From Lampris incognitus (lineage: Eukaryota; Chordata; Actinopteri; Lampriformes; Lampridae): DNA of 64,000 bases. Below are positions 1 through 64,000 of this stretch, piece after piece. How positions within the stretch are numbered: position 1 is the stretch's first letter; each line of letters opens with the position of its first letter. A model generated the notes under the pieces. It saw nothing but the letters and a program-made list of their open reading frames with translations, did no database searches and was not told the origin of the DNA. A program made the translations under genes and the position numbers. The stretch spans positions 17,236,626 to 17,300,625 of the forward strand of contig NC_079224.1 in NCBI RefSeq assembly GCF_029633865.1, in the 5' to 3' direction.

Positions 1-56
1 CCCCCCCCCCCGTCTCACTCTCACTCGCTCACACACACACACCACCACCACCATAG
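1..56. repeat. Simple repeat cluster (poly-C, CT, CA, CCA)
   Basis: A run of C is followed by short CT, CA and CCA units. No gene signal. Confidence 0.9.
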
Positions 57-61
57 GTGGG

Positions 62-195
62 TTTAGTAAGTAATTTTAGTAATTTATTTGTATAACACCT
101 TTCACAGATATACAATCACAAAGTGCTTCACAGCATAAAATATAACAAATAAAATAGAAATATCAAAGTAACAGACAAAGTTTACACAGATTAGT
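62..195 (-). mobile_element. LINE 3'-end-like fragment
   Basis: The stretch TTTATTTGTATAACACCTTT followed by a phrase about TTCACAGAT and AAAGTGCTTCACA is the reverse of the generic fish LINE/SINE 3' end (…GTGCTATACAAATAAA). It is A-rich downstream. Family assignment is from memory and the element cannot be classed further. Confidence 0.4.
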
Positions 196-1247
196 TATTG
201 TAAAGGTCAGTACATCAAAGATTGGCTACACTTCAGAACCACGGAGCGCGGACGCACCACGGATAGAGCTCGGAAACCTAAACAGACGGTCTCTAAATCA
301 AATCAGTCGACAAGGCAATATAGCTAATAGCCTTGTCATTCGACAGTAACAGGGGAGCACACATCAGACTCAAAACCTGGTAGATTGCATGGTTTGGCAC
401 GCACGCAGCACACATTGCAGCTTTCCTTTTTTTCCTTGCTCTCCTTCCTCTTTTTACATCCACTTTTATGTGTGTAACTCATGCTTGCTTGCTTGATTTT
501 ATTTTTCTAACGTTACTTAGGTAGGCTAGATAGGTTAATGATATTGCGCGTGCTAAACAAGCTATCATCACATGCTTAAAACAGACACGTAACATTGGAC
601 TAGGACAATGCATGCAGAAATATTGACAGGCCCCCCCTAGTGACAGGCCCTGGTGCCACTGCACCGGCTGCACCATCTATATTTACCCCAGTGGGCAAAG
701 GGTTGGCAGGAGCTTTTGGCAGGGTGGCACGGAGAGGACTGTGTGACACCCCCCCGCCGGAGGTTTTTTTTTTTTTATCTCAATAACTGATAATTCCTGA
801 TTCACTACAGTGAGGCCTTGATGAGGGGGTTGCAATTCAAGTTAAAGGCTGTATTGAAAATTAGACTTGTTTTGAACAGAATCACATGAAAATCAAGTGA
901 GCTATTGAAAATTAAAGTGGGATATTGTGATAATTAAGGATATACTACCATGAGGCCTTAGGGTGTCCATACCATGCCCAAGCACGTTTGACCCCCAAAG
1001 TCCAGTTCATTTGACTAGTGTGATCGCTCTGTACCGTTCAGCGTAACATGCCCTGGTCTGCTTGAAAAGGTGGGCTCGGGCACAGTTCAGTTGGATTTGG
1101 CCATGGTATGCATTTAGTGTGATTGCTAGATGTGCCCGAGCACTGAACTCGAACGCATGACATCAATTATGCAACTGTAACATTTCCTATGTGTGTAGCA
1201 TGATTTACTGAAAATTGCTGCGTTGCATAATTGATAAATCTACAGTC
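196..1247. other. No gene or clear repeat seen
   Basis: About 1 kb with stops in all frames and no recognised domain. There are short homopolymers (C run and T run near 750-775). I see nothing to annotate. Confidence 0.5.
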
Positions 1248-1540
1248 AAGTCAATTTTATCTGTATAGCCCAATATTGCATATTAAAAATTTGCCTCAGT
1301 GGGTTTTACAGCAACACAACATCCTTAGACCCTCACATCAGATAAGGAACAACTCCCTAAAAGAAACCCTTTAACAGGGAGAAAAATAGGAAGAAACCAC
1401 AGGGCGAGCAACAGAAGAGGGATCTCTCTCCCAAGACAGACAATGTGCAATGGATGTTGTGTTTACACAATTTACAGAATACTACATTGAAAGAGGATAA
1501 CAAAATTATAATGGAATTATAAGCTATATGAAGAATATGA
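1248..1540 (-). mobile_element. LINE 3' tail, family 'TTGACTTGAC' (copy 1)
   Basis: Begins with AGTCAAGTCAATTTTATCTG and continues with phrases about CTCAGTGGG, TCTTAGACCCTCACATC, AACAGGGAGAAAAATAGGAA and GGGATCTCTCTCCCAAGAC. The same sequence occurs on the + strand at 9960-10325, 30420-30752 and 45160-45532. Each sense copy ends in a short TTGACTTGAC tail, as fish L2/Rex-type LINE 3' ends do. It carries no coding sequence. It abuts a SINE fragment at 1545. Confidence 0.75.
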
Positions 1541-1544
1541 TGAG

Positions 1545-1778
1545 GGGGAAACCCAGTTTCCTCCAGGTGCTCCGGTTTCCTCCCACAGTCCAAAGACATG
1601 TAGGTCAAGTGAATCGGCCATACTAAATTGTCCCTAGGTGTGAACGTGTCGGCCCTGTGATGGACTGGCGGCCAGTCCAGGGTGTCTCTTCGCCTGCCGC
1701 CCAATGACTGCTGGGATAGGGTCCAAGATCCCGCGACCCTGAGAGCAGCATAAGTGGTTCAGATGATGGATGAATGGA
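1545..1778 (+). mobile_element. DANA/mermaid-like SINE, 3' two thirds
   Basis: Contains the shared body CTCCGGTTTCCTCCCACAGT, CCAAAGACATGTAGGTCA, TAAATTGTCCCTAGG, CCAGGGTGTCTC and ATGACTGCTGGGATAGG, and ends in a GGAT-type tail. The tRNA-like head seen in the full copies (31706-32135, 41798-42216, 42244-42622) is missing, so this copy is 5'-truncated. Confidence 0.8.
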
Positions 1779-1794
1779 TGGATGAGGAGGAGGG

Positions 1795-2600
1795 TGCCAA
1801 GAAGTGTCCAGATGGCACTGGAGTATTTTTCCTTTACCACTAAGACTCCAATTTGATCAAGTAACATAACAATCGACAACTCTGTGATTTCGCAAAGTGT
1901 GGCAGCCAAAAATCTTGGTGTTACATTTGAGCCCAGCCTTTCTTTTGATAACCACATTAAAGAAATCACCAAGACTGCCTTTTTTCACTGATGTGACATA
2001 GCTAAAATTCAGTCTTTCCTGTCCATGGTTGATGCAGAGACTCTAATACATGCATTTCTTTCATCCAGACTTAATTATTGTAATGTTCTGTTGTCAGGGT
2101 TTCCACATGCTAGTATTAAAAGTCTTCAGATGGTTCAAAATGCTGCAGCTAGAATCCTAACTAAAACTAGAAAATTTGACCATATTACACCAATTCTTGC
2201 CTCCCTTCATTGGCTTCCTATCCATGTTAGACTTCAAGGTGGTTCTGCTGACTCATAAAATCCTAAATGGGCTTGCCCCATCTTACCTGTCTGATCTCCT
2301 TAAACCGTACATTCCATCTCGAGCTCTTCACTCTCAAAATACAGGCCTCCTGTGTGTACCCAAAGTTAAAAAGAAGTTAGCTGGTGACAGGGCCTTTTCC
2401 TATTGGGCCCCGTTCTTGTGGAATAACCTGCCTGCTGCCATCCGACAATCAGAGTCTGTTGAGTCCTTTAAATTCAAACTTAAATCTCATCTTTTTGCCT
2501 TAACCTACAATTAGGTGCCTTTAAATTGAGTAATTCACAACCTGTACTGCATGGCAGGTCAGTTTCTGTCTCAATGAATTTACCAAGCACTGTTCTGTCG
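1795..2600 (+). pseudogene. L2-clade LINE reverse transcriptase, C-terminal part, frameshifted
   Basis: Translation from about 1890 gives the region just after the RT catalytic core: NLGVTFEPSLSFDNHI, then SRLNYCNVLLSG, QNAAARILTKTRK and LHWLPI. It continues, after a frame change near 2235, as KILNGLAPSYLSDLL, DRAFSYWAPFLWNNLPAAIR and FKFKLKSHLF. These are the thumb and C-terminal blocks shared by L2/CR1-type LINEs. There is a stop near 1990 (…FFH then TGA) and the frameshift near 2235, so the piece is dead. The catalytic core and the endonuclease are absent (5' truncation). About 80 bases of 3' UTR follow before the RTE element at 2651. Confidence 0.8.
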
Positions 2601-2766
2601 ACAAGATTATAGGCTATAGATTATTGACTATTAATAATCTAGATTATTGACCCAGCCACTGAGGATGCACAAGCCAGTGCATTTTTAGTGCCGGTCCCAA
2701 GCCCGGACAAACGGGGAGGGTTGCGTCAGGAAGGGCATCCAGCGTAAAATCTTTGCCAAATCAAAT

Positions 2767-3630
2767 ATGTGGATCATAAATAAGATTTCCATACCGGATC
2801 GGTCAAGGCCCAGGTTACCAACGACTGCCACCGGTACTGTTAACCAGCAGGGTGCTAGTGGAAACTATGCTACTGTTGGGCAAAGGAGAAGGAGAAGGGG
2901 AAGGCATGTCCAGAGGCAGCTAGAGAGGAGGAAGGGTAGGTGTGTGGAGGTGAGAGTCGGAACTTTGAATGTTGGCACTATAACTGGTAAAGGGAGAGAG
3001 CTGGCTGATATGATGGAAAGAAGAAAGGTAGGCATACTGTGTGCGCAAGAGACCAGGTGGAAGGGGAGTAAGGGCAGGAGTATCGGAGGTGGGTTCAAAC
3101 TCTTCTACCATCGTGCGAATGGGAGGAGAAATGGGTAGGGGTAATTCTGAAGGAAGAGTATGTCAAGAGTGTGCTGGAGGTGAAGAGAGTGTCAGACAGA
3201 GTGATGAGTATAAAGCTGGAAACTGAAGGTGTATTGCTGAATGTTATCAGCGCATATGCCCCGCAAGTTGGGTGTGAGATGGACGAGAAAGAAGAATTCT
3301 GGAGTGAGTTGGACGACGTGGTGGAGAGGGTACCCAAGGAGGAGAGAGTGGTGATTGGAGCGGACTTCAATGGACATGTTGGTGAAGGGAACAGGTGATA
3401 AGGAGGTGAAGGGAAGGTACGGAGTCAAGGAGAGAAATTTGGAAGGACAGATGTTGGTCGATTTTGCAAAAAGGATGGAAATGGCTGTGGTGAATACATA
3501 TTTCAGGAAGAGGGAGGAACACAGGGTGACGTACAAGAGTGGAGGAAAGTGCACACAGGTGGACTATATCTTATGTAGAAGGCGCGATCTAAAAGGCAAT
3601 CACTGCAGAAATAGTGAGGGAGACAGCTAG
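2767..3630 (+). pseudogene. RTE endonuclease domain, broken
   Basis: AP-endonuclease (EEP) motifs occur in order: GTLNVGTITGKGRELADMM, CAQETRWKG (catalytic Glu), VISAYAPQVG, VVIGADFNGHVGEG (Asp/Asn pair) and KCTQVDYILCRRRDL. The frame changes near 3110-3170 and near 3395, so no single reading frame survives. In RTE elements this domain nicks target DNA to prime reverse transcription. A first ATG at 2767 precedes a basic stretch (RRRRGRHVQRQLERR), but the true start is uncertain. Confidence 0.8.
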
Positions 3631-5530
3631 GAAGGTACTTCGTGTGTCATCAGGACAGAGGAAGGAAGACAAGGAGACTTCGTGGTGGAATGAGGAAGTA
3701 AAGCAAATTATACAGAGGAAGACGTTGGCAAAGAAGAAGTGGGATAGTCAGAGAGATGAAGAAAGTAGACAGGAGTACAAGGAGATCCAGCGTAAAGCAA
3801 AGAGAGAGGTGGCAAAGGCAAAGGCATATGGTGAGTTGTATGACAGGTTAGACACTAAGGAAGGAGAATAGGACTTGTACCAATTGGCTAGACAGAGGGA
3901 CCGAGCTGCGAAGGATGTGCAGCAAGTTAGGGCGATCAAAGATAGAGATGGAAATGTGCTGACAAGCGAGGTGAGTGTGCTGAGAAGGTGGAAGGTGTAC
4001 TTTGAGGGGCTGATGAATGAAGAAAATGAGAGAGAGAGAAGGTTGGATGATGTAGGGATAATGAATCAGGAAGTTCAGCGGATTAGCAAGGAGGAAATGA
4101 GGGCAGCTATGAAGAGGATGAAGAGTGGAAAGGCAGTTAGTCCTGATGACATACCTGTGGAGGCATGGAGATGTTTAGGAGAGATGGCAGTGGGGTTTTT
4201 AACTAGATTGTTTAACCCAATCTTAGAAAGTGAGAGGATGCCTGAGGAGTGGAGAAGAAGCATACTAGTACCGATTTTCAAGAACAAGGGCGATGTGCAG
4301 AACTGTAACAACTACAGAGGCACAAAGTTGATCAGTCACAGCATGAAGATATGGGAAAGAGTAATAGAAGCTAGGTTAAGAGGAGAGGTGATGATTAGCG
4401 AGCAGCAGTATGGTTTCATGCCACGAAAGAGCACCACAGATGCAATGTTTGCTTTGAGAATGTTGATTGAGAAGTATAGAGAAGGCCAGAGAGAGTTGCA
4501 TTGTGTCTTTGTAGATTTAGAGTAAGCATACGACATGGTGCCGAGAGAGGAGGTGTGGTATTGTATGAGGACGTCGGGAGTGGCATAGAAGGATGTAGGA
4601 GTGGTGCAGGATATGTATGAGGGAAGTGTGACAATGGTGAGGTGTGCGGTTGGTATGATAGATGGGTTCAAGGTGGAGGTAGATTACATCAAGGATTGGC
4701 TCTGAGCTCTTTCTTGTTTGCAATGGTGATGGACAGGTTGACGGACAAGATCAGGCAGGAGTCTCCATGGACGATGATGTTCACGGATGACATTGTGATC
4801 TGTAGCAAGAGTAGGGTGCAGGTTGCGGAGAGCCTGGAGAGGTGGAGGTATGTACTGGAGAGAAGAGGAATGAAAGCTAGAGGAGCAAGACAGAATACCT
4901 ATGTGTGAATGAGAGGGAAGACAGTGGAATGGTGAGGATGCAAGAAGTGGAGGTGACGAAGGCATATGAGTTTAAATACTTGGGGTCTACTGTCCAAAGT
5001 AACGGGGAGTGCAGTAGAGAGGTGAAGAAGAGAGTGTAGGCAGGGTGGAGTGGGTGGAGAAGAGGGTCAGGATTGATTTGCGACAGAAGGGTACCAGCAA
5101 GAGTTAAAGGGAAGGTTTACAAGATGGTAGTGAGACCAGCTATGTTATATGGTTTGGAGACATTGGCACTGACGAAAAGACAGGAGGCAGAGCTGGAGGT
5201 GGCAGAATTGAAGATGCCAAGATTTTCACTGGGAGTAACGAAGAAGGACAGGATTAGGAACAATTATAGTAGAGGGACAGTTCAAGTTGGATGGTTTGGA
5301 GACAAAGCAAGAGAGGCAAGATTGAGATGACATGTGTTGAGGAGAGATGCTGGGTATATTGGGAGAAGGATACTGAATATGGAGCTGCCAGGAAAGAGGA
5401 AAATAGGAAGGCCAAAGAGGAGGTTTATGGATGTCGTGAGGGAAGACATGCAGGTGGCTGGTGTGACATAGGAAGACGCAGAGGACAGGAAGAAATGGAA
5501 ACGGATGATCTGCTGTGGCGACCCCTAACA
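3631..5530 (+). pseudogene. RTE reverse transcriptase, broken
   Basis: Linker and RT blocks: RDRAAKDVQQVRAIKD, AVSPDDIPVEAW, ILVPIFKNKGDVQNC, NNYRGTKLISHSMKIW, EQQYGFMPRKSTTDAMF and CVFVDLE. A TAA stop then sits inside catalytic motif A, just before AYDMVP. Motif C reads FTDDIVICSKS. The distal part has YLGST and GLETLALTKRQEAELEVAEL. Multiple stops and shifts (near 4525, 4570, 4705, 4905, 5040, 5330) show it is not functional. The 3' end reads PKRRFMDVV before the ACCCCTAAC tail. Confidence 0.85.
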
Positions 5531-5628
5531 GGAGAAGCAGAAAGTAGTAGTAGTAGTAGTATGATTAGTAGTGTGTGTAATTAAATTTCGGACTTCTCAC
5601 CTGGCATGTCTCCTTTGGGGCACATTGA

Positions 5629-5632
<4 letters not shown>

Positions 5633-5685
<53 letters not shown>

Positions 5686-5690
5686 GTATA
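5633..5690. repeat. (TA)n then (CA)n microsatellite
   Basis: About 45 bases of alternating TA followed by a short CA run. Reading frames crossing it (runs of Ile-Tyr) are artefacts. Confidence 0.95.
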
Positions 5691-6135
5691 TGACTGGTAG
5701 TGTGGTGTGGATGCGGTTTGTAGCAGTTGGCTCGGGGGGACTCCGTAGCTGCTTGGGGGTTTGCCAGATACTGGTTGCCTTCACAGGGTATGGGTTTAGT
5801 GTTTAAAGAGCCCAAACGCAGCAGTGCCTGAAGACTAGGGGAGAGTTGCATAGCTTCATGGTTAGGCAGTTAGAGGGGGCGTTCTGGAATTTGTTTTGCA
5901 CACGTTTTCCACGTTTGTCTGTCCTTGTGTAAATTTGCATAGTTTCGTCCAGCATGGAAGATATTGATTGATGAGTTTGTCTGTATTCCTTGGAGTGGAT
6001 AGAGCGGTGCATTAATATGGACCAATCGCTTAAAATAGCAGATTATTATTCTTTGGATGTTGGTGATAGAAGGCAAAGTAGAGACACTGTTAGGGCCTCA
6101 GTGAAGTCCCAGTTGGATTGGAAGGTCTTGTTAAG
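5691..6135. other. No feature recognised
   Basis: Short sequence between two RTE pieces. No conserved domain, tRNA-like or repeat body recognised. Confidence 0.4.
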
Positions 6136-6478
6136 TAAGGCAGAGAAGAGGCCTGGTCTGATGTTAAGATTCTCATTGGAGTGATGAAGGAGGACAGGAT
6201 TAGGAACGATTATATTAGAGGGACAGCTCAGGTTGGATGGTTTGGAGACAAAGCAAGAGAATCAAGTTTGAGATGGTTTGGACACATGTTGAGGAGAGTT
6301 GGTGGGTATATTGAGAGAAGGATGCTGAATATGGCGCTGCCAGGGAAGAGGAAAAGAAAACCGCCAAAGAGGAGGTTTACGGCTGTGGTGAGGGAGGACA
6401 TGCAGGTGGCTGGTGTGACAGAGGAACATGCAGAGGAAAGGAAGAAATGGAAACGGATGATCTGCTTCAGCGACCCCC
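6136..6478 (+). mobile_element. RTE 3' fragment
   Basis: Encodes the RTE C terminus: MKEDRIRNDYIRGTAQVGWF, GDKARESSLRWFGHMLRR, MLNMALPGKRKRKPPKRRF, then EERKKWKRMICFSD. It is in one frame and matches 5205-5520. It ends at GCGACCCCCCC, where it is fused to an L2 fragment. Confidence 0.85.
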
Positions 6479-6530
6479 CCTTAATTGGCTTCCTATTCAC
6501 GTTAGATCAGACTTCAAGGTGCTTCTGTTA
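6479..6530 (+). mobile_element. Short L2 fragment joined to the RTE end
   Basis: The bases after the RTE break read AATTGGCTTCCTATTCACGT, the same as the LHWLPIHVR block at 2208-2232, followed by CTTCAAGGTGCTTCTGTT. This is a chimeric joint of two LINE families. Confidence 0.65.
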
Positions 6531-7924
6531 GGTGACTAACCCTTTAACACTCTTTTTTCACAGGAGAAACACCAATCAAGATCAACTTGAACAATCAGAA
6601 TACACCAAAACAAAAATAAAGAAAGTAACCCTTTAAATCTTTGGATAGTCCTTGTGGTTCAAGTTCAAATGAATAATCAGTTCTGTAATCTCAGTCCAGT
6701 TTCCTCACTGAGAATGAGAAATCCAAAGTTCCACAATCCTACCAGAAAGATGGAACAACGGTCTGTTCAGGTAGGTCAAACCATGTGGAGGTGGTGTAGA
6801 TGAGGTGATCCAGATGTCCTTTCAATAGGTAAGAGTTCCTTGGGTGGGGCTCGCCATCTAGTGTCCGTGTGTGCGCCGTCCTCACGTGCACACACAGAAG
6901 AAGAATCCGTCGTCGTCGTAGTCCTGAGAAGACTTTCCCGGAGGGGGAAAAACCTGGCCTGCATAACAGGCCATGCACAAAACAGTCCCCTCATCAACAG
7001 TCCATAGCCAACAAATCAAAATAAACAATATTTCACCTCACAACGGAAATACATTTGCACTTTGTCCTTATAATGGTTCTGCTTGTGACGTTAGCTAGCT
7101 TGCTGTACTTTTACAGACTAGCACAGTTAGCTACTTTCACAGGCTAGCACATGCAATGAAATTCGACAAACTATAACAAAACTCACCAAAACCGTTGTGT
7201 GGCTGTTCCACAGGCACAACTTCGGTTTTATAAGTATTTATCTTCACTTTTCAGATGTTTCTGAGAGATTTTCATCGAATGTTCAGCAGATATCGTTTCT
7301 GTTTGCTCTCGGTCGTAGCTAGTCTGCTCTGGGTTTTACTGAGCAGGGCTGGTGCAGCTAGCTCGTTCTGGGGACTGAGCTGGGCGCACGCTGCACAGGG
7401 CATCTTAAAGGGGCAGTGAGAGTTGGATTAAAAGGGATTGTAAAAACATTTTTAACTTCACATGAAATTAATATAAACCAAATGGTATGGATTTCAGTTG
7501 TTTTTAGGTACAATATATATTACTATCAATTAATAGTATCAATTGTTATTTATTTATTACTCTATGGCTATTTATTATATAATCTCAACCCTGGGTTGCA
7601 CAAGGGATTGCCCGACCGTGGAATAGTTGCCTCACTGAGATAGGTCTGCACTTGACTTTGTGCACTTGTGGTTATCCCAGAATCAGGTCATACCATGCTT
7701 TCCTCTAGGATCTTTTTTTTTAACAATGGCTAAGAAACTTTATTCGCTTCAGTTCCAAGACTTAAAAGTTGCCAATCACAAGTCAAATTTCAAACTATAC
7801 CAGTTATCTCCCAATTTCTTGTTTAACTTGGAACGGCCAAGTCTTAACAACAGCTTTGGCCATCCGGTTAAGAGAGGTGATGCTGGCCAGTGGGAACACA
7901 GATCCATTACACTGATGCTGTTCC
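6531..7924. other. No gene recognised
   Basis: About 1.4 kb without a convincing coding segment. The part at 7080-7420 has repeated GCTAGC/TAGCTA words and GAGCTGGGCGCACGCTGC and could be the edge of an unidentified repeat. The interval may include the 3' part of the hAT element at 7925-9635, but no terminal inverted repeat was found. Confidence 0.4.
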
Positions 7925-8113
7925 TCCAGGATTTCATCAAACACGCTGCCAAGGCTGCTGGTGGTCGTGGCTGCAGCCTCCATCCATGGAGTCTGGTCTG
8001 CTGGCTCAGAGGCTGTAGTTTCAGGTGTAGTCGTCAACATGTCCTCCATCTTCCCTACCTCTGTCATTGATGCTTCCTTTCCAAGTCTCAAAGTGTCTGC
8101 ATTTGTGAAGTAC

Positions 8114-8255
8114 CTGGTATGATAAAATATATCAAATATTAATAGTCAAATAATTTCTTTAATGTCAACTCATTTTATACTTGATATGTGATTTGTGAAA
8201 ATAATGAAATGGTAGTAGAAATTCCATACAGATGTGTGAAGAATTTGTTACTCAT

Positions 8256-8308
<53 letters not shown>

Positions 8309-8342
8309 TTGAATCAGATTACGCTAACATAAAATCCCGTAC
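8114..8342 (-). other. Intron of the hAT transposase
   Basis: On the minus strand GACAG|GTACGG (donor) and ATACCAG|GTACTTC (acceptor) bracket 229 bases. Joining them gives Arg-Tyr-Phe in frame, the usual hAT wording after DPRYKD. The intron carries a CA microsatellite. Confidence 0.7.
8265..8304. repeat. (CA)n microsatellite
   Basis: CT units then about 19 CA units, inside the hAT intron. Confidence 0.95.
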
Positions 8343-9494
8343 CTGTCTTTGTAACGTGGATCAAGCAGAGTTGCAACCAAGCATAATGGCTCCGATTCCA
8401 CGTCGTTAAAATGTCTGTTGACTGCATCAAGGAGGGTACTTTTGAAGTGGCCTACTATTTTTCTCCCATTGGCCGGTGCGTCACTTACACTGCGCTGTGA
8501 CAACAGTCCCTCATGCACAGTTAGCTGCAGCGTGTGCGCGAAGCATCCTAAACTCTCCATGCCAAGTTGATCCATAGCCTTCTTCATATTTTGCGCATTA
8601 TCCCTTAAAACTACATGCACTTGGTTTTTATTAATCTTCCATTCACGCAAAATTTCCTTAATGGCTGCCATAATGGACTCCCGTGTGTGTGAGCCACGAA
8701 ATTTTGGGGGATGCAACACCTCTTTTTTTAAAGGTAAAATCCGAGTCTATCCAATGCGCGTTCAGACTCAACAAGGACACTGGACTTACGTCTGAGCTCC
8801 AGATGTCTATTGTGAAACTAACCGCCCCTACTACATTCTCCAAGAGTTTGGAGAAAACTTGCAAACTTTGTTGTGCACATGAGGGATGGCCTTTTCCATT
8901 ACATAAAAGCAAAGTGTAGCGAGGCTCGAGGTGCTCAATTAAGCATCAAAACCCCACATTTTCTACCACCGAAAGGGGTTGGTTGTCCAGGATAATAAAC
9001 TCAGCGAGTTTCTCCGTTATCGATTTCACCTTGTTGCTGTCTGGGGGCAGTTTGTTTCGCCTTTTTATTGACTCCATCAATGTCTGCTGTTGGGGGGTTT
9101 TGCTTTTCTTTGCAGCCATGGCATGCAGTAATTCCTGGTGCCGTTCGGTGTGGTGTTTTTCCAAACGCTTAATGAAGTTTGTGGCGTTAACCCGACCAAC
9201 AGCACTGCCACCCCTCGAAACATTTGCACTGCAAATTTTGCATTCGGCTGTTGAATTTTTTTCTTCCTCTGAAATACTTAAAACACCACTTACACGACTA
9301 TTCCACAGGCAGTTAACGTTCATAGACACGTGACTAACTCGACTACTGTTGTTTCGCTCGACACGCAGCACTGCTTAACCGGAAGTGCGTGGCACCAGAA
9401 GTGCTAATATGAAGAAGCCAGCGAGAACATGCAGAAGAAAAAGACGAAGCTGATGAAGAAGGAGAAATAATATATAAGCATTTAAGTGACGGTT

Positions 9495-9633
9495 TAAGCT
9501 AGATTTCCCCTTGGACTGTATCGGATAGATACCGGATCATATACTTTTTCTCCCCTCTGATATCCAATCCAGCATTCTGGGCCAATATCGACCGATACCG
9601 ATGCAGTGGATCGGATTGGGATATCCCTAGTGC
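9495..9633 (-). mobile_element. hAT terminal region (5' end of the ZBED element)
   Basis: Lies upstream of the transposase start. Contains repeated ATCGG/CCGAT words (TATCGGATAGATACCGGATC, CCAATATCGACCGATACCGA) and ends at GGGATATCCCTAGTG. Such words are typical of fish hAT ends. The exact border is inferred. Confidence 0.5.
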
Positions 9634-9639
9634 ACGTGC

Positions 9640-10325
9640 AGTCTGTCCTCCCAGGTCTCCATAGTGATGGTGGTCCCCACCTGGACACTGCTTGGCATCC
9701 CCCTTATCACATTTTCTTTTTATATATCTTATAAATCTATATATTGTTATTATCCTGTTTCAATGTTATGTCCTTTTCTCAGCCAGACTTGTGACTAATG
9801 TGTTTGTTTTGTTTTGTCATCTACGTGGTGATGTTATATTATATATCTTATAAATCTATATATTTTTATTATACTGTTTCAATGTTATATTCTTCTCTCA
9901 CCCAGACTTGTGACTAATGTGTTTTGTTTTGTTTTTTCATCTACATGGTGATGGTGGTCGCGTGACTCGGGTCCTGGGCTGTTCCAGTGGCATCTGGACA
10001 CTACTTGGCATCCTCCTCATCACATTCTTCATACATTTTATAATTCCATTATTCTGCTTTCCTCTTGCAATGTTGTAGTCTGTAAATTGCGTAAACACAA
10101 CATCTATTGCATGTTGTCTGTCTTGGGAGAGAGATCCCTCCTCTGTTGCTCTTCCTGAGGTTTCTTCCCATTTTTTCTCCCTGTTAAAGGTTTTTTTTTT
10201 TTTAGGGAGTTGTTCCTTATCTGATGTGAGGGTCTAAGGACAGGATGTCGTGTTGCTGTAAAGCCCACTGAGGCAAAGTTGTAATTTGTGACATTGGGCT
10301 ACACAAATAGAATTGACTTGACTTG
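9640..10325 (+). mobile_element. LINE 3' region, family 'TTGACTTGAC' (copy 2)
   Basis: Non-coding 3' region ending in GACATTGGGCTACACAAATA and TTGACTTGACTTGAC. It contains a tandem duplication of about 120 bases (from about 9719 and about 9838; both units carry TATCTTATAAATCTATATAT and CAGACTTGTGACTAATGTG). The remainder matches copies at 1248 (reverse), 30420 and 45160. Confidence 0.75.
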
Positions 10326-10335
10326 ACAAACTCTG

Positions 10336-10343
10336 TGTGCGTG

Positions 10344-10376
<33 letters not shown>

Positions 10377-10377
10377 T
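10336..10377. repeat. (GT)n microsatellite
   Basis: Imperfect then perfect GT run directly after the LINE tail. Confidence 0.95.
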
Positions 10378-10573
10378 TGTCCAGATGTCTCAAAGAAGTC
10401 CTTGCTGTTGGTATAGTTGTTGTAGAATTAGTAACGTTAAGAAGTTCAGATTAGTCTTTTTGTTTTTGCAAACTTACATCTCTGGGGATAAAAATGCTTC
10501 GCCAGTTGTTTCTAACTGAGTTAATATAAATGAAAACTGGCTTGTGGGAATTTAACAGATGAGACATGCATAC

Positions 10574-11429
10574 CTTCTGAAAGTGCACCATTTTGTTCAC
10601 TGTATCACATGGACTTATTTTGACCCTCTTCCATCCAGCTGTGGGTGGCAAGAGATGGAGAAGGAGCAGCAGAAAAGCCATGTCACTGTCCCAGTCTATC
10701 TGGAAGAAAAACGAGGTAAAACAAGTCATCAGTATCCACAAATGAATGCACAAATAGCACGAGATATTTGGAATATAAACCAAGCATATCATGTAGCTTA
10801 CTGGTGTCATTATCGTTCTCTGTAAGTTTCCAGCAGCTTTCAGAAGTCAGTGTAGCGCATTTGACTGAGTCAGGTGTTTGGCCTCTTGGATAACCTTGGG
10901 CTTGAATGCTGTGTCCCACTTCTCAAACACCCTTGAGGCTGTTTCAGCACCAAACACCAGCAGGAAGTTTTGATTCAGCTGTTGGTCATACACACATCAA
11001 CTACATCAAGCCAATGTTCAGTGCACTGTTAACTGCTTACATCCAACCAAATTAAATACTGGAGTTGAAATAAAAGAGACGCACAAATCACTCGTCCTTT
11101 GACATCTAAAAAAAAACACGGGAATGTTTTTAAGACAGCTCTGGTTCTCTGCGAGTCATACACTAGGCGATGGCGATGTTGCAAGGTCATCTTCCTCTTC
11201 TGAAACACACTTGCTTCGTCAGGAGAGTGTACAAGAAATGATATAGCCTCCCTGCAGACATCTTCATCAAGCTGCTGAGGCACTGTGGATGCTGATCTTC
11301 GGCAGTTTGGTCCTTGTGCTTGAGAAACTGTGGCTGCCTTGACTGGCTAGCTGTTGATATTTATCCTTGGACATGGTCTTGAGGCGCCATGCTACATATC
11401 CTGTGCCTTCTTCCCCCATCACAGTGTTC
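10574..11429 (-). pseudogene. Three-exon coding remnant resembling fish SAMD3-like proteins
   Basis: Three segments read as exons on the minus strand. Exon a (11429-11092) follows an acceptor TTAACAG and encodes GTGYVAWRLKTMSKDKYQQL and, in a shifted frame, EDVCREAISFLVHSPDEASV, KMTLQHRHRLVYDSQRTRAV and FPCFFLDVKGR. Exon b (10978-10802; acceptor ACCAACAG, donor CCA|GTAAGC) encodes LNQNFLLVFGAETASRVFEK and WDTAFKPKVIQEAKHLTQ. Exon c (10699-10574; acceptor TTTTTCTTCCAG, donor AAG|GTATGC) encodes IDWDSDMAFLLLLLHLLPPT and AGWKRVKISPCDTVNKMVHF. Exons b and c are both phase 0 and divisible by three. An in-frame TGA (10847-10849) and the frame change in exon a mark a pseudogene or an assembly error. 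The match to the sterile alpha motif domain-containing protein 3-like family is from memory. That family is poorly characterised and multi-copy in fish, and no function can be given. Confidence 0.5.
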
Positions 11430-11520
11430 CTGTTAAGTTATTTTTGATTTACAAATATCATTACAAAGGTCCATCACTCACTGATCTTACAGAGAGCAAT
11501 TACGGCACTGTGAATGAATG

Positions 11521-11553
11521 AATATATATACACACATGTCCACACACACACAC

Positions 11554-11597
<44 letters not shown>

Positions 11598-11604
11598 TAC
11601 ATAC

Positions 11605-11661
<57 letters not shown>
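11521..11661. repeat. Compound (TA)n/(CA)n/(GT)n microsatellite
   Basis: TA runs at about 11555-11586 and GT at about 11611-11660 with short CA stretches between. Reading frames across it are artefacts. Confidence 0.95.
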
Positions 11662-11664
<3 letters not shown>

Positions 11665-11796
11665 CACTCGTTCTTTTGATGTGTGGGTGCTAGAGATGAT
11701 TGATGAAAGTTAAGAGACCCATACACTAATGGACAGTCATATAAGTAATGGGTTTGTCGTTTTCGATTTCATGTGTAATATCCCATTAAGTGTTAA

Positions 11797-11855
11797 ATGG
11801 AAACGGATGATCCGCTGTGGCGACCCCTAACGGGAGCAGCCGAAAGTAGTAGCAA
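11797..11855 (+). mobile_element. RTE 3' tail fragment
   Basis: GGAAACGGATGATCCGCTGT then GGCGACCCCTAACGGGAGCA and CCGAAAGTAGTAGC match the end of the RTE copy at 5500-5550. The short 3' remnant is flanked by a direct repeat, AATATCCCATTA (11777 side and 11853 side), a likely target-site duplication. Confidence 0.75.
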
Positions 11856-12118
11856 TATCCCATTATGTGTTAAATTAACAAGCCACCGACATTACACCTC
11901 CGGGTAGCAAAGCATTTAACTTTGGTCAAATTACATTGAGACACACTGTACTTAGATTAGCTGTACATTTGATGTTCTAGCCAAGCATGTTAAGCTAAAT
12001 TAGCGTCATTTAGTATCCACCAGCTTCCAATCAACCGTGTCACACCCCACTTGACGTTAACACACAATCTTTTATAAAGATTGACGGCCTGTATAAGTAA
12101 ATTTATTTTGGTTCTTAC

Positions 12119-12167
12119 CTTGTTTTAAATCGTATATTCCAGACCCCCGGGTTTTCTCCACCGCCAT
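12119..12167 (-). CDS. Possible first coding exon of an unidentified gene
   Basis: On the minus strand GCAATGG gives a good start context. The frame MAVEKTRGSGIYDLKQ runs to a strong donor, CAAG|GTAAGA, in phase 1. I do not recognise the peptide. No in-phase downstream exon was found nearby. The SAMD3-like remnant at 11429 does not join it in phase, so it may be a chance open stretch or the 5' exon of a gene whose rest lies elsewhere. Confidence 0.2.
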
Positions 12168-13565
12168 TGCGAATTCAGAAAAAAAAAACACGGCGTTCAA
12201 ACTCAGTCGGGAGTTGTACTCAACGCGCCTAAGAGCACCGCCTCCTAGAGTTGTATTTCAGTACTGCATGGGCTCAGAAAACACCCGGATCAACAGCCGT
12301 CAGCTCCAACTAATTTCACTGGAAAATAAACACCAATTCAAGCTACCGATTTTGCTGTGATATGTGCTAGGGAATCCGAACACCCAATTTCACCGGTTTT
12401 GTACCATCCACAAAGTTTAATTTCAATAAACAAAACTTAAATAATGCGACGTAGCTGTAGACCACTGGGGTCTGGGAATACCATAAAAGTGTTGAAAACG
12501 GAACATTTTGTACCTTAAATTCATATGAAAGTCTGCACAGTCCCCCCACTGACGTGTGCATTGAAACATTTACTCAGTAAATAGCAAACATTTTAAAAAA
12601 AAGAAAATCAACTCATGTCAGAGATTAGTTTATTTATCATTCCCACTCCCCCACCAGAGGCGGGATGTGGAGCAGTCCCTTAATGAAGCACAGTCTTAAT
12701 GGATCTGAAGGTCTATCCATCCTAATCATTTCCATTTCTGCTTTATTTTTGCCACAGGTAACAGAGGCAATACCACCAACTACTATGTGTCAGGAATTCA
12801 TTATCCCCTTCCCTTGCTTTCACCGTGATATTCAGGAGTTTTCCTCATGCAGGTCTGTATTTTAAGGAAGACTAAAGAGGAGGACTTATCTCAACCACTG
12901 AGTCGACGGGGAGGGGGGTGGGGTATCAAGAGAATTTGTTCAGTTATATAGCAGCACCGCCTGATCACAGCAGACGGTCCCTCAAAATTTTCCATTAGAA
13001 CTGGATTTTCTTCAAATTTAAATCGGTAAGTATGTTAGTGATCTGCATTATTTTCAATAGCCTTCTGTTCAGCACGGTCCCATATTAGTCCATTTATCCT
13101 TGAATGGCAGTTTCCTTTCTGAAGCCTTTAATTTACCAAGGTTGCCCCAGAGTGCTGTGCAGCACACGTGAAGAGTTTCTTGATGTGGATCAAAAGTTTT
13201 CTTTAGAACAAATTCGTTATACTGTTACCACCAAGTCAGTATTTCCACAGTCATTATCTACGTATGTATGAATAGAAGCTGGGATCATTTCCATTCACAT
13301 CCGGTGGGACTGCAGCGAATGTTCAATACTTTCTCTCATCATAGCTGATTTTATTCATTGATTCACTCATTCTTCAATTCATCTTTATTTCACTCATCTA
13401 AGTATATCTGTCTAAACTTTCACATGGACATACCTATTTATCTAACATTTGTATACATTCCATGACCGAAAAGATCAGGAAGAAGAGGCGCTTTTATTAT
13501 CTGCCCTTTAAAAATAAGTAGCGTAAATGCAGATGGCCTGCCAATCTAATCCTTTCTATACAAAC
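12168..13565. other. No gene recognised
   Basis: About 1.4 kb between the possible exon and the RTE target-site duplication. Some splice-like words occur (for example TTTTTGCCACAG near 12750), but no protein-like reading frame follows them. Confidence 0.4.
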
Positions 13566-13584
13566 GTTCTCAGCATCTCTTAAT
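13566..13584 (+). repeat. Target-site duplication of RTE copy 2, left
   Basis: GTTCTCAGCATCTCTTAAT, 19 bases, identical to 24439-24457. It abuts the 3' end of the minus-strand RTE. Confidence 0.9.
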
Positions 13585-13778
13585 CATTATTACTACTTTC
13601 GGCTATTCCCATTAGGGTTCACCACAGCGGATCATCCGTTTCCATCTCTTCCTGTCCTCTGGATGTTCCTCTGTCACACCGGCCATCTGCATGTCCTCTC
13701 TCACCATATCCATAAACCTCCTCTTTTCCGCTTCCCTGGCAGCTCCATATTCAGCATCCTTCTCCCAATATACCCATA

Positions 13779-14361
13779 GTGGGGCAGCTTAGCTCCGATA
13801 TTCATAAGGATTGTGCATTTTGTGATAAAAGCACCAAACATGGTACATATGAAAAAACTAAGTTGATAAGCAGTTACTTTTGTAAATACATAAATAAAAA
13901 AAACACTGTTGAAGTACTGAATTGTGTATCGTTTCCTGCAATCGCTGGTTCTAAACCTTGACCAACAAAAGAGGAGTGTTTAGGTATAGATGTCTATACA
14001 AAGTGCATAGATGAATAATGTCTCAAAGGTGACTGGGAACGTAGTTTTTTCCAACATGCATTGGTGACACCCGATATGTAAAATGGCATATCTCTGGTTG
14101 TATTTGGACTAGTACAATAATATTGGTATCTCTGGAAAGGTAACAGTCTCCTCTGTCTTGTCAGTATGGCTGATATGAAATATAGGGAGGCCAGAGCCCC
14201 GCTAAAAGCGATCTAATAACGTCCATGCCTGCCATGGCCACTACGGGGTTAATTTTCAGTGGCTCCATAGCCAAATTTCTTCTAAATATATTAAGCTACA
14301 TATGTACCAAGTTTTACACTTATATCACAAAATGCACAATTTTTATGCTAAGCTGCCCCAC
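13779..14361. mobile_element. 583-bp MITE-like element in RTE copy 2
   Basis: The ends are inverted: GTGGGGCAGCTTAGC at the left and GCTAAGCTGCCCCAC at the right. Inversion continues, with gaps, through TTGTGCATTTTGTGATA and GGTACATATG for about 70 bases. TA flanks both ends. It interrupts the RTE reading frame between GYIG-like codons. Relative to RTE copy 1, five extra bases remain at the joint, so TA may be either target or terminus. No coding capacity. A TA flank fits Tc1/mariner-type or related non-autonomous elements, but the family is unknown to me. Confidence 0.8.
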
Positions 14362-14363
14362 TA

Positions 14364-14803
14364 ACAGCATCTCTCCTCCACACATGTCCAAGCCATCTCA
14401 ATCTTGCCTCTCTTGCTTTGTCTCCAAACTGTCCAACCTGAGCTGTCCCTCTAATATACTCGTTCCTAATCCTGTCCTTCGTCACTCCCAATGGAAATCT
14501 TAGCATCTTCAACTCTGCCACGTCCAGCTCCGCCTCCTGTCTTTTCGTCAGTGCCACTGTCTCCAAACCATATAAAATAGCTGGTCTCACAACCATCTTG
14601 TAAACCTTCCCTTTAACTCTTGCTGGTACCCTTCTGTCACAAATCACTCCCGACACTCTTCTCCACCCACTCCACCCTGCCTGCACTCTCTTCTTCCCTC
14701 CGTTACTTTGAACAGTTGACCCCAAGTATTTAAACTCATCCATCTTTGTAATCTCTACTCTTTACATCCTCACCATTCCACTGTCCTCCCTCTCATTCAC
14801 GCA
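14364..14803 (-). pseudogene. RTE copy 2, C-terminal coding segment
   Basis: Encodes MDEFKYLGSTVQSNGGKK, WRRVSGVICDRRVPARVKGK, VVRPAILYGLETVALTKRQ and EYIRGTAQVGQFGDKAREAR. This is the same part of the protein as 4960-5330 in copy 1 and better preserved. The frame is lost at the boundary with the MITE. Confidence 0.85.
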
Positions 14804-14806
14804 TAT

Positions 14807-15355
14807 TAGTCCATGGGCCAGATGATATTTCGGTACACTCAAGATGGCAAAACTTACTTATAATTTTTGAAAGGATCCATGTCTGTAGATGATATTTTGG
14901 TATGATAACCATTCCTGAGTGGCAGCTGTATCACAGTTATCAGCTCATGAAGTTAACCACCCGCTAAACTAAATTGCATTTTAGACGCTGGTGCATATCC
15001 TGGTGTAGCCTCATGGTCAGGACATTTTTCAATGTTCTATAATATTGTCTTTGGTATCATTTTAAAGGGGACCTTCTTAGCTTTCATTCAAGCCCTGTTG
15101 TGGATATTTCTCACAAATATAGAGGTCACTTGAGCTCTTCAACCCGTCAATAAACACACATCTTTCTGCAATTTTCGCCTAAACTATATACTTTCTTTTA
15201 GCCTTGTGGCATCTAGGAATATCAGGGACACAAAACACAAAAACTGGAATACTCACAGGACTGTAAAGATTCAGGAAATGTATAATATACCCATACTATT
15301 TCATTGTGTGAGGTGATTGTGAGCCTTAAATGAGAACTAGACCAAAGCCAGTTAG
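14807..15355 (+). repeat. Left terminal inverted repeat of the 6.75-kb transposon
   Basis: Runs from TAGTCCATGGGCCAGATG to GACCAAAGCCAGTTAG and is the reverse complement of 20977-21556 with small indels. The tip differs: about 10 bases after the first 16 are missing relative to the right end. Confidence 0.9.
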
Positions 15356-15650
15356 GTCACAAACTGGTCTCTATACATTTGTTTAAATACACAATCAAAA
15401 TACATGATAAAAAGGAATACCATAGTGAGGTAATGAACTATTTTAATATTTTAAACAACATTGACATTTACATATACTTAGTCAATGATACATGTAATCC
15501 CATATCATTAGTGGGTATATGTAATGGTAATGGGTATATGTGAATATGGTTACATTATTGTTATCAAGCTCTGGGTAACCAAGTCCAGAATCAACATCCT
15601 GTGCATCAATAGACTACTACCACAGTAATACCATCAGAATCATCACACTG

Positions 15651-18600
15651 TCATTCATCAAACTGCTCGTTTCTCTCGTCATCTGACTCCCCAAGTTCAA
15701 AGTCCAGTTCTGGACCATCCTGCTGTTTTTGGTTACTGCAGGTCTGTAACCTGCACATGTCTGTGCATGGAAGTCCATTTGACAGGCACATGCAGCTTGG
15801 CATTTTGCATGAATGCACACACTTGCATGTTAGCATTTCCAAGACCACATCTGGTGCAGGTGGGGAGCGCATCCAGTAAATGGCCAGCTTGCCTTCATCG
15901 TCTGTCCATCCATACTCAGTAGGGCTTGGCACCACAGGGTTAGCCTGCAGACAGCACTTCCATATTGCTGCCTGATAGTTGGCTCGTTGAACATGCATAA
16001 AGAGACAGTCTCTACATGGTGGCAGCTGGCTAGACTCAACCTCTCCCCTTTTGGTGCAGAAGAGCTAGTAACGCAGTTTGTTCACCTCAGCAGTGCTGCT
16101 ATTAGCAACATACATCCGACAGGTGAACTGCTCAATTTTCTGGAACAGCTCATCACTCACATTCCATGTCTGTCCCAGTTGACTAAAAGTCTCTTGGCAG
16201 GAAGTGTGCTTTCTCACTATCTTCAGGGCATTCAGCTTCCCTCGACCAGCGAATGCACTGACAGTGTCGCAGCCTGTGAAGGCATGTAAGCCAATTAGGC
16301 TGTCACAGATGCTGTCTCCAAGTGAACTTGCCAGTTTGGTGATGTCGACAAACCGTGTGCGGTTCTGAGTCCCACACTTCTGGTAGATGGGACAGGTGAT
16401 GTCCTTCTGGAAGCCAAGACAAAGCACCATGACATCAGTGTCCTCAGCTGTGATGTTAACTGACTTTGAGCCCGCATTTGCTGCATGCAATGCATGCAGG
16501 AGCAGACGGGTGTCAGCTTCTTCATGTGTGGAGTGCGGTTCTGCTGCTTCCTCACACCCATCTTCTGTCAACTTGTAGCAGGTTTCCTCACAGGTCATGT
16601 ACAACACCTTGCCATGCAGCATAGCTCTGTATCGTGGGAGTTTCCACTCTTCCACCAGAAACTTGATGAGACTGGTCTTGTTGGAGGAACTGCACAGAAA
16701 TTTTCTCCACTGCTGGACGTGGTGTCCCCCTGCAAGATTCTTGTACTGGAGAGTGATGTCTCCACCCCGGTTCAGTCGTTCAGCATCTTTGATCGAAGTC
16801 TGGTGATAGACATCAAAAACAACATCAATCCTCCCACTCTGTGCTCCCTCATGGAGGACCTGGGTCAAGGCTGACTCTGCCACCTGTGCAAAAGTTTTGT
16901 TGTTGCCATTCATTTTTTGGACCAGGCTCATCCCATCAATGATGGAAGTAGATGGGATTGGGATGTCTTCTGCAGGAGATACATTCTTTTCAAGCTCTCT
17001 GGCAAGTGCAGCCTTGTTTGTTTTTCGTAAGGACCCATCAGCATTTGCCAGTGCCCATGGTAGTGGGCCCAATGGGTAGGCAAGGACATCCTTCAGATTC
17101 ACCTTCCTGCTTTCAGCCACCAGGATCATGTGACTGAAAAGGTTTCTATCTGCCTTCAGAACCACATCCTGTGCTTTCTTTCCATGAGCTTGCTTTGTGC
17201 CGACATTGGAGAATGTTTTCAGACTTTGCTTGGTCATCTTGTCGTGGAATTTCACAGGTGGCATCTAACCTTGTTTGCTGGAATGCTTGGTAGGCCTCTT
17301 CTCCTTTCTCAAGAGCTCTCAAGAGATCTATGGTCACATCAGGTGGAGCCATGTTGCCAGTGGAGAGGCTAACCAAATCAATCTCATCAGGGGACATAGG
17401 ATTGAGCCAGTTATTCTCCATAAGGTCCATGAGAGACTGGACATCTGCTTCATCTCTCTTGATCCTTGGACTCTGTAGATCTGGATGAGACCATTTGCAC
17501 CTGCCTTGACCTGTCAGGTCTCTCAGCTGTCTGAGGTACATGCTTCTATACTCAGCTGTGAGATAATATTTGGTCACAGCTCCTGGCTTCAAGCTGAATC
17601 CCTTAGTCCCTCCAGCTGTTTGGGTGTCTTTGTTCACCGTGTCTTCTATAGCTTGGTCAACAGGGATTCGGCCAAAGGGATTGGTGGAGCCCAGTTGGAC
17701 TGAGAAGCCTCCTTCCATGAATTCTGTGTACACATCTGGGTGTGTGATGGGCAGCTCAGACATCTGGGCGTAGTAGTAGGGGAGGTAGCGTGCATAATTC
17801 ATCCTGTCATAAGCAAAGCACCATGGGATCATTGCTCGAATGCTAGCCAAGTGTAGCATCCAGTCTCCCTCTCTGAATGCTCGGATGAGCCCCAACAAGA
17901 TTTCAACCATGTCCAAATAGGACATCCAGAAGTTCGAGAGGCTGCCGTTTCCACCTCTAAGGAACTCACGGTAGACTTCAAATAGATCCATGATGCGTGT
18001 ACAAGAGCTGTTCTCGAGGACCTCCTTCAAAGCATGTTGTGAGACTTCTTTCCCAAGGCTGTCAATGGTCTTCAGTGTCTCATTCAGGTGAACCATGTCA
18101 TTCCTGTGAGTTTCTTCCAACCAGGACAGGAAACCATTCAAGGTCAGTCGCATGAGAGCCTCATACAGGAGCTTGTGTAGTCACACTGCCCTGTTGTACT
18201 TGCGGCCATCCATAACACCAGCAATTGAGCCTTCTGCAATCATGCCAGACTCAATGCAGAGGTCTTCGAGTCCAGCATCTTGGAAACTCTTTCCTATTAT
18301 TGCCAGCAGTGTGCAGATGGTGTGGAATACCCCAAGCCTAACGATGATATCATGGAACTTGTCATGGCGTTTCCATGTGATCTCGACAGCCTTCGCATAC
18401 AGGGCTTGGTCAAAGACACAGACAATCTTCCTCAGGCCTAAGCACTGCATGATGCTCAGTGACTGGTTAAGCACCTCGTTGACAGTAGACATTTGTGTCG
18501 CTGGAGCATTGATGGTAGGCAGATAGCCTATATTGTCGGGGATGACCGTCATCTCTCCTCGAGTCAGGATGTTGAAGCCTGTCCAGCTGCTGACTGACTG

Positions 18601-20299
18601 TTCTTCTTGTTGTGAAATGCGTGCTAGGACCCAAAGAAGGTTTTTCTCTCTGGCAAGCTTAGTATTGGCTGCAGTATCGGCATCTGACTTTTTGCTTTGT
18701 GGTGGCCCTACCCGTTGTCCAGCATTGTAAGTTGGTAACATTGGTGGGGGTCCATCAATGCTTCTCTTCTTTGTTTTGGGAACAGTGGGCATGGGTTGGA
18801 CAGGAAGTGGGTTGACTGGCTTTGCTTGCACAGCAATCCCATTGACTCTGTGAGATGTTCCCTCACCACTGACAGTTTCTTCAAGACGGTCGATATTGTC
18901 CCAGGCTAAAGTTGTGAATATGCCAGGATGGATGTTAGCTGGAAGGGCAATGCCACCCCCTGATGATGAGAGTTTCTGGAGACACAGGGCAGTGTTGATC
19001 TCTTCCATCTGTGAATAGGACACACTGTGACCAAGTCGGTTGAGGATGTTTATCAACTCTACATTTCCTATCAACGATTTGACACTGAATGGCAGAACAA
19101 TGTGCTTGGAAGGCTTGGTATTTCCACATGTCACTGCATATACTATGTCATGGCCAAATGACTGCAGAAGGCACTGCACTCTCTGGGATGCATGATCAGG
19201 ATCATTTGAGCCTGTGAGTAGAGAGTACAGGAAGATAATGAGCGACTCTGGAATGGTAGGACATTCTGCTTCTGGTTTGAGGAACATCTTGACTTTTAAT
19301 GTCTGCTCTCAATTTGATGGCTGCTTTGGCTATAACATCTTGTGCACTGACACTTTTCAGGGTCTGCAGCTCCCTTTTGAGAGACTGATTTTCTTTGGCA
19401 AGTTCCCTCATGGACAAGTTATCGGGATAGAGGAGGAATTTTCCTTTCTCATCAGGGAATATCTGCAAGGCTCCAGCAAACTCACTCTCCAGGTTTCGCC
19501 TTATGTGCTTCTTGGTTGATTCCTTGACTTGGGCAATGCCTTGGGAGTTCATTGAAGCTACCAGTCTAGAAGAGAGATCAGTCATTGTCATCACTTGAGG
19601 ATTGCCAAAAAGCTCCATCCTGATGAAGAGGAACAGCTCATTGTATGCCTTATTCACAGCAGCTTCATACTGGGCTGCAGCATCATCATCTTCATTGCTG
19701 GCAACCCCTCCTTTGGAAACCTCTTCTTTGGTGTAAAGTCTATAGCATGACCTGTGGTAGTGCCCTTCAGCTGCTACAAGGTCTCTACTCACAATGGCAA
19801 GGATTCTGCTGTCCCTTTTCTTTGTGGCTGCACTCCTGATCTTTGCATCAGCTCGCAGTTCTCGACACTGCACCAGTACTTCTCTCGTAGTCTGTCTCTT
19901 GGAATATTTGCTGTTTTTCTGACAAAATATGCACTCTGCATCATAAGTCCTAGATGTACTTGGAGCATGTCGAGCTACTCTCTTAGATTGTTTCTCTTCA
20001 GCAGAGACACAACTTTTCTTTTCTTTTGCAAGGAGGCCATCAAGAATTTGCTTCATAGTGAAGATACTGCGACACTTTCTGTGGTAGTAGATTGCTGGAA
20101 TCTGTCCCTCAGGAATGTCTTTTGCCAGTTTCAAAACTGGTGCATGATTTCGTATCTGAGCTGCCCTGAGCAGAGTTCTCCATGAGTCGACACTTTGTAG
20201 TGAAACCAGCTTATCTGTATCATCAGAACAGTGGATAATGCACTCCACCCGTGGGCGCTTTGGTATTGGGTAAAAACTTGCTTGTTCACCAGTGGCCAT
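15651..20299 (-). pseudogene. Putative transposase/nuclease, ~1500 residues, four lesions
   Basis: Reading starts at ATG 20299 (MATGEQASFYPIPKRPR). Two similar Cys/His modules follow: CIIHCSDDTDKL with YYHRKCRSIFT, and CIFCQKNSKY with HYHRSCYRLYT. Then comes a coiled-coil-like stretch (LAKENQSLKRELQTLKS). A +1 frame change occurs near 19285. The second block (19287-18184) is mostly helical and of unknown fold. An in-frame TGA at 18181-18183 follows RKYNRAV, probably from CGA. The third block continues to a +1 change near 17262. The fourth block has FEN/XPG-like acidic motifs: VVFDVYHQTSIKDAERL, HEEADTRLLLHALHAA, AEDTDVMVLCLGF and LIGLHAFTGCDTVSAFAG. A TAG at 16065-16067 interrupts NKLRY/LFCTKRGEV. 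The C terminus is Cys-rich (LTCKCVHSCKMPSCMCLSNG) and ends acidic. Likely the transposition protein; nuclease activity is inferred from motifs only. Confidence 0.7.
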
Positions 20300-20976
20300 A
20301 TTAAGTCAGTTTTCACCTGCCACATACAAACAAATACATGTAACTTAGGTGTATGAACACTACTAAAACAAAGTTTACTTTGCTTCACCAGCGTCATATT
20401 ACCATTATTTATCTTACATAGCCACAAATAGATACATTACCTAGTTGCTATGCAACAGCTGTATTTTGTCCACATGAGGCCGCTAAAATCAACACAAGAT
20501 GAGAGTTCCTCGTAGCCACTTTAACTAATCATATTAACATATACATTAAAAGAACATGCTAACATTATGGGAAATTAGCTTACAATCTTCTCCAGAGTGA
20601 GACAAGAAGATAGATACCAGTTTCCTCTATATGTGTTTAGTAGAAAGCTATCCGGCTGCACGTTAGCCTAGCTTAGCACAATGAATGGAAGTACACAGTA
20701 CTGGTTATCCTTGGTTGTTGGCCAACTAAGAACTGTCCCAGAGTTTAAGCTAGGCTAAGCAGTACAAGGGGTGTTGAAATGCTATATTTGTAAAAATCTG
20801 GGCAAATACACAATCGTGAGAGGCACAGAAACAGGTTTCCTGAAAGAAAAATGAAATAGCTGCTCATTTGGAAAGGTTATCATGTATTATTTTACTTCTG
20901 TTAGTGTACCAAATAAAATGGCACCAGTGAAGTTGTGTCACCTTGGGTGATATCGATATCTGGTCTGACCCATGGA
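20300..20976 (-). promoter_or_regulatory. Upstream region of the transposon gene
   Basis: Lies between the start codon of the broken gene and the right inverted repeat. No TATA-type or other promoter element can be named with confidence. It should contain any promoter and 5' UTR of the element. Confidence 0.35.
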
Positions 20977-21556
20977 CTAACTGGCTTTGGTCTAGTTAGT
21001 TTCTTAGTAATAATGCCCTTCTAATTTAAGGTTCACAATCACCTCACACAATGAAATAGTATGGGTATATTATACATTTCCTGAATCTTTACAGTCCTGT
21101 GAGTATTCCAGTTTTGTGTTTTGTGTCCCTGATATTCCTAGATGCCACAGGGCTAAAAGAAAGTATATAGTTTAGGCGAACATTGCAGAAAGATGTGTGT
21201 TATTGACGGGTTGAAGAGCTCAAGTGACCTCTATATTTGTGAGAAATATCCACAACAGGGCTTGAATGAAAGCTAAGAAGGTCCCCTTTGAAATGATACC
21301 AAAGACAATATTATAGAACATTGAAAAATGTCCTGACCATGAGGCTAAACCAGGATATGCACCAGCGTCTAAAATGCAATTTAGTTTAGCGGGTGGTTAA
21401 CTTCATGAGCTGATGACTGTGATACAGCTGCCACTCAGGAATGGTTATCATACCAAAATATCATCTACAGACATGGATCCTTTCAAAAATTATAAGTAAG
21501 TTTTGCCACCTTGAGTGTACCGAAATAGGAAATTTTGGGCTCTGACCCATGGACTA
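20977..21556 (-). repeat. Right terminal inverted repeat of the 6.75-kb transposon
   Basis: Reverse complement of 14807-15355. Just inside its inner edge (20967-20979) the terminal word CCCATGGACTA occurs again, in the same orientation as at the true end (21546-21556). Confidence 0.9.
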
Positions 21557-23100
21557 TATGTATTCCATCTTGCTCCTACTGACTTTCAGTCCTCTTCTCT
21601 CCAGTACATACCTCCACCTCTCCAGGCTCTCCTCAACCTGCAGCCTACTCTTGCTACATATCACAATGTCATCTGCAAACCTCATAGTACACGGAGACTC
21701 CTGCCTGATCTCATCCGTCAACCCGTCCATCACCAGTGCAAACAAGAAAGGGCTCAGAGCCGATCCTTGGTGTAATTCCACCTCCACCTTGAACCCATCT
21801 GTCATTCCAACCGCACACCTCACCATTGTCACAATGCTCTCAGATATCCTGCACCTCTCCTACATACTCCTCTGCCACTCCCGACTTCCTCATACAATAC
21901 CACACCTCCTCTCTTGGCACCCCATCATATGCTTTCTCTAAATCTACAAAGACACAATGTAACTCCTTCTGGCCTACTCTATACTTCTCAAAGTAAAAAC
22001 CACATCTGTAGTACTCTTTCGTGGCATGAAACCATACTGCTGCTCGCTAATCGTCCCCTCTCATCTTAACCTAGCTTCTATTATTCTTTGCCATATCTTC
22101 ATGCTGTGGCTGATCAACTTTGTGCCTCTGTAGTTGCTACAGTTCTGCACATCGCCCTTATTCTTGAAAATCGGTACCAGTAAAAGTCTTCTCCACTTCT
22201 CAGGCATCCTCTCACTTTCTAAGATTGTGTTAAACAATCTAGTTAAAAACTCTACTGACATCTCTCCTAAACCTCTCCATGCCTCCACAGGTATGTCATC
22301 TGGACCAACTGCCTTTCCACTCTTCATAGCTGCCCTCACTTCCTCCTCACTAATCCACCACACTTCCTGATTCACTATCCCCACATTATCCAACCTTCTC
22401 TCTCTCATTTTTTTTTCATTCATCAGCCCCTCAAAGTACTCCTTCCACCTTCTCAGCACACTCTCCTCGCTTGTCAGCACATTTCCATCTCTATCCTTGA
22501 TCGCCCTTACCTGCTGCACATCCTTCCCAGCTCGGTCCCTCTGTTTAGCCAATCAGTACCAGTCCTTCTCTCCTTCCTTTGCGTCTAAATTCTCATACAA
22601 CTCACCATACATATTTTCCTTTGCCACCTCTCTTTGCTTTAGGCTGCATCTCCTTGTACTCCTGTATACTTTCTTCCTTCCTCTGACTATCCAACTTCTT
22701 TGCCATCCTCTCCCTCTGTATACTTTCCTGTATGTCCTCATTCCACCACCAAGTCTCCTTGTCTTCCTTTCTCTGTCCAAAGGACACACCAAGTACCTTC
22801 CTAGCTGTCTCCCTCACCATTTCTGCAGTGCCTGCCCAGTGATTCGGCAACTCTGCAGTACCACCCAGTGCCTGTTTTAACTCCTCCCTGAACTCCATAC
22901 AAAAGTCTTCCTTCTTCAGCTTCCACCATTTGATCCTTGGCTCTGCTGTAACTCTTCCTCAACTCCAAAGTTATCCTACAGACCACCATCTGATGCTGCC
23001 TAGCTACATTCTCCCCTGTCACCACCTTGCGTCTACAATCCCTTTCAGATCACGCCTTCTACACAAGATATAGTCCACCTGTGTGCACTTTCCTCCACTC
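21557..23100 (-). pseudogene. RTE copy 2, reverse transcriptase and linker
   Basis: RT blocks on the minus strand: AKQRDRAGKDVQQVRAIKD, AVGPDDIPVEAWRGLGEMS, LLVPIFKNKGDVQNC, SNYRGTKLISHSMKIW and, downstream, VEVELHQGSALSPFLFALVM with an intact motif C MRFADDIVICSKSRLQVEES. The catalytic DD pair is kept, unlike the stop in motif A of copy 1. Frames still break near 22060, 22550 and 22800. Confidence 0.85.
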
Positions 23101-23520
23101 TTAGACGAATTTTCCCACCCTTACCTAGGAAACTGGGATGGGTGCATTGTTCTTCCGGTCTAAACATCCGTAGCCAGATGCAAACATGCAAGCCTAGAGC
23201 TGCGATATCTTCAACAACATTAAAAATGGACATTAGAAAAAAAATGGTTCAGGGACACATTGCGCGGTTGTACTAATCCACAGACCGCCGGAATAAGTGA
23301 GTGTGTTGCCCATCGACCTGCCACAAAACGGCAACGTCCCTGCATTCAATTTTTTTCCTTCCACAGAAAACCAACAGCAGATTTCAAGTCACGGATGTGG
23401 TTGAAGGCTTTGAATTTGAAGAAACCACCGAAAAACATCTTTGTTTGTTCCCATCACTTCATGCCAAAAAGCCAACCAAAGAAAACCCTCTCCCTGAACT
23501 GTGGCAACTAGGTAGCTACT
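23101..23520 (+). mobile_element. THAP-like zinc-finger exon fragment inside RTE copy 2
   Basis: Foreign to the RTE. The + strand frame from about 23260 reads RGCTNPQTAG…FFSFHRKPTADFKSRMWLKA, then KKPPKNIFVCSHHF. The words GCTN, FHRKP, a Trp and the final C-x2-H (CSHH) fit a THAP DNA-binding domain whose first Cys region is damaged. A donor-like CTAG|GTAGCT follows at about 23510. THAP domains occur in host genes and in P-element-type and other transposons, and the source is not determinable here. The piece replaces about 95 bases of the RTE endonuclease region rather than simply splitting it. Confidence 0.5.
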
Positions 23521-24438
23521 CGTTACACCAGAAAAGAAAAGCATTTCTCTCCTTGACACCAAACCTACCCATCACTTCATCACCTCTGTTCCCTTCACCA
23601 ACATGCCTATTGAAGTCCACTCCAATCACCACTCTCTCCCCCTTGGATACACTCGCCACCACTTCATCCAGCTCACTCCAGAATTCTTTTCACTTCCATC
23701 TCACACACAACTTGCATGGCATAGCGCTGATAACATTCATCAATACACCTTCATACTCATCACTCTGTCCGAGGCTGTCTTAACCTCCAGCACACTCTTG
23801 ACATACCTCATCCATTTTCCAAGCCACTTATCCTAATTAGGGTCACGGAATGCTGGAGCGTATCTCAGCAGTCATAGGGCGGAGGGTGGAGAAACACCCT
23901 GGACAGGTCTCCAGTCCATCTCAGGGCAGACACATTCACACCTAGGGACAATTTCTTAAGTCTGACCTACATGTCTTTTTTTTTCTCCATGGTTGAAGAG
24001 TTTGAACCGACCTCTGATGCTCCTGGCCTTACTCCCCTTGACCCCTTCCACCTGGTCTCTCACACACACACACACAGTATACCAACCTTTCTCCTTTCCA
24101 TCATCTCAGCCAGCTCTCTCCCTAGTGCCAACATTCAAAGTTCCAATTCTCACCTCCACACTCCTACCCTTCCTCCTCTCCCGCTGCCTCCGGACATGCC
24201 TTCGCCCTCTCCTTCTCCCTACAGTAGCATATTTTCCACCGCAACCTCCTGGCCAACAGTAGCGGTAGTTGGTAACCTGGTCCTCAACCGATCTGGTATG
24301 GAAATCTGATTTATGATCCGCATATTTGATTTGGCAAAGATTTTACGCTGGATGCCCTTCCTGACGCAATCCTCCCCATTTATCCGGGCTTTGGACCAGC
24401 ACCAAGATTGTACTGGCTTGTGCATCCTCAGTGGCTAG
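23521..24438 (-). pseudogene. RTE copy 2, endonuclease part and 5' end
   Basis: Minus-strand matches to copy 1: GVDFNRHVGEGN-type wording (reverse of CTTCACCAACATGCCTATTG), the AP-endonuclease centre, and the 5' leader (reverse of GCATCCAGCGTAAAATCTTT). A reversed DANA-like SINE remnant (about 23803-23975) is embedded and a CA tract sits at 24059-24079. The 5' border is shared with copy 1. Confidence 0.75.
23803..23975 (-). mobile_element. SINE 3' fragment within RTE copy 2
   Basis: CATCCATTTTCCAAGCCACT, GGGTCACGGAATGCTGGAG, ACACCCTGGACAGGTCTCCA and ACACCTAGGGACAATTT are the reverse of the DANA/mermaid-like body. Tail first, so on the minus strand. Confidence 0.75.
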
Positions 24439-24457
24439 GTTCTCAGCATCTCTTAAT
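24439..24457 (+). repeat. Target-site duplication of RTE copy 2, right
   Basis: Same 19 bases as 13566-13584, abutting the RTE 5' end. Confidence 0.9.
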
Positions 24458-24514
24458 ATACAATTTCCATGACTGAGATCAGTAGTGATGTTTTTCACAG
24501 CTTAAGTACTTAAT

Positions 24515-24960
24515 TGAATATTCATTCATCTTCAGTCGCTTCTCCAGGGTCGGGACGTGGTGGCAGCAAGCTCAGTAGGGCACTCCAGACATCCCTCTCC
24601 CCAGCAACACCTTCCAGCGCCTCCTGGGGATCCCAAGGCGAGATTGGACATGTGGTCCCTCCAGCAAGTTCTGGGTCTACCCCAGGGTCTCCTCCCAGTT
24701 GGCCGTGCCTGGAAACCTCCAAAGGAAGGCACCCAGGAAGCATCCTAATCAGATGCCCAAACCACCTCAACTGGCTCCTTTTGATGCAAAGGAGCAGCAG
24801 CTCTACTCCGAGCTCACTCTGGATGTCTGAGCTCCTCACCCTAAGGCTGAACTCAGACACCCAATAGAGGAACCTTATTTCAGCCGCTTGTATCCGCGAT
24901 CTCACCCTTTCAGTCACTACCCAAAGCTCATGACCATAGGTGAGGGTTGGAATGAAGATT
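24515..24960 (-). pseudogene. Tx1/L1-like LINE, C-terminal fragment
   Basis: Minus strand: MTERVRSRIQAAEIRFLYWV, SLRVRSSDIQSELGVELLLL, KRSQLRWFGHLIRMLPGCLP, GERDVWSALLSLLPPRPDPG. These are the distal blocks of the fish LINE whose RT reads LFADDVVLLAS. It ends at GAAGATGAATGAATATTC, a typical 3' tail. The group name (Tx1/L1-like) is tentative. Confidence 0.75.
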
Positions 24961-24964
24961 TACT

Positions 24965-25370
24965 CGTAAACTGAGAGCTTTGCCTTCCGGTTCAACTCAT
25001 GGATTGCAACGAGCCATCCAATCCTTGTATAGCCAAAGTGAGAGCTGTGTCCGCATTCTCGGCACAAAGACAAACATGTTTTCGGTGGGTGTCGGGCTCT
25101 GCCAAGGTTGTTCCTTGTCTCCGATTCTGTTTGTGATATTCATGGACAGGATCTCAAGAAGCAGCCAAGGTGAAGAATGTGTCCATTTTGGGAACCTCAG
25201 AATTGCATCTCTTCTCTTTGCAGATGATGTGGTTTTGTTGGCTTCATCAGACCGCGACCTCCAGCGTGCACTCGGCGGTTTGCCGCTGAGTGTAAAATGG
25301 CCCGGATGAGAGTCAGCACCTCCAAGACCATGGTTCGCTACTGGAAAATAGTGGTTCATACCCCACATCC
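24965..25370 (+). pseudogene. Tx1/L1-like LINE, RT catalytic fragment (opposite strand)
   Basis: Plus strand: LQRAIQSLYSQSESCVRILG, VGVGLCQGCSLSPILFVIFM and LFADDVVLLASSDRDLQRAL (motif C intact). It abuts the minus-strand C-terminal piece head-on at about 24960, as a 5'-inverted LINE insertion would. Confidence 0.75.
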
Positions 25371-25384
25371 TGTTGATTTGATGA

Positions 25385-25622
25385 TTATTACTATTATTTA
25401 CATCAAAAGGTTTGTCTTAGTGCCGAGAATGTGGACAAAGCTCTCATTTTGGTTATACAAGGACCAGATGGCTTGTAGCAACTGCCCCGTTAGCCCATAC
25501 TCCCGCAGTACCCCCCCCCCCAGAGTGCCCTGGGGTACACAGTCGTAAGCCTTCGTCAAGTCCACAAAACACATGTAGACTGGCTAGTCAAACTCCCATG
25601 CCTCCCTCAGCACCCCCCCCCC
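25385..25622 (-). pseudogene. Tx1/L1-like LINE, second RT fragment (minus strand)
   Basis: Minus strand reads YMCFVDLTKAYDCVPQGTLW (motif A), LTGQLLQAIWSLYNQNESF and HILGTKTN. The last part repeats the segment also present on the + strand at 24997-25078, so this is a separate copy, not a continuation. C runs at 25510-25520 and 25611-25624. Confidence 0.7.
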
Positions 25623-25672
25623 CCATTGGTAGGCCGTGGAATAGACTGCCACACCACCCAGAGGCCCCGAAG
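25623..25672 (-). mobile_element. 5' end of a second tRNA-type SINE (reverse)
   Basis: ATTGGTAGGCCGTGGAATAG then ACTGCCACACCACCCAGAGG resembles the reversed head of the SINE whose body is at 43771-44116. Only the head is present. Confidence 0.45.
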
Positions 25673-26114
25673 TTCTTGTGGTTAACTGCTTAAGAAAGAA
25701 AGACTTGCAGAACAAATACATTCAGCGGTCTGAATAAAATTCAAAAGTTTACATTTTCTTTTTTGCACGCAATGCATTTTGACAATTCATTTTCACTATT
25801 TGAGCAATTTAATTTTAAAACACTCTGGATCCATTTTGAATATCCAGTTGCTCATTAAACAATGCATCCTGTTAAATGTTAATACTGTGTAACTCAAGGG
25901 TCTCAAACTACTGGCCCGCGGGCCACATCCGGCCTGCGACAGTTTTGTGCAGCCTACGCTGTGTTTCAGATTAATTAAGAGATCCGGACCGTGTATTTTG
26001 CATACTACTACTTTTGTGTTTTTTTTTTTCTTTCGTTAAATGTTTCCAGTTCTAAGTACGCAGTTAAGATTACTTGTAAGGCCAGTTCCAGATGACTAAT
26101 GTCAGTTTTGCAGC

Positions 26115-26117
26115 TCG

Positions 26118-26160
<43 letters not shown>
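26115..26160. repeat. (CT)n(CA)n microsatellite
   Basis: About 10 CT units then about 12 CA units, in the leader of the hAT element. Confidence 0.95.
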
Positions 26161-26161
<1 letters not shown>

Positions 26162-26395
26162 AGCCAGGTAACGTGAGTACATAAACCCAGTAGGCTAGCC
26201 CACTGCAAAATATCTGACGTGAGCTTGCTAATGTAAATTGTTGTCACCGTTTGCAGATGTTTAACAAAAATATCACTTTCAAAAGTTGACCATGAGCACT
26301 GACAGTTCCAAGAAAAAGGGCCATACAACTACTTCTTCACTGACTTTAATGGGTCCACGATCTGTCTAATTTGCAAGGAAAAATTTGCCATCCTG

Positions 26396-26523
26396 GACAG
26401 GCCGCTAGGCCATCACACATTCTCCAGGGTGTCTCCCTGCCTGCTGCCCAATGACTGCTGGGATAGACTCCAGCATCCCGCGACCCTGAGAGCAGGACAA
26501 GCGGTTTGGATAATGGATGGAAG
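26396..26523 (+). mobile_element. SINE 3' fragment with inverted 5' tip
   Basis: Flanked by TTGCCATCCTG on both sides (26385-26395 and 26524-26534), an 11-base target-site duplication that splits the hAT codons ...AIL|KDFN. The first 22 bases (GACAGGCCGCTAGGCCATCA and CA) are the reverse complement of the SINE segment that should precede CCAGGGTGTCTCC, so the 5' tip is flipped. Confidence 0.85.
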
Positions 26524-26991
26524 TTGCCATCCTGAAGGATTTCAATCTGAAGTGACATTACACTACTAAACATGCAGAGGAGTATGATCAGTTCAAAGGC
26601 GAGGTGAGGGAGAGAAAGGCAGCACACTTATATCTGATGCAGGGAAAGACTACAGCCGAAGATATTTCAGGTGCTGTGCAATGCAACTGAGGGTGCTGGT
26701 CTACCCTGGAATGAATCAGCTGGAATCACCACTGATAGTGCCCCATGACAGAGAGGGGGAAAAAAAAAAGGGCTTGTAGCACTGATTCAAAGAAAGCGAA
26801 TATAGATCCCACAATTGCATTACATTAGTCATTTAGCCAATGCTTTTATCCAAAGCAACTTATAATAAGTGCATTTAACGTAGGAAATCAGGAGAACTAC
26901 TCGTAGTCATCAGTGCATCTAAGAGCAAAACCAGTGCTTAGAGAAAGTGCAAGAAAGATTTTTCTTTTTAAATGAGTGAATACAACAAGTG

Positions 26992-28260
26992 CTAAGAACA
27001 AGTAACAGGGTAATAGTTCTTAAAGAGGCAAGTTTTCAACCTGTGCCAAAAGATGGGCAGCGACTCCGCTGTCCTGACATCAGTGGGGAGTTCATTCCAC
27101 CACTGTGGGGCCAAGACAGAAATGAGCTGTGACCGGGTTGATCGGCAGCAAGGGCCTCTGAGTGACGGGGCAATCAGGCGTCCCGAGGCAACAGAGCAAA
27201 GTGGTCGGGCGGGGGTGTAGGGCTTGACCATGGCCTGGTGATAGGAAGGAGCTGTTCCTTTCACTGCCCTGTAGGCTAACACCAGAGTCTTAAACTGGAT
27301 GTGAACAGCTAATGGGAGCCAGTGTAGGGACATGAGAAGGGGAGTTGTGTGGGAGAACTTAGGGCAGTTGAACACCAGACGAGCTGCAGCTTTCTGAACA
27401 AGCTCCAGAGGACTGATGGCCGACACCGGGGCACCAGCAAGGAGGGAGTTGCTTTAGTCCAGCCAGGAGATGACCAGAGCCTGGATGAGCACCTGTGCAG
27501 TCTCGTCAGTGAGGAATGGGTGAATCCTCCTGATGTTATAGAGGAGAAATCTGCAGGAGCGAGCAACTGATGCAACGTTTTCAGCAAACGATAGGTGGTC
27601 GTCCAGGATCACATCCAGATTCCTCACAGTCCGAGTTGGCGTCACCACGGTGTTGTCAATGGTAATGGCCAGGTCTCGGTGCGGGCAACCTTTCCCCGGG
27701 AGGAACATCAGCTCTGTCTTGTCCAGATTGAGCTTCAGGTGGTGTGTCACCATCCACTCCGAGATGTCAGTCAAGCACGCAGCAATGCGTGTCTCTACTT
27801 GTGTGTCAGAGGGAGGAAAGGACAAGATCAGCTGGGTGTAATCGGCATAACATTGGTAAGAGAAGTCATGCGAGTGAATAACAGAACCCAGGGATGTCGT
27901 GTACAGGGAGAAAAGGAGAGGACCCATAACCGAATCCTGTGGAACACCTGTAGTCAGTCTGCGAGGCTCTGACACAGATCCCCTCCATGTCACCTGGTAG
28001 GAACGACCTGTCAGGTAGGTTGCAAACATTGAGAGTGCAGAGCCTGTGACACCCAGCCCGTCGAGGGTAGAGAGAAGGATCTGGTGGTTCACTGTGTCAA
28101 ACGCAGCTGACAGGTCCAGGAGTATCATGACAGAAGAGAGAGAGTTTGCTCTCGCAGAGTGCAGCGATTCTGTCAAGAGAAGGAGGGCCGTCTCTGTCGA
28201 GTGACCCATCCTGAACTCAGACTGGTTGGGGTCCAGCAGGAGGTACAAAGAAAGTTGGTT
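26992..28260 (-). pseudogene. L2-like LINE reverse transcriptase
   Basis: Minus strand 28248-27454: SEFRMGHSTETALLLLTESL, VMILLDLSAAFDTVNHQILL (motif A intact), TGVPQDSVMGPLLFSLYTTS, then SYQCYADYTQLILSF. The catalytic YADD is YADY here, so the enzyme would be inactive. The frame continues to LTDETAQVLIQALVISWLD, where a stop (TAA) replaces the usual Tyr. It then shifts to 27426-26992: ELVQKAAARLVFNCPKFSHT, LHWLPLAVHIQFKTLVLAYR, LAPQWWNELPTDVRTAESLP, HRLKTCLFKNYYP. This is the best-preserved RT in the window apart from the active-site change. Confidence 0.85.
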
Positions 28261-28818
28261 AAAGACGGCACGTTCGAAAGTTTGGATAGGAAGAGTAGAA
28301 GAGAAACTGGTCTGTAGTTTTTTGACATCAGAGGGGTTACGTGATGGTTTCTTGAGAAGGCGGGGGGGTGACTAGCAGTCTTGAAGGCAGATGGAAAGCA
28401 TCCTGCCTGGAGGGAGGTGTTGATGAGGGTTAGATAGGGAAGGAGTTCAGGTGCTATAGACTGAAGAACAGGGGAGGGGACCGGGTCAGATGAGGTTTAG
28501 AACCTCGTTGGGGGAGAGGGTGCAAGCAGCACTAACCGGGTGGTGAGAAAAGGAGGATCTGATGTCGTTTACCTTCTTGTCAAAGAAGTTAGCAAAGTCA
28601 TCAGAGAGAAGGGAGGAAGAGTTTGAAGAAGTATAGAATAGGTTTCAAAGAGTTTCTTAGGATTAGAGGATAGGATTTTAGAGCGATAGAAGGCAGCCTT
28701 AGCAGCAGAAAGTAAGGAAGAGAAAGTGGAAAGAAGAGAAGGTCCTCTGGGAGTTTGCCTTTTCTCCATTTGCGCTTTGCCACTCTTAGGCTCCGTCTTT
28801 CAGTATGTACTGAGTCGG

Positions 28819-29640
28819 TCAGCCAAGGGGCAGGTGGAGTTGGGCGTGCAGGCCTGGAGGGGAGGGGACAGAGATTGTCCAGAGAAGAAGATCAGTAGCA
28901 GTGTCAGGGGGTAGGAGAGAGAAAGATTCAGGTGTAGGGAGGATAGAGGTAACAGAGGAAGAAAGATCAGTGGCAGAGAGAGAGCAGAGGTGTCTACAAG
29001 TGGAAACCATGTGGGTAGGGGAAGGGGCTGAAGACAGGGAGAGTGAGTAGGATATGAAATAGTGGTCTGAAAGCTGGAGGGGAGTAGCAGAGAGATTGGA
29101 AATAGGACAGTGTCTAGTAAAGATAAGGTCCAGCTGGTTACTGGCCTTGCGAGTAGGAGGAGAGGGTGAGAGGTGAAGGTCAAAGGAGGAGAGGAAAGAG
29201 AGAAGAGGATCTAGCTTGTTAGTGTGGATGTTGAAGTCACCGAGAAGGATAAGTGCAGAGTCATCAACAGGGAAGTGCGAGGCAAGTTTGTCAAGCTCCT
29301 TCAGAAACTCACCAAGGGGGCCTGGTGGGCGGTACACAACCACGATGGTGAGTTTGACTGGATAAGAGACAGTAACAGCATGAAATTCAAAAGAGGGCAG
29401 AGAAAATTGTGGAATGGAAATGAGAGCATTTCAGTGAGATTAGCAGGCCAGTACCACCACCCCGCCTCCTAGCTCTGGGAGTGTGAGAAAAAGAGTACAC
29501 ATCAGACAGAGCTGCAGGTGTGGTAGTGTTTTCTGGCATGATCCAGGTCTCAGTTAGAGCAAGAAAGTTGAGGGAGAGCAAGGATGCACAGTCTGAGATA
29601 AACTCAGTTTTCAGCACCGCAGACTAGCAATTCCAGAGCC
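28819..29640 (-). pseudogene. L2-like LINE endonuclease
   Basis: Minus strand: NFLALTETWIMPENT (catalytic Glu block) at 29617-29540, then VVYRPPGPLGEFLKELDKLA, SALILLGDFNIHTNKLDPLL (Asp/Asn block), ASNQLDLIFTRHCPISNLS and LQLSDHYFISYSLSLSS (Asp-His block). AP-type endonuclease that nicks target DNA. A frame break near 29385 separates the first block. The linker toward the RT (28800-28260) is full of stops. Confidence 0.8.
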
Positions 29641-29780
29641 CTCCCGTCACCACTTGCTCAACGTGAGTGGGATAGATGAGATTGGTAGGGTCACAGAGCC
29701 TAGGAGTGACCCAACGTCTATGCCAGCCCTGGGAAGAGGAAAGGTCAGGAATGTGAAAGAAACACATAGTCTATACTAGG

Positions 29781-30419
29781 TACACAAAATACAGATGACT
29801 GACCAGATCTAAAAAGAGCAGTCCATGCTTGTCGAAGTCTTGGATTGAAAAAGTCGCACTTGCCTTTGTTCACTCTAGCCTTCGCTCAACCTAGGCATGT
29901 TTGCTTGATGCTTGGAAGCAGCAGCAGTGATTTAAAGAACACTGATTGCTAATTGTGTGCCAGGAGTGCAGGCCACACCCTGGCCACTTAACACCCAATT
30001 GGCCAAAGAGGTACACTGAAAATAGGCCTATTGCCCAGAAACTGGTCACTTATGTAAAACTCTATCAAACCTTACACAATACAATTAAAACTGCAAACAG
30101 CAAGTTACCGAGGAATATATTTATTAGCTAAAAGGATAACTAGTCAAAACAACTAGGCAACAAGAAATATTTAAGGGCACACTAGGTGAAAAACAGCTAC
30201 AGCTAGAATAAGTAAATAAGACAAGTAAGTAAATAGAATAAGACAGCTACAGCTAGAATAAGATCCCACTAGGAACTAGCAGCAGATGTATAGACAAAAG
30301 GACTAATACTCAAGCAGCTGGAATAAGACTAATAGCAACTTGTTAAGCAAGAAAGATGATACTTACTCTATTCTAGATGAACCAGCAATTCAGAATCACT
30401 CCAGAAGTTAAGATGCACA
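29781..30419. other. Probable LINE leader or unidentified repeat
   Basis: No coding blocks. Contains the duplicated word noted for the L2-like LINE and a cluster of short A-rich motifs. Could be the 5' UTR of the L2-like LINE or an extra insertion. Confidence 0.35.
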
Positions 30420-30752
30420 CTGCATCATTCATCATATTCTTCATATATCTTATCATTCCATTATAATTATGTTATCCATTTTGAATGTTGTATTCTGTAA
30501 ATCGTGCACACGCAACATTCATTGCAAGCTGTCCATCTTGGAAGAGAGATCCCCCTCTGTTGTTCTCCCTGAGATTTCTTCCTATTTGTTCTCCCTGTAA
30601 AGGGTTTTTTTGGTTTTTTGTTTTTTTTTAGGGAGTTGTTCTTTATCCAATGTGAGGGTCTAAGGACAGGATGTGGTGTTGATGTAAAGCCCCCTGAGGC
30701 AAATTTGTAATCTGTGATATTGGGCTATATAAATAAAATTGACTTGACTTTA
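30420..30752 (+). mobile_element. LINE 3' tail, family 'TTGACTTGAC' (copy 3)
   Basis: Contains ATATTCTTCATATATCTTAT, CTTGGAAGAGAGATCCCCCT, GTGAGGGTCTAAGGACAGGA and TGATATTGGGCTATATAAAT, then TTGACTTGAC. Sits directly before the middle block of the hAT protein. Confidence 0.8.
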
Positions 30753-31705
30753 CTTCACCAGCAGGCACTCTGCAGCAAATGCTTGAAATTTGACAGTGTT
30801 ATGACTGTTGTGGCGAGAATGCATTAATTACATCAGATCAAGAGGTTTACAACACCGTCAGTTCTGCGCATTTCTGGAGGAAATAGATGCAACATATGGG
30901 GACGTGTCATACTTCACAGAAGTGCGCTGGTTGAGCAGGGGCAGTGACCTGAAAAGGTGTTTTGAATTGAGGGAGGTGATCGTCGAATTCACGAAAGAAG
31001 GCAGGCTACATGTCCCTGAGCTTGACGATCCCAAATGGCTCATAGATTTAGCTTTACCAGTTGATATCACATAGGCACTTAACACTCTTCATTTTAAACT
31101 GTAGAGGCCAGACTAACTTGTCACTGCAGCATTTGATAGTGTGAAAGCCTTCCCCGTGAAACTCAGATTATGGAAAACACAGCTCACAGAGAAAAGATTT
31201 GTCCACTTCCCAACATGCCAATCAATTATTAATGATGGTGCCAGGTCAATGCTGATGAGTATGTGACTGCCACTGACAATCTGCAGCAGGAGTTTGAGCA
31301 TCGCTTTTCTGATTCTAAGACTTATTTACAGACGCCCTCTCTTATGGTGTGGATAGTGCTCTTCTCTTATGGTGTGGATGGTGCTCCAAGCACATTTCAA
31401 ATGGAGATCACAGACTTGCAGTGCAACACTGAGCTCAAGGCGAAGTTTGGAGAGGCACAAGAAAGCAGGAGATAATTGAACAGTTTCTCAGAGAGCTTCC
31501 CAAAACATTCCCACCTTTGTCCAAACTGTTCAGGCAGGTTATGTGTCTTTTCAGCAGCACTTACCTGTGTGAGAAACTGTCCTCAACTACGTCTTGATGC
31601 ACGCTCAATAATCCAGGTAAGAAAATCAAAGAAGGTTGAATCAGATCATCTGGATAAATGTTCTCAACTATGAACTTTAATAAATCAAAGCATTAGTCCA
31701 GACTG

Positions 31706-31944
31706 GGTGGCACAGTGATGCAGTGGTTAGCATGGTTGCCTCACAGCAAGAAGGTTCTGAGTTCGAGCCCCGGGGTAGTTCAACCTTGGGGGGGAGGGGG
31801 GTCGTCCTAGGTCGTCCTTTGTGTGGAGTTTGCATGTTCTCCCCGTGTCGGCGTGGGTTTCCTCTGGGTGCTCCGGTTTCCTCCCACAGTCCAAAGACAT
31901 GCAGGTCAGGTGAATCAGCCATACTAAATTGCCCCTAGCTATGA

Positions 31945-32013
<69 letters not shown>

Positions 32014-32135
32014 ATGACCTGGCGGCCTGTCCAGGGTGTCTCCCTGCCTGTGGCCCAATGACTGCTGGGATAGGCTCCGGCATCCCCACAACCCTGAGAG
32101 CAGGATAAGCGGTTCGGATAATGGATGGATGGATG
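31706..32135 (+). mobile_element. Full-length DANA/mermaid-like SINE
   Basis: tRNA-like head GGTGGCACAGTGATGCAGTG with A box (CAGTGGTTAGC) and B box (GAGTTCGAGCCCC), SINE body, and a GGAT tail. Flanked by GTCCAGACTG at 31696-31705 and 32136-32145, a 10-base target-site duplication within the hAT remnant. Contains a 64-base GT run. Confidence 0.9.
31948..32011. repeat. (TG)n microsatellite inside the SINE
   Basis: About 32 units at the position where other SINE copies read TATGAATGTGT. Confidence 0.95.
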
Positions 32136-32340
32136 GTCCAGACTGACCAATGAACATCTCCAGGCTGTCCTCAGGGTGTCCACTGCCCTGTTGCTGAAAG
32201 CAAATGTGCCTCAAAATCCTGTGTCCGTTGATAGGTGCCCAAGGCAGGGAAATCCAAGCCTCGGGCTAGTCTTATGTGGTCTGTACCAGGCTGCAAGTGA
32301 ACGTGTTATAAAGAAAAGTGTCAGTGTACTGAGGGAATAG

Positions 32341-33880
32341 TATGCATGCTGTATTTGCTATAATCCTAATTAACTACAGTGGAGCAGTATTTGCCAAGGT
32401 TGTGCATCTTGCATTCAGGCATTATAAAAATGTATATCAGTAGACTTATCTGACTGACCGACAGGTTTTTAGGGACATGTTTGAGCAGAGTGGTCTTCAC
32501 AAGGCATGTTTCGAATGACCACATGAAAACGAGAGGAGAAAGCAGCTGTGGATAATTTCGCCGGGCTGCTTCCTTGGCCGTATCAAGATTCAATTAGTTT
32601 AGGAGTTGCCATTTCACCATATCTTGGAAGAAAAAAAAAAGCTCCCAACAATGTTGAACCCAGAAACCTATTATAGAATATTGCATTTCATTTGCCCTTC
32701 GCTAAACTGAATCTAGGCACCACGAGGGGGGGGGGGAGTTATCCCCTCAGCCTGCAGCTCTCTGGGGAAATTATGAGGCTAACGCAAGAAAGAAAAGTAT
32801 ACCAGCCAAATGCATCTAGGAATAATCAGTGCTGCGTCACTTCCTCCAGAACACGCACAGCGCCACCTAGTCACACTTTTATGGCCGAGCTCTGAGTGAA
32901 CATCTCTGCCCTTGTTACCACATTTCTTGCTCTTCATCAAAAACAGTACTACGTGAACAAAACTCAGCGCAAAGTTTACGAAGTGGGTGGTACGTTGGGC
33001 CCCTCCTTTTACGCTGTTCAGAACTTTTTGATGCTTGGAAAAGATTTTGAATTTCAAACACAGAAGCTTTAGGGGCTGTATCCTACACAAGTACTGCTAT
33101 ATTTGTACATGTAAACATGTTTTCACAGCTGATGAGAGCACTCTGCATTCGTTTAAAATGTGAATAACCTCTCACTGCCGTTTTAAACCTTAGAGGGCAG
33201 ATATTAGGCTAATTCTGCCATGGCCTGGGGATGTTTTAAACGCTTATCCAGGGAGGCCACCCAATAGTGTTTACACTTTAGACTACTTAAAAAGCATGCT
33301 TCACGTTCGTCTTTCGGACATGGGGCTACGGCAGGAGGCCTGGCTGGAAGGATGCAGTGTGGCTTGCCGCACAAAAGGAGGGCATTTTATGTGTTTATCC
33401 AGTCCTCACACACACACGGTGGAAAACATAGCTGCAGCATTCCAACTGTTAACTAAGTGCAGAAATCAGCTGACTCGTTAAATAAGCCGATGTGGCGCGG
33501 CAACCTTCAGTTTCAGAGCCAAAGTAGTGAGGAAAGCGTCCCGTTTCCTAGCACAGCAGCTTAACTAACTGGAATACATTATCATAGGAAACCTGGCTTC
33601 ATCTGTCAAACCTTTAAACCAAAGTTGGTTTGTTAATAATTTTATTTTGATTTATGTATCGCAATATATATTGTATATTATATTCGGTCGTGACGTCTCT
33701 ATTAAGCCCTTGTTGCATGGGTCCGGCCATTTCAGTCATTGATAAGAGTGACGAAGCGTTTTCTATAATACTCGAGAAGAACGTATCAGCAAGCCTAAAT
33801 ATAAAAGCAGTTTGTTCTACAGGAAACAGCGGAAGGCTGCTGTGTGTGAAGGATATCGGGATTATATGATATAAATGTCA
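32341..33880. other. No gene or named repeat seen
   Basis: About 1.5 kb. Poly-A at 32631-32640, a G run near 32728, a short CA at 33410. No domain recognised on either strand. Confidence 0.4.
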
Positions 33881-33894
33881 CAACACAGAGTCAG

Positions 33895-34180
33895 AACCAG
33901 AAATACTTTATTCATCCCAGAGGGGAAATTGGGTCCTATTACAGACACTCATGCTCTCGTAAAGAAAAGAAAAAAAAAACAAGATAAAAGATGACGAGAA
34001 AATAGAAATAAATAAAAATAAGAAAATAGAAATAGAAGATGAAATAAGAAATGGAAATAAGAATAAACTATGTAAACATATGTGCGCCATGCTCCAGCAT
34101 ATCACACACACCCTGTCTATTCTGTATTACTGCAGCATGAAACAAACAGCACTAACACCCGACAGGGTAAAATAAGTCAC
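33895..34180 (-). mobile_element. LINE 3' end (reverse)
   Basis: ATACTTTATTCATCCCAGAG and GGGGAAATTGGGTCC are the reverse of a common fish LINE end (caatttcccct…gaataaagtat). Followed by an A-rich stretch of GAAATA-type repeats. Confidence 0.6.
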
Positions 34181-34219
34181 AGGGCCAGTCTAATGACTAT
34201 TGAGGCAGACAGTCTCATC

Positions 34220-34254
34220 TTTGATCATCTTCATCTCAGATGAAGATGATCAAA
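34220..34254. repeat. Perfect palindrome, 17-base arms
   Basis: TTTGATCATCTTCATCT, one base, AGATGAAGATGATCAAA. It could form a hairpin or be a remnant of inverted element ends. Confidence 0.9.
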
Positions 34255-34916
34255 AATGTTTTAAATGTAGAATCTCAAAATATCTTTATTGAAGTGAATG
34301 TGGCCTGTGACGTGAAGGATGGAGATCCTCAGGAAAGAAAAATTAATTGCCTTGCGTTTACTCAAGTAATACAGCTATATGTAGATGCAGACGAGATTAG
34401 TCATCAAACAAGGGCTTTCTGAACGAGGGTGACGTCAATCTGAATTCTAAAAGAAACTTCTCCTCTTTCTTTTTTTTACGTCTCAGAAGCATCGGGCCAG
34501 AGTGTCAACATGGTCTTCATTAACATGCTTGTTACTGAAATAGCGGCTTTAAGTGAAGAGCATAGTAATCAAGGTAACTGCATCTGCCATGAGAGCCAAG
34601 GTCTCTTAAGTTTTCATTTGTACCTTCATCCGGTCTGCTTACCAGATAGAGCTGCTTTCTGTGAATGCTGAACAGGTAGGCGCTTAGCTTTCATCACTGT
34701 TTCTCTGCCCTCCCTTCAGCGAACGCCCCTTAATGTTGCTTGCAGTCATAGGCGGCTCCGGGGCATCAGGTATGGGTCATCAGTTAAGACAAAATCAAAT
34801 TAACCCAACAGCTAGGTTGGCACTTACAGATAAGAGAGTCCTCATCTTGCTAAAATACGATGCAATGAACCTTATTCAACTACGAGCATTTGATTCAAAA
34901 TTACAATCAAATGTCC

Positions 34917-35423
34917 TATCAGGCCTATATGTTATTACTATCCCAGGCCTATAGGTCATTATCCTAGGCCTATAGGTCATTATCCCAGGCCTATAGGTTA
35001 TTATCCCAGGCCTATATGTTATTACTATCCCAGGCCTATATGTTATTATCCCAGGCCTATGTGTTATTACTATCCCAGGCCTATATGTTATTATCCCAGG
35101 CCTACTATCCCAGGCCTATATGTTATTATCCCAGGCCTATATGTATTACTATCCCAGGCCTATATGTTATTATCCCAGGCCTATAGGTTATTATCCCAGG
35201 CCTGTATTTTATTATCCCAGGCCTATATGTTATTATCCCAGGCCTATATGTTATTACTATCCCAGGCCTATATGTTATTATCCCAGGCCTATATGTATTA
35301 CTATCCCAGGCCTATATGTTATTATCCCAGGCCTATATGTTATTACTATCCCAGGCCTATATGTTATTATCCCAGGCCTATATGTTATTACTATCCCAGG
35401 CCTATATGTTATTATCCCAGGTG
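34917..35423. repeat. Minisatellite, 21- and 24-bp units
   Basis: About 22 units of CCCAGGCCTATATGTTATTAT (21) or the same with an extra ACT (24). Early units vary (TAGGTCATTAT), later ones are homogeneous, often alternating 21 and 24 to form a 45-base higher-order unit. Open frames here (YYPRPIC repeats) arise because both units are multiples of three. Confidence 0.95.
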
Positions 35424-35699
35424 TCATCGAACTGACATGGCTCAGCAGAATAATTCCATTCATTCTTCACACAGATTAACATGAATTTATCCTGAGGTCA
35501 GTTTGCCTGTACCAGTCAGAGATGTTTGTTTTGTTATTGTTTAAGAGGATCGCAGTCACACATCTCAGAATAAAAAAGGTTGTTTGCGTGTGCCTATAAG
35601 CTGTGGCTGGAAGACAGAAGATCTCAAACCGTTATTTATCAAAACCTTTTTTCCCCACGGCGCCACGCAACTGCTGCTGTGGGCTATGCGTCGCAAATT
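35424..35699. other. No feature recognised
   Basis: Spacer between the minisatellite and the CTCA tract. Nothing recognised. Confidence 0.4.
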
Positions 35700-36025
35700 G
35701 GTCTCACTCACTCACTCACTCTCTCACTAACTCATTCATTCATTCACTCACTCTCATTCACTCATTCATTCAGACTCTCACCCACTCACTCTCTCACTTA
35801 CTCACTCTCTCACTCACTCACTCACTCACTCCCACTCACTCACTCTCTCACTTATTCATTCGCTCACTCTCACTCACTCTCTCTCTCACTTACTCGTTTG
35901 TTCGTTCACTCACTCACTCACTCACTCACTCACTCACTCCCTCACTCTCACTTACTCACTCACTCATTCATTCACTCACTCTCACTCACTTACTCTCTCT
36001 CATTCATTCACTCTCACTCACTCAC

Positions 36026-36124
<99 letters not shown>

Positions 36125-36162
36125 CATTCTCTCTCACTCACTTACTCACTCAATCACCCATT
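35700..36162. repeat. (CTCA)n/(CATT)n and (CT)n tract, ~460 bp
   Basis: Interspersed CTCA, CATT and CTCT units, with an uninterrupted CT core at about 36028-36120. The long open frames of Ser/Leu/Thr/His are low-complexity artefacts. Confidence 0.95.
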
Positions 36163-38114
36163 CATGGACGACCTGAGAAGAATGTTTAGTAGGATGTACT
36201 TGAAACTCGCATCAGGTGCGCCGTGGGTCTGGACGGTTTCGAGCTTGTTATTTTACCAGCACATTACAGACATAATTCGTAGTGAGCTGAAAATGATAAT
36301 AATCATAGCCTTTCTCATCTCAATCACTAGGCTATTACAAATATCTAGCTGTGCACCAGATATGAAATGAGATGATCACCTATGTGAGTGGAAGTGCATG
36401 TTGTCCTCTAGGATAGTCTACATTGGCTGATATTGAACTAGAACGAGACGAGATAAAATTCATGACAAGAATATTCAAAAAACAATATTTATGATTTTTG
36501 AAATAAGAAGAAGAAGAAGAAGAACGTCCCTGCTTCTAGACCTCTGTCCTGTGTCTTTCCTTGATATAAATCAGGCTAGTAGTAGTAGGGAGTTTTAGTG
36601 TTTATCAGAAGTTGTGGCCCAAAAAAAAAAAATCACGATTTTGTTGAAGGTTACAATGTTTCAGTGATAATTTCAGCCTATAAATAGCGCCTCCCAGTGC
36701 TCCCAATCTGTCATCCCTGACATAACCTCCCACCACACATGACTCCTCTGATTCTCTCCTATTGATCTCTTCGGCCTGAATTATAGCGTGCCGGCTCTCA
36801 TCCCAGCCTGCATTACTTACCTCGACCCCTCACCGGGAAGGGAGGAGCACAGATGACCTTAACACTGATGACAAAATGGAAATGAGTTAGCTTGGGTGAA
36901 TTGGACGGACACAGAGAAGTATCCAGATCATTGTCTTTAGCCCTGAGGGACCGGTAAGGTATCTGGTGACATACCTGGATTTCATCCTTGGTATCATCTA
37001 AAGTGGGCTGGCAAAACAAGAGCCCTGTGAGCTATACGGCAGAGGCAAGTTTAGTGCTGCTGCAGCAGCGTTAAGTTAGGAGTTTATGACAAAACAAGGA
37101 GGTGCAAAAGCGTTGTTTGTGCTCAAGGACAGCAGACTATTAATACACTTAAAAGAAAAAAATAGAAAATGTAGAAAAGTCAAAGATAAAATTCCAATTA
37201 AAATTCTCTCTTTTTCATTTGGGCATGGTCCCCGTGCTCTTTCAAAGCAAAAAAAAAAAATCACAAATGAATTCAAAGTACCCTGTTGGATGAACTGGAG
37301 CTGTTCCTGCAAATTGAATCCCCCCCCCCCCGACACACACACACACACACACACAACCCACCACCACCTCCCAAATCCTCTGGGCGCTCTCTCTCGCTCT
37401 CTCTCTAGCTGTACTCTGGGAGGACAGCTGTGGCGGGGAGCGATGAGGTGACACCCTGCTGACGTGACAGACCATACAGCTCCCTGCTGTGTGAGCCCGT
37501 GTGTGAACTTCACCACCGCTGGTAATGATATGGGACAGAGTGACACTTGATTCCCCAGTGTCTGTGTGGGGTTTTTTTTTTCCAGAGGCAGTTAGGGAGC
37601 AGTTGAGTCGGGAACACGTGGGGAGACAGATTACAGGGATGGGAGGAGGGGTTAATATTCCATTGCCTGGTGTTAGGTCGGTGTAAGTGGGGGAGAGAGC
37701 GAGACGATAGACAGTTTGACACGTTTGAATGACGGGTCACTGATGTCTTACGAGTGGAGAAGAGGCCCGTGGATGTCAGAGGCAAGACATTATGGTAGAG
37801 ATGCTTAGTCCTTGCCCCTACGTGAACTACGGACAGCGGAGAGCACAGGTTTGAGATGTGGTCGGGAATTAATATTTCTTTTCTATCAGCTCACACCAAA
37901 ATCACCTCAGTGATTGCATTTGCATGCTGTATATGAATACATGTGCAAACATGTGCATGTCTCTTCGTAAGCATTTTCAGATTCTTCATATTCAACTCTC
38001 TTGTCTTGTTTTTTTTTTTTTAAGTATTGTATCACACTACATGAAAAGTTTGGAAGGTCCCCTCTGTCTGGAACACACTGGCTGCTTCAGTTGCTCTTCC
38101 ACTTTGTTATACCA
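36163..38114. other. No gene seen; minor simple repeats
   Basis: About 1.95 kb. (AAG)n at 36506-36525, poly-A at 36618 and 37250, a C run then (CA)n at 37321-37356, and CT at 37385-37407. No conserved coding block recognised. Confidence 0.45.
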
Positions 38115-38262
38115 ATCCATCCATCCATTCATCCATCCATCATCCAACCTGCTTATCCTGCTCTGAGGGTCGCGGGGATGCTGGAGCCTATCCCAGCAGT
38201 CACTGGGTGGCAGGCAGGGAGACACCCTGGACAGGCCGCTAGGGCCTAGGCCATCACAGTGT
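38115..38262 (-). mobile_element. SINE 3' part (reverse)
   Basis: Begins with the CCATCCATCCATTCATCC tail, then TGCTTATCCTGCTCTGAGGG, GGAGCCTATCCCAGCAGTCA and GGGAGACACCCTGGACAGGC. Truncated before the head. Confidence 0.85.
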
Positions 38263-39208
38263 ATTACATATAAAGTATAATTATATGATATTAAATAAAC
38301 TATAAATATATGTGGTATATATATAGTACCGCAGGACATTTGTTAGGCCACAAGGCCTACTTATTTAATAGCAATGGTACGAGCAACAGTCATCACAGAA
38401 AGAAATGAAATACTACATCTCTGTTATACAAATGACGTTTAATGATCCATCTCAGATGGAGAGGGACACTGATAGAGGAAAACAAAAACTGGATAAATTC
38501 TTGATGATATCCGCATTGTGGGCATCGTCTTTTTCCAAAATAGGACCTAAATATGGCTCTTTCTGAATAATTTGTTTCCATTCAACTGATCACATGGCAT
38601 GTTTAGACACTAACTATGATATTCAGCCATGAAGGCACGGGTTTCTCCCGGTAAAGAGCACGTGTTCTGTCATCTGGAGAAGAAGAGGGGCAAAATAATA
38701 ACAATAATGAAGTTGGAACAGAGCAGTCCCTTCATCTTTTTTAAAAATTCATCTGGAGGATGTATGCTATAAGGCACCGTAAACTGCTGATAAACTATTG
38801 AGCACAGATGTAAATCAGTTAAACACAGGTGCCACAAAATGGCGAGTCAGAACAGGAACCTGATTTAGATCAACTGCTGCAGTAAACAACAACAAGCCAG
38901 AATGTGTCTACATAAACATCCTCTTACAAATAACATTAAAAGGAGAGTTTGGAATTTTTGAAGTCCATTCCTGTTTTCGACTCACCGCTGATGTTGACAG
39001 ATTTCATTTTCACGTTCATCCATCCTGTACTCCATATTCATTCTGGACACGCAGCTGCTGCCAGTGCAATGTAAGACATGGAGGACGATTTTCATTCAGT
39101 TAAAAAAAAAAGAAAAACACATTCAACCAAAGCTAACATAAATGCTACGCCCTTAAATAACAGTACATTTCAGTGGTTATTTCAACATGATTAGGCTGCT
39201 TTATTGTT
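38263..39208. other. No feature recognised
   Basis: About 950 bases of AT-rich DNA without recognised genes or repeats. Confidence 0.4.
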
Positions 39209-39346
39209 AGTAATTCATTCATTCATTCATTATCCAAACTGCTTATCCTGCTCTCAGGGTCGCGGGGATGCTGGAGCCTATCCCAGCAGTCATTGGGCAG
39301 CAGGCGGGGAGACACCCTGGGCAGGCCGCCAGGCCATCACAGGGCC
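39209..39346 (-). mobile_element. SINE 3' part (reverse)
   Basis: ATTCATTCATTCATTATCCA tail and the same body as 38115-38262, ending at CCATCACAGGGCC. Confidence 0.85.
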
Positions 39347-39354
39347 ATTGCTAA

Positions 39355-39735
39355 TGATAATAATCATCATCATCATTACATTTATATAGCGCTTTTCTAG
39401 ACAGCCAAAGCGCTTCACATTGAAGGGGATAACTCACTTCAACCACCACCAATGTGTAGCACCCACCTGGGTGATGCATGGCAGCCATTTTTCACCAGAA
39501 CGCTCACCACACATCAGCTTGAGGTGGAGAGGGAGGAATCATTGAGCCAATTACATGGGGGAATGATTAGGTGGCCAGATGGAGAGAGCCAAGTTGGGAA
39601 TTTTGTCAGGACACTGGGGAACTCCCTACACACTTTGTGATTAGTGTCATGGGATCTTTCATGACCACACTGAGTTAGGACCTCAGTTTAACGTCTCATC
39701 CGAAGAACGGCGTCTCCTACAGCACAGTGCAATGT
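39355..39735 (-). mobile_element. Dispersed LINE/SINE 3' region ('TATATAGCGC' type)
   Basis: CATTTATATAGCGCTTTTCT, AGACAGCCAAAGCGCTTCAC, then phrases including CACCAATGTGTAGCACCCAC and GAACGGCGTCTCCTACAGCA. A familiar teleost repeat. Orientation is taken from the reversed TATATAAATG-type end. Confidence 0.5.
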
Positions 39736-39859
39736 TAACCAGCCAACTAAAGGGTCCAACCCTTTAATTGACTGGTTAACGTAGTCACCTGTGGTGCGGG
39801 AGACCCGGGTTCACGTCCCGGATGCTGCGGTTCCTGGCTGCACCCTGAATTCACTACAT

Positions 39860-39875
39860 TGGTGTCAGAAGTGGG
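39860..39875 (+). promoter_or_regulatory. Putative primer binding site (tRNA-Leu)
   Basis: TGGTGTCAGAAGTGGG is complementary to the 3' end, with CCA, of vertebrate tRNA-Leu (…CCCACTTCTGACACCA) as I recall it. It lies one base after the repeat end CA. Confidence 0.65.
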
Positions 39876-39960
39876 CTGGAGAGACCGTGAGGTCATCAGA
39901 AACACGTGCACCCAGAGGCGTGAGGGAGCTGATATACTGAAGCGTGGGGACGCGTCTCCC

Positions 39961-39975
39961 AAAGGAGGGGGGTAG
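39961..39975 (+). promoter_or_regulatory. Putative polypurine tract
   Basis: AAAGGAGGGGGGTAG immediately precedes TGTAACGACC, the expected place for a plus-strand primer. Confidence 0.6.
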
Positions 39976-40220
39976 TGTAACGACCAGGGATGACTAGACT
40001 CGCTAGCCCTTGGCTAATGGGTCAGCCCCTTTAGTTGATTGGTTGGCACAGACGTCCATGGTGCAGGAGACCCGGGGTTGCTTCCAATATAGCAAATTCA
40101 GGGGCAACCGGGAAGCGAACCCGGGTCACCCACACCACGGACAACTGTGCCAACCAGTCAACTAAAGGGTCCGACCCATTAGCAAAGGGCTAGCGAGTCT
40201 AGTCATCCATGGTCATTACA
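39976..40220. repeat. Inverted repeat made of two LTR copies
   Basis: Left arm TGTAACGACCAGGGATGACT onward. Right arm reversed TGTAATGACCATGGATGACT. The arms are about 110-130 bases and meet near 40085. They could fold into a long hairpin. Confidence 0.85.
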
Positions 40221-41789
40221 ATATGTATGTTAGACAGATTCGTATATACTGTCAAAACCTGAGTGAGTGCAATTCCTCCTGTTTAGTGGTCTTTCTCTTT
40301 ACTGCTGCGGATCTGTGCTGGCTTCAAGCGTCTCATTGTGCCAAAAGTATTTTTTTAAATTTCTCTAATAGTGATTGTTACTGCTGATGCCATATAATTA
40401 CTGCCGTTACCAGCAGCTTGGCAAAAGTCAGGGAGGTTTTGGGTTTTTTTCAGCCATTCCTCCATTGTCACTACGATTTCCATATGTTGTATTGACATGC
40501 CACGTGACTTACTGAGGTCCCTACTTTTGTTATTAAGAGAATGCTTTCAACACTGTGTCGCTGCTCAGCGACCGGTTGGTGTTCATCGCCTCGTAAATCT
40601 CAGTAATTGTGGCCATCACCAAAAGGGCAAAGTATGAGCGAGTTTAAAACCATTTGCAAATAATTGATTTCTGAGAAGCAATTTAATCTCCTTGCTGCCC
40701 TGCCATAAACTACCATGAAATATTGTAACTGTGTTCATAGATAGAGTAAATATGGCACTGGGGTGGAGGTGAGCCTTTTTTTAACCAGTATATATTGGTG
40801 TAGATGTTACTTAAAGAAACCTTGGTTCAATAAAAAAAATCTAATATAAATGAAATCTTTTGTTTTTTTGTCATTTTCATGTGTTTCCTAATCTGTGTAC
40901 TCTTTACACAATGGACTGGCATATGGTGGATTAACATGCCCTATTTGTTGTCCACTGATATCATAAGAAGAGTAAGCCCTCTGAAAAACATCTATAGAAA
41001 TGAGTGTTATTTCTATACCAAATTGAAAGAATAACTGCTATTAAATGGATGTATTTCTAAGTAAATGTTATATGGTATTCACCTTGCAAAAAAAAGGAAA
41101 AATATAACTTTTCATACTTGCTGAATACTGAGAGATTAAGGGCCTAGAAACTGATGCATTTAATGGAAATTTAGCTCGTGCTGTAAAAAGTGTTTATAAC
41201 CTCAGGGTTACGGGGGATTTCTTGCAAATATCCATTAAAATGTGAAAGGTGACAGATTAGACAAAAGCTTGGGAGCTGACCAAATGTCCAACTAACTGCA
41301 CAATGATTAAATGGATTATCTGTAGATGTTCGGACTGCGTGTCCCTGACTCTGAACCGTCCAACCTTTCAGAATCTCAAATGCAAGATGAACGCTGCAGT
41401 TTCTCCCATTTTAAAAGGGCAAAATGGTGCATGTGTCAGCAGGTTAAAACTCCTCTGTGAGTGTAAGCTAAAACGGCAGATCCCATATACCACCGAGTCT
41501 TGATGCATGCACGGTACAAATTACAGGGGGATTGGTGGGGTCTGACCCCCCTAATTAAGACTTGGCCACTTTTAGTTCACAGACTGTAATACACCGAGTC
41601 TGTAATGGCAGATGGCTTTAATGGAATCTGTTGTGTTCTTTAAAGAAATAGAAGAAAAAACCAACAAGTCTCTTGACTTGTTGTAGTAGCAAGAAACAAT
41701 AGCAGCAAATGGGGTTGATGGTATTAACAAAACCTCTCCAGGTAGGAAGGATACTGCTACCGAGTTGATTTAAACATTTTCAAGTCTTT
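40221..41789. other. No gene or named repeat seen
   Basis: About 1.6 kb with T/A runs only. No domain recognised. Confidence 0.4.
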
Positions 41790-41797
41790 GTTTCAGG

Positions 41798-41997
41798 AAG
41801 ATGATGGCACGGTGGCACAGTGGTTAGCGCGGTCGCCTCATATCAAGAAGGTCCTGAGTTCGAGCCCCGGGGTAGTCCAACATTGGTGGGTCGTCCTGGG
41901 TCGTCCTCTGTGTGGAGTTTGCATGTTCTCCCCGTGTCTGCATGGGTTTCCTCAGGTGAATTGGCCGTACTAAATTGTAAATTGTCCCTAGGTATGA

Positions 41998-42060
<63 letters not shown>

Positions 42061-42216
42061 CGGGCCCTGTGATGGCCTGGTGGCCTATCCAGGGTGTCTC
42101 CCCGCCTGCCGCCCAATGACTGCTGGAATAGGCTTCAGCATCCCTGCAACCCTGAGAGCAGGATAAGTGGTTCAGGTAATGGATGGATGGATGGATGGAT
42201 GGATGGATGGATGGAT
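41798..42216 (+). mobile_element. DANA/mermaid-like SINE (near full length)
   Basis: Head GGCACGGTGGCACAGTGGTT, B box GAGTTCGAGCCCC, body, and a long GGAT tail (42180-42216). GTTTCAGG occurs on both sides (41790-41797, 42217-42224), a probable short target-site duplication. A GT run lies at 41999-42058. Confidence 0.9.
41999..42058. repeat. (TG)n microsatellite inside the SINE
   Basis: About 29 units, at the same SINE position as 31948-32011. Confidence 0.95.
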
Positions 42217-42243
42217 GTTTCAGGTAAGATATGTTCCACCAGA

Positions 42244-42622
42244 GGCGGCACGGTGGTGCAGTGGTTAGCATGGTTGCCTCACAGCAAGAAGGTCCTGGGC
42301 TCGAATCCCGGGGTTGTCCAACCTTGGGGGTCATCCCAGGTCATCCTCTGTGTGGAGTTTGCGCATTCTCCCCATGTCTGTGTGGGTTTCCTGCGGGTGC
42401 TCCAGTTTCCTCCCGCAGTCCAAAGACATGTAGGTCAGGTGAATCAGCCCTACTAAAAAAAATAAAAAATTGTCCCTAGGTGTGAATGTGTCCACCCTGA
42501 GATGGACTGGCGACCTGTCCAGGGTGATTCCCCGCCTTCTGCCCAATGAATGCTGGGATAGGCTCCAGCATCCCGCGACCCTAATTAGGTGAGGGGCTTG
42601 GAAAATGGATGGACGAATGGAA
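42244..42622 (+). mobile_element. Full-length DANA/mermaid-like SINE, tandem neighbour
   Basis: GGCGGCACGGTGGTGCAGTG head with A box GTGGTTAGCA and B box GGCTCGAATCCCG, body, and a GGAT-type tail. Only 27 bases after the previous SINE, in the same orientation. It lacks the GT expansion (reads GTGTGAATGTG). Confidence 0.9.
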
Positions 42623-43540
42623 GAAAAAAACATGTTTTGACACAAGAACAGCCAGCCATGGTTCCCAGCTCAATTTGGTGAGTAGCCACTTGTGTGAGTA
42701 GCCACCACGGCAACCCGGTAACTGGAAACTTCCTTCCAAACAAACATCATCTCTGATTGTGTTCTCTGACAATGACTGGATTTTTTTTCCCCAATATGAA
42801 TTTGAAAATATCACTATCAATTGTTTGCAAGTGAAATTAAATATCAAATATCATTTGTTTGTGGGATTTTTAAGATGGTGCCGTGAATGATTTTCTCCAC
42901 CATAACCTCAATACCACATATAGAGATGACCATCTGTTTGGTTCATGCAGGAAACACCCTAGCGGACGTCTTCTGGATAAGAGGCAAGAGGAAATGAAAG
43001 TGAGCAGCCAGTCAGCATCAGCGCAAGGACAAGTCTGACTCTGACTCATTTGACATCAAACAGAGAGCTGAGAAACGGATGAGTCAGGCAGAAAGCTATG
43101 GAGGGCAAAAATCTGCGGCGGCGACCTTTGAGAAACGGGGAACACGCCAAAAGGAGAATATAGCTGAGAAATGGGGAGAGTAGTCAGTAGTAAAATGTGA
43201 AGTGGGAGAACTTGAAATTTGGCTGAATGTATAGATATTCTCACTGAGATCCCCTCCCATTGTGCCAATCAAACCCGGCCAAGACGAAGAAAAATAAATA
43301 TGTCCTTCATGGATGGACTATATTGAGTATGACTCCTACATGTCTCATGTCTTCCCCCCAGACCAGGGAGCATGTTGTATTTAAAGTTTAAATGAAAATC
43401 CTTTTTTTTGTTGCTGATTGTTGCAGTTTCCCCAAAGGTCAGTGTGTCACTCAACAATTTAAAGAAACTGGAGGTATTTGAGGAAGATTAACAGGACTAA
43501 ATGAGGTGGAGATCCCCCCCCCCTTTTTTCTCACTCTGGT
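42623..43540. other. No feature recognised
   Basis: About 900 bases with nothing I can name. Confidence 0.4.
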
Positions 43541-43766
43541 TTCCTCTCACAGTCCAAAGACATGCATGTGTGGGTACTAAATTATCCATAGGTGTGAGTG
43601 TGTGTGTGTGTGTGGGGGGGGGGCGCCCTATGATGGCCTGGCAGCCTGTCGAGGGTGTCTCCACGCCTGCCGCCCAATGACTGCAGGGATAGGCTCCAGC
43701 ATCCCCACAACCCTGAGAGCAGGATAAGCAATTTGGATAATGGATGGATGGATGGATGGATGTATC
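43541..43766 (+). mobile_element. DANA/mermaid-like SINE, 3' part
   Basis: GTTTCCTCTCACAGTCCAAA, a short GT/G run at 43597-43622, GAGGGTGTCTCCACGCCTGC, and a GGAT tail. The head is absent. Confidence 0.85.
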
Positions 43767-43770
43767 CGGC

Positions 43771-44116
43771 CAATTACCCCACTCTCCTGAGCCATCCCGG
43801 TCGCTGCTCCACCCCCTCTGCCGATCCGGGGAGGGCTGCAGACTACCACATGCCTCCTCCGATACATGTGGAGTCACCAGCCACTTTTCACCTGACAGTG
43901 AGGAGTTTCACCAAGGGAACATAGCGCATGGGAGGATCACATTATTCCCCCGAGTTCCTCCTCCCCCCTGAACAGGCGCCCCAACCAACCAGAGGAGGTA
44001 CTAGTGCAGCAACCAGGACACATACCCACATCCGGCTTGCCACCCGCAGACACGGCCAATTGTGCCTGTAGGGACGCCCTACCAAGCCGGAGGTAACACG
44101 GGGATTCGAACTCTAA
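43771..44116 (-). mobile_element. Second tRNA-type SINE family (reverse, nearly complete)
   Basis: CTGCTCCACCCCCTCTGCCG, CATGCCTCCTCCGATACATG, CACATCCGGCTTGCCACCCG, and at the right GGGGATTCGAACT, a reversed B box. Sense orientation is minus. A tail-only copy is at 54440-54505 and a head-only piece at 25623-25672. Confidence 0.75.
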
Positions 44117-45159
44117 ATCTTTTTCATTATTAGCCTGGCGTGATCTGAAAGAAATATGGCTTAACATCATTTGTGTTTTTTCACACAGTCACTGGCCTGA
44201 AGTGTTTTGATTTTGTTAACTTCAGCATGCCTTGGGTTCCCCCCTCACTTGTTCTACTTTGTACTCACAGCCTAAACGTTCAGCCATTAGATGTGAATAC
44301 GCTCCTGCGAGTTCAGGGCAACGCAACTTTGAAGGCTACTCACTATGTAGACTTTTTTAAGCTACACCAGTTCGCGTTCAAATACTTCGGAGGTGAATAC
44401 TGCTTATTTGTTGTATATTTACTGGTTATACAGCTGGTAAACAACTTTCACTATGTCTAACTTATGTTGCTAAAATGGCCGCTAATGAAATATTCAGCAA
44501 GTGCATCCATGAATAAAAGTTTCATACCATATGCCATCTGTGTCACCTAAATAAAAGACCGCTGTCTTGAAAGTTTCATGTTATCTCCAACGAAACTTTA
44601 CTTCCAGATTGCTCAGTTTGAGAGCTTGTCGTTCCAGTGCCGTGTTGGAGTAAAGCATTGCCTTTAATACACGCTTGTTGACATGCTACCAGCCACTTGG
44701 ATGAGATAACGCGTTTTGTGCTCGGGACAAGCTGCAACCCTCTGGGGGATGTGAACCATATGCACAGTTGTGAGCTTTACACTGTACACTTTATAGTCCA
44801 ACGACCAATTCTGGGAGCCCTCTTGATTTGCAGTTTCACTTTCATCTCAGTTTCCTTATCCAATTTAGTAAGCAGCCCTTTTTTTTTTGGTGCCACCGGC
44901 GACGTAGCTGTCATTTGACTGTATCATCCCTGATGGGCGGGTGATTAATCGCTCTCTTCTGCCTTCGGCCACCAGCAACCCACTTTGGTAACAAATTGAT
45001 CATCTCTATCAGCACAGGGAACTCCGGAGGACACGCGAGTGCAGCTTTTAACAATATCAGTTTCTATCTTGTATTGCATTGCAGTGCTGTGCTAAATTCT
45101 CATGTGGACATATTTCAAAGCGTACCGGTTTTGTTTTTTGGGGGGATTTTTTATATGGG
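44117..45159. other. No gene seen
   Basis: About 1 kb. A 95-codon open frame at 44173-44460 has no recognised motif and I do not treat it as a gene. Confidence 0.4.
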
Positions 45160-45532
45160 GATGTCGGTCATGTGGCTCAGGTCCTGGGCTGCTCTGGACA
45201 CTGCTTGGCATCCTCCTCCTCATATTCTTCATATATTTTAGAACTCCATTATAATTCTGTTATCCTCTTTCAATGTTGCATTCTGTAAATTGTGTAAACA
45301 CAACATCCATTGCACGTTGTCCATCTTGGGAGAGAGATCCCTCCTCTGCTGTGCTCCCTGAGGATTGTTCCTAATTTTTTCTCCCTGTTAAAGGTTTTTT
45401 TTTTTTAGAGAGTCATTCCTTATCCGATGCAGGGGTCTAAGGACAGGATGTTGCGTTGCTGTAAAGCCCCTTGAGGCAAATTTGTAATGTGTGATATTGG
45501 GCAACACAAATAAAATTGACTTGACTTATTGC
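45160..45532 (+). mobile_element. LINE 3' tail, family 'TTGACTTGAC' (copy 4)
   Basis: GGTCCTGGGCTGCTCTGGAC, ACTGCTTGGCATCCTCCTCC, CATCTTGGGAGAGAGATCCC, and the terminal AAATTGACTTGACTT. Confidence 0.8.
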
Positions 45533-46690
45533 AGCTGCAGCAATCATAGTACTTCTGCCTTTCCACGCTACCATCCACAGAGCAGCGGACAGGAGCTGGC
45601 TGGTTTTGTGCCTGTTAGGGCAGATCATTTGTATTCACTTGATCCTCTAATGCACATTGTCCTTGAAAGCTCAAGACTGAATTTTGTATGCACAGAACAC
45701 ACTGAAGATGGGTTATTAGATAAAGAGAATATCCTTGTGTATATGCTAAATCCATAATTGAGGAAAACAGCAATGACAAGTGACTCGCTAATCAGTTTTG
45801 GGTTTTTTTTATCTTGGAGGGAAACATGTCGATCAGGTCCCTCTTATTAATTAAATCAAAGCAGAGGTCATTTTTAGATGGATCCTGTAGCTTACTCTAA
45901 CTGTAGCAAATATCTTTTGGTTTTTCCCCACGGAAAAACTGTCGGAAAATCATTACCAAGGCCTGGATTTTAAGCTAAGATGCACAAACACAGTACTCTG
46001 AAAAGGTCACACTGACAAAAATTTCAGCTCCACAAGGCTGCTATTTCCACATGTTGTGGGAATGTTCATGTCTTTTCAAGGATTTCTTTTTTTTTTTGAT
46101 GCCAACAACAATTTCAGGTCATCTTAAATTGGACACCAGAAATGTCAGTAAAGGAAATTAATGCAAAATAATGGTCTGAAGGTTTAATTACCACGAAGGC
46201 AAACAAGCGTCACAGTAGGAGAGAGATATCAAACGCGGTTGGGTTTTTTTTCCTTTTTTTTTTAATCCTTTAAAAAGATGCGCCGTGTGAAACAATGCTT
46301 AATATACAATGCACTGTGCAAGGATGCACAAGCAGATGTAGACTAGATATCTGGATGCAGGAAATTGAATGCTGAACACATTTATCTCACCTTTTTGTTG
46401 GTGCACCTTCATTTATAAAACATTCAACTAATTCACTTCCCTCTCAATTCATAGTTTAATATGAAGACAAGATAACAATATACCAATTTTTTTTTTTTGG
46501 GGTTGGGGGGATGGGGGAATACGTATTCATAGGCATAATGAAGCTCTCACCGTTATAATTGCCTCATCATTTGTAAACAGTGGGCCGGCCTAGCTGCATG
46601 ACTGCGCAACAATCTGTAAATAGACCAGATATAAGCAGAATAGCTGGAGATGCCTTGTTGCCAACAGCAGGGATCATAGAAAAAAAAACA
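45533..46690. other. No gene or named repeat seen
   Basis: About 1.15 kb with T runs at 46087 and 46250, and a T/G run at 46489-46512. Confidence 0.4.
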
Positions 46691-46712
46691 CAAGTTTCAT
46701 TCCACTGTTAAA

Positions 46713-47803
46713 ATGGTTTTGAATCTCCGAGGTCTTGGTCTGGGCAACTCTATCTGTAACTGGCTATTCGATTTCCTGACAGGCAGGCCCCAGACTGTGA
46801 GAATAGATAAGACATACTCATCCGTATTAGTTCTTAGGACCGATACACCTCAGGGCTGCTGTCTCAGTCCCCTATTGTACAGTCTGTTTACACATGGGTG
46901 TGTTGCCAAATATGACAACAGCATCATTAAATTTGCAGATGACACCACAGTAATTGAACTAATAAGTGACAGTAATGAGAGAGGGCTTATAGGAGGGAAG
47001 TGGAAAATTTAGCCATATGCTGCCATAGCAAAAAGACAAAAGAAATCCTTGTTGACTTTAGAAAGATCAGAGAAAATCGCATTCTTATTTCCATCAACGG
47101 GTCATGTGTTGAAATAGTGGACAGTTTTAGATTTCTCAGTTTAAACATCACCGACACCCTCACATGGTCTCTCAACACCGATTGCATCCTCAAAAAATGA
47201 CAGCGGAGACTGTATTTTCTGAGGCGTCTCAAGAGTTTTTGGCATGAGTACCAAAACTCTTTTCAACTTTTATTGCAGTACCATGGAGAGTGTCTTGACA
47301 GGCTGTATCACAGTGTGGTTTGGCAACCTGGCAGCTCAGGACTGCAGACTGCTGCAAAGAGAAGAAGAAAGAAGAAAGCCACTTCACTTTTGTCACTATA
47401 GTCTTACAATGAATTGTATTGTTACAACGAATTTGTGTTCTGCATTTAACCCATTTGCATAGGAGCAGTGGGCAGCTGCAGCGACCGGGGACCAACTCCA
47501 GTTCTTCATTCCACTGCCTTGCTTAGGGGCACAGGCAGGAGTATTAACCCTAACATGCATGTCTTTTTGATGTAGGACTGTAAAGACAGCAGCAAAAATC
47601 ACTGGCATGAAACTACCACAACTTCATAATAACACCATTCGCTGCAAAAGGAATGCCCAAAACATCATTAAGGACACCAGCTACCCCGCTCATGTTCTGT
47701 TCTCGCGCCTTCTATCTAAAAAATGTTACTGGCGCATCAAATCACACATCACCCATCCCAATAATAGTTTCTTTCCACAGGCAGCCACGTTGCTGAACAG
47801 CTG
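46713..47803 (+). pseudogene. Rex1-like reverse transcriptase, C-terminal part
   Basis: NSICNWLFDFLTGRPQTVRI, TDTPQGCCLSPLLYSLFTHG and YDNSIIKFADDTTVIEL (motif C, intact), then, with shifts, AICCHSKKTKEILVDFRK, FRFLSLNITDTLTWSLNTDC and LYFLRRLKSF. After the inserted repeat: VLFSRLLSKKCYWRIKSH and NNSFFPQAATLLNS. The group (Rex1/jockey-like) is from memory. Frame breaks near 47010, 47200 and 47270. Confidence 0.75.
47395..47580 (+). mobile_element. SINE-type 3' fragment inside the Rex1-like LINE
   Basis: GTGTTCTGCATTTAACCCAT, GGGCAGCTGCAGCGACCGGG, GACCAACTCCAGTTCTTCAT, ACATGCATGTCTTTTTGATG. The last 80 bases match 62405-62466. It splits the LINE RT frame. Confidence 0.65.
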
Positions 47804-48003
47804 ACGCACCCATATGCACCTTACATTGTTGTGTTATTGTGTACTGTATATTGTGTATATAATGAATGAATTCACTTGTACAAAGTCCTTTTTTTTGGGG
47901 GGGGTGTCCTTGTGTTCTTTGTCCTTGTGTTAAGGCAGAGAGCCCAGAGCACAACAATTTCATTGTATTCTAAATACACATGACAATAAAGTTGAACTTG
48001 AAC

Positions 48004-51000
48004 TATTATTACACAAGCTCTTATTCACACCTTAGAAGAAATCAGTTGGAAACACATCCCACCTTTTTTTTTTGCTGTTACTGTCAGTGTTAATTCGTAT
48101 CATACAGTAAAAGCTCCTGGCTGGATGCTACAGTCACCATTTGTAATCAGTCTTAGGTTTGAGAGCCATTCACCTTTGGTGATTTTGTGGCAGTGGTAAA
48201 GTAGGAAAGCATACACAGTATGATCACTGGAGAGGTAAGCATCCCACAGCAACACCTTTTTTTGTCTTAATCACAGCCTAGTTGGTAGAAAACTGTTCCC
48301 TACTGGGCAAGCAAAGCTAGGAGAGGAAAATGTCTGGTGTAAGGTTCATTTTCTCAAGTTGTGATAATGGGACACTTTAGTGATCACAGTGGAGCTCCAG
48401 GGATGCCCGCTACACTGGGTGAGCTATAGATTAAGCAGGGCCACGCATAAGGGGGGGAAGGGGGGAAAGCTTTCTGGGGGCCCAGCTGCTGGGGGGTGGA
48501 CATGGAGGCCAGTGATAATCATATTCATCCTGAATATAAACAATGATAATGGCTATAATTACGAGTGTGAACTGGCTAAAAAGATGGACTTTAAAGACGC
48601 TTTTATAAAGGACTTTGCATCCAGTAAGACAGAGAAGATGGCTGTATAAGAGACAAGGATGAAGCCATAGGTAAGGAACTGCATTTTCTATGAAGAAACG
48701 TGCGCTGTAGGTGTAGCAGATCTTTGTTGAACTTTGTTGACCTTGGTGTGTTTAAGTGTCAGAGTCCTGTTATGGTGTGTGCGTGTGTGTGTGTGTGTGT
48801 GTGTTTGCCTATGCTTATGTAGCCCCCGTTACTGAGCAAGTCTCTTTCAGTTTACATGCATGTGTTTAATAGGAAAGACAGCATCTGCATGCATTGATAT
48901 GAGTAAAGCAGATTTTGGGGGACATTCACTGGACCCAGCCATTTCTGTGGGGCGGGCCTGAGACCGAGCACCGCTGGAGCAAGACGTCTACTGAAACTTG
49001 AAACCTGACTTGAACCCCGGTCAGCTGAAAAACAATCTCTCAAATCACAAGCCCCTCCTGTATCACATCTATATCAATAAATCGTAGCTTTTCTGAAGCA
49101 ACTGTGCACTCTTGGCTGAACTGCACTGCAGACTTATTTCCTTGTCTTTTTGTGTTCTGTGTCATTCATTGAAGACGTGCAACACATAAGAATTGTTTTC
49201 TGCATGAGCCTCGCAAGGCAGCTTCCTTTTTCCATTTTTTTCCAACCAATTATGAAGAAAATGTATTTCGATTCAACAAGGCTCCTTGCCAAAGTGGTAT
49301 TCTAGTTACATATATTAAATGGCTGCCAAAGTGCCGCACTTGATTACTATTCATGCTTTCCGTCACTTTATAAGTTAACGTCCCTCAAATTAAGTAGCTG
49401 TTTACTACTGTGCAATGGTCTATCATCTAGTCTTCTAAGGAGTGAGTGAAGGAGATTGCATTTTTCTGTCTGGCTTCACGTGGCAAACACAAGTCACTAG
49501 AGGAGACAGGCGCAACACTCAGGAAAGCTTTTAAAATGTCTCTCTGCACCACAGACAAGATTCTTGATTCACAATTAACGACCATTGATAGGATAGCAGT
49601 AAATTTAAAGATCAAAAACTGCACCAGACAATTACGTGTCAATTGTGTTTATAACCCCAGGAGAGAATGCAGATATCATTAAACCTTGGTTGTCGGCTCA
49701 ATTATTTCTCTTTCAAATGTCACTGCGGGCCATCCTCTCTGACCACAAATAATCTCCTACTGCCAAGTGCCTGCTATGGTAATTACATGACCCGTCAAGC
49801 AATCAGAGGAAGCCCACATTTCAGGCTGCACTACCCACAAGGTAGTGCAACCTACTGATCTGACCATGTCTGCCATGAGCAAAGACATCACCCTTAATTT
49901 GCTTTTTATCTGTGATATAGCGTTGTTGTTGTTCTGGTTTTATTCCTTTTTTTTTTAACCTTTGTTCTGTCTACGTGTTCAGTATGCATCGCCTGCAGTT
50001 CAGCCACACTTCTGAGGGAGCACCGTCGTACACCCAGAACAGGAAATCATTTTTGCACCTTGTGAAAATTCAGTCAGGCCTGTCTTTGATGGCTGAGCGA
50101 TGACTCCCGTAGCCAGGAGGCTGACAGAAAAGACAGGAGCCGAACACTCGGATGATGAGCTGATTATCTATGTGTTTGTGAGCGTACGCGTAACCCTTCA
50201 AACACAGCAAGAGCACACAGCCGGGGAGCAGGCTCAATCATTCACATGCTGTCACACCACGGCGCACTTTGGGGTTGTGAATAGGTCTTCTGTGTGGAGA
50301 GACTTCACCCCGGGGTTCCACGTCACATCAGTTATTTATATTCGCATCACGTGACAATGCTCTTCAGGACGGTCGGACATTTTAACGAAATGCATTTAGA
50401 TTAAATGGTTTTTATCAATGACATTTGTGGTGACTCTTGAGGGTTTTTTTTTACTTTTGCAGTGTGCTGCATTTCACTGCATTTGGATAATTCTATCTAA
50501 ATCATTCGGTGTATGAGATATCACTAATGAATCTAATATTTGAAAGTATAACAGAGGTCTAGGGCCTCTACAGATGCGCTGAATAGAGCTGGTGAGCACT
50601 ATGGCGGTGTGACTCTGCTTAGAGAATCACAGGGGCAGAGCTTCAGTTTGAGGATATTTATTCGAAGAATGTGTAGTCGTATCGATCACTGACACACCAT
50701 TTCCTCAAAATGTAAGAGAGGCAAACTGTCGCTCACTAGCAGACAGACGGACTGAGACAAGCTGGTTAGAAAGGGTTGGAATCCCCTGGTCAAAGCCGGA
50801 AAGTCTCTGCATCTCTTAAAGGGCCAGTAACCTTACCAGTAAACTCAAGTGAGTGCACAATACTAGTAATACTAGCTGGAGCCTGTGATAGTAACAAGCA
50901 ATCATATTGCTGTAACAGCAATAATTATATCTTGTCAATGAATAATGAATAATGAATAATAATAAATCTAAACGGCAGAGACAATCACCAAACTAAACTC

Positions 51001-51429
51001 CTCTTCTTAGCAAGGGCTTTCCTACAGAAAGGAAATTTTTTTATAGGTGGTCACTTTGTTGCAGGGTCCTCTCAGATTGAGTTCTTTCTTCTTTGTTTGT
51101 ATCTGTTTTACGGAGTGTTGCAGTAAAATTTTTGAAAACATAATAGAGATATTTTTGAATGGCAGTTTTAGTGTCTGGGGTCACTTCATATATAAACATT
51201 TAGTTGTCTTATGACTGCAACTGACTGTTGACTTTAACACAAGAACAAAGGACCCCCCCTCCAAAAATAAAATCACTACAGGCATAATTAGACTATGTAC
51301 ACATAAATTACACATTATATACACAATTAGAGATGTCACGATATACCGGAATTACGATAACCATGATATTTAAAAAATGAAATATTGATATCATGTTAAT
51401 AATAAAATATAGTAATATCATGTAAATAA
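48004..51429. other. No gene recognised; small simple repeats
   Basis: About 3.4 kb, the longest unannotated stretch here. (GT)n at 48779-48804, a G-rich patch at 48450-48495, and AATAATGAATAAT at 50935-50965. Open frames of 60-90 codons occur (for example 50100-50354), but none has a motif I can name. Confidence 0.45.
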
Positions 51430-51431
51430 TC

Positions 51432-51562
51432 CATTCATTCATTCATTATCCAAACCGCTTATCCTGCTCTCAGGGTCGTGGATACGCTGGAGCCTATCCC
51501 TGCAGTAATTGGGCGGCAGGCGGGGAGACACCCTGGACAGGCCGCAAGGCCATCACAGGGCC
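51432..51562 (-). mobile_element. SINE 3' part (reverse)
   Basis: ATTCATTCATTCATTATCCA tail, then CCGCTTATCCTGCTCTCAGG and GGGGAGACACCCTGGACAGG. Ends at CATCACAGGGCC, directly before a hAT end. Confidence 0.85.
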
Positions 51563-51565
51563 AAC

Positions 51566-52519
<954 letters not shown>

Positions 52520-52739
52520 GTTCTCTGCATAAATATTTGAGCGCGACTGGCAACACTTTTTTTTGTTCTTCAGAACAAGCTTCTGAACAGGTTTGTCTGA
52601 CAAAAGTGGCTTTTCTATTCTTACTTAGACATGTAGGCTGCTTGGCTCAATAAGTGACCATTTGTGTTGTTTGCCGGATAGGATGAGATGTCCGCTAGTT
52701 TAAGTTTTTGAATTTTAAAATGACTATCACAAGGGCTCA

Positions 52740-52822
52740 TCGAGAAGCTCCGCCCCCTTTGTGCTGAGACCCACGCCCCTCCCCTGCAGACGGCCATTTA
52801 GACATTGCGTTTAAAACGAAAG
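52740..52822 (+). promoter_or_regulatory. GC-rich upstream region of the hnRNP A0 gene
   Basis: GAAGCTCCGCCCCCTTTGTG and CCCACGCCCCTCCCCTGCAG contain two GC-box/Sp-type words. The 5' UTR probably lies within these bases. No TATA box seen. Start context is AACGAAAGATGA (A at -3). Confidence 0.5.
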
Positions 52823-53755
52823 ATGACTCACCAACTTTGTAAACTTTTCGTCGGTAGACTGAGTGCGAGCACCGACGACGATGGGCTACGCATGCATTTC
52901 GAGCAGTTCGGCACTCTCGCCGACTGCGTTGTCGTCGTGAACAAGCCGCTTAAGCGGTCCCGTTGTTTCGGCTTTGTATCCTACTCGACGCCGGAGGAGG
53001 CCGACGCAGCAATAGCGGCCAGGCCACATGTCGTGGACGGCAGAACGGTCGAACTGAAAAGAGCCGTGGCGAGGGAAGACTCCAACAAACCAGAGGTTGT
53101 CGCTAAAGTGAAGAACATATTCGTCGGGGGACTGAAAGACGACATCGAAGAGGACAACTTGACCGAGTATTTTTCCCAGTTTGGCAAAATCGAGAGGTCC
53201 AAAGTTATTTCGCAGAGGGAAACCGGAAAGAGAAGAGGCTTCGGCTTTGTCCACTTTGTGGACACCGACTCAGCCGACAAGGCGGTCGCCTTGAAGTTCC
53301 ACTACGTCAAGGGACACAAAGTCGAGGTGAAGAAAGCCCTTACCAAGGAACTGATGCAGTCGGCCAACAGGGTCGGCATGATGAGAGGTGTGATGGGTCA
53401 AAATCGCTTCGGTGGCGGCAGAGGAGAGTGCAGCAGCTACGGGGGAAATGGTAGAGGCTACGGAGACGGCTATATTGGGGGTTACGGAGACCAGATGGGA
53501 GGTTACGGATACACCGATTTTGGTAGCGGCTACAGTCAGCAGCCATCTGGTTATGGTCCGATGAAAGGCCCCGCTCCAGGCTACGGTGCCCAGAGAAGCG
53601 CTGCTCCATACGCCTTTGGGGGCGGCGGGGGTGGCTACCAGAGAGGGGCCTATGGCGGTGGATATTATACGCCGATCTCACAACCTCGACCATACCTTCA
53701 TCCCATTCATCTCAATGCAGAAACGTGGACACTGAGCCCCTTTAATCCTCAGTAA
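52823..53755 (+). CDS. hnrnpa0: Heterogeneous nuclear ribonucleoprotein A0 (intronless)
   Basis: 310 residues in one exon, ATG at 52823 (MTHQLCKLFVGRL). An upstream in-frame extension to 52805 has no ATG (TTG). RRM1 is about residues 7-82, with RNP2 KLFVGRL and RNP1 RCFGFVSY. RRM2 is about 98-172, with NIFVGGL and RGFGFVHF. A Gly/Tyr-rich tail follows (195-282), with a PY-NLS-like stretch around DFGSGYSQQPSGYGPMKG and QRSAAPY (230-263), as in hnRNP A proteins. Vertebrate HNRNPA0 is also intronless and about 305 residues, so single-exon structure is normal and not evidence of a retrocopy. It binds nuclear and cytoplasmic RNA, with known roles in mRNA stability and processing. The last 28 residues (TPISQPRPYLHPIHLNAETW and on) are not Gly-rich and look unlike the usual end; a late frameshift or a lineage-specific tail are both possible. 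Fish have a and b paralogues; I cannot say which. CpG-rich, unlike its surroundings. Confidence 0.9.
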   Translation: MTHQLCKLFVGRLSASTDDDGLRMHFEQFGTLADCVVVVNKPLKRSRCFGFVSYSTPEEADAAIAARPHVVDGRTVELKRAVAREDSNKPEVVAKVKNIFVGGLKDDIEEDNLTEYFSQFGKIERSKVISQRETGKRRGFGFVHFVDTDSADKAVALKFHYVKGHKVEVKKALTKELMQSANRVGMMRGVMGQNRFGGGRGECSSYGGNGRGYGDGYIGGYGDQMGGYGYTDFGSGYSQQPSGYGPMKGPAPGYGAQRSAAPYAFGGGGGGYQRGAYGGGYYTPISQPRPYLHPIHLNAETWTLSPFNPQ

Positions 53756-54379
53756 CCCAAACAAGTAGGAAGATCCTTTCCCAGAAAGCCAGAATTACAC
53801 GAGCTCAGCTGTTGCTTCTACTAGTATATGTTCGAATCTAGAATACAGTGAATTCGGTTTATGTTCCACGTCGTGGGCTTGTAGCTGTCGTCTATGAAGT
53901 TGGATATATATTTTTTTGGAAACTTAGAGAATTATTTTTCTCCATTTTTGTTATTGTGAGATATTGTGATTTATTTGCCTCTTATACGTTTTTAATAAAC
54001 TAGATTGGCCGTTACTTGAAGTGAGAAGTAGTGTTTCCTATGTATGGGGAAGAAGACGCATGTGCATTTGGATTTAAGTTACTTAGCTCTGTCACACTGA
54101 AACATTTTGTGTAACCATACATTGCTTATAGCCTTTAGGACATTTAGTTTAGGTGGGGAAATGGGGCTGCAGGATTTGGGCAGTCCCCATGATTTTGCTC
54201 TACGTGTTGTGTAACTCACGCCCCACTTATGACTGTGCCTACCGCTTGTCATCAGTCTAAATATTGTTCCCTTTTCCATTTATTTGCAGAAATGTCTCAT
54301 GTATACTTTAATATCTGAGATTGAAACTTAAACGACTGTTGTCACTATGGTATGCATATGTACGTTCATTTTAAATAAA
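53756..54379 (+). other. 3' UTR of hnrnpa0 with two poly(A) signals
   Basis: AATAAA at 53994-53999 and 54374-54379. The segment between is not repeat-like. Confidence 0.6.
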
Positions 54380-54439
54380 AAGTCAAAAAACAAATATCAG
54401 TGTGTGGTCTCAGTGTGTGGACACAGTGTAAGGGGGTGA

Positions 54440-54505
54440 GGTGGGGGGCTCGGAAGAGTGGGGTAATTGGTCGGATACAATTGGGGAGAAAAAAGGGTGA
54501 ACAAA
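54440..54505 (+). mobile_element. Second tRNA-type SINE, 3' tail only
   Basis: GGGGCTCGGAAGAGTGGGGT, AATTGGTCGGATACAATTGG then GGAGAAAAAAGGG, the tail of the family at 43771-44116. Confidence 0.65.
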
Positions 54506-55017
54506 AATTATCACCACAGTGTGTGGCTACTACTGCCGAGCAAAATCATGTCGTTAAAAATTGAAAGAGGAAAAAACATGTAGGAACATGATCAGTCGAT
54601 ATTAAATCACAGTACATCAGAGTGTTTAGTTGTCAGCCTGTGGTCTAACACACAGACTCTGTCCTCTGCTTCCCGCAAGTGATTTTGTCTCAGTTGGCAT
54701 TGTATTGATGGCAGATGTTAGCCTTGGGGATCCTTTATCAGTTCATCTGGTTGCCTTTTCACTATCCATTAACTTTGTTATTTTTGTATGCTTCTGTACA
54801 GTTATGGTTACAGACTCTCCCTCCAGCTCCCTATACTTGCATTTGAGTGTAATTCATTTGCCAAAAAAGAGAGGCAAAACGCGTGCGTTTTTGTTTGTGC
54901 CGTGGGACCCGATCTTTGGTGTGGACCAACCATTGGCACAGCGTGTTTTGGGGGTTTGAAAACAACTGAGACGCGGTGTTTGGAAAATACTCTAACGTGC
55001 ATGGATAAGTAGACACG

Positions 55018-55141
55018 TTGGTCCTTGACTAACGGGTCGGACCCCTTAGTCGACTGGTCAACGTTGTCGCTTGCGGAGTGGGAAACGAGGGTTCGCGTCC
55101 CGGATGTGGCGGTTCCCGGACTGCCCCCCGAATTCGCTACA
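55018..55141 (+). mobile_element. tRNA-Asp-like repeat (solo LTR or SINE), copy A
   Basis: CCTTGACTAACGGGTCGGAC, CCCTTAGTCGACTGGTCAAC, GAGGGTTCGCGTCCCGGATG, ending CCCCGAATTCGCTACA. Matches the LTR of the miniature element at 39757-40220. It sits inside the Penelope RT-endonuclease linker. Confidence 0.7.
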
Positions 55142-55689
55142 ATACGCTGTTCCGACACTCCCGCCATATACGGAATCTCCATTGGTTTACGCATAGACAG
55201 CTGCTGTCCAACTCCTCTCTTCGATTGGCTAATGCACTGTTTGGGCATCTTTCTGGCTTTGACAAACGTCCAGTCTGGATAACCACACTTAACCAGGGCC
55301 TGTTAAATGTGGGGTTTCTCCCCTTCCCCGGCCGCTGTGTTGGTGGGGACGTTGTACAGCGTCCTGATGACTCCTAGTTTGTGCTTCAGTAGATGACGAG
55401 AGTCAAACCTTAAGTACTGATCAGTATACTATGCTGGTTTACGGTAAACATCAACAATCAAATGTCCCCCATCACCAATTACAATTTCACAGTCTAAGAA
55501 GGCTAACCTGTCATTTTTCACATCCTCCCTGGTGAACTTGATGTGGTTGTCCACAGTGTGGCTGGTGAAATGTGGTACGTCCTGAGATTTAATTTTAACC
55601 CAGGTGTCGTCCACAAATCTGAACCAATGGCTAGGTGGTGTCCCTGGATAGGACATCAGAGCCTAATTTGTGATATTATAATTTGTGAT

Positions 55690-55695
55690 ATATAT

Positions 55696-55761
<66 letters not shown>
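55690..55761. repeat. (TA)n microsatellite
   Basis: About 60 bases of TA, inside the insertion in the Penelope element. Confidence 0.95.
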
Positions 55762-55763
<2 letters not shown>

Positions 55764-55882
55764 GTTGGCCCTTGACTACACTTTAGTCGCCTGGTTAACG
55801 TTGTCGCTTGCGGGGTGGGAGATACGGGTTCGCGTCCCGGCTGTGGCGACAGTCTCCCAGACTGCTCCCCGAATTCGCTACA
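55764..55882 (+). mobile_element. tRNA-Asp-like repeat, copy B
   Basis: GTTGGCCCTTGACTACACTT, TAGTCGCCTGGTTAACGTTG, ATACGGGTTCGCGTCCCGGC, ending CCGAATTCGCTACA. It inserted within TA repeats and has the same 5' and 3' borders as copy A. Confidence 0.7.
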
Positions 55883-55889
55883 ATATATA

Positions 55890-55965
55890 TACTATATATA
55901 TATTTAATATCACAAATTTGAGATATTGGGCTATACAAATAAGATTGGCTTGACTAGACTTGATT
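55890..55965 (+). mobile_element. LINE 3' tail fragment
   Basis: AATATCACAAATTTGAGATA, TTGGGCTATACAAATAAGAT, TGGCTTGACTAGACTTGA: the end of the TTGACTTGAC family. Confidence 0.65.
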
Positions 55966-57421
55966 CTTTTCCACTTCTTCCATATACAAGTTGGCCACTA
56001 CAGGTGAGACCGGGGAATCCATAGCACATCCATGCCTCTGCATATAGCACTGCCCCCTGTAGGTGAAGTACGTGGACTGAAGACATAGCTTCAGGAGCAG
56101 ACACACTTGGTCAGTGTTAAGGGTGGTCCCATTGCTGAGGGTGGGGTTGTTTTGTAATTTCGTAAGGACTACCACTGCTTCACCAACAGGAACACACGTG
56201 AAGAGAGACGTGACATCATAAGGGACCATTGTTTCATCCTCCTCCATAATGATGTCCCTCACCTTATCTACAGAATCCAGTGTTCTGAATGTGATGTCCA
56301 TTACTGCCTACCAACGGGTTAAGAATAGATGCCAGAAACTTAGAGATGTTATAGGTCACCGAGTTAATCATACAAACAATAGGCCGTAATGGCACATCCT
56401 GTTTATGTATCTTTGGTAACCCATACACACTAGGTGTAGCTTCCCCTGGGTATAATCTGTGGTACAAAATTCTGTCAATAGCATTGTCCTGTTCTAACAG
56501 CTTCAGACGATCTATCACTTTTTAATTATTTATGTTGCTAAGTAACGTCACAACTTTCTCATGATAATCTGTCTGGTATATTACGACAGTGCATCTGCCT
56601 TTGTCCGCCAGAGGGATGATGGATGTTATTGTCCTTACTGAGAGTCGTGATAGATTTCCTCTCGTCTCTAATGATGGTGGCGCCCTGAGGTATTGATAGG
56701 GAGGAACGCTGGTTTGAACGGGGAGTCAGAGGCCATGTGGGAACGACCATCCCTGAACGGGGGGCGGGGGGGGCTAAAAGTACATCTTTCGCCATTTTAC
56801 AACGCTGTGATTGCAGACATTCCTCAATCTCTGCGAATAGTGCACATGGCCATTGTAACCCTAGTTAATGATGACGGCTAATTTGCATATGAAACTGATC
56901 GTTGTTTCCGGTTGCTATGCCACTGTGTTGTTTATAAGGGTGGGGATACCTGCAGTCAGCTGAGACTGAAGAGGTCACTCAGATGAGTGGTGAAACGTTT
57001 CTGTCAATAAACCTTTCCAGATGAACTGATTCAACTTTCTCTGATTCTCTTGCCTGGATTATTGAGCATGCATCAAGACGACTGAAAGTAAATTTAGAAG
57101 AAAAAAATATATTTTCTCTCCTCTTTTAGGCAATGAAAATAAAGACAGGTTTAGGCTAAAGTTTTTTTTTTCACTACATTTTAGTCTCGTCTTTTTTTGT
57201 CAACAATATTGCATTTTGATATAGTCACAGATGGTGCCTAATGACGCCGGTGCTGTCTCGTCTTAGTCATGGATAAAGAGCTCGTGGACTCGTGGCCATA
57301 CATATTTTGTCATAGTTTTCATTAAGGAAATTAACACTAGTTTGAACTACTCACTGTGGAGGTAAATCAGCCAACAACACCACTGTACCTGTCTGTGAAT
57401 GTTCTCATTCATCCAGGTCAT

Positions 57422-57515
57422 GGTTATCCAAAGGAGTTGAATCAAGTGCAACTGATCAAGTGCAACGGATATATACCAAGTCCAGTTGCACTTGATTCAA
57501 CCCCTTTGGATAACC
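57422..57515. repeat. Inverted repeat, 33-base arms
   Basis: Left arm GGTTATCCAAAGGAGTTGAA onward (57422-57454), right arm the reverse complement (57483-57515) with one mismatch, 28-base loop. Confidence 0.9.
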
Positions 57516-57699
57516 ACTGTACCTGCATCATGTGCCACTGCTGAGGGCCGGGGAGGGGGGCAGTGGATTAAACCATTGTGAGGCAAAGGGCGGGGGGGTC
57601 GCAATCTTTTCAAACTTATAAATGCACCGTTGATTGCCTATAATCAGCACAAGTGCTTCATTGTGTATTATTAATATTATTGAAATTACATAGTTGTGT

Positions 57700-58300
57700 T
57701 TACAGTGATATGCAGTTTACTGTGATGCAATCAGGGATCACATTTTTCTCAGGATGTGGGGGTCGTGTCCTCCGTGCCCCCCCCTGGCATTTCCGCCTAT
57801 GTCCAACACACTTCAGAAAATACAGTCTCAGCTGTCTCTTCTTGAGGATACAGCTGATGTTGAGAGACCATGTGAGGGTGTCTGTGATCTGTAAACCGAG
57901 AAATCTGTCCACAATTTCACAGATGACCCATTAATGGAAACAAGAATATGATTTTCTCTGCTCTTTCTAAAGTCAACAATGGCTTCTTTTGTCTTATTGA
58001 CGTTTACAATGAGGTTGTTATCATGACACCATATGGTTAACTCTTCCGCTTCCCTCCTATAGGCCCTCTCATCACTTTGCTTATTAGTCCAATCACTCTG
58101 GTGTCATCTGCGAATGATGCGGTTGTCATATTTGGCAACACAGTTGTGTGTAAACAGACTGTATATTAGGGGGCTGAGAAAGCAGCCCTGAGGCACCTGT
58201 GTACTATCTCTGTGAGTTCTGTGTGAGTATATGCTCCCTATAAACAGGCGCCCAGCCTTCTTTGTATCTGAGGTGCTAAGGCGCTTCATTAGGACTTAAA
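57700..58300 (-). pseudogene. Rex1-like LINE fragment (minus strand)
   Basis: QVPQGCFLSPLIYSLFTHNC and VAKYDNRIIR at 58198-58104, then (shifted) wording for LIVNVNKTKEAIVDFR and DRFLGLQITDTLTWSLNISC with ILKKRQLRLYFLKCVGHRR. Same order as 46850-47230. Motif C falls on a frame break. Confidence 0.75.
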
Positions 58301-59977
58301 GAATGAATTAGAAATGCTGCATTACATTTGATAGAGGCCGTGCAAATGTGTTGGCAGTTTGGACCAATGTCTTTCTCCTCGTCTGTTTTTTTTTCTTTAT
58401 GTCTGTATGTTGCATTGCATTATGTGCGTCGGATCTTGTGCATGTGGGAGTCCACCTGCCAAATTACAGGACCAAAGCCTTTTAATGAGCAGGGATTTTA
58501 TATAACAGTCACTTAACCTTTTAATCACCCGTCTGTTTGCAGAAAAGCATTGTTATGATTGCATTAGGTATGCCGCGATAATTAGCCTCTTGTATTTTCT
58601 GGATGCCATTTCCAAAATGTCATCAGCGAAGGATCGCTCACCTGTCTGTTTCGTGCCACTCCAGTAAGTTTAATGCAGAGGAGAGTCTCTTCACAGCTTT
58701 TGAAAAGCTATTGGATAAAAAACAACAACAACAACAACAATGGTCGGTCGGTCATAACGGTTCAGAGCAGAATGCCAGAGGGTTCAGTGATTGGCTGATT
58801 GTCCCCACTCCGAGATATTAAATAATCCCAAGGTTGTTATTGTAACACGCATTCATCCAGTCATTCTCTCTATCCACTTAGTCAGGTTCGGGGTCGATTC
58901 AGGGAGCTGGAAACTTTCCCATCAGGCACTGGGGCTTAAGGGAAAGAAGAAGTTTCTAAATGTCACCAGTCCATCACAGGGGCCGTGATCAGTTCAGAGG
59001 CACCAATTCACTGAACGCGTGAACTGGACATACGAGTGTGAAATGTACACAAGCAAAATATGCAAACTTCTTTTGAAAAGTGTTTTTAAAGGTACAAACC
59101 TCAACACACACGGCAGCGATCCAACCCGCTTCGCTTTTGCCTTTGCTTTGGTCAGTGCTGCATCGATTTCAATTCATTTTGAGGCTTTCTGTTGTCTCCA
59201 TTTCTCAAACAAATTCACAATGTTGACTCTGCGGCAAGATATATCATACTTCTTGTAGCCACAGCCCTCCATATAGCCCCGGTGGTGCATGCCATTACGC
59301 ACTGTACCTTTAAATGTGGCATTTTTGAGATGTAAGCATGTTGTTTTTGAGACAGAAGGTGAACTAAGTAAATTTGAAAGGGTGCCATAACAATAATTTT
59401 GTACAGATTATATTATGTTAGATCAGATTAGATTAGATTAGATTAGATTTGTTCTCTGTTTGTATGTGGCACTGTGTGGCTCAAGTTTTGGATAACTGCT
59501 CAGCCGGTGAACACTAATAATTCGACCTCGTAGCTCAAATGACTCGCTGACTCTGGCTGTTACAGGTGTTTTCTCCTCGAGGTTCCTGTTTGTTCACGCT
59601 ATTTTATCTTATTTAATTTAGATAATAAATAGATTTGATTAATCAAACATTAACATTTTAACCTTTAAAACAGATTCTTCATTTGTGTGCTCCGCCGCTG
59701 CAGCAGAGGGATCGGTCTCCTGTGATAAACAGCATTATGTTTTCATCCACATGAAAATTGTAATTCACCATAATGACTTGTTGCCAGATGGTGAGTTTTC
59801 ATGAGTCACAGAGACCAGAGAACAGATAAAACGTGGGTGACGACCAGAGTTCACGGTTTCACGGGGCGAAAGGGCTGCTCATACGCTTCGCCTCTGCACC
59901 TCTCTGACAGCGCAGTGGAAAACCTTCCCAGGCATTGTCAGATGCAGGAATATTTCAGTCTACATGCCCTGCCAAGT
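58301..59977. other. No gene seen; degenerate SINE and small repeats
   Basis: (CAA)n at 58721-58741. 58845-59060 looks like a very degraded reversed SINE tail (GTCAGGTTCGGGGTCGATTC, CCAGTCCATCACAGGGGC). (GATTA)n at 59423-59450. No coding block recognised. Confidence 0.4.
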
Positions 59978-62404
<2,427 letters not shown>

Positions 62405-62625
62405 CTGTTGCCTTGCTCAGGGGCACAGGCAGGAGTATTAACCCTAACATGCACGTCTTTTTGATGGTGGGAGGAAACCGCAGCAACCGGAGAAAACCCA
62501 CGCAGACACGGGGAGAACATGCAAAGTCCACACACAGAAAGGATCTGGGACGACCTGCGGTTTGAACCCAGGACCTTCTTGCTGTGAGGCAACAGTGCAA
62601 ACCACTGGACCACCATGTCGCCCCA
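62405..62625 (-). mobile_element. tRNA-type SINE (reverse), head plus alternative tail
   Basis: Right side GTTTGAACCCAGGACCTTCT (reversed B box) and CCACTGGACCACCATGTCGC (reversed head). Middle AACCCACGCAGACACGGGGA. Left tail CCTTGCTCAGGGGCACAGGC. The head matches the DANA/mermaid type, but the tail is the one at 47500-47580, so the family has at least two tail types. Confidence 0.8.
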
Positions 62626-64000
62626 AAGAAATATTTTAATGTAAGCAAAGGAACATATCTGGAGAATTGAGGGGCTTACTGCATCCCAGAATTTAATGGT
62701 AATGCACTTGTACTGTCTCAACAAAAGGGCATACCAGGTTATTATATATGAGTCTACACTGACTTTCATATACATATGCTATCGCCTAAAATCATAATGG
62801 GAAAAGGGAGTTAATGGATATTTGCATGGTACTGTCTTGGGATAGTGATGAGGCTTAGCAATGTTTTTGCTTATATTTGAAGGTACTTCAGGAGAAACTG
62901 AAGGAGAGGTGTCCCTCAACAAACATTCAAACAGCTGGAGAAACAGAAAAAACAGACCCGATAAGTGAACACATCCATCAATGGGACACACTGTTCAACA
63001 GATTCTTGTTTTGGTATTCCAAACATCATTTATATAAGAGCAGACTTTGTGCCAGACTTTGCTTCACTTATTTGTGCTCTTGCGAATTCTGAGATTGTAA
63101 GACTGGATAGAATTAAAAGATGAAATGAAATTAAAAACAAACTTGGAAATGCAACTCTCATTACTTTCATCACTGATGTGAAAGCCTGGTGATTCAGATT
63201 GTTGGCAGAGAGATGGGAGACGAGTCAAAGCAGCTCCACAGGGCCCAAGCAAACGTGACAACTCAAAATGATCACACTCGTCGTTTGTCTGTGGCAAACT
63301 GAGGTGAAAGTTCAAGCTGAGAAGTGGTGGGAGACATATTAACCACTTTCCTCTACCGCGGGCATGTTGTGCAGTTACTCTAAAAACCGTCTTTGTACTA
63401 CAATGAAAATCCCAAGTCCAATGCACTGGACTTTACAGCACAACGCTTCATAAACTTAAGTCAAACTGAACTATTTTAGCATGAGAGTGACAGCGATGGG
63501 AGCATCCAGGTTATCCGTGTATCGTTTTAAGTGTTTGTTTGTTTACCTGTATTTCATTTCTTTTTTTATGGGGGGGGGGTGATGTGCCTCTGACCCCCAA
63601 GTGTCCAAAAGAAAAAGAGTTTAATATTAAAATAAAATCCATCAAGTATCTGTTTTGGTGAATGAATGGGTGAAAGGATTTATACCACAGCGTCCATAAA
63701 ACCCCTCACATCCCATAGAGCCTGTTGTGTTTACAATGACAATATCAGCATACACAATGACGCCTCACACATAGTGTTGTAATGGCAATTGAAAAGGTTG
63801 TGTAGACTATAACCTTATCATCATAAGGCAAACAAACCACTCTCAAACAAACAGCACAAATTCTTCTTCCACAACGTTGTGTCGTCATGCTCCTCACATC
63901 AGTGCAAGGCTACTTGCCACAGTCTGAATTTATGCTACCACGATTTATGTCAGCATGACAAAGTTGATGAAACTTTATCCAACCTAACATTTTGACACTG
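62626..64000. other. No gene or named repeat seen
   Basis: About 1.4 kb to the window edge. A G run at 63571-63580. Nothing else recognised. Confidence 0.4.

Follow-up and report, generated by a model that had tools for sequence, protein, structure and literature searches.

A young DNA transposon of Lampris incognitus, probably of the Academ type, encodes a putative DDE transposase joined to a predicted FEN/XPG-type nuclease

A transposon of Lampris incognitus occupies a 6750-bp unit at positions 14807–21556 of the window, by which we mean the whole analyzed stretch of 64,000 nt. The left terminal inverted arm (14807–15355, plus strand) begins with TAGTCCATGG, and the right arm (20977–21556, minus strand) ends with CCATGGACTA. 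These termini are mutual complements, and the two arms align with approximately 98% identity along most of their length, with a few small indels. The unit is flanked by an exact 3-bp target-site duplication (TSD), TAT, with copies at 14804–14806 and 21557–21559. This copy is inserted within a LINE, and a second LINE copy in the window (5352–3936, minus strand) provides the empty site, to which the joined flanks align unbroken at 87% identity. The empty-site LINE copy has CATAG, and the filled site predicts CATAT. The preliminary description of this DNA had noted matched long inverted repeats, the 3-base TAT duplication, and a clean empty site in a second LINE (RTE) copy, and all three features were recovered here.

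The right side carries a nested end. The 16-bp sequence of the right end, TCTGACCCATGGACTA, occurs a second time, as an exact repeat, at 20964–20979 (minus strand), where the right arm borders the interior of the element, 577 bp internal to the outer end (21541–21556). The core of this inner copy, CCCATGGACTA, was found in 18 of the 18 full copies compared, and the insertions read used the outer end. A possible origin of this arrangement is an older end outside of which the long arms were later added.

Elsewhere in the window, an open frame at 52802–53755 (plus strand) with two RRM_1 motifs and a glycine-rich tail resembles a host gene of the hnRNP A type or a retrocopy. Non-LTR retrotransposon remnants with reverse transcriptase and endonuclease domains are located at 27454–28371 and 28819–29430 (minus strand).

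The element contains a single intron-less gene on the minus strand (15651–20299), which encodes 1558 residues in unbroken copies, in agreement with the one gene of approximately 1500 residues previously proposed. The window copy is split into five pieces by two stops (18181–18183 and 16065–16067) and two frameshifts (near 19289 and at 17262–17265). The N-terminal region has two zinc-type modules (C..HxxC and CxxC..HxxC; 19745–20242, minus strand), and their Cys and His residues are conserved among relatives: C21 in 34/34, H74 and C77 in 35/36, C124 in 38/38, C127 in 38/39, and H183 and C186 in 40/40. A possible winged-helix DNA-binding domain follows (19415–19708, minus strand; model residues 199–296). 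The C-terminal tail (15738–15827, minus strand) is CXC-like (Tesmin/TSO1-like), and each of its eight cysteines is kept in 39/39 relatives. The paired Cys/His modules and the Cys-rich tail of the preliminary description are conserved among the relatives compared. The Pfam family TCR did not exceed its cut-off of 23.5 bits in any of six relatives scanned (three scored 13.2, 11.5, and 11.5, and three were unlisted), and in the larger set of 30 relatives it gave a weak match (E up to 0.1) in 3. In Pfam and NCBIfam, the matches of the window's five ORF pieces were all weak and below cut-off.

The query for relatives was the broken window protein with its breaks bridged by X, and matches were scored over residues 640–1500. 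The search yielded 233 related proteins, the best 120 of which are 45–78% identical to the query; 75 of these 120 have at least 1450 residues, and 28 have fewer than 1200. The named sources among the listed relatives include fishes, lancelets, a coral, an anemone, a sea spider, and a snail. Their database labels are "hypothetical" or "uncharacterized", with two relatives named "Tesmin/TSO1-like CXC"; the preliminary description had expected such proteins to be left uncharacterized in fish and cnidarian gene sets. These results indicate that the proteins so labeled in these animals belong to this transposon protein family. Short-pattern scans, which are not exhaustive, turned up no relative among viral contigs or among the genome contigs of bacteria and archaea.

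The middle region of the protein (17800–18915, minus strand; borders approximate) is probably a DDE (RNase H-like) transposase core, judging from the strand order and the conserved D, D, and E residues (codons 18898–18900 / 18889–18891, 18409–18411, and 17869–17871, minus strand). The third acidic residue is uncertain because E267 (69/69) is as conserved as E363. The structural matches listed include no transposase; because most of them reflect the dominant nuclease, this excludes nothing. DUF6589 is the commonest Pfam signal among 30 relatives (7/30, best E 1.9e-5) and is located in the middle region, with printed scores of 14, 23.9, and 24, below the cut-off of 27. In two relatives (P0063 and P0085), a weak DUF6589 match (E about 2e-5, below cut-off) covers the proposed DDE core. 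DUF6589 may be the core of Academ-type transposases; a literature search for DUF6589 found no account of it. A search for distant DUF6589-type proteins, in which the query was the putative DDE segment from a single relative, gave 332 matches (E up to 10). The 120 that were listed are at least 43% identical and 230–700 residues long, which is the length window of that search; they were set aside because they resemble shorter fragments of this same protein family.

A FEN/XPG/EXO1-type nuclease domain is predicted at 15921–17018 (minus strand) from a structural model and conserved acidic residues (codons 16935–16937, 16812–16814, 16518–16520, 16512–16514, 16440–16442, 16434–16436, and 16266–16268, minus strand). 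The predicted model supports, with good confidence, a full FEN/XPG/EXO1-type (PIN/FEN) fold. In a Foldseek search, only 2 of 364 matches have E <0.001, and unrelated SUMO E1 chains come next at approximately 0.007. The acidic residues are conserved as strongly as the putative transposase residues, and their pattern resembles that of the metal ligands of FEN1-type enzymes; following the FEN1 ligand order, we read them as putative metal ligands. A sequence search of solved structures with the nuclease block found no match, and a search with the family profile found no FEN match and three chance-level matches around the cysteine tail. Pfam XPG gave no match in the window ORF pieces or in the relatives searched (30 in the largest set). 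A match to PIN-TPR-GreABC, a PIN-domain family, in 2 of 30 relatives (E 0.066) is too weak for use, and the viral FEN and XRN proteins among the structural matches are a sign of the nuclease fold only. The FEN/XPG-like nuclease earlier proposed from acidic motifs thus gains support from the predicted FEN/EXO1-type fold and the conservation of the acidic residues; its placement in the PIN/FEN family holds for the predicted fold and found no counterpart in sequence matches to Pfam XPG or to solved FEN structures.

We searched the host genome (1.48 Gb in 537 contigs) with the left arm. The first look yielded 536 candidates. Of these, 40 were scored, and every one matches at 96–100% identity; this set contains the arm in the window itself as well as the two arms of another copy. 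Twenty copies were retrieved, 17 of which were aligned with the window copy as 18 full-length copies. Outside this alignment are L017, which has an insertion inside the element, L028 (5513 bp), and L012. The last (L012:301–2891) is an internally deleted derivative of 2591 bp with both ends kept and a CCA duplication, a candidate non-autonomous form. A further 18 copies were sampled only in short stretches, where their two ends were expected, and both ends were located in 14; in L030, L031, L032, and L041 the far end is absent from the stretch, and L031 and L032 have an identical left flank.

An exact 3-bp duplication is present in 30 of the 35 insertions with both ends examined, window included; the identity extends over 4 bp in 1/35 and over at least 5 bp in 0/35. 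The five insertions without a matching TSD are L017, L021, L024, L040, and L042. L024 is missing the outermost bases of one end and its border was placed by length, so no TSD match is expected, and the flank of L021 is a fragment of another element copy. The arm search and duplication count show that other copies share both ends and that these ends belong to a single element, since the outer ends and the gene recur as a unit. Chance pairing of the arms is excluded by the 40/40 arm matches and the 30/35 exact TSDs.

The 30 exact sites have C at position −2 in 18 cases, G at +2 in 15, and both in 10, and the outer duplicated bases are A/T in 23 and 26. This is a weak target palindrome, C-WNW-G (p = 7e-8 for C/G and 9e-6 for A/T, relative to flank composition). 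The window's insertion site has A instead of C at −2. Such symmetry would be the expected trace of a two-fold symmetric integrating complex.

The 18 full copies differ from their column-wise majority by 0.22–0.53% (window 0.50%, 34 of 6749 positions) and from each other by 0.47–1.04%, with L022 and L027 as the single clearly closer pair. Relative to the majority, the coding changes comprise 73 silent, 211 replacement, and 12 nonsense; without selection, 78, 207, and 11, respectively, are expected (transition bias included, CpG not). Because the observed changes are near this expectation, inserted copies appear to decay neutrally. The left and right arms within one copy have 7–17 differences per approximately 540 positions (six copies compared), more than the divergence between copies, and arm divergence therefore overstates age. 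An uninterrupted 1558-residue frame is present in 4 of the 20 retrieved copies; in one of the four (L016), an aspartate of the nuclease has been lost. Searching the genome with the protein gave 4206 candidates, and the 30 best-scored loci comprise 23 stop-free 1560-codon frames and 7 with one stop, an open-frame fraction that is not representative of the 4206. The low divergence among copies and the open genes in several of them show that the family is young and has recently multiplied. Two open-frame genes (G000:C1:35043297–35047964 and C1:35057168–35061835) are located approximately 9 kb apart in opposite orientation, and local hopping is possible there.

We propose, with a probability of roughly 0.8, that the element is a cut-and-paste Academ-type DNA transposon (AcademX-like, of the XPG-nuclease branch) that expanded very recently in this genome, with a division of the strand cuts as outlined below. 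The nuclease of AcademX is of the XPG type, and an eight-cysteine (Cys8) motif is an Academ feature. By TSD length and nuclease, compared with published descriptions of Academ, the element is probably an AcademX member. In the excerpted text of PMC10045372, TSDs are 3 or 4 bp in AcademX and 9 or 10 bp in AcademH, and TSD length seems related to the encoded nuclease (AcademX) or helicase (AcademH). Academ is listed among the DDD/E superfamilies in an excerpt of PMC9587614. Transcriptomes of the southern platyfish are described as containing Academ transposons (PMC4705583), and a single gain of Academ-1 is reported from Daphnia mutation-accumulation lines (PMC8594854), so that Academ was already known both from fish and as a mobile element. 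The Academ-like element with a FEN/XPG-type nuclease put forward in the preliminary description is thus supported by the 3-bp TSD and the predicted nuclease fold.

In the proposed mechanism, the N-terminal zinc modules and the winged helix would bind the transposon ends. The DDE core would nick the 3′ ends and join them across a 3-bp stagger in the C-WNW-G palindrome, and the FEN-type domain would cut or trim the 5′ (non-transferred) strand, so that a single protein would perform both strand cuts. This division of labor is our most likely inference; the TSD itself is observed, and the nuclease fold is predicted. FEN-type enzymes are flap and junction nucleases, and the main rival, possible and clearly less probable, is that the FEN domain is a repair helper that removes 5′ flaps after strand transfer, the DDE core making all key cuts. 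The predicted full FEN/EXO1-type fold fits such a role; the conservation of its acidic residues, equal to that of the putative transposase residues, suggests instead that the domain is needed, at a step which conservation does not specify. A literature search for Academ together with XPG gave no account of the role of the Academ nuclease, and the AcademH literature may say more. This family combines defined ends and a defined 3-bp target with a nuclease domain predicted to be complete, and several of its recent copies retain an unbroken gene, so that mutation offers a direct way to ask what the nuclease does in transposition.

It is unlikely that the element represents a separate superfamily outside Academ, with an independently acquired FEN nuclease and a DUF6589-type middle region. 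The frequency of the DUF6589 signal among relatives and the lack of literature combining Academ and XPG in our search would fit such an origin; however, TSD length and nuclease both agree with AcademX, and DUF6589 might itself be the Academ core. Similarly improbable is spread by copy-out instead of excision, the FEN domain resolving an intermediate. The many near-identical recent copies fit such spread, but cut-and-paste elements can also burst, and the structure of terminal inverted repeats and TSD is ordinary. That the ends derive from two elements, or that a chance pair of arms surrounds an unrelated gene, has a very small probability: the inner end motif on the right side could reflect arms added to an older element, but both ends and the intervening gene recur as a unit with 3-bp TSDs, and the exact duplications at the outer ends refute a two-element origin of the present unit.

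Among the closest known systems is AcademX. The 3-bp TSD lies within the 3 or 4 bp given for AcademX, and the predicted XPG/FEN-type nuclease corresponds to what is termed a "nuclease" in the excerpt of PMC10045372. The features of the present element for further comparison are its arms of approximately 545 bp, nested inner right end, two zinc modules, and eight-Cys tail. AcademH, the other Academ lineage in that excerpt, differs in its helicase and its 9–10 bp TSD (PMC10045372). A helicase is absent both from the list of 16 Pfam families obtained with 30 relatives (E up to 0.1) and from the Pfam matches of the window's five ORF pieces (E up to 1). The nuclease domain resembles FEN1, EXO1, XPG, GEN1, and XRN in its predicted fold and acidic metal-ligand pattern; it differs in having no sequence match to solved members and in being fused to a putative transposase. 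In Tn7, TnsA and TnsB share the two strand cuts. By analogy, the present protein would use a DDE enzyme for one strand and a second nuclease for the other, whereas its nuclease is of another fold and both activities would reside in one fused protein. More tentatively still, and with considerable doubt, the element may be a currently mobile animal Academ in which DDE and FEN domains serve the transferred and the other strand, respectively, as a fused, unrelated counterpart of TnsA–TnsB, with nested ends that record the addition of the arms.
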